A stretch of DNA of 64,000 nucleotides from assembly GCF_030269925.1 (NCBI RefSeq), contig NC_085121.1, positions 1,753,501 to 1,817,500 of the forward strand. The letters run 5' to 3'. The stretch comes from Bombyx mori. Lineage: Eukaryota; Arthropoda; Insecta; Lepidoptera; Bombycidae. Under the pieces are notes generated by a model, which was not told the origin of the DNA, ran no database searches, and saw nothing but the letters and a program-made list of their open reading frames with translations. Made by a program: the position numbers and the translations under genes. This document shows, piece after piece, positions 1 to 64,000 of the stretch (position 1 is the stretch's first letter; each line of letters begins with the position of its first letter).

Positions 1-4
1 TCAC

Positions 5-3000
5 TCTTCAACTGAATGTATGAGATGTAATGCCTTCATGAGTTCAGTGATGTACGAGTGCGAATCCAATCGCTTCGTGGTTGGCGTCACTGTCGACTCT
101 GTCGTCTGCGTCACACCTGGCAACACTGGCACTTCAGTGTTGCAAGCACTGTTGATCGCAAATAAAAATAATTAATAATTCCGAATTGGTTTTGTAAAAG
201 TGGTTTATGATTCTTGCCTCCTGTTTGTTTTTCAAATTGACATTTTTTATTTATTGAAATCGGTCTAAAATTAAATCTAATACAAATAAAACTAAAATTA
301 AATACCAATAAAGTAGGGAATTTGATTATGATCAAAATAAATAACATTTTTGAGTATATACCTGGCAGCCGCTCGTAAGGTCCTGGCGAGGTTGGCCGGC
401 GCGGGCGGGAAGGGGGCACGCACGAGCAGCGCCCGCACCTGCCAGTACAGCGCCGCCAGCCGCCGCCCCCCGCGGCTCGCCACCAGCGCCAGCTGGTTGT
501 ACGGCTGACCGGAGTGCGCCCACACGCACACCGCCTGTCTGACCCGCACATACAACATACTTGGGTATACAGGGCCCGGTGCGTGAATATCCTCAAATTT
601 TAATTGTCAAGAGAGTTGGAAGTCATCTCTAGTGAAACTAGCAATATGTAGGGACACAGTTTGAATAGCGCATGCGGTTGTACATCGATTGTTAAAGTCA
701 ATCGTCCATAGCCTGCCCGACACGGCAGACACTTGATAATATACGGAGTAAAATCGAAACCGGCTTGTTTTATTTATGAAGAACAGTAACACCTTTACAC
801 GCCTTATAAACCGTACAGTGAGGACCACGAAGTGATAAAAAAAGGGGGACTTATGTAGGGACACAGTTTGAGTAGCGCATGCGGTTGTACATCGCTTGAT
901 AAAGTCAGTCGTACATAGCCCGCCCGACACGGCAGACACTTGACAATATACGGAGTAAAATCGGAATTGACTTGTTTTATCTATAAAGGACAATTAACGG
1001 GTTAACCTTTACACGCCTTATAAACCGTACACAGTAGATGCATAATATATAGAACAGGTGTTTTTTCCCAAGATTATGGGATAATGAAATGGGAAATAAT
1101 TTCCGGATAACAAAATCATAGTATTGAATTTTTATATTGTTATAATTTTATTTATGACTAGCTGTACCCGTCCGCTTCGCTGGGCATTTAAAATTAACAT
1201 TATTATTTCTCACCCCCACAAAGATTCTCATCATTACCGCCCCCGCAACTGGTGAAGGGAGTCCAACACTCATATAAATCCATGAAGTACATGTATTTTC
1301 TACATGGATACCAAGTTTTAAGTCAATCGGATGCATTCAGTAATTATAACGGAACATCCGTAAAAACCATTGTAGATTTATATATTAGTATACAAGTATA
1401 GATAATAATTTTACCTGTAGAAGGTATGCGCGACTCTAAGCTGTTGTCTGTACCGCGCCAAGTCTCCTAGATGCACGAGGCAGTGCTGACAGATGTACCG
1501 CGCGGCGGGGGCGGCGGGGAGCCGGCCGCCCGCCGTCAGCTCGCCCGCCCCCGCGCCCGCACCCCACCCCTCCACCCAGCCCACCAGGGATGTGCGACGT
1601 CTATTACAATAAACATTTCTATGCAATTATCAACACAACTATAACACTATAGCTATAAATTTCTAGCTTATTAAAATATGTAGCAATACGTCAGGTACGT
1701 AACAGGTGAAAGTGTAGTAGTATTTTAACATTGACATATGATTTAAAAAAAAGTTATTATCATATGTTTCATATATCGTAATTAAAAAGACAAAGTAATA
1801 TATTAATAAATGTCTCACCTGAACGGTAAATCTAATTTAAATGTTGTGCATATCTGGTGCAGCAAACATAGATAGAAGCCGGCGGCGGCTTGCAGCACCA
1901 GTGAAAGCATCGCTTGACCCTCACTGCGTTGTGGATTCTAGAAGTAAATAATGAACAGAATATGTCGTTAATGGTCTTTTTGCTCTATGGCTTGATTTCC
2001 TAATAAATTTAGGAATGTCATTCGTGTAGATTATTAGCTTCTTTTTTTACTGCCTATGTGGAGAGAAAAGCATAACAGATGGTTAGTGGCGGCCAACACT
2101 CATGGATAACAGCAATGCCAGAAGGACAGACAGAGGGAAGTTCATTCCAGAGCCTGGTGGCATATGGTAAAAATTAACTGGTAATGCACTTTAGATGAAC
2201 GCCATAGTTTCAAATAGTATGATTGAACCCTACTCTGGTTGTGAGAATAAGATCATCTCAAACAATTACTCCTAACATTTGTTCCAGCCCCATCCATAAA
2301 TTATTGCTGCCATAAGTACTGTATTATATTCTAGTCTACATTCTAGTTACATAGCATTTCCATTTGCTATTTGTCTGTGGGAATTTAAATTATATAAAAT
2401 TATAAAGGAGAATTCAATTTACCTTTCTATCCTTGGATATGGCTTGCAGGGCTTCAATTTGTTGTTTGAAACCAACATTCCACAAATCTTGTTCAACTTT
2501 CTTCTCCAATGCATAATCCAGGTCTAAAACTAACACTTTTTGGTATATCTGTAATGTTAACGGACTATGTTACTGTATGTTTTTAAGCAATTTAAGCAAA
2601 TGTAAGAACTGGCAGATCCAATTGGAGCCATCGTCAAATGTAATTCACATATAACGTAAAAAATTAGCAGATAACTATTATGTTAAGTAATATTCAAGTA
2701 AATTGAATAGTATTAAGTACAATTATTTTTCACCTATAAAGTGCTCACAATAATAATTTCATTTTGATATTGAATGTTAAGAAATTTTCACAGAAACAAC
2801 TAAAACCCTTATTAAAATAAGTTAAAACAGTACATATTTGTTTAAAAGTTACCTTGAAATGTGCTTAAATAAATGTTGATGCTAAGTAGTTGTGTAGTGA
2901 TGGTTTAGAAGGACAACTTCTTAAAGTTTTTACTGGTGGTAGGACCTCTTGTGAGTCCGCATGGGTAGGTACCACCACCCTGCCTATTTCTGCCATGAAG

Positions 3001-4512
3001 CAGTAATGCATTTCGGTTTGAAGGATGGGGTAGCCGTTGTAGCTATACTGAGATCTTAGAACTTATATCTCAAGGTGGGTGGCGCATTTACGTCGTAAAT
3101 GTCTATGGGCTCCAGTAACCAATTAACACCAGGTAGGCTGTGAGCTCGTCCACTCATCTAAGCAATAAAAAAAAAATGTTTTATAAGTGCAGCTCAATGT
3201 CCTTCAGCTAAGATTCAAATAAACACTCACACAGCATGTGTTATAAATTTTTCTTAGCTGTCAAGTTATATATGGAATTAAAAACCTTTTGTAACTGTTG
3301 TTGTGTTGTCCATATATTTTGATCTTGAAGCATTGATGTTCCACTCTTAAAATTTAATATATTTTGTTTCAGCTCATCAGCTTCCCTGCACAAACAATTT
3401 ACACACTCAGCAACATTCATAGAACCACAACTCTATATTTACAGTCTATCTAACCTAAGAAACATCTTTCACAAGCATTGAAAAAGTATAACACTTTTAT
3501 TATTTATTGTGCAACTTACATTTGATGCAAGCAACTTCTTAGTAACATAACCTTTGTTATAGTTATATATGTGTGTATATATATAGTAGTTATATTTTTG
3601 TATATTTATGTTAAGTGACACTGATGGATTTGATATCTGGGGCCTTGAGTAGGAAATAATTAAGGATACTCATTCAGCAGAGAATCATTCATTTATCAAA
3701 GCGATGTCTGTAAAGATCCTTTGACTTGGGTCTAGAATATCATCAAGTACTAATTAGCTAGTAAGTTAGTACTTAGATAATACTACTTAAGTAGTGCTTG
3801 ATGATCCTCTATACAACTACAACAATGCAATTTTTTGAAATCATTTTTAATTTCAAAATCAAGACACTTCTATAAGCTCAAGCTCTTTACTAATGCACTT
3901 GACTAAAGGCAGTTTTTAATTTTATTTATTGGGTACCAACATGTTATATATATACACAAACCATTACAATTAGGTAGCACATATTAATTTCAGACTAAAT
4001 GCTAGCACACTGACAACTAACACTGCTTGAGAACCTCAGAATGAATCTTGAAATTGTTGACCTGTTTGTTTATGAGTATCTTTTTTTTTCATCACAATTA
4101 TTCCTGGTTTCGACGGGTGACACCATCGGCAACAATAATTAGAACTGTCAATTTTAAGCGTTTTATCCCCAAAGTAATAATCTTTTATTTTCGGTTCTCT
4201 TGCTGATTTTTTTATGATACTTGTGGTATTTGAAAATGGGGAAAAACTAAAATCCAAATGGTTAACTCCAAAAAAAAAAAACTTTCACTACCTATTCAGT
4301 AAAACAGACAAACATACAAAAACAAACAGAAAGATGTGAATTTTTAAAACTTTTATAAAATTATATTTTTTTAAGATACATAATACTGAATAATTACTTA
4401 ATTTTACATCTGAATTGGAATGTCACTCCTTTGATTAGTGAAACAAGGTTACACACTTTAGACTTATTAAATTTTTGTACCTCAACATCTGCACGGCTGC
4501 GTTTAGTACCAT
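5..4512 (-). CDS. SMG7: SMG7-like nonsense-mediated decay factor, N-terminal part (gene continues left of window)
   Basis: Coding exons on the minus strand join in phase: 4512-4481 (start ATG at 4512; the exon itself runs to acceptor 4533), 3385-3286, 2548-2423, 1937-1819, 1600-1415, 538-362 and 148-5. About 294 residues are visible. The start reads MVLNAAVQMLREADELKQ. Later segments include YALEKKVEQDLWNVGFKQQI, YICQHCLVHLGDLARYRQQL and GQPYNQLALVASRGGRRLAA. They match the 14-3-3-like/TPR N-terminal domain of animal SMG7 (EST1 family) in order, and fit SMG7 better than SMG5. SMG7 binds phosphorylated UPF1 and recruits decay enzymes in the cytoplasm. Exon 1600-1415 encodes a Gly/Ala-rich, GC-rich spacer just before YICQHC. 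The last exon is the least certain: an in-frame TGA lies at 3-1, so I place a GTGA donor at 4; its ITELMKALHLIH fits the family. Any 5' untranslated exon upstream of 4533 is unresolved. Confidence 0.9.
645..1036. repeat. Two-copy direct tandem repeat, about 208-bp unit, in an SMG7 intron
   Basis: Both copies carry TGTAGGGACACAGTTTGA followed by GCGCATGCGGTTGTACATCG (near 645 and 855). Both end near CCTTTACACGCCTTATAAACC (around 790-812 and 1001-1025, quoted in part). Copies differ by scattered substitutions and a small insertion. No coding potential seen. Confidence 0.75.
1157..1392 (-). mobile_element. Helitron-like non-autonomous element
   Basis: Read on the minus strand, it starts near TATACTAATATATAAATC and ends CAGCTAGT, the CTAG(T) 3' terminus typical of lepidopteran Helitron-like (Lep1-related) repeats. 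The same family recurs at 46679-46859 on the plus strand. It lies inside an SMG7 intron. Confidence 0.55.
2930..3176 (+). mobile_element. Bm1 SINE, 5'-truncated
   Basis: Begins TACTGGTGGTAGGACCTC, has the diagnostic Bm1 body (GCCATGAAGCAGTAATGC, GTCTATGGGCTCCAGTAACC, GCTGTGAGCTCGTCCAC) and ends AATAAAAAAAAAA. The tRNA-like head is missing. Inserted in an SMG7 intron. Confidence 0.9.
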
Positions 4513-4533
4513 CCTGACGGAAGCCCAAGGCCT

Positions 4534-6205
4534 CTGCAACTGTCACAGCATTAGGAAATTATTTTAAAAGAAAAACTAGATTAAGAGAGGCAAGAATAAT
4601 CTTAAAAAACACTAGAAACAATCCATGTCCATTTGAAAATTCACATTTGATTTTTTTTAAGGGATTTTATGACCTGGTAACTAAGACCTTTAAGTCATGT
4701 CTTATTTTAATTTATATTGTTTTTGTTATGAAAAATAATAATATTATTTAAGTGAACTGAAGTGAAATGATGTGAAACGAAGTAAAGTGAAGAGAAGAAA
4801 ATATAAAAAAATATAATCATACCAAAAATAATGAATAATGTGTTTTACGCATCCAATCTCGATAAATATAAGAAACACAAGTATGATTAGAAGCTTGAGT
4901 ATCGGGATAAAATAATAGATTTTAACCAAAGATAAATTTATTGGCAATTCTTGGACAATCAACTTACAAAGTGATCATAGAAATTCATTCCTAACTTACT
5001 AGTCTCTGAATCACACTAGTATTTACATTCTTATCGCTATAATAACGAAGGTTGCAATTTAATCTGCGATCCAAGATCGCCGGTCACTTTGAATCATATT
5101 ATTTTTCTCGCTTGGTTCACTTCTGTTCAAGTTCCACGCTGACGAACACTTTTTTTATATTATTTTCCCTACCTATTCGCTGCTAGCCTAAAAATCTACT
5201 TAAGCTACGCCCGGCCCGGACGGGTAGGCGAGCTCACGGGCTCAACCGTTTGCTAATACTAGCCCTAGCAAGAGCAGTGCTTCGCAGAATCTTCACAAGA
5301 TCTGAATCGCGACCCACTGAGGAGATCCGGCGAGAAACTCAGAGGGCTATATCGACGAAGTGCTTATATGTCTCAGCCCCTGGAACTCAGCGAATCTCCC
5401 CAAAGTTCTGATAATACGTACTGTAAGGTCTTAAGAATCATTTTATGAATAGAATATGTTCATATAATCATGCTATGAACGTTCGTCTGATCCATACTAG
5501 ATAGTATTAGTTGTTGTGTTGTTTGTGTTCACTATTCCTACTCGATCAAGCGGCGGTCCGCTCGCTTCCCCGCTCACCTTCCCGCGATCGCCCTGTAGCG
5601 TGAGTACGGTTAGCATCTTTGTCATACGAGTTTTCGTATCCTTAAACGTTGAATTTTAATTTTTTTAACTGTTCTTGTTAGGTTTTTTGTTGAAGTTTAG
5701 TTATATTATTGGACTATTTTTGTTAAGTTTTTGTTGAACTGTTATTAAGTTACTGAACGCTTAACGTTCATTTTTTTTTTACTTGGAGAGGCTTGTTGTG
5801 GACAACAAATTGAAAGGAAAGGTGATATACAGTGAAGGGAGAAACATAATCCTGAAAAGAAACATAAAGGAAAATTATTACTGAGCAATTGGGATACATA
5901 TTTAAAAAGTGCAAGAACACCCGGGTGGTCTTAATACAAAAACCCGATATCGCTATATTTTAATGTACCTAGATATAATATATTGTTAAAAACAATAAAT
6001 GCAAAGTAAAATCTAACAAACATTTGTTTACATTTTAAAGTCATAGCGAATCCTTTTTTAAGACCGTACTTGCGGCAGTGTGACGTATTCGATGCGAGGT
6101 GCAAACTTAGCTTGGTCGAGCTGTACTAACTTATTGTAGATTACCTACTGTCATTAGACTCATTAAGTAACTCATGCACATGGAGTTAATAAGTACCTAC
6201 CATAG
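4534..6205. other. Region upstream of the SMG7 start; no host gene recognised
   Basis: It should contain the SMG7 promoter and any 5' untranslated exon, but no clear element is visible. Near 4745-4800 there is a degenerate GTGAA-type simple repeat. At 5796-5880 a short plus-strand reading frame (DNKLKGKVIYSEGRNIILK) looks like a transposase fragment of unknown family. The rest is AT-rich with nothing else recognised beyond the SINE at 5153-5350. Confidence 0.4.
5153..5350 (-). mobile_element. Diverged copy of SINE family B
   Basis: Shares GGCGAGCTCACGGG, CCCTAGCAAGAGC, TGCTTCGCAGAATC, CGACCCACTGAGGAGATCC and GAGAAACTCAG with the better copies at 13876-14177 and 30130-30500. Several substitutions mark it as old. 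Confidence 0.65.
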
Positions 6206-6214
6206 ATAGGTTTC
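6206..6214. repeat. Left target-site duplication of the foldback element
   Basis: ATAGGTTTC, identical and in the same orientation as 11638-11646, one base outside the inverted-repeat terminus. Confidence 0.7.
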
Positions 6215-6215
6215 G

Positions 6216-7951
6216 GGTGAATGAAGTTAGCCCCTCAAAAAAATTTTTTTTTCCTGTTTTCTACTTATTTTCTATTAATTCGTTTGTTCATCATTTGTTC
6301 TTGATTGTTCACTGTTAATAATTGTTTGTTCCCCATTTATTTATTTTAAAAAAAATATTAAAAATATATCTAAAAGTTAGCCCCTCGATTGCAATTTTTA
6401 ATATTTTTTCGTCCTTAATTCCTCGTAAATATTCATTTTCGATTGTTCTTATATAAAATACGTTTGTTCTCTTTCAAAATTACTCATTTTTTGTTTAATT
6501 AATTGTATTAGTTGAATAAATGTATACAAAATATGTGTACTGCGCATGCCATAAGTGTATAATCTATGGCGCATGCGTCAACTATAATGCCTAAACTTTC
6601 TACGCGGTTTTAATCGTGAAAAAAAAACAATTATAAATCCTGAAGGATCAATTAATTGGTATACAGTTTAATTAAAAAAATTAAAAACAAAATAAATAAA
6701 ATAATGTGCATTCGCGTAAAGTTAGACCAAATACATTTTTTCCATCCTCCTATATACCTATCGCTATGAAGGTATAAAAAAGATAGGTTAAGACTTCGTT
6801 CACATAGGTAATATAAACAAATAAGTAAATATGTTCATTATTTATCTTAAGAGATAATGTAGGTATACATTATAATAACATTTTGACACAGTCGAAATTA
6901 TATTCCTAACATTAGTAAAATAACATTTTAATATTTTTTTTATAGGTTATGTATTGAAATTGTTGGAAAATTATTTCATGTTTTAGCTGGAAAACTACAT
7001 GGCGAATTATATGCAATACAAGATAATGAGCTCCATTAAATGAATTCGAATGAAACCAAACTGTTTACCATCCAAATTCGATTGTCGGGCAGATAGAAAA
7101 CGAAAATTCACTCATAGTGAACCTCGGCCTGCATTTGTGAAACGGCAAAGACTCACTATTATCAAGGAAATTGAAGAGACAACTAAAAATGAGATGTGTC
7201 GTATTATTATACCTTTGCCATCTTGTAGTCAAGGTAGGTGTAACTGTCAATAATTAGTTACACTCACAGATCTCCTAATCAAATAACAATATCAGAAAAA
7301 ATGAGAATAGTTAGTTAGTTAGTGAAAGTAGCCAAAATGGGCAAGTGGATCTCAGTTCCTATTACATAAGGTACTAGGAAGTTTGTGAAAATGAAAATTT
7401 ATCACAGTGTAATATCACTTACTTACTTTAACAGTGAAGGAAAACATTGTGATGAAACCTGCACACCTAAATGTTCTTAGGATTTTCTTAGGTGTGTAAT
7501 CCACCAACCAGCACTAGGCCAGCGTGGTGGACTAAGGCCTAAAAACCCTCTCAATGGTAGTGAAGGCCAGTGTCCAGCAAGGGGATATATTATATGGGCT
7601 GATGATGATGACTAGGAAGTTAAATACTACTACTACTACGACAGTACACATATAATCCTATATATTTACAAACTATACGTTTGTTGGAAATTGCTAACAT
7701 TATTTCATATTTCCAGATGTCCAGCCACTTGAAAATAGGTGTAGTAATGACAAAGCTATCCAAGTAGCTCCAGCACAGGAACACAAAGGCAAGGCAAGTG
7801 TGTATTGCCACATCACCCCTTAATATATCTGAAGCAAGTATAAGTAAACAATCAGAACCAGCAAAAAAAAAACTGTTGTTCCTGAGGACAAATTTGACAG
7901 TGATGAGTCAAATGCACCAGCAACAGAAGGATCAACTGTTGACTATGGGTT
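6216..7951 (+). repeat. Left arm of the long inverted repeat
   Basis: Nearly identical to the reverse complement of 9896-11636 over about 1.74 kb, judged by eye with only scattered differences and small indels. Contains an AT-rich subterminal region, a THAP tail exon (7050-7253), an embedded repeat with a TGATGATGATGA tail (about 7420-7612), and a frameshifted second exon reading VQPLENRCSNDKAIQVAPAQ. Homology stops abruptly after GTTGACTATGGGTTAT. Confidence 0.9.
7050..7253 (+). pseudogene. THAP-type transposase fragment, left copy
   Basis: A 67-codon reading frame begins RMKPNCLPSKFDCRADRKRK (the R codon precedes the ATG), then RPAFVKRQRLTIIKEIEE. The KPNCLPSKF motif resembles the AVPxIF box that closes THAP zinc-binding domains. 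In-frame stops precede it, so the C2CH part is absent or spliced from upstream. The right arm carries the identical protein on the opposite strand. Assignment rests on this short motif and on the HTH segment downstream in the right copy; it could be another DNA-binding domain. Confidence 0.5.
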
Positions 7952-8362
7952 ATAGAAGAAGAAGATTAATTCATATTTATTTAAATTAATATTAATGAAT
8001 ATTAATTTAAATTATCGTGCAAAATTCGTGGTGAAAACATGTGTATTTTATAAATAAATATTCATTCTCAGTATTAATGTTGTTTTAATCATCGATTGAA
8101 AAATTGGTTCTTAATGAATTTAGTTGGAGCTAAATGCTGCTTGGAGCTTAATACTTTCGAATAACATAAACACGTGACTTTAAGCATAAACATATTTTTT
8201 AGGTAAATACTTTATTTAGCTTTGCTGGATTTATCCAAGATTTCGACATACCAAAATTTCATACAGGAACGACAGATAGATAGCTATCTGATTGAATACC
8301 CTTGTAGAATTGAGCTTCGAAGAAAAGTTTATTCTTATTCTTTATTAGACTTTATTCTAGTT

Positions 8363-8409
8363 GCAGTGTCGGTTAGAGAAGCTGTGCAAGCTTCTCTAAC
8401 CGATACTGC
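8363..8409. repeat. Near-perfect short hairpin in the foldback loop
   Basis: Arms 8363-8383 and 8389-8409 pair over 21 positions, with one G-U wobble if transcribed, around a 5-nt loop. Weaker symmetry extends outward to roughly 8340-8440. It could be a tiny MITE or a transcribed hairpin. Confidence 0.7.
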
Positions 8410-9503
8410 ATGGAATAAATAGTCATTATAATTATAAAATATATTTCTGTTTACATACCATACAATTTTCATAGTTCAAATATGAATTTGGATTGATATG
8501 AATTTATTTCGATTATCAAAATAATTTGTATTAAACATTTATATTTCCTCAAAATTTCTATTTTTATAATAATGACTGTGACCACCCCATAAATCACAAA
8601 ATTAAAAATATTAAAGATAACTTATTTTTAAATCATATATTAAAAATTATAAACAGATCGCGAATTAAAATATTATATTATGCCTATCATTCTTAAATAA
8701 TTCAGTAATGAATTTTCGCATCGCCGCGCCGTATATAATTAATATGAATAATAGGGTATTGCCCACTGTGCTAAAAAAAACATAAATTATGTTTTTTTGA
8801 TAGATCTACAAACAAGCAAGTGAGTAATGCTATGTTTCCATAAATAAAAAGGCAAAAAAAAATTAAAGAAAGATATTATGCACAAGTTCAAATGCATATG
8901 TATTGTGCTAAAAGTAAAACTTGCTACTTTTGTGTAGCATCCAGCAACTTTGAAAAAACTAATCAGGTCACTATAATTAGTAGGTATTGATTTTGATTCC
9001 GAGTAAGTTGCACAGTTGTTAGATAATGTAGTTCTTGGAAGTTCTTTTTGGAAGAATAACAATTTTCTAATCTTACACAAAAATGTAATGTTAAATATTT
9101 AAAAAAAACTTCATACCTATTTTCCTTTTAGGGAGTACAAAATATTGATGTGTACAAAGTGAATGTGATTTAATAAAAATAATATTTCAATTTAAATTAT
9201 GTTTTATTAAAAATTATTCTTAACATACAGGTACAAAGGTTACATAACATTAATATTTATTCCTTTTCATATATATAAGCCCATATTTAGCACATTTGTG
9301 GAAAACAGAATCAAAATAATAATGAGTTGCTAGCCATAGAAGACCAGCATAAAAGTCTTATTAAAATCTGTTCAGTAGTTTTTGAATGAAGAGTGAAAAT
9401 ACTTACAAAACTTCCTATTTATAAGTAAGGATTACTTATTTAATTAAAGAGTTTTGTAGGTGGCAACCTATCTAAAAACTTTCTATTTTCCACCAAGTTG
9501 ACA

Positions 9504-9818
9504 TCAATTATCCTTCCTGCATATATATTTATTGTATTGTTTTTTTAATAGTCTAACAAGGGGTGATATTACATTTGCAATTTCTGGGAGTTTGTTGAAA
9601 AATATATTGCTTGCTTGACTTACAGATAAATCGAAATCATCAGCCAAATGAGAGAATGTTCTATTTAATGTTATTCTCATCAGACATAATACAATATTTT
9701 GTTCAGAAACATTTGTATGTTTCTCAATCAAGCCTATTATGAAACATAATTCTTGTGGAAGACCAATATATAAACGTTGTTTATTTTTCACTTTAGATAA
9801 AGTTGTTAACACATTCAT
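9504..9818 (-). pseudogene. Helix-turn-helix segment of a DDE transposase
   Basis: Reads MNVLTTLSKVKNKQRLYIGL, then QNIVLCLMRITLNRTFSHLA and DDFDLSVSQASNIFFNKLPE. This is the pattern of the HTH found N-terminal to DDE_Tnp_4-type transposases, where an L-RL-ADxF-IS-S--SxIF signature is usual. Upstream on the same strand a frame reading VPEDKFDSDESNAPATEG leads into it but ends at a TGA overlapping the ATG region, so a frameshift or splice separates them. The frame ends after KKQYNKYICRKDN; no DDE catalytic core is found in the loop. The element therefore cannot move itself. Confidence 0.55.
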
Positions 9819-9895
9819 TTTTTCAACTTTTTAGTCTTCTTGAGAGCTATAGTCTGAAGTGCACAAGTCTTTGATGGAGTGGAGATATAGAGAGA

Positions 9896-11636
9896 TAACT
9901 CATAGTCAACAGTTGATCCTTCTGTTGCTGGTGCATTTGACTCATCACTGTCAAATTTGTCCTCAGGAACAACATTTTTTTTTTGCTGGTTCTGATTATT
10001 TACTTATACTTGCTTCAGATATATTAAGGGGTGATGTGGCAATACACACTTGCCTTGCCTTTGTGTTCCTGTGCTGGAGCTACTTGGATAGCTTTGTCAT
10101 TACTACACCTATTTTCAAGTGGCTGGACATCTGGAAATATGAAATAATGTTAGCAATTTCCAACAAACATATAGTTTGTAAATATATAGGATTATATGTG
10201 TACTGTCGTAGTAGTAGTAGTAGTATTTAACTTCCTAGTCATCATCATCAGCCCATATAATATATCCCCTTGCTGGACACTGGCCTTCACTACCATTGAG
10301 AGGGTTTTTAGGCCTTAGTCCACCACGCTGGCCTAGTGCTGGTTGGTGGATTACACACCTAAGAAAATCCTAAGAACATTTAGGTGTGCAGGTTTCATCA
10401 CAATGTTTTCCTTCACTGTTAAAGTAAGTAAGTGATATTACACTGTGATAAATTTTCATTTTCACAAACTTCCTAGTACCTTATGTAATAGGAACTGAGA
10501 TCCACTTGCCCATTTTGGCTACTTCCACTAACTAACTAACTATTCTCATTTTTTCTGATATTGTTATTTGATTAGGAGATCTGTGAGTGTAACTAATTAT
10601 TGACAGTTACACCTACCTTGACTACAAGATGGCAAAGGTATAATAATACGACACATCTCATTTTTAGTTGTCTCTTCAATTTCCTTGATAATAGTGAGTC
10701 TTTGCCGTTTCACAAATGCAGGCCGAGGTTCACTATGAGTGAATTTTCGTTTTCTATCTGCCCGACAATCGAATTTGGATGGTAAACAGTTTGGTTTCAT
10801 TCGAATTCATTTAATGGAGCTCATTATCTTGTATTGCATATAATTCGCCATGTAGTTTTCCAGCTAAAACATGAAATAATTTTCCAACAATTTCAATACA
10901 TAACCTATAAAAAAAATATTAAAATGTTATTTTACTAATGTTAGGAATATAATTTCGACTGTGTCAAAATGTTATTATAATGTATACCTACATTATCTCT
11001 TGAAAGATAAATAATGAACATATTTACTTATTTGTTTATATTACCTATGTGAACGAAGTCTTAACCTATCTTTTTTATACCTTCATAGCGATAGGTATAT
11101 AGGAGGATGGAAAAAATGTATTTGGTCTAACTTTACGCGAATGCACATTATTTTATTTATTTTGTTTTTAATTTTTTTAATTAAACTGTATACCAATTAA
11201 TTGATCCTTCAGGATTTATAATTGTTTTTTTTTCACGATTAAAACCGCGTAGAAAGTTTAGGCATTATAGTTGACGCATGCGCCATAGATTATACACTTA
11301 TGGCATGCGCAGTACACATATTTTGTATACATTTATTCAACTAATACAATTAATTAAACAAAAAATGAGTAATTTCGAAAGAGAACAAACGTATTTTATA
11401 TAAGAACAATCGAAAATGAATATTTACGAGTAATTAAGGACGAAAAAATATTAAAAATTGCAATCGAGGGGCTAACTTTTAGATATATTTTTAATATTTT
11501 TTTAAAAATAAATAAATGGGAAACAAACAATTATTAACAATGAACAATCAAGAACAAATGATGAACAAACGAATTAATAGAAAATAAGTAGAAAACAGGA
11601 AAAAAAAATTTTTTTGAGGGGCTAACTTCATTCACC
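9896..11636 (-). repeat. Right arm of the long inverted repeat
   Basis: Reverse complement of the left arm. On the minus strand the coding remnant runs from the THAP tail through VPEDKFDSDESNAPATEG and, unlike the left copy, continues into the loop as DYELSLYISTPSKTCALQ. Confidence 0.9.
10597..10800 (-). pseudogene. THAP-type transposase fragment, right copy
   Basis: The 67-residue translation is identical to that of 7050-7253, on the opposite strand. It is the 5' part of the longer right-hand remnant that leads to the HTH segment at 9504-9818. Confidence 0.5.
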
Positions 11637-11637
11637 T

Positions 11638-11646
11638 ATAGGTTTC
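11638..11646. repeat. Right target-site duplication of the foldback element
   Basis: ATAGGTTTC, matching 6206-6214 in direct orientation. Confidence 0.7.
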
Positions 11647-11852
11647 CTACTTCAGTGGTACCTACCTACCTCTATGCTCATGCATTAGTCATAGATAATA
11701 AGACTAGGACTTCAGCATGGATTGGTTAATACATAAGTACCTATTAAGTCACTAGGTCTGGTTTTAATATATAACTAATATAAAAATTATGTACTAATAT
11801 AATCTAATATGAATCTTCTATGATAAGCCTGTGACATGATTGTAGCTGTTTA

Positions 11853-12178
11853 CATTCCCGATCCTGCGGACAGAATGGAAAGCAGTCGACGTCGCCGTGT
11901 CGCTCCAAACACGTCATATCAGATCCTCCCGGTCCACTAACGGTGCTTCTAGGTACCTCAAGCACCGGTCATCGTTCTCGTCGAACCCGTCGCTTGCGAC
12001 GAAGGGTTCGACGAGTAAACTAACCGTCAGACACAGCCCACTGAGTTTCTCGCCGGATCTTCTCAGTGGGTCGCGTTTCCGATCCGGTGGTAGATTCTGC
12101 GAAGCACGGCTCTTGCTAAGGTTCGTATCAGCAACGTCGTCAGGTTTGAGCCCCGTGAGCTCACCTACTAGTTAAGGT
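11853..12178 (+). mobile_element. SINE family B copy
   Basis: Begins CATTCCCGATCCTGCGG and contains GAATGGAAAGCAGTCGACG, CGTCGCTTGCGACGAAGGG, CTGAGTTTCTCGCCGGATC and GAGCTCACCTACTAGTTAAGG. It lacks a clean poly(A) tail, so the 3' end is truncated. The 92-residue reading frame over it is SINE-derived. Confidence 0.8.
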
Positions 12179-12741
12179 TGAGCCATTAATAAAATATCTG
12201 ATGACAGGCAGTACTTTTGAGAGTGCTCGATTGTGCGAAGCATTGCTGTAGCTGGAACATTCAACGTTGAGCATGATGCCGCATAATGCGCTCTAGTGCT
12301 GTAATTGGAATACCACTTTTACCTTTATTCTTGTATGTGGCTAATGCACAAACCGTGCACATTATAAAAAAAAGCATTTCACTTCACAAACACAAACCCG
12401 ACTTTTTGGCGGGAACGCGAGAAGTAAAGTTGTGTGATTTGTTTTATTTTGCCTATTTCGTGTTTCTTCAGGTTTAAATGTACAACACCGGTGGTTTATT
12501 AACTATTTAATATCTCTGAAAGTGCACAAATGTGGGAAAATGAAACAAAGCCGTTGGACGTAACTTCTCGGGATCTTCCAAAAAGTCCACTGAGAAATCT
12601 CAGTAAACGACCATCATTTTACTGAGATTATATTTCATCCCCTATCATTTCATCTCATCTCATTTCATGCAATGCCATGTTTCATATTAAATTAATCAGC
12701 TTCATTTCATTTCATAATATAATATTTCATAAAAAAAAAAA
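12179..12741. other. Gene-free spacer between SINE B and the maT element
   Basis: AT-rich with a CATTTCAT-type degenerate simple repeat around 12640-12730 and an A-run at 12731-12741. No gene, RNA or recognisable element. Confidence 0.4.
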
Positions 12742-12867
12742 TATACCGTCTTGCCATAAATACTGAGACAAAGGGAAAAATATATTTTCTATTGCAAGTA
12801 GCATTTATTACTTTTACAGTATGTTAGTTTATTACATAAATATAAAGCAATTTAAAGTATAAAAAGC

Positions 12868-14235
12868 TTATTCTAAGTGGTCTCCGTTGGCTGCAATACA
12901 GTCCTTTAAACGTTGAGGCCAGTTATCAATAGAAGCACGCACTCTTTCCATGGGAAAAAATTTCACTGCCAATCGTACGGATTGGTTTAGGGACTCCAAA
13001 TTATCATGGCGTTTAGAGCAAGCCGTAATTTCTAAAACTGACCATAAATCATAATCCAGCGGATTAAGATCGGGACTAGACGACGGCCAGTCTTCAGCTC
13101 TGATGAAGTCCGAAACGTTCGTTTCCAACCAAGACTGCGTAGACCGAGCTTTATGACCTGGCGCCGAGTCTTGCTGGAAGGACCATTTTTGATTATTGAA
13201 CATGGTGTTGTTAAGGGGCTTCACTACCTTCTCAAGAATGGTACTGTTGATGGTAATCTTGATACACTTGTGCCGATGTTTTGATACCTTTTTCACAAAA
13301 GTATGGCCCAGTCACTGCTTCATAGTGAATAGCCCACCAAACCGTCACTGAACTCGGATAGTGCCCACGTTGCACTCTGTCGACTAATTGGGAAGCTTCC
13401 TTAGAGCTTTGAGCATAAATACGGTCATTTTGTTTGTTTAAATGTTGCTTAATTGTAAAAACATTCTCATTCGTAAACAAATTTTTTCCCTGACCTCCCT
13501 TTGCGTACCGCTTCAGTAGTTGTTTCGATTTTACCACCCTATTCTCTTTTAAATTATCAGTTAAGAAATGACCAGTACGTCTCTTATAGGCTGCAAGTCC
13601 AAAGTCATCTTTTAAAATACGCGACATGGTCCTAGGTGCTATCTTCATCTCCCAAGATAAAATCTTTTGTTTTCGGACAGGATTTCTTCGAATTATTTCC
13701 CTTACTGCTTTGACCACCTTTTTCGTACGAACACTACGTAGACTGCCAGATATTTTTCTGTCACAAACAGAGGAGGTCTCATTGCACCTATTAATAGCCC
13801 GGTACACAAACATTTTACTAATACCAAGCGTATGGAGAGTTTTAAAAATTGCATTTGGCTCCATACCTACTTTGTTTTTTTTTTATCCTACCTAAGCTGG
13901 TAGCCTTGAGAGGCTATTCCAGCGTAACCTTAACTAGTAGGTGAGCTCACGGGGCTCAAACCTTACAACGTTGCTAACACGAACCCTAGCAAGAGCCGTG
14001 CTTCGCAGAATCTACCACCGGATCAGAAACGCGACCCACTGAGAAGATCCGGCAAGAAACTCAGTGGGCTGTGTCTGAGGGTTAATTTGCTCGTCGAGCC
14101 CTTCGTCGCAAGCGACGGGTTCGTCGTGTTTTGGGCGACGTCGACTGCTTTCCATTCTTTCCGCAGGATCGGGAATGCCTACTTTGTGTAATGCGATCAC
14201 AGCGATTCGGTTCTCTTTATCACCCCACTCCATTT
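12868..14235 (-). pseudogene. maT mariner transposase, inactivated
   Basis: The N-terminus reads MEWGDKENRIAVIALHKVG at about 14235-14179. It resumes after the SINE as MEPNAIFKTLHTLGISKMFV at 13864, giving the HTH region, and shifts frame near 13232-13296 into the catalytic C-terminus. Motifs: first catalytic box FTNENVFTI, where the family expects FTDE, so the first Asp is Asn; second box FQQDSAPGHK; third box WPSSSPDLNPLDYDLW. Defects are the SINE insertion, the frameshift and the D-to-N change. Known function: cut-and-paste transposition at TA. Confidence 0.85.
13876..14177 (-). mobile_element. SINE family B inserted in the maT transposase gene
   Basis: Poly(T) at 13876 onward marks the minus-strand A-tail, and the body matches the other B copies. 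It is flanked by the 10-bp target-site duplication CCTACTTTGT (13866-13875 and 14178-14187). Removing it restores the transposase frame between KVG and MEPN, so it entered an existing maT copy. Confidence 0.9.
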
Positions 14236-14484
14236 TAATATCGCAAAATATTGTGCAATGTATTGGCGCCAAAATGAGAAAACATAATGAGCAATCATAT
14301 TATTATAAAAATGACAAATTCCAAATTCAAATGCAATATTTTGTTTATTTAAATTGTAATAGTATTTATGGCCAGACTAAGTATATAAAAAAATAGGTTG
14401 TATGCTGTGATACCTTTGCCTTTCCAGTTGAAAAAATAGAACTACTACTACTACAAACCCAATTTTTAGTGAGTAAACGAGAAA

Positions 14485-15942
14485 ATGGAGCAATTAAATA
14501 ACGAAGCCCAAACGTCGTCTTCTGGTATTCCTAAAGAAGTAAGTTGTGTGTGTCATTGTAACAAAAACAATAATTTGTTTTTATAAAATGAAATGTGCGA
14601 GCTAGTTTTACGTGCAATGATTGCATGATTCAACGAAATTTTTACCGACTAAAAAAACGAGGTTCTCAATTCGTCTATTTTTTATGTGCTACCTCAGAAC
14701 TATTTTCCGAGTAAACATTTTATATGATTCTTTCTTATCTGACAACTAGTGTTTCTCATGTGATTTCCATTTCAAGTTTATGAATTTCTGAGCAGTCATT
14801 ATTAAGTTTTCTTTCGTAATGCATATTGCATGCGTTGATTTCAATTTATGCTACTCAGCCTTTTTTGTTTAATTTTCTTTTTTGTTAAAATTTTGTCTTA
14901 AATTTCACAGGAAAATAGAGATATAGTTTTGGGCCATCGTTCTTGTAAAACATGCGATGCAAAATGGCTCTGTATTGAAAATGTTTATCAGAAATTCCAC
15001 AGGCCTAATTATTATGACATTGGAGGTACATATTATTTAGAGGATTTACCAGATTTTTGGTTCACAAGTAAAACAGAACAAGTAGGCGATATATTCCTGC
15101 TGCATATATTCATCCAAAGATATTGTGAAGGATCATTCTCTATAAGTATTAGTCATGGCAGTGAAATGGAAATTGACAAAAAACAAAAAATAGTCCGGTT
15201 AACAAAGTCACTAAAGGAATATAAATTTGAAAACACCAGAGAAAACAGTCATTCCACACAAATTGAAGGTGAACCAGAGCTAGGTTGCTTAGAATATGTA
15301 AGCACATACAATTTCTCTAATCTTGATGTTGGATTCATGAAAAATAAATCCCTGTACATAGCCATTGCATTTCCCAGTCCGAAAATACTGAATCTGAATG
15401 TTTTTGATAAATTGTTAACAGTTCATACTTTTGAAGGATTACTCAAAAATTTGGAGGATGCAGATTTTACTTTAGTGTCTGAAGATGGAGAAAAATTCAG
15501 AGTGCATAAAGCCATTCTGGCTGCACATAGTGATGTATTCAAAGCGATGTTCAGGGAAGAGACAATTGAGAGTCAGAAGCAGTTGGTAAAACTTGTAGAC
15601 GTGACTGCAGAAGATTTGAAATACTTGATAGAATATCTATATACTGGTTACCTAAAAAATATAGAAAATGCCGACTTTGTCAACCTGCTAATGATAGCTG
15701 ACAGATACAATCTAAAAGGCTTAAGACATCTTTCTCAGTGTGCACTTGCTGAACAGCTGACAATAGAAAATGCATTCTATATATTAGCAATGGCAGATAT
15801 GTATGATTCTAATTATTTGAAGGCAGAGTCGCTAAAGTTCATTAAAAAGAACAAAGACACTTTAAAAGTAAACACCTTCAAAGACATCACTAATGCAGAA
15901 TTAGTAAGAGAACTTTTCACTTACCTTGTTGATGAAGACTAG
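14485..15942 (+). CDS. MATH-BTB domain protein A (SPOP/TDPOZ-like), 361 aa
   Basis: Two coding exons: 14485-14538 (MEQLNNEAQTSSSGIPKE, donor GTAAGT) and 14911-15942 (acceptor TTTCACAG, starts ENRDIVLGHRSCK). The N-terminal half (about 30-175) is a diverged MATH-like beta domain with NYYDIGGTYYLEDLPDFWF. The BTB/POZ domain is at about 200-300 (ADFTLVSEDGEKFRVHKAIL, AAHSDVFKAMF, YLYTGYLKNIENADF). A BACK-like helical tail follows. Family knowledge: such proteins dimerise through BTB and link substrates bound by MATH to Cullin-3 ubiquitin ligase; that function here is inferred. A paralogue lies at 33494-34694, also 361 aa. The start codon is about 100 bp from the end of the maT transposon, so the promoter is close to or inside transposon sequence. 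Confidence 0.9.
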
Positions 15943-16004
15943 GCCTAAATTTTTACCCTATTTTGTTAGAAAGTGTCCACTTTCTGTTTATTTACTGGTC
16001 TTCT

Positions 16005-16010
16005 AATAAA
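16005..16010 (+). promoter_or_regulatory. Polyadenylation signal of MATH-BTB A
   Basis: AATAAA about 60 bases after the stop codon; a second AATAAA occurs near 16091. Confidence 0.6.
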
Positions 16011-16090
16011 ATTAATTTAAAGTATGTGTATGTGGCAGTGTCAATATATTTTATTGTCTAAGACAAGTTTGTGGTATAACCATTTAATGT

Positions 16091-18272
16091 AATAAAGGAC
16101 AATATTATTGTCAAAAGTTATTTCATTATTAATAACCTATTTACACAAATAGAAAGAACATTAACAAAAATATTAATTACAGAAACGTAAAATAAACTTT
16201 AGCTTGAAATATGTTTAACATTATAAAATGTAAATAAAGATAATAATACAATTATTTTAAGAATACAGCTGTCAGCATATTGTATGTCAGTGGCTGCCGG
16301 CGTCACTGGCCGTCTGCTGAGCTCACGTCGTTTATTAAATCATTTTGGAATGTTACTTGATGTCTTCGTTTCTGCAGCAAACAAACATTTTCTTATTAAA
16401 ATGTTAGTTCGGCATATTTCGTATTGTTAATTAGTTTATTGCTAGTTTCATTTATTTAAAACATCAATGTAAATATGTTTTGCTCAATTTCGAATTTGGA
16501 ACCTTTTAAAAAAAATCAGCACATTTAAACATATAGCTTTATTTTGTTTAATCTATACAAGTTACCAAGGTAAGTGCTTTTATCTATGAATAGCAGAAGG
16601 ATGGTTGACATGCAAGGGGAAGCAAGAAAAATGCCAATAATAATCTTAATATTTATTGATAATTGGAACCAATACAAGGGCAAAATAATGCATAAAACCC
16701 CCCCGTGGATAATATGGACTGCTCCAATATGTACCTACTTACCTACTTTATTCATCCTACTAATCCTGTTATAAAAAATAAAACTAAAAATTATAAAATT
16801 TACCCAAAAGTATAAAAAAAGATGAGACAGTGTGCAATGAGTCAAAATATATTCTACATGTTGAGTACAAAAGGCTACTTGAATTATACCAAATCTAGGC
16901 TCATATTTTTACACAATGAACTATCCTGTAATGATTTGAGATACAAGATTATTTGAAAATATAACACATCAAGCGTTTACTATCAGGACAATTTGTGTTT
17001 AAAACAAATGGTTTTAAACAAACTACTACTAAGCAATAAGAACTGATTTATATATAATTAGTGAATACAGAAACAGCCTGTGCCACTCTTGTTATTGACG
17101 TTGTTATAGAGTGGAATAACAACTCTCCAATAATTACTTGCCATGTGGAATAAATAAAAAAAAATATGTTTTAATGTATTAACTAATAATGCAATAACAT
17201 TTGTTTTGTAGGAGCAATATCTAAGTTTGTGAAGTTAAAAAAACTTGTTTTTGTTTTTAAAGAATATTATTATTTTAAATCAGCCGTGTTGGCTTGACAT
17301 TTTTTGATTTTTATTCAAGGAAGCTACCCTCCTAAATTAACTTTGTAGGTAAAGATTTATTCTTAATTTAACATTTTATTCTAGTGTCTAGATCCCCGTT
17401 CACGCATAGCTGGAATAGCCCTTTTGGCTACCACCAGCGTACATGTACGAAAAACATGTCTAGATCTAGTCTAAAATCCTAGTGTCTGACGTAAATGAAC
17501 GGTCTGTGAGGTTTGCGGCAGATTGCGGATTCTAGTACAAAACTAAAAAGCCATATGTGGTGGCTATCGGTGTGCAGAAACGTGCCGCCTAGTATCAATT
17601 TGTCGTCAGAACTAAAATATAGTTTGGGCGCGGTGAATTCGGTTTAAAAGTTCATGAATTATGGTTATGCGTTAAATCAAAATAGCTTTTAGTTATTATG
17701 TTATGATTCTCCAACTAGGCTGCAAACGTTCTTTTTTATTCGAAGACTAATGTAATCCTTTGATTATGCAGGCTTTCGGGTTATTATTCATATTGGCGTT
17801 TATCGTAATATATCGTAGGCGGAACATTTTGGACCGAAATAAAGATTCGAATTATTGGCCAAACTGAAATTAACAAAGCCTTATTTATAAAAGGTAAGAT
17901 AGATATATATTTTTATTGTGCAGTAATATTTGTTTCTATTGTTTCTTTAGTTATAGCAACGTGTCTAATCACATAATCTCGAATATGATTGAAACTAACA
18001 CAAATTACTAGAAACATCTCTATTCAACTTCATGTTATTAATACATATTTATGAAGTAAAGTTAAATAACAATAAATTTTATTGAAAAAATTAATCCCAT
18101 TTTATATAACGTTGCGTTACCCATGCTCGTATATTTTTAGAAATTCTTATCAATATCTTAACATTATAGTTCCTATTCCTAAGGACAATTAAATGTACGT
18201 GATTCCGACTGCAACATTTACGATCGGATCCAAAATGTTCCGCGATGTGTGTTGAGTCGGCGCGGCTGAGGC
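16091..18272. other. Intergenic region and CK2 beta 3' UTR
   Basis: AT-rich; no gene found. The right end is the 3' untranslated region of the CK2 beta gene (minus strand), whose end I cannot fix. A short palindrome-like stretch (GTACATGTACGAAAAACATG) lies near 17440. No conserved element recognised. Confidence 0.4.
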
Positions 18273-21200
18273 CTAACGTTTACCGTTGTTGTACGACAGG
18301 CTGCGCTGCGGCGGCTTGGAGTTCGCAGCCGCCTGCTGGATTTGGTAGGCGAGCGGGTGAATCTTGAACCCGTATAGTCTGAAACAAAACAAAGCTACAA
18401 ACAACACGAAATTATTTTAAGAAAAACTACTCCATATAAATGAAATCTATTAATAGGTATAAATTATTGATGTTTTACACATTTATCATGTTCTCATGGT
18501 AGATTCTGCCTTCAGTGGTAGTGGTATTGTGTAAATTGAGAAAAGATGGGTGGGTATCTTCATTTTTAATATAATACAACAATGTGAGTAATAATTTGCA
18601 TAGTAGATAGGACGACTGTTATGACAAACAATTGTTATGAATTTTAGTTGTATTAATGAAAAGAATTCGCCTACCTTGGTACGAATTGAGAGGCAGGTCG
18701 TTTTGGTCGTTTATCGGGGTGCACCATGAACACCATGTGCGGGAAGCCGGTGCCGAAGTAAGCGCCGTCGGTGTGGTGGTGGCGCGAGGATTTGGGCGTG
18801 TACACGTCCATGCAGCGCGGGCAGTACAGCTTCACCATCGCTTCGGCGGGGACGTCCGACAAACCTAAATCAGGGTAATGAAGAGATTCAGAAACTTCTA
18901 AAAAGTTAGTCCCGCTCAGTAGTGGGTCAACAGTCGTGGGTTTGATTCCCACTTCGGGCATAATATTCAACTGACAAACAGGTTTATTTACTGTGTCTGA
19001 GGTGATATATAGTGATTATTTAAAACATGCCACATATTGGCTGGCTTGGCTGTATGGTACCAACATGGGAAAGCAATACCTTTTCTAGGGTGTTGTATAA
19101 GGCATCTAGGGGACTCATTGAAGAACGAGCAAGCCCCACATTCTCAGTGTTATACTAGAGATCACCAACTAACACTTGTTGTTGGGAGGGTGTACTGAGG
19201 AAGACCTTTGTCAAGTAGTGGATGATTGTCAGCTGATAGGTAGATAGGGTAGAGCGTGCTAAAGAGTCGATGATATATAGATAATCTGTAAAAAAATATT
19301 ACCCTCCTTTTGCAGTCATGTAAATATAAAATTCTAACACTTACCAATTGGCAGCATAGGTTGGCATTCACAGTATACACGTGGGCAATATCCAAAATCC
19401 CCAGACTGGAACTTATCCAACATTTGACTAATGCCCCTACAAACAAATACACACATATAAGATGTTATGGTTGGTTTGACCTGAAACCTGATGTACTTGT
19501 ATTGAGCTATGTGATTATGTTGGTCCTGATACGCCACAAGAAAGTACCAATTGTTTTTTAAAATAAATTACGTATCTAAACTATTACTACCACCACCCTG
19601 AAGGAATAACAGTGCCAGTGCATCTTGTGAGTTCACACAGGTACCACCAACTCTCCCCATTTATGCTGCAGAGCAGTAATGTGTTCCAGTTTGGTAAGTG
19701 GGACCGTCCTATATACTATGCAATTTAAACTGACTTCTCATCTTTAAGGGATAAGTAGCATTCAAATTTTGATATCTAAGCACTCTGGTAACTATTTAAG
19801 CCAGTTTTTAAATTCCATTTTCTAAACAAAAAAAGATAGGAACCATTTTTTTCCAGTAGTACCTGTAGACTTGTACTGTTATAGTTTTGTTGTACCAGAA
19901 ATTTGTGAAATTTTATTACAACAATAACCCTTTTTTTTTTTTTTTTTTTTGGTCAGGAGGAAATCGCCGGACTTCCGCCCTCCCCTGGGGATGAAGGGCG
20001 GGGCATGTCGGAGTCGAACTGACTAAAACCTCCTGTCGCTCAACAACCCGCGTCCGAACCTCGCATGAGACAGAACCCATGAAAAGGCAAAGGGGGGAAA
20101 GTGAAGCGTTTAGTGCGGAGCACATCTCTCCCATCACCCTCCCCCTCGGGACGCCGGACCGGTGGTCGTCGGCGCCACGACCACCAGCCCTCTCGGTCGG
20201 CAGGCTATCCGGAGCCCGCCTAGATGGCGCCGGTTAGAATGGGTTATCCTACGGAATACCCCGCTGGATCAAAACCAGCGTGGGTCGAGGATAGCCGGCC
20301 TTCCATCACCCGGATGCTCTTGCGTAAAACGCGTGCAGAGCAGCTTGCACGTCGTCTTCTTAGGCCCCCTTTGCCGGTCCCCAGACCGACGTGTAAAGGG
20401 GACCCGAAACACTTAGAGGGCCAGGGCTTGGGCGATATCCGCCTCCCTGGCCCCCGCTCGACGGCGGCGGGCTTGCGCGTCTCTCACGCGCCCCGCCGCC
20501 TCCTTCTGCGAGATGGTGCACTCGCAGAAGTCGAGCATCGCCTTCCACGACTCGTCGTCGCCGAGCATCGATGCCACAACACTCGGCAACGACAAGTCGT
20601 TTCCTATTTTTGCGACGAGGACACGGCGCCACCCCTCCCATGCGGGGCAGGCAACGAGCGTGTGCTCTGCCGTGTCCAAGTCGCAACCACAATGGTGGCA
20701 CTCTGCCGTCGGCTCGGCTCTGATCCGGTGCAGGAACTCACCGAAGCAACCATGCCCAGTGAGCACCTGCGTGAGCCGGAAAGTGAGGCGTCCTCTGTCA
20801 CGATTCGCCCAGTCCACAAGGACTGGGCGAATCGCCTCGACGGTCCTACGACCAGCCGAAGGATCGGCCAGCCGCCTGGACCATGATTCCAGCACGGACC
20901 GCCGAGATTGGGCCCTCCGCGCTCTGACCACACTGGGGCTGGGGCGCGCCACGCCCCGGGCACGAAAGTCAGCCCGCCACTGATAGTCAGCGGCGAGCGC
21001 CTCCGCTTCCAGAACCCAAGGCGGCGTCCCAGCCAGTACACACGCCGCCTCGAAGGAGATGGTGCGATAGCCGCGGATGACCCTGACCGCGATGGTGCGT
21101 TGCGGCCGTTGCAGCAACTTTGCTACCCCCACGGCCAGGGACTGGCCCCACACGGGCGCCCCGTATAGGGCCATTGACCGCACCACCCCTGTATAGAGAC

Positions 21201-24200
21201 GGCGCGTCACCTGGTCAGGCCCCCCGACGTTGGGCAGAAGCCGGCTTAACGCGCCGGCCACCCCCAACAAACGAGGGACCAGATTCTGAAAGTGAGCACG
21301 GAAGGTCCAACGACTGTCTAGAATGAGGCCGAGGTACTTCAACTGCACCCCGACCCCAATACGGACGCCTCCAACCACGATTTGAGCATCGATAGGTGGC
21401 ACTCTCCGGGGCCTGTGGAACCACATGGCCTCGGATTTACTGAGTGCCACGTCGAGGCCCAATCTCCTGATTTTGCCGACGACATGCGCCACCCCAACGG
21501 TAGCAAGACGGGCAGACTCAGCAAAACTCCCCCCCCGGGCCACGACCAACGTGTCGTCTGCGTAGCAGATTACACTCAGGCCCGGGAGGAGGGCACCTCT
21601 TAGCACCCAGTCATACCCGATATTCCACAGAAGAGGGCCGAGCACCGACCCCTGTGGAACACCGCGCACGACCGGGAATCGGTGCACGATCCCATCATGT
21701 CCAGTACACGTGACCGATCTGTCCTCTAAGTAGGAACCCACCAGCCGGCGAAGGTAGGGGGGCACTCCGTGTCTTTCCAGCGCCCCCCCTATCACGGACC
21801 AGGGCAGGGTGTTGAACGCATTGGCGATATCGAGTGATACCGCCAGGGCCACCCCGCCCCTGGAGACGGCCTCCTCCGAGAGGGCCCGCACGCGAAGGAT
21901 CGCGTCTACGGTTGAGCGGCCCTCTCGGAAGCCATACTGTTCCGCCGACAGATCGGGTCCCACCCCGGCCAGATGCTGGATGATGCGGGCTGCCAGAATA
22001 CGTTCCAGCAGCTTGCCCACCTCATCCAGCAACACGATGGGACGGTACCCGGCGGCGGTATCCGCCGGGCGCCCCTCCTTTCTCAACAGCACGAGTCTGC
22101 CCGTCCTCCACGATGAAGGAAACCGTCCCGACTCGAGGCAGGAGTTGTAAAGCCTCAAGAGTCGGTCCCCCAGGGCACCAAGAGCCAAGCCCCAAACCCG
22201 ACCATGGACGCCGTCCGGGCCGGGTGCAGTGTCCTTCGCGCACATTTTGCGTACGGCCACACGGAGCTCCGCCCCCGTTATATGGGGCACCTCAGCAGGG
22301 ACTTCACCGTCGTATTCCGGCGGCGTGTCCATAGCGGGAGCGATAAATCCATCCCGCTCCTGCGGGAACAGCGCCGAGACGATGTCCCGCAGCTGCTGAG
22401 GCTGGAGACGCTCCGTGATCGGGGGGGCCCATGGGCGCATTTTATTGCGCACCATATGATAGGGCCGCCCCCACGGATCCTCATCCAGCGTCTCCAAGAG
22501 ACCCTCCATGTGTTGGTTCTTGGCTCTTCTGATGGCCAGCTGCAATGCCCTCTGCGCGACGCGAAATGCGCCGTGCAGCCGGACCTCTTCCGCCGCGAAT
22601 GCAACCGGATCATTGCGTCGCGGCAGGCGGCGGCGGCGATGCCTGGCGCACTCGCGCCTCGCCCGAACGCACTCCACGCGGAGTTGCGCAATTTCGGGCG
22701 ACCACCAGTACGCTTGGCGATTAGGAAGTCGAGGGCCAATCCGGGGCATCGACGCATCACAAATGCGACACATCGTGTCCCGGAACCACCCTGCCTCGCC
22801 CTCGACCTCGACCGGGTGTGGACGCATGGGCGCCCACGCCGCCACCATAGAGGCTTCCATCAGGAGCTCCTTATTCAGGCGCTTCAGTGCCCACTTGGGG
22901 AATGACCGGGACGCACCATGGGGGTGGTCCCTGTGGACGTCCGCGACTGCGGAGCGGGCGGAGAGATCAAACCGAATATATCGGTGATCTGACAGTGTCT
23001 CCGCCCCCTCCAAGACCCTCCAGTCGCGGATACGGCGCGCGATGGCCGGGCTTGCGAACGTAACGTCCACAATAGACTCGCCCTGCCACCGCACGCACGT
23101 CGCAACCGAACCTCTATTCAACAAACAGAGGCCGGCCACGTTCGCCCACCTCTCCAGCAGCCTACCACGAGCGTCCGAGCGGGGGGAACCCCATGCGACA
23201 GACTTCGCATTGAGGTCCCCCGCGAGAATCACTGGACGGGGAGCGAGGCGGCGAGCAATCGCCCCGATCCCGCCCAGGAAATGCCCGAACTCGACAGTAG
23301 GCCTGTTTGGAGAGAAGTACGCCCCGATCACGACGGTCCCTTCCAACTGCACCGCGACGAAACCTTGGCCCCTGGTCACCATCGCCAGGGGGGGGATCGC
23401 CGCGTCTCTTCTTATGACTATGGCCGCCAGGCCGCCATCGTCCCCAAACCAGCAATCATTTGCCGGGGGAACGAAGTACGGCTCGGCGACCACAGCCACA
23501 TCTATGGACCACTCCGCCATGCTCTGAGACAGCATGTCCTGAGCTCTGGCGGAGTGATTCAGATTTCCTTGGAGGAAGCGATAGGTGCGGTCCATTACTG
23601 TTGGACTACATCCATCGCCCCCTCCCCTTCACCACTGCCCCCGCCCTCCGGCACCGGCACCGCAGCGGGGATTACAGCGTTGGCCAGTGCTCCTCTGGCC
23701 AACCTTCTGTTTTGCCGACGCTTTGACTTGCGGCGCCGGTTGCGTTCGGTATTATTACCGGACGAAAAGCACGCCTTGCCTCCCGTTCGGTGGCTTGCCC
23801 TGCGCCCGGCCGCAGCACACAGAGCGCAATGCGGGGCAGCCGTGCAGGACGCCGCTTTATGTCCCGGCTGGCCGCAGCGGAAACACAGACCACTGCGGTC
23901 AACCGAGCTGGTGCACCTGGCGAGGCCGTGTCCGGTGCTAAAGCACCGGAGGCATCGCCAGGCGCGTGGTTCAAGCAAGTGCACGTGGGCCGCTATCCAG
24001 CCCACGCGCAGCATGCCCGGATTTCCCGAAGGTCTCCCGGGAGGAGGAGCAGCCAGGGAGGCGGCCGCTTCCACCGGGCAACGCACCCATACCGAGCTGG
24101 CCCCGGTATAACCGCGGCGCGGCTCGCCTACTGTAACATTTTCCAGTGCGCATTTGCCCTGGGCAGCGACGGCCGCCGTCACCTCATCCCTGGTGGTGCA

Positions 24201-27200
24201 GTCGTCCAGGCCGGTTACTCTTAATTCGGCCATTTTTACCGGCCTGTGCACCCGTACCTCCTCCTCAGGCAGGACCTTACGGAGCTTCGCCGCCAGACGC
24301 TCCGCGATGCCGGAACTATCGGCACCGGGACATTCTAGCAGCTTGGCCCCGTTGGCCGTCTGCCTGCAGCGGAGGCCCTCCTCCTCCGCCCCGATCTCGC
24401 CCAGGTCAACTGCCGCACGCGCCCGGGCAATGACATCTCTGTATGTCATGCCCTTGGCTTCAGCGGCTGGCAGTAGGGTAAGAACCACTGCCGCCGACCG
24501 AGGCGCGCGCGGCAACTTCTTTTTCTTCTTGTTTTTCTTGGCGGCTACAGGCGCTCGACCCTGTTGGGGTGCACCCTGAGCCACCATGGCCACCGGCGCT
24601 CTACTCGTTTGAGGAGCTGCCGGTGGGGCCTTTTTGGTACCCCGCCGGGCCACCACGTTCCACCCCTCATCCATATCTGACGGGGGCGGAGGCAGCGGGC
24701 GGGACTGGGGTGCTTGTAGTGAGGGCTTCGCGTTAGCGCGACCCCCTCGCTTGGTTCTATCCCGTCCCGGGCCCGACCTGGTGACTGGAGCCCGTACGGG
24801 AGCAGGACGAGCGGCCAAAGCACCCGACACCGCCGGCCGCCTAGCGTCAGCCGAGGTAGGGACTTTCGCCTCGAGAGCCGCCAACCTGCCGCCCAGCCTT
24901 TCTATTACAGCCTGGATGGTGCGGCTGATGACCTCTTCCAGGCTGAAGTTTGTTGGTTGTAGCGGAGCCAACATCCGTGGCCCCGCGAGTGCTTGCTGTC
25001 GCTCGGCAGCGGTCGTCTCCCTAGAGCGCGGCGACGGGAGACGCGGCCTCTGCTGTGCCACACGCGGTGGCGGCAGCACAGGCCATCGGTCGCCAGTCAG
25101 CGCCGGGGGACGGGGACCTCGAGGGGCTCCAGCGACCCAAGGCGTCGCTGCGCCATCATTGGGCTGCTGCTGTGCTTGAAGCTGTGCTCGAAGCCTCGAA
25201 TTCTCCGCCCTCAGCTGCACTACCTGGTCATTGGCAGAAGCAACCGAAGGCAGAACCTTCGAGACTTGCGAGACCACTTCTCGCAGTTTACGGCCAGCGG
25301 CTTTGGTCTTGGTGCCGTTGGCCGCATAGGTTTTGATGGTCTTCATGGCCCTGTCTATGACCAAGGCAGGGTCCTGAAGGCCACCCTCTTCCTCCTCCGT
25401 CGTCTGCCCGTCCAGTGAGGCGACAGACATCGACACTGATGATGGCGCCGGTGACGGCGCGCCCCTTCTACGGGCGGGTCTTCCTTTAGGGGGCGGCATC
25501 TCCTCTGCAGCAGATGCCGCATCGGAGACTACCAGCACTTTCTCCGGCGGGGCATCCGCACCAGAGGACGATGCTGGCTCCCCTACCCCCTCACGAGAGG
25601 AAACTCGCCAGGATTTCCTCTTCCGCCTGATCTTCTTGGCGGCTGTCCCTTTCGGATCAACTGTTTCGCCGTCGCTGACGAGCGCAGAACGCGTCGAGCC
25701 AGCGCTGGCACACCTCGGTTCGACGGGTTTTCCGCTGCCCGTCGCACAGCCCCCTTCATCATGGCATTCTTTGCCCCCCCCAGAATACGCGGGGCAGCGT
25801 GCTCCCACCGAGGTGAAAGCACGGAGGGATTCTCCACCTAAGGTGGTACCCTCCTGGGGTAATTTTTGTTTTAAGTTTGCCATCATTATATTTGTTCCTT
25901 TTTATTTAACCAGGGGTCGGTCCCCTGGGACGGTCCTCACGACTGGACTCCCTCCAGCCACTCATCTCATCACCGGACACGTCACAAGCTTAAGATTAGG
26001 GCATTTTTTATAGAGGTTCGCATCCTCGCGGCCCCTGCTAGGCAGCGGCCCCCGCCTCCTACTCGGTAGGGATTACGGTATGCTTCTACGAAGCCACGCC
26101 GGTAAACCGGTACCCCCCTCTGGAGGGCCTTCCCCTGTAGCCACCAAGAGGCAGCCGGGGACATGACGACCAGCGACCGGAAGGGAGTGCCCTCCGGTTC
26201 ACTTCTCATCCACGTGGGTCTACCATTACTGACAGACCCACACGTCTGACCACGTTGTGGCCACGCCGGCGTACCGGTACCCCCCTCTGGAGGGCCTTCC
26301 CCTTTAACAGCCAGAGAACCGCCGGGGACATGGCCTAGCATACAAGAGGCTCCAGAAGGGAGCCCTCTTCGCTCTTCACGCACCCTTTGCTTAGCAAAGG
26401 TGGGAAAAGGGAACACGGTGTGCAGTCTTCTTAGTTCACGCCACCCCTGTGCAGACAACGCTGCTCCACGGTATCGGGGTGCACGCTTAAGCCCCACCGC
26501 CACGACAAGGCGAGACCACGTTGTGTGGGGACAACAATAACCCTAGTCGGTTATATGACTGTGGCATTGGAAATGTAGTGTAGCTTAAGTTAAGTTATTA
26601 TCTTGGGATATAAAAAAAAATATTTAAATATTTAGTAAAGACCCCTTTTGAGTACTCATTACTATTATTTATCATTGATGCACTTAATTTTTTTTATAAT
26701 TTGTTTTATCATACTACATTAAAAGTATTAAAGACAATAATTAACATACAATGTAATGCAACTCACCTATTGGTCAATATGTACCGGGCATGTATCAATC
26801 CATATAGTATCTCCGATGCTTGTTCCACCAGATCAGATTCATTTGGATTGTCTTCAATGTCATCATCTGAAACATTTAGATTTAATGAACATTTACAATA
26901 CAACATTCTCATTTATGATGATTCTGATGAATGCAGAATTTCATAAATGAGAATCATGTAGAAACATACAGTTCTTTGTTTTAGAGAAATCTATTTAAAT
27001 AATGGCATGCAACAAAATGTCTGCAACTTTCATTTTATATTTGATTTTCAATAGTACTTTACAATTAAGTTGAGAAGGAAAATTATTGTTAACTGATCAC
27101 CTGGCTCCAGATCCAGAATCATGTCCAGCGCCTCTCTATAATGTGGAACTTGCTCATTTAAGCCGGTTAGATTAAATTTATCATTTATGTAGTCTTCGTC

Positions 27201-27348
27201 AACCTGCACAAGATATAATATTATGACGATCAATAAGGTAACATTTTATTACAGCGATCGAATAGTCGAGACTCACCTCACAGAAAAACTCATTGCCTCG
27301 AAGCGTGCAAAACCAAGCGATCCAGGATACCTCCTCGGAGCTGCTCAT
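18273..27348 (-). CDS. CkIIbeta: Casein kinase 2 regulatory subunit beta, 220 aa
   Basis: Six coding exons on the minus strand join in phase: 27348-27277, 27203-27101, 26866-26767, 19436-19345, 18864-18675 and 18378-18273. The protein starts [20 protein letters not shown], with the Ser autophosphorylation site region. It then has [20 protein letters not shown], the acidic loop [17 protein letters not shown], the zinc-binding cysteines in [18 protein letters not shown] and [20 protein letters not shown], then [17 protein letters not shown], ending [20 protein letters not shown] and a short tail. All four zinc Cys are present. CK2 beta dimerises through the zinc finger and holds two catalytic alpha subunits in the CK2 tetramer (nucleus and cytoplasm). 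The 220-aa length fits the family (about 215). Intron 3 is 7.3 kb because it contains a full R1-clade retrotransposon in the same orientation. Confidence 0.97.
18885..19140 (+). mobile_element. Possible tRNA-derived SINE in a CK2 beta intron
   Basis: Contains a tRNA-like segment with a B-box-like GTGGGTTTGATTCCCACTTC at about 18935-18955, followed by an unrelated body. No tail or duplication seen, so this is tentative. Confidence 0.35.
19586..19720 (+). repeat. Degenerate Bm1-like fragment
   Basis: CTTGTGAGTTCACACAGGTACC and CAGAGCAGTAATGTGTTCC (both quoted in part) resemble the Bm1 body with heavy divergence. Lies in CK2 beta intron 3, beside the retrotransposon. Confidence 0.4.
19918..19930. 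repeat. Target-site duplication at the 3' end of the retrotransposon
   Basis: ACAACAATAACCC, repeated at 26531-26543; a following T is shared but ambiguous with the tail. Confidence 0.95.
20413..23595 (-). CDS. Non-LTR retrotransposon ORF2: endonuclease and reverse transcriptase, 1060 aa
   Basis: N-terminal APE-type endonuclease (about 1-215) with [29 protein letters not shown] and SDHRYIRF, carrying the expected Asn, Glu, Asp and His catalytic positions. Reverse transcriptase follows in the middle: [38 protein letters not shown] and the catalytic YADD. The C-terminal part has a CCHC motif, [18 protein letters not shown], typical of the R1 clade. No stops or frameshifts. It would nick target DNA and prime reverse transcription from the nick. 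The start ATG overlaps the ORF1 stop (TAATG at 23597-23593), which in the related SART1 works by termination-reinitiation. Numerous long antisense frames here are GC-rich shadows. Confidence 0.95.
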   Translation of the reverse strand: MDRTYRFLQGNLNHSARAQDMLSQSMAEWSIDVAVVAEPYFVPPANDCWFGDDGGLAAIVIRRDAAIPPLAMVTRGQGFVAVQLEGTVVIGAYFSPNRPTVEFGHFLGGIGAIARRLAPRPVILAGDLNAKSVAWGSPRSDARGRLLERWANVAGLCLLNRGSVATCVRWQGESIVDVTFASPAIARRIRDWRVLEGAETLSDHRYIRFDLSARSAVADVHRDHPHGASRSFPKWALKRLNKELLMEASMVAAWAPMRPHPVEVEGEAGWFRDTMCRICDASMPRIGPRLPNRQAYWWSPEIAQLRVECVRARRECARHRRRRLPRRNDPVAFAAEEVRLHGAFRVAQRALQLAIRRAKNQHMEGLLETLDEDPWGRPYHMVRNKMRPWAPPITERLQPQQLRDIVSALFPQERDGFIAPAMDTPPEYDGEVPAEVPHITGAELRVAVRKMCAKDTAPGPDGVHGRVWGLALGALGDRLLRLYNSCLESGRFPSSWRTGRLVLLRKEGRPADTAAGYRPIVLLDEVGKLLERILAARIIQHLAGVGPDLSAEQYGFREGRSTVDAILRVRALSEEAVSRGGVALAVSLDIANAFNTLPWSVIGGALERHGVPPYLRRLVGSYLEDRSVTCTGHDGIVHRFPVVRGVPQGSVLGPLLWNIGYDWVLRGALLPGLSVICYADDTLVVARGGSFAESARLATVGVAHVVGKIRRLGLDVALSKSEAMWFHRPRRVPPIDAQIVVGGVRIGVGVQLKYLGLILDSRWTFRAHFQNLVPRLLGVAGALSRLLPNVGGPDQVTRRLYTGVVRSMALYGAPVWGQSLAVGVAKLLQRPQRTIAVRVIRGYRTISFEAACVLAGTPPWVLEAEALAADYQWRADFRARGVARPSPSVVRARRAQSRRSVLESWSRRLADPSAGRRTVEAIRPVLVDWANRDRGRLTFRLTQVLTGHGCFGEFLHRIRAEPTAECHHCGCDLDTAEHTLVACPAWEGWRRVLVAKIGNDLSLPSVVASMLGDDESWKAMLDFCECTISQKEAAGRVRDAQARRRRAGAREADIAQALAL
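23593..23597 (-). promoter_or_regulatory. TAATG stop-start overlap coupling ORF1 and ORF2
   Basis: The ORF1 stop TAA and the ORF2 ATG share one base. The same arrangement in the silkworm R1-clade element SART1 is known to support ORF2 translation by termination-reinitiation; use here is inferred. Confidence 0.8.
23595..25886 (-). CDS. Non-LTR retrotransposon ORF1: gag-like RNA-binding protein, 763 aa
   Basis: The N-terminal half is low-complexity, Ser/Pro/Ala and basic rich, with a Lys/Arg-rich KKIRRKRK stretch and a heptad-like segment [20 protein letters not shown] (about 225-245) that may form a coiled coil. Near 640-715 are three zinc knuckles: [28 protein letters not shown] and a third starting [10 protein letters not shown]. 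This is the standard R1-clade ORF1 layout; such proteins bind the element RNA to form the RNP. The stop codon overlaps the ORF2 start. No defects seen. The upstream Met pair (MMANLK) is taken as start; there is no independent evidence. Confidence 0.92.
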   Translation of the reverse strand: MMANLKQKLPQEGTTLGGESLRAFTSVGARCPAYSGGGKECHDEGGCATGSGKPVEPRCASAGSTRSALVSDGETVDPKGTAAKKIRRKRKSWRVSSREGVGEPASSSGADAPPEKVLVVSDAASAAEEMPPPKGRPARRRGAPSPAPSSVSMSVASLDGQTTEEEEGGLQDPALVIDRAMKTIKTYAANGTKTKAAGRKLREVVSQVSKVLPSVASANDQVVQLRAENSRLRAQLQAQQQPNDGAATPWVAGAPRGPRPPALTGDRWPVLPPPRVAQQRPRLPSPRSRETTAAERQQALAGPRMLAPLQPTNFSLEEVISRTIQAVIERLGGRLAALEAKVPTSADARRPAVSGALAARPAPVRAPVTRSGPGRDRTKRGGRANAKPSLQAPQSRPLPPPPSDMDEGWNVVARRGTKKAPPAAPQTSRAPVAMVAQGAPQQGRAPVAAKKNKKKKKLPRAPRSAAVVLTLLPAAEAKGMTYRDVIARARAAVDLGEIGAEEEGLRCRQTANGAKLLECPGADSSGIAERLAAKLRKVLPEEEVRVHRPVKMAELRVTGLDDCTTRDEVTAAVAAQGKCALENVTVGEPRRGYTGASSVWVRCPVEAAASLAAPPPGRPSGNPGMLRVGWIAAHVHLLEPRAWRCLRCFSTGHGLARCTSSVDRSGLCFRCGQPGHKAASCTAAPHCALCAAAGRRASHRTGGKACFSSGNNTERNRRRKSKRRQNRRLARGALANAVIPAAVPVPEGGGSGEGEGAMDVVQQ
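26085..26335 (-). repeat. Tandem repeat in the 5' UTR of the retrotransposon
   Basis: Two units about 175 bp apart share ACCGGTACCCCCCTCTGGAG, GGGCCTTCCCCT and GCCGGGGACATG (near 26105-26165 and 26275-26330). They may carry promoter activity, as 5' UTR repeats do in some LINEs; this is inference. Confidence 0.7.
26531..26543. repeat. Target-site duplication at the 5' end of the retrotransposon
   Basis: ACAACAATAACCC, identical to 19918-19930, directly abutting the element 5' end. Confidence 0.95.
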
Positions 27349-28489
27349 TTTTCTAATAAAACAATCATATTAAATTAGGTATGTGGGACGAAAGAATCAC
27401 ATAAATACAATCAAAACTTCAGACCCGCCACACGTTGCTGTTACAACAAATTTTATGCATTCCTATGTTATCACCTGTTATTTTATGTCTTCAAAGCTGT
27501 TTTTCACAATTTCACAGTAAATTAACGAATTTGGCAAAGATTTAATGTGTTTTTTTTCGCAGTAATCATGGAATATTGAGATAAAATGACGACAAACCTC
27601 ACCTTTTCGTGCCTTGATTAGCCACGCTTGACGGGAGGATACACCTCTTGGAAAGAGGGAGAGAGAAATTGCAAATTTCAGTGTGTGCGTACGGAATATG
27701 AATAGAATGATTTTGTCGATGCTCTAGTCTATGATCTGAGAAAAATATTAATCTCTATATTTTCATGTCCACAGTCAAATTTTTTCCTCGAATGGTCGGT
27801 GTTTCACATCTATATACTATATAGTAAGTAAAAGCTGCTATATGATTAAGTAATATGAAAATTTCGTGGTGTATGACCTTTTTTCATAGAAGTGTAAAAG
27901 GACCGAATCCCGTGAACTGCAATATTTTATTTATTGATGTTTGATATTAATGGAGGTATGTAACAGTTTAATATTTGTGACAGTTTAAAACTAACTTGTA
28001 GACGTTGCAGAAATGGCACAAAAGAGCTGCACTTAAGTAATCACTGAGGTTCTAGTAAAAATTCCAGTAATGTGTTACTGTTAAACTCCTATGTTAAATA
28101 TTAATATTGTAATAAATTTTAATGAAGAATAAAACTTTCCTAGCGTTTTGTTTCGTCGTAGGCTACCATTTAATAGTGACGTCTGTGTAGGAAAGAATCC
28201 GTTTCCACCGTGCGACTATTTATTTTCGGTACATGATTATTCCAAAAGTTCAAATTCGGGGATAACAATTCTATAGCAGTGCTACAATAATAAAAAAATG
28301 GAACATACTTAATTAAATGCGCTCCGCTGGAATGGTCAACTGGGTAATAGTATTGTTATCAACCTCGACATAGCTGTGCAGGTGCTGCTTGAGGTCTTAA
28401 ATTAGTATATTATCTATGCTTGTATCGTCCACCTGCAGAGAACGAGCTGTACCGTGTTTATTCTGCCGTGAATGTCATGCATTTCACCG
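27349..28489. other. Upstream region of CK2 beta
   Basis: Should contain the CK2 beta 5' UTR and promoter; no TATA box or other site can be fixed. No coding sequence or recognised repeat apart from the SINE that begins about 28490. Confidence 0.4.
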
Positions 28490-28745
28490 GTCATCGTTCT
28501 CGTCGAACCCGTCACTTGCGACGAAGGGCTCGAGTAAGTTAACCCACAGACACAGCCTACTGAGTTTCTCGCCGGATCTTCTCAGTGGGTCGCGTTTCCG
28601 ATCCGGTGGTAGATTTTGCGAAGCACGGCTCTTGCTAGGGTTCGTGTTAGCAACGTCGTCAGGTTTGATCCCCATGAGCTCACCTACTAATTATAGTTAC
28701 GCTGAAATAGCCTATCAAGGCTATCCGCTTAGGTAGGAAAAAAAA
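28490..28745 (+). mobile_element. SINE family B copy
   Basis: Contains CGTCGAACCCGTCACTTGCG, CTGAGTTTCTCGCCGGATC, GCGAAGCACGGCTCTTGC, GAGCTCACCTACTAATTA and an A-tail at about 28737-28746. Lacks the CATTCCCGATCC head. Confidence 0.8.
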
Positions 28746-28896
28746 ATGCGTTTCAATATGAGGAAAACGCCAGCTGTACACGGTCGTCGAAACACCACGA
28801 GACAGGTCGAGGACGAGTGTGTAGAGTAAGATCCTAGGGCCAGCAGACGTCACGTATTTTCTGACGAACGAAATGTGGCCGATCGCGTAGTGTTAG

Positions 28897-29330
28897 TTTT
28901 TTTTTTTTAGATGGGTGGACGTGCTTACAGCCCACCTGGTGTTAAGTGGTTACTGGAGCCCATAGACATCGACAACGTAAATGCGCCACCCACCTTAAGA
29001 TATAAGTTCTAAGGTCTCAGTATAGTGACAACGGCTGCCCCACCCTTCAAGCCGAAACGCATTACTGCTTCACGGCAGAAATAGGCGGGGTGGTGGTACC
29101 TACCCGTGCGGACTCCCAAGAGGTCCGACCGCCAGTGATTACGCAAATTATAATTTTGCGGGTTTGATTTTTATTACACGATGTTATTCCTTCACCGTGG
29201 AAGTCAATCGTGAACATTTGTTGAGTACGTATTTCATTAGAAAAATTGGTACCCGCCTGCGGGATTTCAACACCGGTGCATCGCTACACACGAATGCACC
29301 GGACGTCTTATCCTTTAGGTCACGACGACT
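28897..29330 (-). mobile_element. Bm1 SINE, near full length
   Basis: Minus orientation: T-run, then the Bm1 body, ending with the tRNA-like head (on the minus strand GTCGTGACCTAAAGGATAAG and GCACCGGTGTTGAAATCC, which is mutated at the B box). Interrupts the left arm of the inverted repeat; the other arm lacks it at this place. Confidence 0.93.
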
Positions 29331-29737
29331 TCAACTAAGTCGTCGTAGTATGTACTAAGAACGCATGCCTACCCGCTAGCTTGCTTAGACGGCCAATTTT
29401 CAGGTATCAGGTAATCAAGGTACATAAAAACATTACGTACCTCACGTAAATTCTCAAAGCTGATTTTTACGTATAATTTAGACAATATCCTTAAAAATAA
29501 GTCGCTAATACTCCCAGACACTTTCCGTCGGCCGAATTGCTTTGCAGACGCTTTAAAGCTTTCAAAAGAATTAGGTACGTAACGTCACTTAAATTCTGAT
29601 GCTCCATTTTTATTTATGTCCACCAGACAACTATTTTAAAACCTCTTACAAAAAGACAGACCGATCCAAAGGGCCAACCATCCCCTAAATTCAATTTTAA
29701 TACCTACCTCTGCGGGTAAGAGCTCGAGGGAATTATC

Positions 29738-29775
29738 CACGGAATAGATAAATAATTTATTTATTCCGTGGCATT
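29738..29775. repeat. Small palindrome inserted in the left arm
   Basis: CCACGGAATA and TATTCCGTGG flank an AT-rich centre. The right arm lacks this insertion, and ATTATCCACG is repeated on both sides of it, so it may be a local duplication or a tiny element. Confidence 0.6.
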
Positions 29776-30129
29776 ATCCACGCGCATGAGACTGAGTGAG
29801 ACAGGTATTATGATTTATTGACTTCTCTGTCTTTCTATCTCTCTCTCTTACAGTTGTCTCGTATCAAATAATTATTCAATTAAAAGAAAGTCAGTTAAAA
29901 TTTATATATCATTATGTATAATTAACGAAATCGAAAAAAATCGTTACATATAATTAAAGTTATACTTCTTTAGGCGCTTTATGAAAAATTGATGAGAGTG
30001 AAATTTTACGAAGCGCGCGCACCGTGACACAAAATTAACAGAATGAAGTTGCCCCCTAAATCGCTCATTACAATACGACCGACGTAACTTGGCGAGTCTG
30101 AATATAGCCGCAGGTGAACTTTCCGAACT

Positions 30130-30500
30130 TTTTTTTTTCCTACCTAAGGTGATGATAGCCTTGAGAGGCTATATCAGCGGAACCTTAACTAGTAGGTGAG
30201 CTCACGGGGCTCAAACCTGACGACGTTGCTAACACGAACCCTAGCAAGAGCCGTGCTTCGCAGAATCTACCACCGGATCGGAAACGCGACCCACTGAGAA
30301 GATCCAGCGAGAAACTCAGTGGGCTGTGTCTGAGGGTTAATTTGCTCGTCGAGCCCTTCGTCGCAAGCGACGGGTTCGACGAGAACGGTGACCGGTGCTT
30401 GAGGTACCTAAAAGCACCGTTAGTGGATCGGGAGGATCCGAAATGACTTGTTGGGGGCGACGTCGACTGCTTTCCATTCTTTCCGCAGGATCGGGAATGT
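30130..30500 (-). mobile_element. SINE family B, longest copy
   Basis: T-run at 30130, then the B body, ending at the head GATCGGGAATG. Includes the segment TGCTTGAGGTACCTAAAAGC missing in some copies. Serves as a reference copy for the family in this window. Confidence 0.85.
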
Positions 30501-30949
30501 AGTTACCGGCGCGGCGCGGCAGCCACGATGAGAGGGTTCTCGTGTCGTGCCGCTTTATCGAAGTGGTCCGAACCGTACCGAGAATTACCGAATTTATACT
30601 ATGTCAAGAAAAGGGATGTCCAACATGCGTGTTTGAGGATGTTGTTGAATCGTTTTTTGTTCAAATTGATTAAAATTTAAAATAAAAAAAAAGAAAAGAA
30701 TTAAATTTAATAAAAATAAAGTATAACTTCTTACACGAGTACATAAGTACAGGCACCCTTTTATATAGGACCAATTTCCATATATAATTACATATATATA
30801 ATTTTTTTACCCGGGAGGATAAAATTGAAGAATTATGGTAGTCAACTGAGAATTTTTTTCAAGTTAATTTTCAATTATTTACCTAATTATTTAAATTTTA
30901 ACTGATTTTCTTTTAATATTAATAATTAATTAATATGAATTGAATTGAA

Positions 30950-31402
30950 GTCGTTATGGCCTAAAGGTTAAGACGTCCGGTGCATTCGTATGTAGCGATG
31001 CACCGGTGTTCGAATACCGCAGGCGGGTACCAATTTTTCTAATGAAATACGTACTTAACAAATGTTCACGATCGACTTCCACGGTGAAGGAGTAACATCC
31101 TGTAATAAAAATCAAACCCGCAAAATTATAATTTACGTAATTACTGGTGGTAGGACCTCATGTGAGTCCGCACGGGTAGGTACCACCACCCCGCCTATTT
31201 CTGCCGTGAAGCAGTAATGCGTTTCGGCTTGAAGGGTGGGGCAGCCGTTATCACTATACTGAGACCTTAGAATTTAAATCTCAAGGTGGGTGGTGCATTT
31301 ACGTTGTAAATGTCTATGGGCTCCAGTAACATGTAACCTGAGTAAACTTAACACCAGGTGGGCTGTGAGCTCGTCCACCCATATAAGCAATAAAAAAAAA
31401 AA
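30950..31402 (+). mobile_element. Bm1 SINE, full length
   Basis: Complete: tRNA-like head with A-box-like TGGCCTAAAGG and B-box-like GGTGTTCGAATACC, then the Bm1 body and a poly(A) tail at 31391-31402. Pol III promoter boxes are inside the head. Inserted in the right arm of the inverted repeat. Confidence 0.95.
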
Positions 31403-31414
31403 TTATGAGTCAAC

Positions 31415-31416
<2 letters not shown>

Positions 31417-31481
<65 letters not shown>
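31417..31481 (+). repeat. (GA)n microsatellite
   Basis: About 30 uninterrupted AG units. The left arm has only a short TCTCTCTCTC at the matching place, so this tract expanded in the right arm. Confidence 0.97.
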
Positions 31482-31485
<4 letters not shown>

Positions 31486-32222
31486 AGTCAATATATCCTA
31501 ATACACGTCTCACTCAGTCTCATGCGCGTGGATAATGCCCTCGCGCTCTTACCCACAGAGGTGCTAAAATTGAATTTAGAGGATGATTGGCCCCTTGGAT
31601 CGGGCTGTTTTTTTTGTAAGAGTTTTTATGATAGTTGTCTGGTGGACATATATAAAAATGGAGCATCAGAATTTACGTGAAGTTACGTAATTATTTTGAA
31701 GCTTTAAAGCGTCTGCAAAGCAATTCGGCCGACGGAAAGTGTCTGGGAGTATTGGCAACTTATTTTTAAGAATATTGTCGAAAATATACGTAAAAATCAG
31801 CTTTGAGAATTTACGTGAAGTACGTAATGTTTTTATGTACCTTGAGTACCAGATACCTGAAAATTGGACGTCTACGCAAGCTAGCAGGTAAGCGTGCGCT
31901 CTTAGTACATACTAAAACTATGCAATCGGCCACATTTCGTTCGTCAGAAAATACGTGACGTCTGGTGGCCTGGCCCTGGGATCTTAGACTAACATGGGAC
32001 CCTCGTCACGTCTTGTGGCTCCTCGTTCGCTCTAGAAAGAGTGTCGATTTTTGCGCTCGAGTTAAAGGGCAGTCTCGCGGTGAAAACGAGAGTGCGCCTG
32101 TACACAATCGTTCGCTCAATGGTCCGCCAACTGCGTCAGGTTCTTCTAGGTCCATCGCAACAGGCATCCGAAGTTCAATTGATACGAGTATGTACATGGT
32201 GTGGTCTCGTGTCGAGCTTCTA

Positions 32223-32440
32223 CGCGACGAGAGGCACACGAGACAACGAGACGAGAGGCACACGAGACAACGAGACGAGAGGCACACGAGACAACGAGAC
32301 GAGAGGCACACGAGACAACGAGACGAGAGGCACACGAGACAACGAGACGAGAGGCACAAGAGACAACGAGACGAGAGGCACACGAGACAACGAGACGAGA
32401 GGCACACGAGACAACGAGATGAGAGGCAAACGAGACGAGT
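32223..32440 (+). repeat. 24-bp minisatellite, about nine copies
   Basis: The unit is close to CGAGACGAGAGGCACACGAG plus ACAA. Copies are nearly identical apart from an AAG, a GAT and a CAA variant. As 24 is divisible by three and the unit lacks stops, five frames stay open across it; these reading frames are not genes. Confidence 0.95.
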
Positions 32441-32514
32441 GTATAGCCGGTATTAGCAGCAGTTAAATTAAGCAATTAGGACATAGACCTCATGTCTCGA
32501 AGTGATTGTCTGCA

Positions 32515-32592
32515 TTCGCAATGTTAGTGGTTCTAGTAACTAATTTACACTATAATGGGAGTGAGCTCGTTCACCAGTCTATGATAAAAAAG
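32515..32592 (+). repeat. Bm1 tail fragment
   Basis: GTTCTAGTAACTAATTTACA through GTGAGCTCGTTCACCAG resembles the last 80 bases of Bm1, diverged. Confidence 0.5.
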
Positions 32593-33493
32593 TTTATTTC
32601 CTTTTGTTTATAATTTATAAAACTTATGAAAATATTGGGCTCTCTCACATGTACAGTGTTGATTCATCAATGATGTAGGTACTCAGCTGTTTACATAATA
32701 ATATTATTATACTCTATGAAGTTTGTACCTATTTTCTTTTTTTTTCTTAATCACTAAACCAAAACAAAGGACTGTTATAGTTATGTATAATTTATTTATG
32801 TATTAACAATTATATAAAATATTAAATTAAAGTATGTTAGAAAAACAATAGAATGAGTTGCCAATACTGGCTCAATAGTACTTTTCGTCACTTTATAATC
32901 TCCCTAGCATGTACAATACAAAAATAATAATTAGCTTGTTCAATGTAATAATTTAATACAGAATTTTTGTGTACCCTGATACACCGCATATGGCTCAGGA
33001 ATGAATTATTATTTTCCAAATATCTGATTCATAAAACATATGCTTCAATGGATAGGAACTGAGATTGAATTTAGGGGTTTCAATCCTAATTCCTAATGCT
33101 AAATTTAGTATTTATAATACATATTATTATTATATTAACTTAGTTCTTTGTACTATAAGCTTGGCATTTTCTTTAGTATTCATGATTCAAGTTTCAAATA
33201 CAGTTATTATAGACATGAATGTCTATGTTTTGATTTCACTGTACTATTTTATCTAAAAATATTTACACACACGTAAAAAAATAGCAATATCTTGAGGTAT
33301 GGCAGTTTGTATAACTTGGGTGTTCATATTCACAAATAAAGTGATTCCACCACAGACTGAAACACATTTTAGTTCAAGAAGCATGGATTATAGTATAAAA
33401 ATAGTTGAAATTTTCAATAATCTGTAGAATTTGACTTGTTTGCAATCTAATATTTATGAAGTAATTTTATCCTATTCTTTAATAGTGTTGGTA
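32593..33493. other. Gene-free spacer downstream of MATH-BTB B
   Basis: AT-rich; the right end is the 3' UTR of MATH-BTB B on the minus strand. Nothing else recognised. Confidence 0.4.
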
Positions 33494-34694
33494 CTATGTG
33501 TTGGAAAATTGATAGAGAGCTTTAACCACTTCTGCATTGTTTAATTCTTTCCAGCTTTTAGTCTTCAATACTTGTGGATTATTCTTAATAAATTTGAAAA
33601 CAGTTTGCTTCAGGTCCATCAAATTGTGATTCATGGCTATCTTGACCATATCCACTGCATTGTTTACATCTATAACTCTTACTAGAAGTAATTGAATCAG
33701 TGTGTCCAGAGACTTTATTTGATATTTATCATATATTTCCAGTAATTTCTGACCTAATTCTGCCATTGAAAAGCCTTTTAGCTCTTTAAGGGTTCCAGTG
33801 TATATAAATTCAAGTAAAATTTCAATTTCCTCATTGTCAGTATCCAAATTGATACAATTTGATTTAGAATCTCGTGCTTTTGCTCTGAGTACTGGGCTCT
33901 GGGCAGCTAATATTAATTTGTGAACTGGATATTCCTTACCACTTTTAGATATTAGAACATAATCAGGTTTTTCTTGCTTTGAAATTGAAGTTACTATATC
34001 AAAGTCAAATCTGATTGATCTCTCAATTTGCTCATTTAGTGCTATGCTTTGATCAATCTTGATACACAAAGGAATGAGCAATGTACTATTTCTTAAGTTT
34101 TTTAAGTCTTGGAGAGTAAAAGCATAAGTTTTGATGTAATATTTTTCATCTTTCAATGTACTCTTGTAATAATACCAGGACAAATTATTTTGAAGAGTTG
34201 TCTCTTTGTATTGGCTTTGTTTATTGTGCGACATTTCACTCGAGTTTGGTACTCCGAGGGCAAAAGTCCCGCTTTGTCTATGACACACAAACAAATTCAA
34301 CAAGTAAACATGTTTAGGACACATAGTTGTGGTGTAGTAAAACCAAAATTCTGGCTTATCTTTTCTGTATGCACCCCCTATGTCATAGTTATTTTCATTG
34401 TTAAGTTTAAGGTCCGCATCCATAATGCAAAGGTGTGTGGCTTCCGTAGATTGACATCTGAACATAGTAGATATGTAAGCATTCTCTGGCTGGAAAAATA
34501 GGCTAATTTAATACTACAATAGTTTGTGTTAGATTAGTTTGTTATTGATGGTATGTGAAATTTTTAAATTACTTTTTTTTCAAAAGTATTAGATAGTTGT
34601 TTACCTTATTTTCGGCTTCGAAGTCTTCTTCGATACTTTCCTCTATATCGTCCAACATATGAGACGCATCTATATCGTCAAACAGCAAAGCCAT
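33494..34694 (-). CDS. MATH-BTB domain protein B, 361 aa, paralogue of A
   Basis: Two coding exons on the minus strand: 34694-34605 (30 codons, acidic, MALLFDDIDASHMLDDIEES, donor GTAAAC) and 34489-33494 (acceptor TTTTTCCAG, starts PENAYISTMFRCQ). The MATH-like half has NNYDIGGAYRKDKPEFWFYY, matching DIGGTYYLEDLPDFWF in protein A. The BTB half has PDYVLISKSGKEYPVHKLIL, AAQSPVLRAK and EILLEFIYTGTLKELKG. A helical tail ends in LKTKSWKELNNAEVVKAL, matching VNTFKDITNAELVREL in A. Same total length and same exon plan (short acidic or polar first exon) as A. Likely a Cullin-3 adaptor; inferred from family. The divergence between A and B is large, so this is not a recent duplicate. Confidence 0.88.
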
Positions 34695-35116
34695 CGCTTG
34701 TTATTTACTTTTTATTGATTCTGTGCATCAAAATTATTAATGAAATACTTATACAGTATAATTTAAACTTAAAGATATATAATGGCGCGTGTAGTATGTG
34801 TAAATTTTAACTATTTGACGGCCCTTTTTCTATAAACGACCAAAACGTCATTTTATGAATCATGTTGACTAACCTTAATAATCTTTAAAAATTCTGTAGT
34901 CAAAAATAAAATAAAACAAAACAATTTTTTTACTTCAAATTAATCAAACACAAAACTCTCTTAAAATAATAACAAATGTTTTAGACATATTGTAATGGGA
35001 ATAAATTATGTACATACTTATGTACCTACCCAAATAATCAGAAATTAACGAATAACTATGTATCACAGACTATATAAAGGTATGAATCAGCCGATTCAGC
35101 CGAAACTTACGATTAA

Positions 35117-35543
35117 GGCTAAGTTCATATGACAGCGTCGTACCGCGCGTCACCGCGCGGTCGAAGCGTTCACATGTCAGAATATGTACGCGCGACAGTC
35201 TGACATCGACATTGGAAAATAGAACTTGGAAGAGGCAATGTGATTATGGATTTTATACCGAAAACTGAGACGTCGGAGAAGCGAACAAAGACGATACTGG
35301 GTGCATCTATTTTAAGTGAGATTTTCATTTTTTGTAACTTTATATCCCAACCTGAGACAACACGAAGAATTTTTTGTTAACTACTTTAGGATGCCAGTTG
35401 CATCTTTTGATATTCTAAATGCTTGCGTTGCAAACTGAACAGGTCAAAACAGTTATGTAGGACTAGTACCGTGCGTGGTACAAGAACTGGCGCGCGGGTC
35501 GTAGCGCACCGCGCGTTATCGCGCGTTTATATGAACTTAGCCT
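35117..35543. mobile_element. MITE with AGGCTAAGTTCATAT inverted termini
   Basis: 427 bp. Left end AGGCTAAGTTCATATGAC, right end ATATGAACTTAGCCT. Subterminal zones are rich in CGCG (for example ACCGCGCGTCACCGCGCGG and CACCGCGCGTTATCGCGCG) and the centre is AT-rich. No clean target-site duplication. Lies upstream of MATH-BTB B. Confidence 0.75.
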
Positions 35544-35897
35544 AAAAAAGAGCTAATAGGTTACGTGACTTATCTACATAAACATAGTATCTATATTAAT
35601 ATGTGGTCTGTGAAAAAAAATCCATTGATGTTGTTTGTTTTGTATAATTTGGCAAATTGGGTAGGTAAATAAAACCAAGCAGCCAATCCTTTTAATTTAA
35701 GTGTATAATCTATGAATACAACTGTAGCTTATAATTTAATTGAAACTCGTAAAGGCTTCGCCTGAGAAACTAATTTTTTACATAAAGTATTGAATTTTCT
35801 AATATTTATTATAGTATTATAGTTAGCAAATTCCGTAAGTACTTAATCTCAATCTTTAATATATCATCGCAGCAAAAACATGATCTTTTATTTAATT

Positions 35898-36187
35898 CTA
35901 GCTGACCTGGCAGATTTCTTGTGCCTCAATCGATAAATAAAAGACCTAAATTTTTGTATAAAATAAATTTAAATCAAACTAAAGGAATCCGTCCGACGGG
36001 GGACACATCAAAGAAAAAACAAAATTGTTATTTTTATTCAATTCCGAGAATTTTCATATTTATCTACCTTTTAAATCTTTTCTGGATTTCCACAAATTAT
36101 TCAAGACCAAAATTAGCCAAACGGTCTAGCCGTTCTCGAGTTTTAGTGAGACTAACAAACAGCAATTAATTTTTATATATATAGATT
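35898..36187 (-). mobile_element. Helitron-like non-autonomous element, copy 1
   Basis: Same family as 49277-49572. On the minus strand it starts TCTATATATATAAAAATT and ends GTCAGCTAG, the Helitron-type CTAG end. The conserved inner reading frame (ORF beginning MPQSINKRPKFLYKINL) is shared but probably meaningless. Alternative: the 3' part of a LINE. Confidence 0.5.
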
Positions 36188-36754
36188 ACTGTAACGAAGC
36201 TAAAATGTTTTTGACGACATTTTTGTTTATTAAAAAAAAATCCCCAAGTTAAGAGCTTATTTTCAGAGATAAAAAATGTTTGTATCGATGGATACGATTC
36301 GGTGTAGCAATGTAGCGACGCTGCCAGCTTTTCCTTCTTCTCCTTCTACTCCTTTGAAGTCTTACTGCCACGCTATCAATTTTTCTTTTTGGTACCTAAT
36401 AGTACCTAATAATAATCACTGCTACACACTAGTATACTGGATGGCGGTTCTTTCTGAAAAAATCGATTTTTAAATCGATTAGAATCGTAACCTAATGAAG
36501 CGATTCACAAAAAAGATTGATTTCTACACATCATTATTTTTTCAAGTTTGCATTTACAAATTATATATAAATCGGTTTTATTAAAAACAAGAAAGATTTC
36601 ATTATAAACGATCTTTTGTCAGTAAAATCAGGTAATTCGATAATAATAAGTGTTTTTAGTGCTATCTCAGGTATAAAAGAAAACATTTACTTTCTAAAAC
36701 ATTAAAAAGTTAAGAAAATAGATGATGTTGCTTATAGTTCTAAATATTTAATAT

Positions 36755-36890
36755 CTAAGCTTTTTAAAAACGACAGCCTATCAAGTCTACCAGGATCCAG
36801 GCGGTTCCGCTCATTACTTGTTATGTTGCCGACAATTGAAAAAAGGCGCTCAAAAAGAACAGATGCTTTCGTGATAATCTCATACTACAT
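36755..36890 (-). pseudogene. hAT transposase C-terminal dimerisation segment
   Basis: Minus-strand translation reads EIITKASVLFERLFSIVGNI followed by TSNERNRLDPGRLDRLSFLK. The ERLFS-GNI-T--RNRL-P--L--L-FL pattern is diagnostic of the hAT dimerisation domain. No longer transposase frame surrounds it. Confidence 0.85.
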
Positions 36891-37192
36891 CATGTCTATT
36901 GAGTGAACGTGGTGATAATTACAGTTTTTTTGCTAGTAAAGCTTAGCATCATACTTCAGGTGCACAACTGCCTGTTATAAACAGTGTTAAATTTCTTAGT
37001 TTAAGCCTTGACTTTCTAGAACAAGTGTATTAGTTGTAAAGAGTTGCATTTTCACTAGTAACTAAATAAAATCACGGGTTACTATTATTTTGTGAAAACT
37101 GTGATTTAATGTCTAAAATTAAAAGTATTTGTTTCATTTATTGCTCCATAACAGAGTAATTATAAATAATTGAACGGTTTATACTAAAAGAG

Positions 37193-37306
37193 ATTTTTTT
37201 TTTCGTACCTAAGCTGAGAGCCTTGAGATGCTATATCAGCGTAGCCTTAACTAGTAGGTGAGCTCACGGGGCTCAAACCTGATGACGTTGCTAACACGAA
37301 CCCGTT
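37193..37306 (-). mobile_element. SINE family B, truncated
   Basis: T-run, then CGTACCTAAGCTGAGAGCC, GTAGGTGAGCTCACGGGGC and GTTGCTAACACGAACCC, where it abruptly changes to GC-rich sequence. Confidence 0.8.
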
Positions 37307-37613
37307 TTGTTTTTTCGGGCCGGGGGCCGAACCTCCTACGATGTCCCCGCGCCTAGGGGGCGCGTGGGGTATGTGGGACTTAACAATCTGCAAGGTGTTG
37401 TGAGCAGAACACGGGCCCAAGGAATTTTAGGGCCCACCCACTAAACGACTCCCCTGCACTCTTCGCCCAAGCGTCCGATCCCCTCCGAGGTCAGAACCCG
37501 GATGAGGTAGGGGGGTTACCGCGGTCAACACTACAACCAGACAGCGCGGCTCACCCCAAGGACGCCCAGCGGTCGGAGCCTTCGAGACGAAACGAAGGCT
37601 CGAATTCAAGGGT
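37307..37613 (-). mobile_element. GC-rich fragment, probably a 3' end of an R1-clade LINE
   Basis: Starts TTTTGTTTTTTCGGGCCGGG, so it may be a minus-strand tail, then GC-rich sequence (CCTAGGGGGCGCGTGGGG) of the composition seen in the retrotransposon UTRs. Sharply bounded by AT-rich hAT sequence. No coding motif seen. Confidence 0.45.
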
Positions 37614-37997
37614 AAAATATCGATTAAGTAGTAAAAATCGTTTTAAAAATCAAGCTTTTTGGACCGAAAAATCGGTTCTTCAATTAATCGATCTTAGATC
37701 GCCATCCCTATCTAGTACACTGTAGTCGGCTAATATCTCCACTTGGTGGTGAGAACTGAGCTTATATAATAACTAAACCTAATACGTAGTAACTAATTTA
37801 TTAATCTGTGATCTAAGTGCAGATTTCCGGTCTTGTTTCTTTACTTCTTCAGTAATTAATAAAAACTTCTACATTAGTAATGTTACTAAATAACGGTACC
37901 CGTGACCATATTATTTTGTTAAAACAATGTGATTATTAGTTGCTCTCCCCCCTCCCCCCTTTCTATCTCCCCCCTCTGCCCCCTCTCTCAAATTTTT

Positions 37998-38248
37998 TTT
38001 ATTTTTTATTGCTTACATGGATGGATGAGCTCACAGCCCACCTGGTGTTAAGTGGTTACTGGAGCCCATAGAAATCTACAACGTAAATGCACCACCCACC
38101 TTGAGATATTATAAGCTCTAAGGTCTCAAGTATAGTTACAACGGCTGCCCTACCCTTCAAACCGAAACGCATAGTGCTTCACGGCAGAAATAGCCAGGGT
38201 GGTGGAATCTACCCGTGCGGACTCACAAGAGGTCCTACCACCAGTAGA
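37998..38248 (-). mobile_element. Bm1 SINE, 5'-truncated
   Basis: Minus orientation body with CAGCCCACCTGGTGTTAAGT, GTGCTTCACGGCAGAAATAG and ending at TCCTACCACCAGTA. Confidence 0.9.
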
Positions 38249-38357
38249 AAATTATTATTATAATAAAAAAATAAAAAATTATTAAAAATATATAAAAATA
38301 CTACTATATAAAATTATTACTATAGTAAATAAAAATTTATATACAAAAGTACTAGAG

Positions 38358-38525
38358 TGGAGACCTCGTACCGGACGTCGTAATGTGGGCAGACTACCAA
38401 TGAGTCGGACCGACGACCTGGTCAAAATAGCTGGTAGGGCCTGAATGCGAAAGGTAAGAGACCGAAAGAAATGGGTGCACATGAAGAGATCTACGCTCAG
38501 CATTGGGTGGACACGGGTTGAAGAA
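38358..38525 (+). pseudogene. RTE-type LINE fragment, C-terminal
   Basis: Translation WRPRTGRRNVGRLPMSRTDD and LVKIAGRA, then a stop and KVRDRKKWVH. This is the common RTE reverse transcriptase C-terminal pattern, decayed. Confidence 0.65.
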
Positions 38526-39004
38526 GTGATAGCTTGTTTAATTATTTTAAGTAATATGATTTCTGGAGAATTGACATTTTTTTTGTTTATCCCTTAAATC
38601 TTAATTCGTGTTCTTCATCGTTCCCTCACTGCTGAGGATCGCGACCAGATGTGACATTCCTACATAGTGTTCGGTCATGGGTGGCATGGACCGCATGATT
38701 TAAACTACTATCAGCCGCTTTCTTAACCAGATCCGACCATCTGGATGGTGTTTCTGAATCTTAATACATAATCTTTATTGTAGTTCACATTAACGATCGT
38801 TACGTTATTATTATTATTATTATTTTATAAAGAAATAGCTCCAACGTCTTAGGCATTGACAGTTTATACAAAAATGATAGGTGGTTAGAAAAAAAATTAA
38901 TCTAAATACATAAATAAATTTGATCAGTTTTTCCATACGCGAATTTGTGGTTTTAAGAAACACACACACACACTACTGACTACTTTAAGTGGAGCACTAA
39001 ACCT

Positions 39005-39130
39005 TGAGCTTGTTGACAACTTTATTTACCTAGGCTTCAACATTAACAATACCGGATCCAGCGAACGAACAGCGAACCCACTTGAGGGACATTGCAAGAA
39101 GTAGATTCCTGTCAAAACATGATGGTCACG
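39005..39130 (+). pseudogene. LINE reverse transcriptase fragment
   Basis: Reads LELVDNFIYLGFNINNTGSS, matching the VDxFxYLGS-I thumb motif of non-LTR reverse transcriptases. Very short and isolated. Confidence 0.55.
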
Positions 39131-39249
39131 ACCCTCAGCAGTGAGGAAACGACGCGAGGAGGAACTACTTTAAAGATAAATATAATTATTAGATAAAAAT
39201 TTACATAAAATATTTACATGTTTAGACTAATATGCTAAAGTTAATAGAA

Positions 39250-39790
39250 CATTAATATTAATAGGATGGGGGATGTCTTTTGAAAGGATATTATAAAGAG
39301 GGGACACGGTATTGGGGCAGTCGAAGAAAATGTACTGCAGGGTACCCTCATCTAATTCCCACTCACAAAGAGAATGGTCTCGGACTGTAATTTAGGCAAG
39401 AAAAACTGGGGAGCGATCATGGCCAAGTTTTATACGGATAATAGTGTAGACAATTTTTTTAGGGAGATGGCAGTGCGAGGAAAACCAGCGTTTATAGAGA
39501 AGGATCGGTTGCAAGTTACCATAATGCTTACCCACTGACTGACGACAAAATCTGCTAGTTTTCATTCCAAGATCGAAGCCTATCAGGTTTTGCGAAGGAA
39601 TGTAAATCTCGAGGAAAAAAATTATTATACTTGTTACAGCCCATGACAACAGCCTCCTTGGCACAGGAGTCAGCAAACTCATTTCCACTAATTCCGCCAT
39701 GACTCGGGATTCAGATGAGATCATCACGTTTTTGCTTTGAGATAGAAGGAGAAACCAACATACATACTTCGCACTTGTAATACTGCGTTA
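39250..39790 (-). pseudogene. Jockey-like LINE RNase H/C-terminal remnant
   Basis: Minus strand reads IPSHGGISGNEFADSCAKEA, the RNase H end of jockey-type elements. After frame changes it reads RIKLGHDRSPVFLAK and DHSLCEWELDEGTLQYIFFD, the C-terminal Cys/His region. Several frameshifts; not functional. Confidence 0.75.
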
Positions 39791-40962
39791 TAATTATAAT
39801 TACGCCATCAGTTACATACTATTGATTTCGCTTGCATTTATTAAATTATGACAAAATGCAAGACTTAAGAAGGTTTTTATTTTTTGTCGCCTACACCTGA
39901 AAACGGTCATAAACAGTTATCACCATCGGCGTTCAAATACTTTGCTACTAGGGGCCAGTTGTGGCAACTAGTGACGACTTCGCTACGGGTTCACAAATTC
40001 AGAAATCGAGATATATATCTGTCAGTAATCAGTGAAAGAGAGATTATGCACGGCGCATGCGCCACCCGGGATCTGCTCCGGAACTGCCTGGTACCACCCC
40101 CTTGATAATAGTGTCGGAGCACAGTCGATACTCGTGTTAAAAATACGCGACATCTAGAATACCAATTGCAGATTTAGTTGTTTAAATGATTTCATTTAAT
40201 AATGTAAAAGTCCCGGAATCGGTTTGAAATTCTTGTAAATGTTAGGTATATCATTTAACTCAATGTTTTGTTTGAATATAGTTGGGTTTCACATTCAATG
40301 AATAAACTTATTTTCGCTAGAGCTAGAATAATCAATACGGGGATCATAAATGTGAATATGAAAGTATGGACCTTCTGATCTTCTTTGGATGAGGTTTAAA
40401 AGGATACGGTAGATAATTACTTGGCTGTGAGACTCTGGTATGAGTAATACGTTTGTCTGCGCAGGAGGTCAATAAAGAAACCAAGCGACCACATGAACTC
40501 ACAACGAACTCTCAACGAACATAACTCGTATAGAGTGATGCGACGACATATTCGTGTTCAAATTTTCATTATTAATTTAGTTATAAAGTAAAGTAAAAGT
40601 AACATTATGTAATAAAACGGTCTTATTTTGCCCCAAGCCAGCATCTTTCATGACTTCGGTTTTGACGGACGAAAGTGAAGCAATGTTAATGGGATTACGA
40701 TCTCTTACCTCAAGGTGGGTGGCGGCATTCTATGGCCACTTGTAGTTACTGAGCTGAAGGCTTACATTCACTCCTGTCCATACAGATAAATGATCAAAAC
40801 TGAAATTGTTCACCGTTTTTTAGGGTAAATCAGGAAGAAAATAGGGTCGAATATAATTTGGAAATCCAGAAAATTTTTTGAACTTCTTAATTGTCGCATA
40901 AAATCTCTTTATCGATATCGACTAACAAAGTTAAACAATGAGATCTCCTTACTCCATTGCAG
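39791..40962. other. Intergenic region before the CAP-domain gene exon
   Basis: No gene recognised. The first exon and promoter of the CAP-domain gene may be here or further left, but no ATG exon can be chosen. A Bm1 remnant is at about 40676-40770 (CTCAAGGTGGGTGGCGGC). Confidence 0.4.
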
Positions 40963-43900
40963 CCTTTTCAAGGTCGCATCTCAGTCGGCTGCAAGCAGCC
41001 CCCGCAGTCGCACGATGCGACACGTACAATGACGACACGCGGCCGGGACGACACTGTCGAGTTGTTGCCGCTCAAATCCGCTCTGGTCAACAACAATTAC
41101 AAGGAAGATGATGTATACTACGCTCCCAATCAGGCCGTAGTTGACAATCCATCGAGCGGCAGCTCCTACGAGTACACGTTCCTGTCAAAACGAACGCCTG
41201 CTTCTAAACGGTATGTTCTTTTCTTTTGTTTTTGTTTTAAAGACCATGCAGAAGAAAGACCCGAAGATATTACGGGAAGTTGCTATCATTTAATTCTAGA
41301 CTGATACTGATTGACACTAATATAAATTTTAGAGATAGTTTATCAACTTTTTTAGTCATGAAGATGGGCAGGTGGTCATGTAGAAACCAATACTCGAATG
41401 ACACACAATCACACCAACTTATCAAACTGAGATCGTGGTCTCCTTTGCATTGGATAACAGTTATCATACGACGTTCAACGGAATTTTGAATACACTGCAG
41501 TATGATCTCGAACAATGCTAAAGACGTTTAAGCCTCATTTTAAAAATATAATGTTAGCTCAACGTGTAGGCTGTTTAATTATAAATTACGCTTGTTTAAA
41601 CTTTATGTTTTATACAAATAAGCACATTTTTATTTTTGTTGCATAAAATGAAACGGTTAGCGTGGTATGGACATGTAATGCGTAGACAGGAGTTGCATGT
41701 GACTAGGAGATGTATGGGAATGGTAGTGCAAGGTAGATGGGGAAGAAGTCGACCAAAGAAGACGTGAATGTGTGAATGATGATATGAGAGAGGAGTGGGT
41801 GTGAAGATGACGGCTGATCGAAGAGAAGGGAATAGAAAAATTCGCTGTGCCGACTCCACCTATGGGGTAAGCTGGAGACAAAGAAGAGAAGAGAATAAAA
41901 CCAATAGCATCATCTGAGATAAGACTTGAAAAGTACCTACTGACTTTGAAATAAGAGCCAAAACCTATATAAGGAACGTGGAATTGAATCGTGGCTATGT
42001 GCAGATTATTGTCGTCCCGAAGCACGCAGCCGTCGCCGAGCCCACTGGTGACGCTGTGCGGGGCGCCGCCCCCGTCCAGGAAGCGAGAGGAGCTGGCTGC
42101 TCTTGCTAACCTGAGAAAGAAAGTAGCGCCAGCATTGCTCAAGTCCGACAGGTATTATAATGTGGTGCTAACAACGATACAAACATAGGCATTTCGAAAC
42201 CTTGGTATTATAGATTCTTTGATAGAGCGATCTTCAAAAATTTTCGTGAATAATCGCTTCTGTTATGATTTATTTAGAAATTCCGAAAAATACCGTACAA
42301 TAATTAATGTCGAGCATAACTGATGATGGCTAGGTGGTACGATGACCTCCGAACGGTGGCCGGCAAGAAGTGGATTAGGAGAGCCGTAAACCGGGCTCAG
42401 TGGTGTGGATTGGGAGAGGCCTATGTCCAGCAGTAGACGACTGTGGGCTGTTGATGATGATGATGATGACTGATAAAAAGGCAGTAAATAGCTTATGATA
42501 TATATTTATTTATATAAGGTCTAGTATATTATTTGTATTAACAATCCTCGGTATTCGTCGTTGATGACAACGAATCCACATGTCCTGGTGAAACTGGAAA
42601 GGCCTCCGGGCCACCAGTAAACCTTTAATCATAAAAAAACCACAATGAATTCTCTGTCAGCAAGAATGTTTCACCGAACCGTCAAAGTGTAGCCGTGATG
42701 TAGCTCGCATACCAGTTGCATCTTAAAAAATATAATTTACCTTTGCACCAAATATTTAAACCAGAATAAAAAAGGAAGTGTAGGAATACATTATTTTGCC
42801 CTCATGTTTCAAGATCGATTTTGGAATTAACGATGTGATTGATGCTTATGCCATTTTGACCCATATATTACAATCATCACATCACAACTCGCGTTGAGCA
42901 ATTACTTAACTATAGTTACCAATTTGTAGTTCCGAAATGGCCCCGGAAATAAAGAAAAGCTCGGCTGTATGTAGTAAATTCCTGCAATTGAATAAGAATG
43001 GAGCCCTTGTTTCGATTTCGGGCCTTGAACCTAGATTGAAATGTTGCGGCATTGTATCTAAAAGGTCGCGGCACGCGCGCCGTTTTGCGAAAGGGTGAAA
43101 TTCGCATTTTTAACACGCCTCCTGTAGACCTTTTTGTGATTACGTAATAGCAGAACTTAGGCAAATTAATTTCAGCCACATAAATTTGTTGTCATCATAA
43201 AAAAGGCTTAATGCATTAATCTAAGACATTAATTATTTGTTGTCAGTGACAGAAGCAAAGGCAAGAGACTAAACTGATTCTGATAGGTCTCTTGTCCTAG
43301 TCCTGGTAAAGTTCTAGTTAGATTTTTTGTATAACCGTATCAGGAAACATTGCATGCCTTCCACGAAATATCCTCGTTTTTATTCCATAATCTGGATACG
43401 TTCAGGATGAAGGATATTATGAATAAAGGAATTGCGCTATGACATGTCCTTCTTCAAACGAGGCTTGTGGAGAGTATTAAGCGGTAGGCAGCGGCTTGGC
43501 TCTGCCCTTGGCATTGCTGAAGTCCATGGGCGACGGTAACCACTCACCATCAGGTGGGCCGTATGCTCGGCTGCCTACAAGGGCAATAAAAAAAAAAAAT
43601 TTTTTTTATGAATTATTGCCTATTCGCTTCCTGTATTGAAGCATTCAGTAAATTGTTGTTTTTTTTTTTAATGACTATGTAATTTCCAGAAACTGCAAGA
43701 ACAACAATAACAATCAGAAAGCAGAGGCGACAGTAGTGCAACTCGACAACAGACCTAAATTACTGCAAAGGGTAAGTGAAAGTAGCAGCCTTTTTTTATA
43801 CCTGAACTGAGGGCCTTGAGAGGCTTTTTCAGCGCGTAACCTTAACTAGTTGGTGAGCTCACGGGGCTCAAACCGGAGTGATGCTAACACTGGCCCTAGC

Positions 43901-46900
43901 AAGAGCATTGTTTCGCAGAATCTACCACTGGATCGGAAACGCGACCCACTGAGAAGATCCGGCGAAAAACTCAGTGGGCTAGCTGCCTAGTATCTCTTTT
44001 GTGGCCCTTACTATTTTCGAATCCGCAATTGGTATGAAGGTATATCGTATAGGTATAAAGCTATTCCACCCTTTAAATTTTACCATAAGTCTCGCTACAG
44101 AAACAGACATGATGATGGTACTCACTCAAGCAAGCTCACCATACGCACTTCCATCAAAGGTAATGTTTGAAAATTAATTATTGCTTAGGAGCGTGAACGA
44201 TTTCACAGCCCACCTGGTGTTAAGTGGTTACTGGAGCCCATGGACATCTACAACGTTAGTGCGCCACCCACCTGAGATATAAGTTCTATTAGGATCTCAG
44301 TATAGTTACAACGGCTGCTCCACCCTTTAAACCGAAATGCATTACTGCTTCACGGCAGAAATAGGCAGGGCGGTGGTACGTATCCGTGCGAACTCACAAG
44401 ACGTCCTACCACCAGTAAAACCACCAGTTTTTGTTGTCCCTTTGGATTTTTTCGGAGTGGAAGTCGTTCGTTCTCCCGTTTTAAATACACTAAGCTTTCC
44501 TGCGCCGTGCTCGAGTCGTGGTCGAGGCGATTGGCCAACCCCACGTGGGGGCTACGGACCGTCGAGGCGGTTTACCCGGTCTTTGATGACTGGGTGAATC
44601 GTGGCGAGGGACGTCTCACCTTTCGTCTGGTGCAGGTGCTGACCGGGCACGGATGCTTCGGGAAGTACCTGCGCCGGATAGGGGCTGAGCCGACGACGAG
44701 GTGTCACCATTGTGGACACGACCTGGACACGGCGGAGCATACGCTCGCTGTCTGCCCCGCTTGGGAGGTGCAGCGCCGTGTCCTGGTCGCAAAGATAGGA
44801 CCTGACTTGTCGCTGCCTGGCGTCGTGGCGTCGATGCTTGGCAGCGATGAGTCATGGAAGGCTATGCTCGACTTCTGCGAGTGCACCATCTCGCAGAAGG
44901 AGGCGGCGGGGCGAGTGAGGGAAAGCTCTCCTCACTACGCAGAAACCCGCCGCCGCCGAGCAGGGGGTCGGGACCGGGGTCGTATCCGTGACCTGGCCCC
45001 CTAAGAGCTAGGGGTCCCACCCGTTTTGTGCGGGGAGGGACCCAGACGAGGGGTGGCGTGCTCTGCACGCTCACCCGCAATAGGAAGCCGGGTGATGGTA
45101 GACCGCGTTCCCCCGACCGCTCTGGGGGAAGGTGTAACGCGGCGCCATCAAAGCGGGCTCTCGGCCCGCTGAACGAGGGAACCGGTGGTCGTTTCGCTGG
45201 CGGCCACCGGTCCGGCGTCCGTGGGACGGTGGGATGGATGTAATGTGCTCTGCGTCAACCCTGTCCCGCCGTTTCAATAGCCCCGACTGGGCTCCGGCCC
45301 GGTCCGAGGTAGGGCGCCGGTTGTGAGCGGCAGGAGTTTTTAGTGAGGTTCAACTCCCACATACCCCACCTGCCGCGCGGGTGGGGATCCGGCGATTTTC
45401 TCCTGTGGAAAAAAAAAAAAAAAAAAGCTTTCCTGCGGGACTAAAGCTCCGGTACAGTCGCATCACTCGATCCCTCTTGCATTTGACCCATTAGGTAAAG
45501 CTGTTTCGATCATCCATGACGGTATTTTAAGACGAGAACTTGTGATTGGTCAGTGGTGAATAAAAAAAAACCTTTTTTTTTTTAATTTATGCTTTATTTC
45601 GATTAGCTTGTTGCAATACATTTATTTATCTTCTTCATGAAATTACGTAATCTGTCAATCGAAAACAAAATAGATTTCTTTACGAAAGTCGTAGAATTCG
45701 TTCGTAAAAACATGTAATTAATTTATTTATTAAACGGGATTGCCTACTTTACCTAAGATTGACTTGTGTAAGTAGCTTCAAATTTTCAAGACTTACCTAT
45801 GTAATAGATCAATGAAATTCAGCACAATATTTATAAACATTAGGTACTAATGAAGAAAAATCTATAGAATGAATATATTTACTCCTTTTGAGGTATTTTT
45901 GTTCCAAATACATTAAGGCTCCGTTTTTCCTTACAAGAAGTCTCAAAGTTGTAACAAAAGGTTCAAAAACTCGTACTGATAGATAAGAAAAGCTCAATAC
46001 TCTCCCTTAAATCCATATTCGTTGTTCGTACAAACGAAGCAGAAATGATTAGGGCAAAATGTGACGCCAAAGTACAAAGTGGGCAGAGACGGCCTGACAA
46101 AGGTCGCAGGAGGAAATAGTGTCGGACCCATCCGAATCGGTAGCTTTGGAAATGTTCGGCGGTCCACGTCAAAGGGTGAATGAAATACGAGTATGAATCT
46201 AATGATGTGTCACGGCCCATTCTATTTTTTGTTACGTGTAAAGTACTTAGGTATTATTTATATTCAATTCAAAAAATATTACTTTGTATATTTTGGTTAA
46301 TTCTAATATTTGTGATTTTTTAAATTATGAAATGGTCTCCATGATAACTTGAAATTCGATCGCGATTCTGTGTTATTTTTAGATTCACGTAGCAGCGTCT
46401 ACAGCAACTATAATAATTGTATCTTCAATTAGGTATTATACACACTTCAAAAGAATTCATGAATGAAATGGATATATACTAAAAATAATCTATACTAATC
46501 TGGCTGGTACTTTGCACAGAGAGTGAGTCTGGCTGTCCAACGAGGCAACGTAGCCAGTATCTTGGGGACTGTGCCTCCTTCAAGCGCGTTGGAAGATCTG
46601 TTCTACTGTGTGGGTTGAGTTATGTTAAATTATTTCGATGTGACTTTTTGTTAATAAAAAATAAATACGTAAAAAAATCTATACTAATATATAAATCTAC
46701 ATTGGTTTTTACGGATATTCCGTTATAACTACTGAACCATGCATCCTATTGACTTGAAACTTAGTATCCATGTAGAAAATACATGTACTTAATGGATAGG
46801 CTAGTGTTGGACTCCCTAATAATAATGACAAAAAATAATAAGATTAATTTTAAATGCGTATATACTTATGTAGGGATGTAAGAAGTAGATTCTTTGACGT

Positions 46901-49900
46901 AATTCAATGTACTACTTAGTTGTAGTAATCTATACTAATATTATAAAGCTGAAGAGTTTGTTTGTGATGGGTAGCTATTATAAAACGCAAGATATTTGAC
47001 AGATGCCTGAATCTCGCTTACGACATTTTCAAGATAAGCTTGCGTATATACAAGTTCCGAACAAAAACATTCGGACCGTCGGTCTACCGAGCCATATCAC
47101 CCGCTCGGTGGAAGATCTTCCCTTTGTCGTATATTTACAGTTTGTTTGAACGCGCTAATCTCAGGAACTGCGGTCCGAATTGAAAAATTCTTTCAGTGTT
47201 AGATAGCCCATTTATCGAGGAAGGCTATAGGCTATCTATATCATCACGCTAAGACCAATGCAGGAGGAGTACCAATAAAGAATGTTTCAAAATCGGGGTT
47301 TTTTTCCCCTTTTGAGAGCTGCGTGCGCTGCGGAAACGGTTAAAGTTTCGCTAAAGTAATGTGTGAGTGAATTGTTCCCCTTTAAAAGATCTTAAAAAAA
47401 GTCCGCGACAGCATATTCTATATATTAAGGTTGGCTCACTATAACGTTTTTTATGTTAAACACATTTATTCTAAATTAAAGCATTATTTGTGAACTATTC
47501 CACGCGGAGGAAGTCGCGGGCAAAAGCTAGTTAATTAGATTATTTATCGTCTCAACATTCACAAAATTGAATTGTTTGTCATAATTAAATTAACTTTTAT
47601 TATATTATAATGCTCACTATAAAGAGCTTATTGTACAACGTTTAGAATTATGTGCTACATTGGCGATAATCTGTTTCCCAAACACACCAAAAGAGGTATA
47701 ACTTAAAAAAGAACGCATTAGTGTTCTGCGCCAGATTAGTGGGGTCCATTATTTTGTACTAATACTACCATGGAAGTACATACTACTATAAAAGGTGCGC
47801 TTACAACACTTTTACTGGTGGTAGGACCTCTTATGAGTCCGCACGGGTAGGTACCACTACCCCGCCTATTTCTGCCGTGAAGCAGTAATTCGTTTCGGTT
47901 TGAAGGGTGGGGCAGCCGTTGTAACTATACTGAGACCTTAGAACTTATGTCTTATGGTGGGTGGCGCGTTTACATTGTAGATGTCTATGGGCTCCGGTAA
48001 CCACTTAACATCAGGTGGGCTGTGAGCTCTTCCACCCATCAAAGCAATAAAAAAAAAAACAAAAAAGACTTAGGTACAACACTACATAGGTCTGTTTTGT
48101 TGCATTTGGCCCTGTTTATGATTCGTCCTTGGCCCCGTTTCCGCGGAAATGTTATGGTAACCTTCAGGTTTATTTCACCTTTTAGCTCTCATACTACTAT
48201 AGAGGACACAAAACATTATCTTTAATTCGAATTTGCGAAGAATTAATCTTGAGAATGAGAATGTCATATGACAAAGTTATATGATTAAATAACGTTTGAA
48301 ACGTATTATAATAGTGTCGACGAATATTAACACTAATCGCTCGTGTAAAATAAGTAACAAATAAAAGGCTCCAAAATAAAATTGTAAAATCAGTTTTATT
48401 TATAAATATGTATTGGAAAAATATATTTACATAATACGCGATTTTTCTTCTATATTAATTTGTTTTTTCTTTGCGACATTTTGAATGTTTCACGAATAAC
48501 TCCACAAAGTTTTGTTGCGTCTTGTGTATAGTTAAGTAACAAACTGACTGAATGATGATGAGATATGAAGAAGGGGGCTTTGACTCTACTGCATGCACGT
48601 GTTTTGTTTCTAAGAATTAGAAAATACCCTACACTAAACTAAATCCTATTGTTTTTTTTTTCCTGATTTTAATAGCCATTGAAGACAAATGTGGATACCT
48701 ATTCAAATTGTTTACAATACAGCTTAGCCGGTCGTTCTAACAGATCTAATTCTCCGAAATATTAGTTAAATGTGGTCGTTTTATGAGGTGTGTCGTTATT
48801 AGCAATGTCGTATAGAGCAATGTTTTTAATAAGGCGGTCACAATGTCGTATAAAGCAATGTTTTTAATAAGGCGGTCATATAGCATTCAGCCGGGACCTT
48901 TGTTCTAGGTTATTATAACGATGTCACAGTAAACGGTTTTGACTGTAAACAAATTTAAATATTCGGTAGCTGTTTGGTATTTGTTATCAACGATACAATC
49001 ATTTTACAAGGCAAACTTAATAATAACCAATATGCCTTTTGTTCACACTTTCGAGCGCATATTATTATGTAAGTCCATAGATTGCATAGTACAAAATTCA
49101 CTGATTCAATTTGCAAAAAAGTGTTGCTTTCCATTAGCACGCGATTCGACCAACCGTAAACTTTAACAGCCTGTACATTAGGAACGTTAAAACCTCAATC
49201 TCGTAAAAGAATCGTTAATCGCTTTACGCTTTGCTAAGCTTTGCAGCGTACGTTAATGATTTATTTATTTATTTAACTAGCTGACCCGGCAGACTTCGTA
49301 GTGCCTCAATCGATAAATAAAAGACCTAAACTTTTGTATAAAATAAACTTAAAACAAACAAAAGGAATCCATCCGACGGGGGACAAATCAAAGGGAAAAC
49401 AAAATTGTTATTTTTATTTAATTCCGAGCATTTTCAAATTTATCTACCTTTTAAACCTTCTCTGGACTTCCACAAATAATTCAAGACCAAAATTAGCCAA
49501 ATCGGTCCAGCCGTTCTCGAGTTTTAGCGAGACTAACGAATAGCAATTCATTTATATATATATATATATAGATAGATTTATTGTAACTACTAATAAAGTG
49601 AATGACCTAGAACATCCGCGGAATTACCATAGATAACACAAAACATTTAAGAATTGACAAGAGGCTACAGGATAAGTGTCACTTCAATTACAAACTTACA
49701 AACGATAGTTAACGATGTAATTCCTTTAATGTACGTATTTTGTCAGAAAAATTGTCCGACATTACGCCCTACCAACATAGCCGTAAAAATAATGCGGCGA
49801 TCAATCTCGAGAAGCAAAGTCAAAGATTCAGTTACATTGTAATAACGACTTAAAATCAATGAGAGAGAGAGTAAAAAATCGCTGACTCTCGTCGACAGAC

Positions 49901-52900
49901 CGTGAAGTCTTTATCACAAACGAATGAAAGTACTAAACCACTCTACGTAGTTCTTAAATATATCTTCTTGTTTGACTTTATGTGTGAAGTTTTCCAATTA
50001 CCGCGCAGCGTAGAATGCGGTGACTTCGAACTTTAACACGTTCCTTGAAATGGTTGAGAGGGTACTGCACTAATTTAAAGTTTAGAAGCACTTCGCCTGT
50101 AAAGAGCTTTGCGAAAAAATATAATGGACATAAATTTCGATTGTTACATTTACGTGCGCACTAACGCATACCTAAATTAGGTTTTTTTTTGTCAAAAACG
50201 AAATTGTAACGATTGAAACAAAATAAATTAGTCATTTTTAATATTTTCATTTCGTCGGTTTTCGTTAGTCGTCTACTTAAGTGAAACTGACTTGGTGGTG
50301 CAGTAGTCAGCAACCCTGATTGCTGGTACAAGGGTCGTGTGTTCGATTCCCACATAGGACGATCACCCGGTCTCCGTCCTCGCCGAACCCGTCGCTTGCG
50401 TTGAAGGGCTCGACGAGTAAATTTACCCACAGACACAGCCCGCTGAGTTTCTCGCCGGATCCTCTCAGTGGGTCGCGTTTGCAATCCGGTAGTAGATTCT
50501 GCGAAGCACTGCTCTTGCTATAGCCATAGCCTCTCAAGGCTATCAAGATAGGTAGAAAGAAACGGCGAACATTCGTGTGACGAATAGATTTACTTGCAAA
50601 GTTCGTGTCCAAGTCGATCTAAAGTAAAATACAACAAATACGTTTGCATTTCTTTTCTACCTTGTCTACGTTGCCTACGAGACTACTGCGAAAGGCTACC
50701 TACGAAAACAAATTAGTTGCGGAGGTCAATACGGTTTGATAAATCGTTCATTCCCCTTCAGCAAATCACGGCACTTATCACTTGATCAAATCATAGTGAT
50801 TAGATAAAGTGCTGTAATATGATTGGTTTATTTACATCGAAATTCGGTTTTTTGTAGTAAACATTGGATACATAAAGATTCGACCACGGTTCAAAAGTGA
50901 TCATCAAAAATACTCGTCATTCAGAATTAATTTTATATTTTTTATTATATAAACAGAATTTTTATAAACTAATTATATAAACGGTTTATTATATAAATGA
51001 ATTATATAAACAATTTTAAATTTATTATTTTTCATTGTAGATTCTGTTATTAAAACACAACTTAAATTCGCGTTGATTTTTTCACATGTTCTGACTCTTC
51101 AAATAATAATTATCAGTTTTTGTGGTCACGAATCATCTACTGTGAATTAGTGTGAATCGAATTCAACAAATTAAACGGTAAAAGCGTTTTGAAATCTTTA
51201 GAAATACTTATATTAAAATATAACTCAATTACGCAAGTTAAAAAAAGCTAAGATAGGTAAATCAAAGATGATTTTTCTTCTAAATTCTCCGAGTTTACGA
51301 AACACACCCATCAATACGAATAATGTTGAAAGGTTATCGGGTCATTTATCATTGGAGCTTTGCAATGTTTTGTGGTTTTCATTTCGAATATCTGAATATA
51401 GATGGAATTTCAACGGATCGCTTAGTTTGTAATTCAAGAGATCATAACAGAGAGATTGTAGTCAGATATTATTTAAATCTACTGATTTTTTTTGTTTAAC
51501 GAAGTAAAAGTTGGCAACACTTGAAATTCAATTTGAATTATGAATCAGGCTCGATACCTATCTGTTATTTGGAAGAAAGTAAAATGCGAATTCTAAAAAC
51601 CGTTTCGAAAATGTATTTTTTTATGAGAATCTATCTGTTTTAATAGATTTCTTTCGTACTGTAAGATTTCAGTAAAACTAAAAATGTTTTGTTTTTCCAC
51701 CGCTGTCGCTGACGCGGATAAACATATAAAGATACTTAGTGTTTTATTGACCGCTCCGATAAAGATTTCGGAGGACAATACATACCAACCATAAACAGCC
51801 TCACCACAGACCTCACACTAACGCGTATCAAAAGAAAGTAAATTGGCAAATATCCACGATAAAAAACATAATTTGTATATTGAATAAGCAAAAAATTTAC
51901 GAGCCTTTCGGGGTAGACTGCGTCGCTGGAACGGAGCCACGTATCGGTCGTTACATTTCACGTATTACCTAATTCAACCAATACCTGGCGGCGCATTTCG
52001 TGAAGGCCCCTTTCATTTTCACATTGAAAAAAAAACTATTTCAATTTTTTTTAATGGCATAAAGTGCCGAACGAATTCACGACAATACTGATGTTATGTT
52101 GTTACCAGAACCTGTAGGAATCACAATGTGAGTGCCAGTGAATTTAAGTCCTTAAGACACGCGTCTGCATCGAAATTGTACAGGATACCTAATAAAGGCT
52201 ATACAAACTCTTCAATCTGATGTGGATTACTGCTTGGAGACTAATACGCCGGTTGTAGTTACAAACAAAAAATTTGCCGTTTTGTTTTTAATACACTATT
52301 TTATTACCTTTTTTTTGTTTTATTGCTTAGATAGGTGGACGAGCTCACAGCCCACCTGGTGCTAAGTGGTTACTAGAGCCCATAGACATCTACAACGTAA
52401 ATGCGCCGCCACCCACCTCGAGATATAAGTTCTAAGATCTCAAATAAAGTTACAACGGCTGCCCCACTCCTCAAACCGAAACGCATCATTGCTTCACGGC
52501 AGGAAGGGTGGTGGTAGCTACCCGCGCGGTCCTACTACCTACCTACTAAGGATTAGGGAGTCAGGTAGGCAAAATTGGTACCACCAGAGCGGGCGGTTGA
52601 TACGAAAGTAGCACTGATAGCTATAGCATCATCTGATCTACAACAATAATTGCTTCTAGGTTCTGCAGAACAGACCGGTGAGTATGGTGGTGCAGTGGAG
52701 CGAGGTGCGTACGGCGTGGCAGGACAGCGACTTCATAACCGAGTGCTTGTGTTGGCATAACGTCTACCGACAGAGGCACGGCGCGCCCCAGCTTTATATG
52801 GCCCCAGAGGTATGATAATCCAAGTAAAGATCTCCTTTTTTATTGCCCTTGCAGGCAGACGACCATACGCCCCACCTCATGGTGAGTGGTTACGGTCGCC

Positions 52901-55900
52901 TATGGACTTCAGCAATGCCAGGGGCAGAGCCAAGTCCACGCGGGTAGGCACCACCACCCTACCTATTTCTGCCGTGAAGCGGTAATGCGTTTCGGTTTGA
53001 AGGATGGGGCAGCCGTTGTAACTATATTTGAGACCTTAGAATTTATATCTCAAGGTTGGTGGCGCATTTACGTTGTAGATGTCTATGGGCTCCAGTAACC
53101 ATTTAACACCAGGTGGGCTGTGAGCTCGTCCACACATCTAGGCAATAAAAAAAAAAGTCCTACCACCAGTAATTACGCAAATTATCATTCTGCGGTTTTG
53201 ATTTTTATTAAACGATGTTATTCCTTCACCGTGGAAGTCAATCGTGAACATTTGTTAAGTACGTATTTTGTTAGAAAAATTGCTACCCCAATAGCGGGAT
53301 TCGAACACCGGTGCATCGCAAGATACGAATGCACCGAAGGCCTCATCCTTTAGGCCACGACGACTTCAAAATCAGTAGTAAGGTACGAAACGTCACAAGA
53401 ACCGTGGTAATTTTATTGAAACTTTTCATACATTAAAATGATGCAATATAATAATATAACACGATGATAGGCTTCGGGGTTCAGTCATTTTGAAAGGGAC
53501 GGGTCACGGAACGTTTTCGACCCCGCCAATTAATCTTTGAAACGGGTCAGTAATATATTGGATACGGCCGACGTTGAAATCGTGAGCAGAATCAGAAATT
53601 AAAAACTTTTGAATCATTTTGTTTTGTGGTACAAATATAGGGGGCTTATTGGTCTAGCTAGGAGATAATGGCCGTTCAACGATCATTACACGCCTTCTGT
53701 TATGACGTTATTATCGTAATAATACTGTCATCTTACCTTCTTCGTTCAATTGTTACTTTCTTCTGCGTCAAGTCGAAATACGAGTAGGTTTGTGAGGTTT
53801 AAATACATTTAAATACGTGTAATATTTTATCATCGTCGTGATCTAAAGGATAAGACGCCCTATGTACTCATATCAAGTGTCGCGATTATGTCGATTTTTA
53901 AGTTCCGTAGTGGGGTAAAATTTTCTATGAAAAAACGCTACTGTAATTTTTTGACGAACGAATGCCAACATGAAGGAATAACGTCTCGAACCCACAAAAT
54001 TATAAATTTGCGTACATAATTATTTATTTATTGTTATTATTATTTTTTTATCTATGTGAAATGTTATTTTTAATGAATGTAATATGGCTGTAATATCTGA
54101 AATCAACTATTTATGCCGCGAAGCAGTTTTACGTTTCGGTTTGACGCTTGAGGCAGTTATAGAATACAATTGAGACTTTGGTACTTGGTACTCACCTCGA
54201 GTCATACGGCAGTCATTTTCCGGTAACGCCTTAACACCAAGTGGCCCGCGAGCTCGTATAACAGTCTATGCAGTAAAAATATATTTATAAAACCACACTA
54301 AAAATCATGTTGAACGAATGTTTGTCGGGAAGATAAAGCACATCACGGGAAAATAAAGCACATCACTACTAAGCCAAAATATTTTCTGTAGTGTATTAAC
54401 GACTGGGAGAAGAGAGAAAGTTTAAAATTATAAGTAATACCGCTTTGCTTCGAAAACTGTAACTTATGATTAATCTTATTGAATAGTTTTTTATACAAAT
54501 GGGGTCTGACAGTAACAAACAGTAAAAAATGCAACGAACAGAAAATCTAATCTTACCTCTTCTTAAATTAATATTTCACTATATTGGCGATAGAGGCTTA
54601 CAAATACATAAAACATATATGCTGTCACGGGCTTTTTTGTAGAACTATTTGAGATAAACATTTCCATTTTACATTAGGTATATATGTGTAACGGTTCAAC
54701 GATTTTTGCGGCGCACGCAAAAATAGCTCGCAGATGGCAGATTTTTTTCCTTCTTACTTGACACTTATCGACTATCGTTATATGGTAGTTCACACTATAT
54801 TTTGTAGATTATAGCCTATGTGTTATTTTGATGTGTAAGCTTAGTGTCATATTTGTTTATACCGAATCCACAGCCTATAAAAAATTACGATACTTCCATA
54901 TAATTTTGCATTCCCTCTCTCAAACCTTTTTTTCGCATTAAAAAGCCCATTTCCTTGCTCAGGCTTCTAGACTGTGTAACAAATTTCATTTAAATCGGTT
55001 CAGTAGTTTCGGCGTAAAAGCCCGACAGACAGACAGATCTACTTTCGCATTCATAAAATCAGTCTGGATTAGAAGAATAATTAAATTATTTTTTTGTTTT
55101 CAGCTCTGCGATTACGCTCAAGCGTGGGCCAACCATCTCGCTCACACCAACAAGTTCCACTATAGGAACGACAGAGACGTAGGACAGAATCTATATCAAA
55201 GGCCCGTTAGCGCTCTACAACCAGAGATTACGGGTATTTTTTTTTCAATGTCCTACATGACAATCTTAAAGTATAATAATTAGTACAACTTATGTGGGCG
55301 TAACTCGAAATAATTAGCGTAATTTATTCGTCACAAGTAAAAGCAAAATCAAAGTATACAATTAAAAAACCGGTCTCGCAAGCCCAAAGCCAACTAAATA
55401 TCCAGTATAAATAAACAAAAGTGTCCTAATTCTTATTGTAATGTATTTTTAGAAGTTAGTCGTTAGAGAACCAGATAATATTTTGTACAACGCCATGTTT
55501 TAAATTTTAGCACTGCAATACACGTAAGGTAAATGCTTTATATTCGTACATTCCTGCCAGTAGCCTCGGAGGATATTCTGGCTTAATTGATAGGCAAGCT
55601 GACGGAGCTCAGCCTGAAACATAAAGTTCACTAAGGACCGTTCACGCAAACTCTTGAAAAAACCACCTGTTAGTAATTTTATTGGACAGCTACAGATATA
55701 TTTATCAAATCTTATTTCTCGTGCCTAGGGCAAGAAGTCTCGTCGTACTGGTACGCGGCAGTTAAGCAATACAATTTCTTTAAGGAATCCGATGTTCTTC
55801 ATGCAAACGTTAACGCTGGTAAGTATCTACAGCACACCTTTACCTTCCTATTTTTTTTTTAAATTTTATAATAATGGTAGTTTTTACACGTGGAAGATAA

Positions 55901-56421
55901 GATAACTCGCAGGAATATTTACTACTTCTTACCTATTTTTGCACTCAAGTAATTAGTCCACAATTTGAAGGGTGGTCGGCAGCCATTAATTTGAGACTCG
56001 ATCCAAAGGTAGTTGACGGTATTCATGTTATGATATCTATGAAAATGAAAGATCCAATGAAAACTAATACATTGTTTTTCAAAGTACCTAGGCTGATCAA
56101 AAAACGATTAAGAAATTTCGTCATTGTTTACTATTTTAAACTGACAGATGTCATTTTCAAAGTCCCCATATTGGAGTAATAATATCCGATCAAATAAAAA
56201 CTGCACCGATGACATTTAACTCGCTTACAGGTCACTTCACACAAATGGTATGGATTTCGACTCGTTATTTCGGCGTGGGTAAGGCCAGATCCCGCGCTGG
56301 CAAGGTCATAGTGGTCGCAAACTACTCTCCGCCCGGCAATATATCCGGTCGTTTTGAGACGAACGTCTTACCGCCGTTGCCGGATAGCTTCCCGGATCTG
56401 ACACCGCTTCCGGAACACTGA
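40963..56421 (+). CDS. CAP-superfamily protein, GAPR-1/GLIPR2-like, 5' end unresolved
   Basis: Seven exons join in phase: 40963-41210, 42005-42151, 43690-43771, 52660-52809 (or from 52669), 55104-55233, 55729-55818 and 56231-56421; 345 residues visible. The first 170 or so are a low-complexity, basic and Asn-rich extension (TVELLPLKSALVNNN, RKREELAALANLRKKVAPAL). The CAP domain runs from ECLCWHNVYRQRHGAPQLYM through LCDYAQAWANHLAHTNKFHY, VGQNLYQRP and SSYWYAAVKQYNF. It ends with the signatures GHFTQMVW and VVANYSPPGN and with NVLPPLPD, as in GAPR-1. No signal peptide is visible, fitting the intracellular, membrane-associated GAPR-1 branch. The usual GENL is GQNL, changing a conserved Glu. ATG at 41028 is one possible start; acceptor ATTGCAG at 40962 suggests an upstream exon instead. 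Intron 3 is 8.9 kb of transposons. Confidence 0.85.
41646..41890 (+). pseudogene. LINE C-terminal fragment in a CAP-gene intron
   Basis: Translation KMKRLAWYGHVMRRQELHVT, then GRWGRSRPKKT and CVNDDMREEWV, the WxGHVxRR-GRxxRGRPKxRW pattern of arthropod LINE reverse transcriptase C-termini, with a frameshift. Confidence 0.7.
42335..42475 (+). pseudogene. RTE LINE 3' end with (TGA)n tail
   Basis: Reads WYDDLRTVAGKKWIRRAVNR, then AQWCGLGEAYVQQ and a stop. This is the RTE C-terminal signature, followed by a short TGATGATGATGATGA tail typical of RTE 3' ends. Confidence 0.8.
43455..43602 (+). mobile_element. SINE-like element D
   Basis: GCTCTGCCCTTGGCATTGCT, AAGTCCATGGGCGACGG, CACTCACCATCAGGTGGGCC, then GCAATAAAAAAAAAAAA. 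Other copies: 52840-52935 and 60667-60770 on the minus strand. Confidence 0.65.
43790..43983 (-). mobile_element. SINE family B copy
   Basis: T-run, ACCTGAACTGAGGGCCTTG, GGTGAGCTCACGGGGC, TTTCGCAGAATCTACCAC and CGACCCACTGAGAAGATCC; truncated after GTGGGCTAG. Confidence 0.85.
44186..44420 (-). mobile_element. Bm1 SINE, 5'-truncated
   Basis: CAGCCCACCTGGTGTTAAGT, CTGGAGCCCATGGACATC, CTGCTTCACGGCAGAAATAG and TCCTACCACCAGTAAAA in minus orientation. The A-tail end is degraded. Confidence 0.88.
44505..45424 (+). mobile_element. 5'-truncated R1-clade LINE copy
   Basis: About 920 bp holding the last 160 or so ORF2 codons, a GC-rich 3' UTR and a poly(A) tail (about 45410-45426). The 13-bp target-site duplication AAGCTTTCCTGCG lies at 44492-44504 and 45425-45437. 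Protein similarity to the full-length copy is about four in five residues by eye, so it is a related but distinct subfamily. Confidence 0.93.
44507..45004 (+). pseudogene. ORF2 C-terminal fragment of an R1-clade LINE
   Basis: Reads [35 protein letters not shown], then [18 protein letters not shown] (the CCHC motif) and [20 protein letters not shown]. Aligned with the ORF2 end of the 19931-26530 element. Truncated by incomplete reverse transcription, so no endonuclease or RT. Confidence 0.93.
45438..46488. other. Intronic spacer, nothing recognised
   Basis: AT-rich intron of the CAP-domain gene with no coding or repeat signature that I can name. Confidence 0.4.
46489..46670 (+). repeat. Repeat fragment with a Helitron-like 5' start
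   Basis: Begins TCTATACTAATCTGGCTGG like the neighbouring Helitron-like ends, and reads SLAVQRGNVASILGTVPPSS in one frame, which resembles retroelement-derived protein. The class is uncertain. Confidence 0.35.
46679..46859 (+). mobile_element. Helitron-like element, 3'-truncated
   Basis: TCTATACTAATATATAAATC start, CATTGGTTTTTACGGATATT, then GTGTTGGACTCCC; same family as 1157-1392 but lacks the CTAG end. Confidence 0.55.
46929..47530 (+). mobile_element. Lep1-type non-autonomous Helitron
   Basis: Starts TCTATACTAATATTATAAAG and contains TTTGTTTGAACGCGCTAATC and TTAGATAGCCCATTTATCGA. It ends with a small hairpin (ACGCGGAGGAAGTCGCGGG) and AAAAGCTAG before T. This is the complete lepidopteran Lep1 Helitron layout. 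Confidence 0.85.
47811..48060 (+). mobile_element. Bm1 SINE, 5'-truncated
   Basis: TTTTACTGGTGGTAGGACC, CTGCCGTGAAGCAGTAATTC, GCTGTGAGCTCTTCCACCC and an A-run with AATAAAAAAAAAA. Confidence 0.92.
48801..48882 (+). repeat. Two-copy tandem repeat, about 40-bp unit
   Basis: CAATGTCGTATA(G/A)AGC, then AATGTTTTTAATAAGGCGGT, occurs twice in direct succession with one substitution. Confidence 0.9.
49277..49572 (-). mobile_element. Helitron-like non-autonomous element, copy 2
   Basis: Closely matches 35898-36187. On the minus strand it runs from TCTATATATATATATA to CCGGGTCAGCTAG, flanked by A and T as Helitron insertion predicts. GCCGTTCTCGAGTTTTAG is shared with copy 1. Confidence 0.55.
49573..50284. 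other. Intronic spacer, nothing recognised
   Basis: No gene or named repeat. Short frames present are not supported by family motifs. Confidence 0.35.
50285..50563 (+). mobile_element. SINE family B with a tRNA-like head
   Basis: The only B copy here that shows its head: GGTGGTGCAGTAGTCAGC (A-box region) and GTCGTGTGTTCGATTCCCAC (B box), then the B body CTGAGTTTCTCGCCGGATCC and tail CTATCAAGATAGGTAGAAAG. Shows the family is tRNA-derived. An internal deletion joins CTTGCTATAGCC. Confidence 0.8.
50566..52308. other. Intronic spacer, nothing recognised
   Basis: AT-rich sequence of CAP-gene intron 3. No exon with CAP-family similarity, no named element. Confidence 0.35.
52309..52548 (-). mobile_element. 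Bm1 SINE, 5'-truncated
   Basis: T-rich tail, ATTGCTTAGATAGGTGGACG, CAGCCCACCTGGTGCTAAGT and CATTGCTTCACGGCAGG; truncated at the 5' side. About 110 bp upstream of the CAP-gene exon at 52660. Confidence 0.9.
52840..52935 (-). mobile_element. SINE-like element D copy
   Basis: TTTTTTATTGCCCTTGCAGG, CACCTCATGGTGAGTGG, CTATGGACTTCAGCAATGCC and GGGGCAGAGCCAAG, the reverse complement of 43455-43602. Confidence 0.7.
52936..53155 (+). mobile_element. Bm1 SINE, 3' half
   Basis: GCGGGTAGGCACCACCACC through GCTGTGAGCTCGTCCACAC and an A-tail at about 53146-53155. Directly abuts an inverted 5' half. Confidence 0.9.
53156..53368 (-). mobile_element. Bm1 SINE, 5' half in inverted orientation
   Basis: Starts TCCTACCACCAGTAATTACG and runs to the head (CCTTTAGGCCACGACGACTT). 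Contains the tRNA-like part that the neighbouring plus-strand 3' half lacks. Confidence 0.9.
53826..54286 (+). mobile_element. Old, diverged full-length Bm1
   Basis: Head CGTCGTGATCTAAAGGATAA, middle AACATGAAGGAATAACGTC, body GCCGCGAAGCAGTTTTACG, and end GCGAGCTCGTATAACAGTC with AGTAAAAATA. Substantially decayed relative to other copies. Confidence 0.7.
54700..55078 (+). repeat. Unclassified interspersed repeat fragment
   Basis: Contains AAATTTCATTTAAATCGGTT, CAGTAGTTTCGGCGTAAAAG and CAGACAGACAGATC, a block common at the ends of insect LINE or Helitron-like repeats. Boundaries uncertain. Confidence 0.4.
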
Positions 56422-56670
56422 CGACGATTTTCTATACGTGGTAGGAGATTGAAGATCGACGCCACGTATTTACAGTAAAACTGGAGGCGCATTGCTTGAT
56501 GCCCAGCTCAGTACAACTAATTGCTTTAATTACAAAAAATGTGCCACGCTACTAATCAAATTTTACATGTCTGTTTTTATTTTTGGACAGCGAATGGATG
56601 TGGATTTAGTATGAAGGCCAGAGGACCCCCACGATCTCTTTCTGAACGGTTTTTAATGCGGAAATACTGG

Positions 56671-56893
56671 TACTGGTGGTTTACTTATACCACTATCCTG
56701 TCTATTTCTGCCGTGAAGCAGTAACGCGTTTCGGTTTGAAAGGTGGGGCAGCCGTTGTAACTATACTGAGACCTTAGAACTCATATCTCAATGTAGGTGG
56801 TGGCATTTACGTTGTAGATGTCTATGGGCTCCAATAACCGCTTATCACCTGGTGGGATGTGAGCTTGTCCTCCCATCTAAGTAATTAAAAAAA
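56671..56893 (+). mobile_element. Bm1 SINE, 5'-truncated and rearranged
   Basis: TACTGGTGGTTTACTTATAC, CTGCCGTGAAGCAGTAACGC, GATGTCTATGGGCTCC, ending AGTAATTAAAAAAA. Lies in the presumed 3' flank of the CAP-domain gene. Confidence 0.85.
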
Positions 56894-56956
56894 TCGACTG
56901 GCCTCGTTGTGTTACAATGTATATTTCCCACCATCCGTCCGTAGTACTAGTGTCCT

Positions 56957-58061
56957 TACGGCCTGGCCACGGGGATCGGCGGTGCGAACAGCGAAGCGGT
57001 GGGCGAGGCGACCATTCGCGCAGCACCGTTTGCAGGCCACGGGTACTCACGTTCGCCGCCGCGACTAGTAAGGAAGTCCGACAGCGAAATGTCTATATCG
57101 AAATTATCTCGATATTGCTTACAAATTAATAGTTTTTTGGTTCAGGACCTATTATTTGGAAAAGATTGTGAAGTACATGATTTGAATAAGAATCGGAGTA
57201 TACCTATAGATGGAGAATTCCACAAGAAGTACGAGAAATACTTTGGGTGGCTAGACTTCCAAATAGCTGGTCTAGCTAGTATTTCAGCTATTTTATTTTT
57301 TTATTGCTTAGATGGGTGGACGAGCTCACAGCCCACCTTGTGTTAAGTGGTTACTGGAGCCCATAGACATCCACAACGTAAATGCGCCACCCACCTTGAG
57401 ATATAAGTTCTAAGGTCTCAAGTATAGTTATAATGGCTGCCTCACCCTTCAAACCGAAACGCATTACTACTTCACGGCAGAAATAGGCAGGGTGGTAGTA
57501 CCCACCCGTGTAGACTCACAAGAGGTCCTACCACCAGTAATTACGCAAATTATTATTTTGAAGATTTCATTTTTATCACACGATGTTATTCCTTCACCGT
57601 GGAAATCAATCGTGAACGTTGAGTGTTGTTGAGTACGTATTTCATTACAAAAATTGGTACCCGCCTGATATTCGAACACCGGTGCATCGCTCAACACGAT
57701 TGCACCGGACGTCCGTTAGGCCACGACGACTTTAAAAATATAAAATAAAAAATAAATAAAAAATATAAAAATTTCGGCGTTAATTTTTCGCGGCGAAAAC
57801 AACTAAACTCATTTAATCACTGCACTATTCGCCGCGACTACCGCTCGACTCCGTGGCTCGCGCCGTCCGTATTCATGCATTTGTTTTGCTCGCCCGCCGC
57901 ATCGCGCGATTCGCTCGGTACATTTCGCCGGTCGCTTCGCCGGTCGCCGGTGCGCGTGGCTTGTTAGGTACATTTCTATGCGCTTGTTTTAGTCGCTAGA
58001 CGCTTCGCCGTTCGCACCGCGCGAATATTCGCATCGGCGAATGTCCCGTGGCCAGGCTGTT
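56957..58061. mobile_element. GC-rich TIR DNA transposon with nested Bm1
   Basis: Inverted ends: left CGGCCTGGCCACGG, right CCGTGGCCAGGCTG, both flanked by TTA, so a 3-bp TTA duplication is likely, as in PIF/Harbinger elements. Subterminal zones are full of GCGAA/TTCGC motifs (GGTGCGAACAGCGAAGCG on the left; CGCTTCGCCGTTCGCACC on the right). No transposase; non-autonomous. A full Bm1 sits inside. Confidence 0.75.
57291..57733 (-). mobile_element. Bm1 SINE, near full length
   Basis: T-rich tail, the Bm1 body, then GTTATTCCTTCACCGTGGAA and the head, up to GTTAGGCCACGACGACTT. Nested in the GC-rich TIR element. Confidence 0.93.
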
Positions 58062-60666
58062 ACAGAGACAGAGACGACTTTACCGATGTGGCAGGGTGTG
58101 GGCGCAAAAGTGTCAGAGGGCGCCGACTTTGACACTTTCAATGAACCTGCTACATTTGTACTTATTCCATTTTGAACGCGAGCTCAACTAGAGGGCGCTA
58201 GGGTAATTATTGCACACGCTACGTAGGCTAGAGACGTCTTTGTACAAGTGCATAGCTCCCCTTGATTTCAATGTGTTAGGTACGCTGTGTCCATATTGTG
58301 CCTATTTGTTTGCCTGACTCGAAAAATGGCAAAGTAGTACACGCGGCTACGTCATCTTTAATTTCATTGGTACCATTAATATGATTCATACCATTAAGCT
58401 GTCGTCCCCATTGCAGATTCCAGTTTTTTTAAAAATAATATTGCCGCATACCTACATATTAAGTTTCGGACACTTCAAAATATATCTTATTTGTATTGAA
58501 CGCATGTAACGGCTCATATACAAAGATAAAGGGTATAGTGTGAAATCCCATTTTAAAAATTTCGACCAGCTGTTTTTATTACACACTAAAATGAATTAGT
58601 ATTTTCTTTAGTGTTCACGAGCCATTTTAAAACAGCTTCTGTGGAGGATAGGTCATGACTGTGTTTTTAATGTCATTCATCATTCAGTCGTTCGTTAAGT
58701 ATATTATCCATGGTTGTTCGTTACCAGTGTTACCACCAAAACTTTAAAGTAATAGAAATGCCTTTTTAACATATACATTAAAATAGAAATACCTACGAAA
58801 ACAAGAATATTATTATCATTATATTTCAGTAAAGTCATAATTTCGGGAATAGAATATTTATTAATTTAATTTAATTTATTTATATTATTATTATGTATCA
58901 TCAATTCACTCTTAAGAACAGAAAATCAATATGTTAAAGTCGCGATTAACTAATCTAAGCTGGATATTTTTTGTGTAATTAGTATGAATCAAAACTTAAT
59001 TGATATAGTACATTAGAGTACGCTCTCTAGCACGCAGCAAAATAATTTAAACTTTTTAAATTTATTTCTTATTGTTCATTAAAAGCAACGAATTAATAGG
59101 TGATGTATCGATATCTGTGCATTTCAATAAAAACTTTACGTAATTTTACTGCGTTAAAAAAAAATATTGTATACTATTACTTTAAAATTAGGCTTCGCGT
59201 AGTTTTAGGACAAGTAAATAATGGTTGTTTTTGGCAGAGCTTGTAATTTTATATTATATTATAGGTATCGTAAGTTTAATCGAAACAATCGTGTATAATG
59301 GAATGTATTAGAAAATAGTTTTAAAAAATGCTGATGGTTCATAGTAACATAATTAGTGCACACTTAGCATGTCTTATTTTAAACTAGCAGTCTATTACAA
59401 GAATAATCTTATAGAAAACACAATTTATTTATATGATAAAAATGCAGTAAATTTAAATTACTTACAATTTTCATTCTAATATAATATAATATATAAATTT
59501 GTAATAATCCAATAACACGAAAATAATGTTTTAAACTAATACTTTTAACTGGTCTTCCTATGAGGTTGATATTTACAAAATATTGTATATACACTTGTTA
59601 CCTATACCTGTAATCGATTTAATGTATTTTAATGTAGTGTCTCTTGCAGTAGGTATTTAGATCGCAAATTACTGTTCTTTCAGTACTTTCAGTACTGAAT
59701 TCTTTGTCAATTAAGTAATGCCAATGCGATATTAATTTACATTGACAAATAAAGGATATTAATTAAAAACAAAATCTAAGTTTAAAGTGTAAGTTAATTG
59801 TAAAGGCTTCTCCACATTCCATTGTGAAGCGCGATTTGATTGATAGGACAAATTCTTTCGGTTCCGCTTAAGGTTCACACCAGATTCACATAATAGTTCG
59901 CGTGGCTAAAAAATGCATACCGAAGTTGCTATTCTGCGTGTTGGGCTACTTGACAAATTATGTATTAATAAATTTGTCGCGGAACAAATAACCGCAAAAA
60001 GTACGTAAAACAGGCCCTACAATAGTTTTTCATGGCCTAGCGTGCGATTCGCGCGGGAATGTGGAACTCACTTTATTTATGATGATAACCGTCAAGAGGA
60101 TCCGGCCTACTCCTAATTTTTATATTTAAAATTTTACTTCATTTCATATTTCTTTTCGTTAAATAATTACTTTATGTAACATAATATCAAAACAACGAAT
60201 TTTACTGTTGACCATTGGTCTGGATTACGAGTTTAGTGTTTAGATGCACTCGCTTTTACAGCACTTTTTCTATGTAAGACTTATAAAATTCATTGTATTT
60301 ACAATACTTTCTTCATTAGTAGTAAGTAGTGGGCTGTACGGAATTACGTATGTACTGTACGGAATTTACTTATGGGAATTTTTAAACATCGAATATCGTT
60401 GAGACGAGAATATAAAAAAATATTTATTGCTATAATTTTATCAACAAGCGTAACCTATAATTCGGATATCAGAGTAAAGAACGATATCGAAAAAAAAAAT
60501 CCTGACAAATGTTTCCTGTCCCGACAAACTTCTCTTGGTTCTCTAAATAAACAATTCCTTTGAAATTCTTAGAGACGATACGTACTGCTTGCAGTAACCA
60601 TTAAACCAAATTGGCTTTTATAATGCAAAGGAGCCCTCAACAGAAGCACAGTGACTGTGGTGGTGG
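58062..60666. other. Gene-free AT-rich intergenic region
   Basis: No supported gene, RNA or named repeat. Short reading frames lack family features. Could hold the 3' UTR of the CAP-domain gene or unidentified old repeats. Confidence 0.4.
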
Positions 60667-60770
60667 TGGTTTTTTTTTAATTCCCATTGTAGACAGACGA
60701 GTATACGAGCCGTTTCATGATGATGGTCGGGTCACAGATGTCAGCAACCCCACGGGCACAGCCAATCAAA
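60667..60770 (-). mobile_element. SINE-like element D, diverged copy
   Basis: T-run, CCATTGTAGACAGACGAG, TTTCATGATGATGGTCGG, CAGATGTCAGCAACCCCACG and GGCACAGCCAA in minus orientation. A fainter relative may lie at 61140-61235. Confidence 0.55.
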
Positions 60771-61248
60771 GCCAAGTAAAAAACTACGCTCTACAATATT
60801 TTTTAAAGCAGACGTTCCGTTTCACCTTTAGTACCAGTACCTAACTACTCGGCCGACTTTCCAAAGTATCTCCCAAATGGCGAATTTTATATTTATATAC
60901 TTCATTTAAGGGTCATTCGGACTGTCTATAGTTATAGTCTAATGGAAGAAGCATCTACCAAGTTTCTTCATTCTTTATGTATTCTGTATTTTATAAGGAA
61001 TTTAAGATACCCTCATCTTTTCTTAAATTATAGCACCTCACGCCACAAGAGACTTTTCATGACTGCGTTTTTAGTGATTGCTTGTGCCTCCATATTTATT
61101 CATTCCTATTATTCAGCAGCATAGTAAGAAACGCTTTGCGCTGAGGATTGGTTTGTCGATGACATTGCTGATGTTTATGAGTGGCGGTAACTTTTACTCA
61201 CTTCCGGTGGGTTGTATATTTTGATGGCCATATATAATTTTGTTGTAT

Positions 61249-61498
61249 TTTTTTTTTTTTACACGCCACGTTATCTGGTCCCGTGCTAAGTTCGTAAATA
61301 ACTTGTGTTACAGGTACCAGATAAGGGAAATAAATGTAAGATTTTTATTATACACATACATATATTTAATATACATCCATAACCCTGGAAAATACATTTA
61401 TATTTATCATACATATTAAATATCTTTCCTTGGCGGGATTCGAACCCGCGACCCCCTTGTGTAGTGACCATGTCACTTACCACTACACCAGACGGTAG
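61249..61498 (-). mobile_element. tRNA-derived SINE (family E), full length
   Basis: Minus strand: head GTCTGGTGTAGTGGTAAGTG (A box) and CGCGGGTTCGAATCCCGCC (B box), a body ending in GGTCCCGTGCTAAG, and the T-run at 61249-61260 as the tail. The head folds like tRNA only in part and is followed by unrelated sequence, so it is not a tRNA gene. Confidence 0.8.
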
Positions 61499-62735
61499 TT
61501 AAATCGTATTAATTTTATAATTCCTGTTTTCCATGTAGGATGAAAATGTTCCCCATGTAAAATGTAATTTATTTTCTTTACGTAAATCAGGCCATATTAG
61601 AGAGAGAGAGAGATCTCAAATTAATTTCCGTTTTGTGTTCTAAAAGTTTCCGACCAGAATAGTATTTTTCTCGTAAATTTATCATCACTATGTAAGAAAT
61701 GTAATACTATTATCTAATATAAAATCCATCATATCATAATAAAAATATCTATATCACATTGTATGTGAAACATGAATGCAATATTTAAAATTATTTAAAT
61801 ACATACCTAGCATTTTTTTTTGAGCGCATGTGTTTATTTATTTATTATTTAGATTTTGAAAATTGCAAATGGCAAGGAAAATAGTAGTGTTTAACCCTTT
61901 GTAGAATAATGATATCATTATAAGGCCTCTTCCATAATATTATACCACTTGTTAAGTTTGTTAATTGTAAGCAAGTTGTTATTTGTTGTAATACTGTAGG
62001 TATTTTAGTAGATTTAGATGAAAATTAGGTTGTGTACAATGTGACTGTGGTCCTAATTAAAATTCAGGAACCATGTTGAGTAGTTTTACAATTTAATCCA
62101 ACAACAATGTAGAAACCACCAACATAGCACAGTATGTTAGTGTTCTGCGATTATTAATAAGGATCACAGGAATGTTTGATATTGATATGTTGATGATTGA
62201 TCAATTGGCTGTGATTTGTTAAACGTTATTTGTTAGACCAGAGAGGCAGCTTGGCAATATTTTTACTAGTTAAATAAACGACATTGAAAATGTAAGCATT
62301 CTTTCATTTATTTGGAAACTATTATTTGATCTATAGTAGTTTTCTTTAAATATCTCCCAATTTAGGTGTGACGCATCAAACTTAATTAATAGGTAATTGT
62401 TGCTATTTGTAAGAATTCTTGGTTTCATTATATTTATAATATTAAAAATCAAAACATGACCCTATATTGATAATAATCTAATAATCTCTTATCTCTATAA
62501 TTGGAACAAGGTATTACAAACACTCGAGCTCATTTATGTTGTTGATTATTCTGAAAGCATCCAAATTAAATAACTAAGAACTATAAGACTGATGACTATC
62601 ATGTTTAGAACTGATCTATTTAAGATGTAATGGAACACTATATTGATTTTTTAACTTGATCTAAAATTATTAACATAACATTAAGTGCTTTGCTTTATAT
62701 TAATACATTTAAAAAATCAAAGGAAATGTGTAGAA
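61499..62735. other. Gene-free AT-rich intergenic region
   Basis: A short GA run at about 61600; nothing else recognised before the RPB9 3' end. Confidence 0.4.
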
Positions 62736-62742
62736 AATAAAC

Positions 62743-62748
62743 TTTATT
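62743..62748 (-). promoter_or_regulatory. Polyadenylation signal of RPB9
   Basis: AATAAA on the minus strand, about 42 bases after the RPB9 stop codon. Confidence 0.75.
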
Positions 62749-62789
62749 GGTATCTTTTAAATAAATCTTACAATGCAAAAGAGCTCTAT

Positions 62790-63173
62790 CTACTCTGTCC
62801 ATCTATGTTTACAACTTGTACACACATAATACAATCTCATTTCTTCTTCGGCGCGTCTCGTCTGGCCTTGAAAGAATACTGCTTCTCTGTGATTACACTT
62901 TGGGCACATGTGATCCTTGGTTCTAGGTAAAGTCGGGTCGCTTACTACATCAGGGTTTATATGCGTCAATTCGTCTACCTCGTGCATAATTTTGTTGACG
63001 TAAACGCAATTTGAATCCGCAAGTTGTTTATAATCACAATTTCTGCACGCGTACAGCAAAACTTTGTTATTTTTATCTTCGCGCGGGTAAAGCATATTGT
63101 TACATTCTTGACAAAATTGTATGCCGACATAACCAGGACCGCCGTCTTTTCTACTTAAGCTTATAGCACTCAT
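62790..63173 (-). CDS. RpII15: RNA polymerase II subunit RPB9, 127 aa
   Basis: A single uninterrupted frame, [20 protein letters not shown], then the first zinc ribbon [18 protein letters not shown] with [11 protein letters not shown] linker [20 protein letters not shown] leads to the [20 protein letters not shown] box, and the TFIIS-like second ribbon ends [14 protein letters not shown]. All eight zinc-binding Cys are present and the length is normal (about 125 in other animals). RPB9 sits at the jaw of RNA polymerase II and affects start-site choice, fidelity and interaction with TFIIS. No introns in the coding region. Spacing to any divergent neighbour is unknown because the window ends. 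Confidence 0.97.
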
Positions 63174-63825
63174 TTCCTTACTGTTAATTTTAAAATGTCC
63201 TATTCAAAGATAATATAACCACCTCGAATCGTTTTTTAACACTAAACTTGACAATTGACATGAAAGACTACACAGAGGTGTAGTAATTAAATTTTACGTC
63301 TATCATTATGTTCACACTGGTGTTTTTGCTTAGTTTAGTAAACAAAAATGGCGGTATCTTTGTTGAACAGTCTGTAGTCTGTGACCCTATGTTTTTTAAA
63401 AAGTCTATGGCCCTGTGGTTACTCTACCTTTTGTAGTTATTCAAAGCACAAATGACTTTAATGGTAATCTATTAGATTCCTGAATACTACTAGTTCATGA
63501 GATTATTAAAAAAATTAGTTGACCATTCAGAAGTAGATGCTTCCTTTTATATATATTTATTTTTAGTTTGTTAGAGAACTATCATGAAGATACTCTCTTC
63601 TATTGATTTATCTATCAATTGACCGCCATTTACTATTAAACATATTTAATAGACTTGACAAAAATCTTTGGAAACGCACAGTAAGTAATAGATTAGACAT
63701 ATTTGCTCCGGTTTCGAGTTATGCGGTGATCGCATAATTAAAATGAAATCCTCAAATATTCGCCTAATTACTATACAATTGAAACACACATCTAGAGTCT
63801 CAAGGTTTGTTGTTTATTCACGTAG
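63174..63825. other. Upstream region of RPB9
   Basis: Should hold the RPB9 promoter (minus strand). No core element can be fixed and no coding sequence is seen to the right. Confidence 0.4.
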
Positions 63826-63905
63826 TGACGTCTATGGGCTCTGGTAACTACTTAAAACCGGGCAGGCCGTGAGATCGTTTAACTGCTTAACAAAATTATA
63901 AAATA
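63826..63905 (+). repeat. Bm1 tail fragment
   Basis: GTCTATGGGCTCTGGTAACT and GGCAGGCCGTGAGATCG match the last 80 bases of Bm1 with several changes. Confidence 0.7.
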
Positions 63906-64000
63906 AATAATCTTCTAAACAATATATAAACAACAAGAACTTTTTATTCTTTCATTTTGCAAATCTGCTGTAGGGCTCACTGAAACGTTACACTGGATGT

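Follow-up and report, generated by a model that had tools for sequence, protein, structure and literature searches.

A non-autonomous silkworm foldback element, probably of NOF type and of the MULE/IS256 superfamily

A 64,000-nucleotide stretch of the Bombyx mori genome (hereafter the window) contains a long palindrome that we interpret, with a probability of about 0.83, as an internally deleted, non-autonomous copy of a NOF-type silkworm foldback element, probably of the MULE/IS256 superfamily. The assignment to a NOF-type foldback family, probably MULE, follows from the 9-bp duplications that flank its copies and from a longer copy with the same ends that carries a frame homologous to NOF. 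Foldback elements of this kind are already known, and the silkworm family is a new member of it.

The window element and its family in the silkworm genome

The palindromic element occupies window positions 6215-11637 (5,423 bp) and is bracketed by exact 9-bp direct repeats. It has the following features, with strand given where there is one:

6206-6214: left 9-bp target-site duplication, ATAGGTTTC
6215-11637: whole element, read as a non-autonomous foldback copy (bounds from the exact duplications of 40/45 copies)
6215-7953, plus strand: left inverted arm (inverted-repeat comparison)
6216-6234, plus strand: terminal motif GGTGAATGAAGTTAGCCCC, a 19-mer with 221 exact genome copies
6375-6386, plus strand: subterminal second copy of AGTTAGCCCCTC (by eye; mirror copy at 11466-11477)
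6981-7232, plus strand: fossil exon with stops, the THAP-region tail of an ISL2EU-type transposase, left-arm copy (tblastn)
7954-9894: loop between the arms
9458-9523, minus strand: 22-residue DDE_Tnp_4 trace (tblastn; P0002 residues 265-286, 82%)
9504-9830, minus strand: fossil HTH_Tnp_4 segment (PF13613, 33.9 bits, cut-off 27)
9895-11637, minus strand: right inverted arm (inverted-repeat comparison)
10618-10869, minus strand: the same THAP-tail fossil exon, right-arm copy (tblastn)
11618-11636, minus strand: terminal motif GGTGAATGAAGTTAGCCCC, other end
11638-11646: right 9-bp target-site duplication, ATAGGTTTC

Over 1738 aligned positions the arms show 10 mismatches (outermost base counted) and three gap events, a divergence of 0.58%; an earlier note, made from the sequence alone, had described near-identical arms of 1.74 kb and called the element young, which is a fair description. 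No tandem-repeat arrays like those of Drosophila FB were found in the window arms, and only small arrays (best score 79) are present, in the loop. With up to three mismatches allowed, GGTGAATGAAGTTAGCCCC occurs twice in the window, both times at the element ends, and none of 100 shuffled windows reaches two occurrences. ATAGGTTTC is found at its two flanking positions and no other place in the window, but 14 of 100 shuffled windows also contain it two or more times; the pair alone is therefore weak evidence, and its weight comes from its position and from the other copies. On each side, one base (G at 6215, T at 11637) separates the perfect palindrome from the 9-bp repeat, and we assign both to the element because counting them in yields exact 9-bp duplications for 40 of the 45 copies. 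The subterminal AGTTAGCCCCTC copies are possible transposase sites. Outside the element, about 0.85 kb and 0.4 kb from it, window positions 5250-5353 and 12030-12134 are inverted copies (87-88%) of another repeat.

In the Bombyx mori assembly (461.7 Mb in 30 contigs, with the window on contig C15), the GGTGAATGAAGTTAGCCCC 19-mer has 221 exact copies, whereas the reversed control has none; 54 of the 221 ends start with G, and no copy was found in viral contigs. Pairing plus and minus occurrences less than 20 kb apart among the first 100 of the 221 places listed gave 35 pairs (10 of 1.1-1.3 kb, 4 of 2-3.5 kb, 14 of 4.5-6 kb, and 7 longer) and left 30 listed ends without a partner. The four copies of the 1.2-kb class that were read fully are near-complete palindromes, 87-89% identical to the arm, and none of the four contains a gene piece. 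A site at C13:4406150, considered as an element end with a nearby DDE gene, proved to be a complete 1.2-kb palindrome. Divergence between the arms of a copy averages 1.16% over ∼550 bp (17 copies), and because this is close to the 1.30% seen between copies, the arms of the family are not strongly homogenized. Loop orientation relative to the G end varies: with G at the left, the HTH segment is on the minus strand in 10 and on the plus strand in 5 of 15 G/A-ended copies, and the simplest cause would be loop flips by recombination between the arms. The longest frame in L016 is 152 codons; on visual inspection, retroelements inserted later seem to account for the long frames in L017, L020, and L025.

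An exact 9-bp duplication flanks 40 of the 45 copies read at both ends. These comprise 16 of 17 copies in a sample made up mostly of the best-scoring copies of the termini search, 6 of 8 and 17 of 18 in two samples consisting mostly of hand-picked plus/minus pairs from the first 100 GGTGAATGAAGTTAGCCCC places listed, and a 13.8-kb copy described below; L017/L018, counted as one copy in two loci, was added as a failure, and L020 and L025, with only one end in the stretch read, were left out of the count. The five misses differ in kind. L014 has a partial second terminus copy at its left end, with ATATATAGA matching beyond the extra copy by eye, and was not counted as exact; L017/L018 agrees at 6/9 positions (by eye), L044 has one mismatch, and L092/L093 agrees at 1/9. 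L047 has inverted flanks.

Four target sites were also found empty. Empty relatives of the L042 target, with the 9-mer once, lie in L042 itself and in L027; those of the L015 and L048 targets, again with the 9-mer once, are in L024 and L039, respectively; and the L009 target has an 87% relative in L053, where the 9-mer occurs once with one base changed. An empty site lies inside the window as well, at 12400-12535, which is a 75% relative of the repeat invaded by L042 and contains the 9-mer ACACAACTT once. Homology did not extend past the proposed termini: with 40 of 325 candidates scored (window included), 38 of the 39 other copies start at query base 12-17 and one at base 4, query base 16 being the element's first base. 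The genome search that the earlier note had proposed, in the silkworm it had rightly named, thus yielded numerous copies sharing these ends and flanked by 9-bp duplications, which bears out both its 9-bp target-site duplication and its view that the whole palindrome is one transposed unit.

L047, read together with L054/L055 (C8:11341000-11345000), is a copy of the family in which the inversion takes in the flanking DNA. Its palindrome arms extend for 1,290 bp at 99.7% identity, reaching 891 bp beyond the element on each side, to the edge of the stretch read; it is possibly a snapshot of foldback-driven rearrangement.

A NOF-bearing copy and the origin of the window element

The 13.8-kb copy, at C24:782677-796440, has the same ends as the window element, an exact 9-bp duplication, and arms of 3,080 bp with one mismatch. 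An open frame of 1,036 codons in this copy is homologous to NOF, the protein of Drosophila FB-NOF, and among three NOF matches in the silkworm genome it is the only one to span the whole core. In the model of the NOF relative P0123, which is 68% identical to the silkworm frame, the best fold match is an IS256 transposase, although the P element and Hermes folds also match (ISCth4 and P element both <0.001 in Foldseek). The fold predicted from this model is an RNase H-like core with a DDE triad, whose residues are kept in the NOF protein. The earlier note had named MULE among the superfamilies fitting a 9-bp duplication, and a NOF-type frame that probably fits MULE/IS256 agrees with that suggestion. 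The Pfam MULE model PF10551 has no match in the first 698 codons of the silkworm NOF frame and matches 1 of 23 NOF relatives (E 0.095); because the genome search with PF10551 also overlooked the NOF frame, this miss is weak evidence.

After the catalytic part, the C24 NOF frame is broken relative to P0122, and a P0122-like tail continues in other frames. The C-terminal part of NOF relatives has weak matches to ubiquitin/SUMO proteases (UCH in 2/23, Peptidase_C98 in 3/23); some MULEs carry Ulp1-type proteases. In a tree of NOF proteins, P0124, which is annotated like Cotesia entries, falls beside the silkworm copy (99/97) within the moth clade, whose sister is Microplitis. This topology offers a lead for a possible transfer between moths and parasitoid wasps.

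By blastn, window positions ∼8091-11636 are largely collinear with one arm plus ∼270 bp of the loop of the 13.8-kb copy, with window-element bases 5422-2654 and 2494-1877 matching positions 59-2799 and 2814-3409 of the C24 stretch. From the right end, collinearity reaches about base 3,350 of the 13.8-kb element, and the window copy then enters the opposite arm; we infer from this switch a single internal deletion of a NOF-bearing parent, with its joint probably near 7954-8090. The C24 copy is not the direct parent, because the two elements are only ∼88% identical; the parent would have been an earlier relative of it.

A plausible mechanism is that the silkworm family is moved by the NOF-type protein, which would bind the ends common to its members, excise the element, and insert it at target sites cut with a 9-bp stagger. 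Shorter members (5.4 kb, and the 1.2-kb palindromes) would be products of internal deletion that depend on this protein acting in trans, with the ISL2EU-type THAP/HTH/DDE_Tnp_4 fossil carried along in the arms. A broader proposal, which we put forward tentatively and do not favor, is that NOF is the true foldback transposase, that a single silkworm master, very recently inserted or homogenized, drives ∼100 palindromes, and that the lineage has passed between moths and parasitoid wasps.

Gene remnants in the arms and alternative movers

The earlier note had recognized in the window element a THAP-like tail and a helix-turn-helix of DDE_Tnp_4 type, and the tblastn and PF13613 matches agree. Most of the DDE_Tnp_4 catalytic domain is absent from the window element, and an intact THAP-HTH-DDE_Tnp_4 transposase was not found in it. 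Full-length relatives with a DDE core, for which that note had advised a search, do occur in moths (e.g., P0014, with THAP, HTH_Tnp_4, and DDE_Tnp_4). In a genome search with the DDE half (93/93 candidates scored), the only full-length match is LOC119629683 (64%), the family copies retain at most residues 46-95 of 190, and no close donor of the captured ISL2EU-type pieces was found; the DDE domain is absent from every family copy read. With THAP exon 1 as query (150 of 178 candidates scored), family copies match residues 57-94 only, and matches to earlier residues, with distances judged by eye, all lie more than 5 kb from listed ends, the closest of them at 9.4 kb (C5:101893). A PDB sequence search with the HTH piece returned nothing relevant, and P0002 has no relative in viral contigs. 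In an old copy within C24:13337000-13348300, arm sequence lies beside a longer part of the DDE domain; the stretch that was read shows no mirror arm. The association of fossil gene and arm is therefore old.

LOC119629683 is a silkworm THAP-HTH-DDE_Tnp_4 relative that matches contig C16 at 100% over 418 residues and stands tail to tail with a 403-aa YqaJ frame, 45 bp apart (L029, C16:7042732-7046931). Terminal repeats, element ends, and a duplication were looked for around this pair and none was found; given that no terminal repeats turned up, the pair may represent an ISL2EU unit that is stranded or tamed. One candidate end for the LOC119629683 element was rejected because homology to L030 continues past it. 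No YqaJ was found among six ORFs scanned in the window. Where PMC4482050 describes ISL2EU elements, they have an AT duplication and a gene pair that includes a YqaJ frame. The earlier note had pointed to a clash between the superfamily of the remnants and the length of the duplication, and this clash (AT versus 9 bp) is real. Its suggestion that the combination may be an undescribed kind does not hold up: because a same-ended sister copy holds a NOF-type frame fitting MULE/IS256, the remnants in the window and in the arms generally are most simply a carried-along ISL2EU-type fossil and probably passengers.

Could NOF itself be a passenger, with the family moved by a third transposase, either from another MULE or from a gene now lost? 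The single NOF-bearing copy and the C-terminal frame break in the C24 copy would be in keeping with this, and Drosophila FB-NOF was reportedly called non-autonomous in the title of a 2013 article by Badal. We nevertheless consider it unlikely, since the NOF core is itself predicted to fold like a DDE transposase. Searches for other transposases also speak against it. With PF10551, a model that also misses NOF, all 4 candidates were scored and two genome matches obtained; these are on C1, each more than 30 kb from any listed end. The Merlin IS1595-type DDE domain (PF12762) has no genome match. The P-type RNase H has 72 matches; by eye, none on C1-C12 is closer than 5 kb to a listed end, and one lies 8 kb from a listed end, on C10. 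As an observation in its own right, 21 of the 72 matches to this domain (PF21787) have the same score and 17 of these are in 817-aa open frames, and the silkworm may therefore hold recently active P-like elements.

A mover encoded by the family itself, namely an ISL2EU-type (THAP-HTH-DDE_Tnp_4) transposase making 9-bp duplications, is very unlikely; it would define a new PHIS group. Remnants of such a gene are present in the arms of both the 5.4-kb copies and the 13.8-kb copy, and the old C24 copy ties arm to DDE domain, making the link an old one. Set against this are the published AT duplications, the truncation of the gene copy closest to the family (with LOC119629683 as the sole full-length match to the DDE half), the lack of THAP matches before residue 57 near listed ends, and the four fully read short members without a gene piece, while the 13.8-kb copy supplies a transposase fitting a 9-bp duplication. 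Finally, L047 illustrates that DNA can undergo inverted duplication here. The idea that the palindrome is a chance inversion or an assembly fault and not a transposon is nevertheless refuted for the family by the 221 exact ends, the exact duplications, and the four empty sites, and has next to no chance of being correct.

Comparison with known foldback elements

The NOF-type reading places the silkworm family close to Drosophila FB elements, which make 9-bp duplications and have arms composed of arrays of short tandem repeats. The likeness to FB-NOF lies in the long inverted arms, the NOF-homologous frame between the arms in one copy, the 9-bp duplication, and the many derivatives without NOF; in contrast, the silkworm arms are not short-tandem-repeat arrays and contain an ISL2EU-type gene fossil. 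The root-knot nematode element Tm1, a Phantom/MULE foldback with mostly 9-bp duplications and, in the isolates that were examined, just one copy with a transposase, shares the foldback ends and terminal bases outside the inverted repeat, but as described in PMC3169594 its transposase has FLYWCH and Pfam MULE domains and its arms are mostly 13-15-bp tandem repeats. ISL2EU/PHIS elements resemble the silkworm arms in the THAP tail, HTH_Tnp_4, and DDE_Tnp_4 trace, but the silkworm family duplicates 9 bp rather than the AT described for ISL2EU. Foreign gene pieces inside MULE-type ends recall Pack-MULE-like capture, except that here the captured pieces come from a transposase gene and are located in the arms. 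Galileo shares the foldback shape and a THAP link but has a P-type transposase, and on C1-C12 of the silkworm no P-type domain was matched closer than 5 kb to a listed end. The 3.1-kb arms exceed the longest arthropod MULE arms given in a survey (1,193 bp; PMC13359780), whose main text, where consulted, mentions neither Bombyx nor FB-NOF. The account of BmTEdb in PMC3722987 includes 269 unknown TIR entries and one ISL2EU, and the silkworm foldback family may be among the unknown entries. We found no published description of this silkworm family in the literature searched.

What moves foldback elements has so far been unclear, FB-NOF being reportedly non-autonomous. Similarly, the sections of PMC4079207 that describe Tetris report that its transposase was not found. 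A caution that follows from the window element is that coding remnants in a foldback need not be those of its mover; in this case the superfamily they indicate is the wrong one. The silkworm genome displays 9-bp duplications, empty sites, size classes, and one NOF-type frame with a predicted IS256/MULE fold, and with much of the chain in one genome, the question of what moves foldbacks becomes testable.
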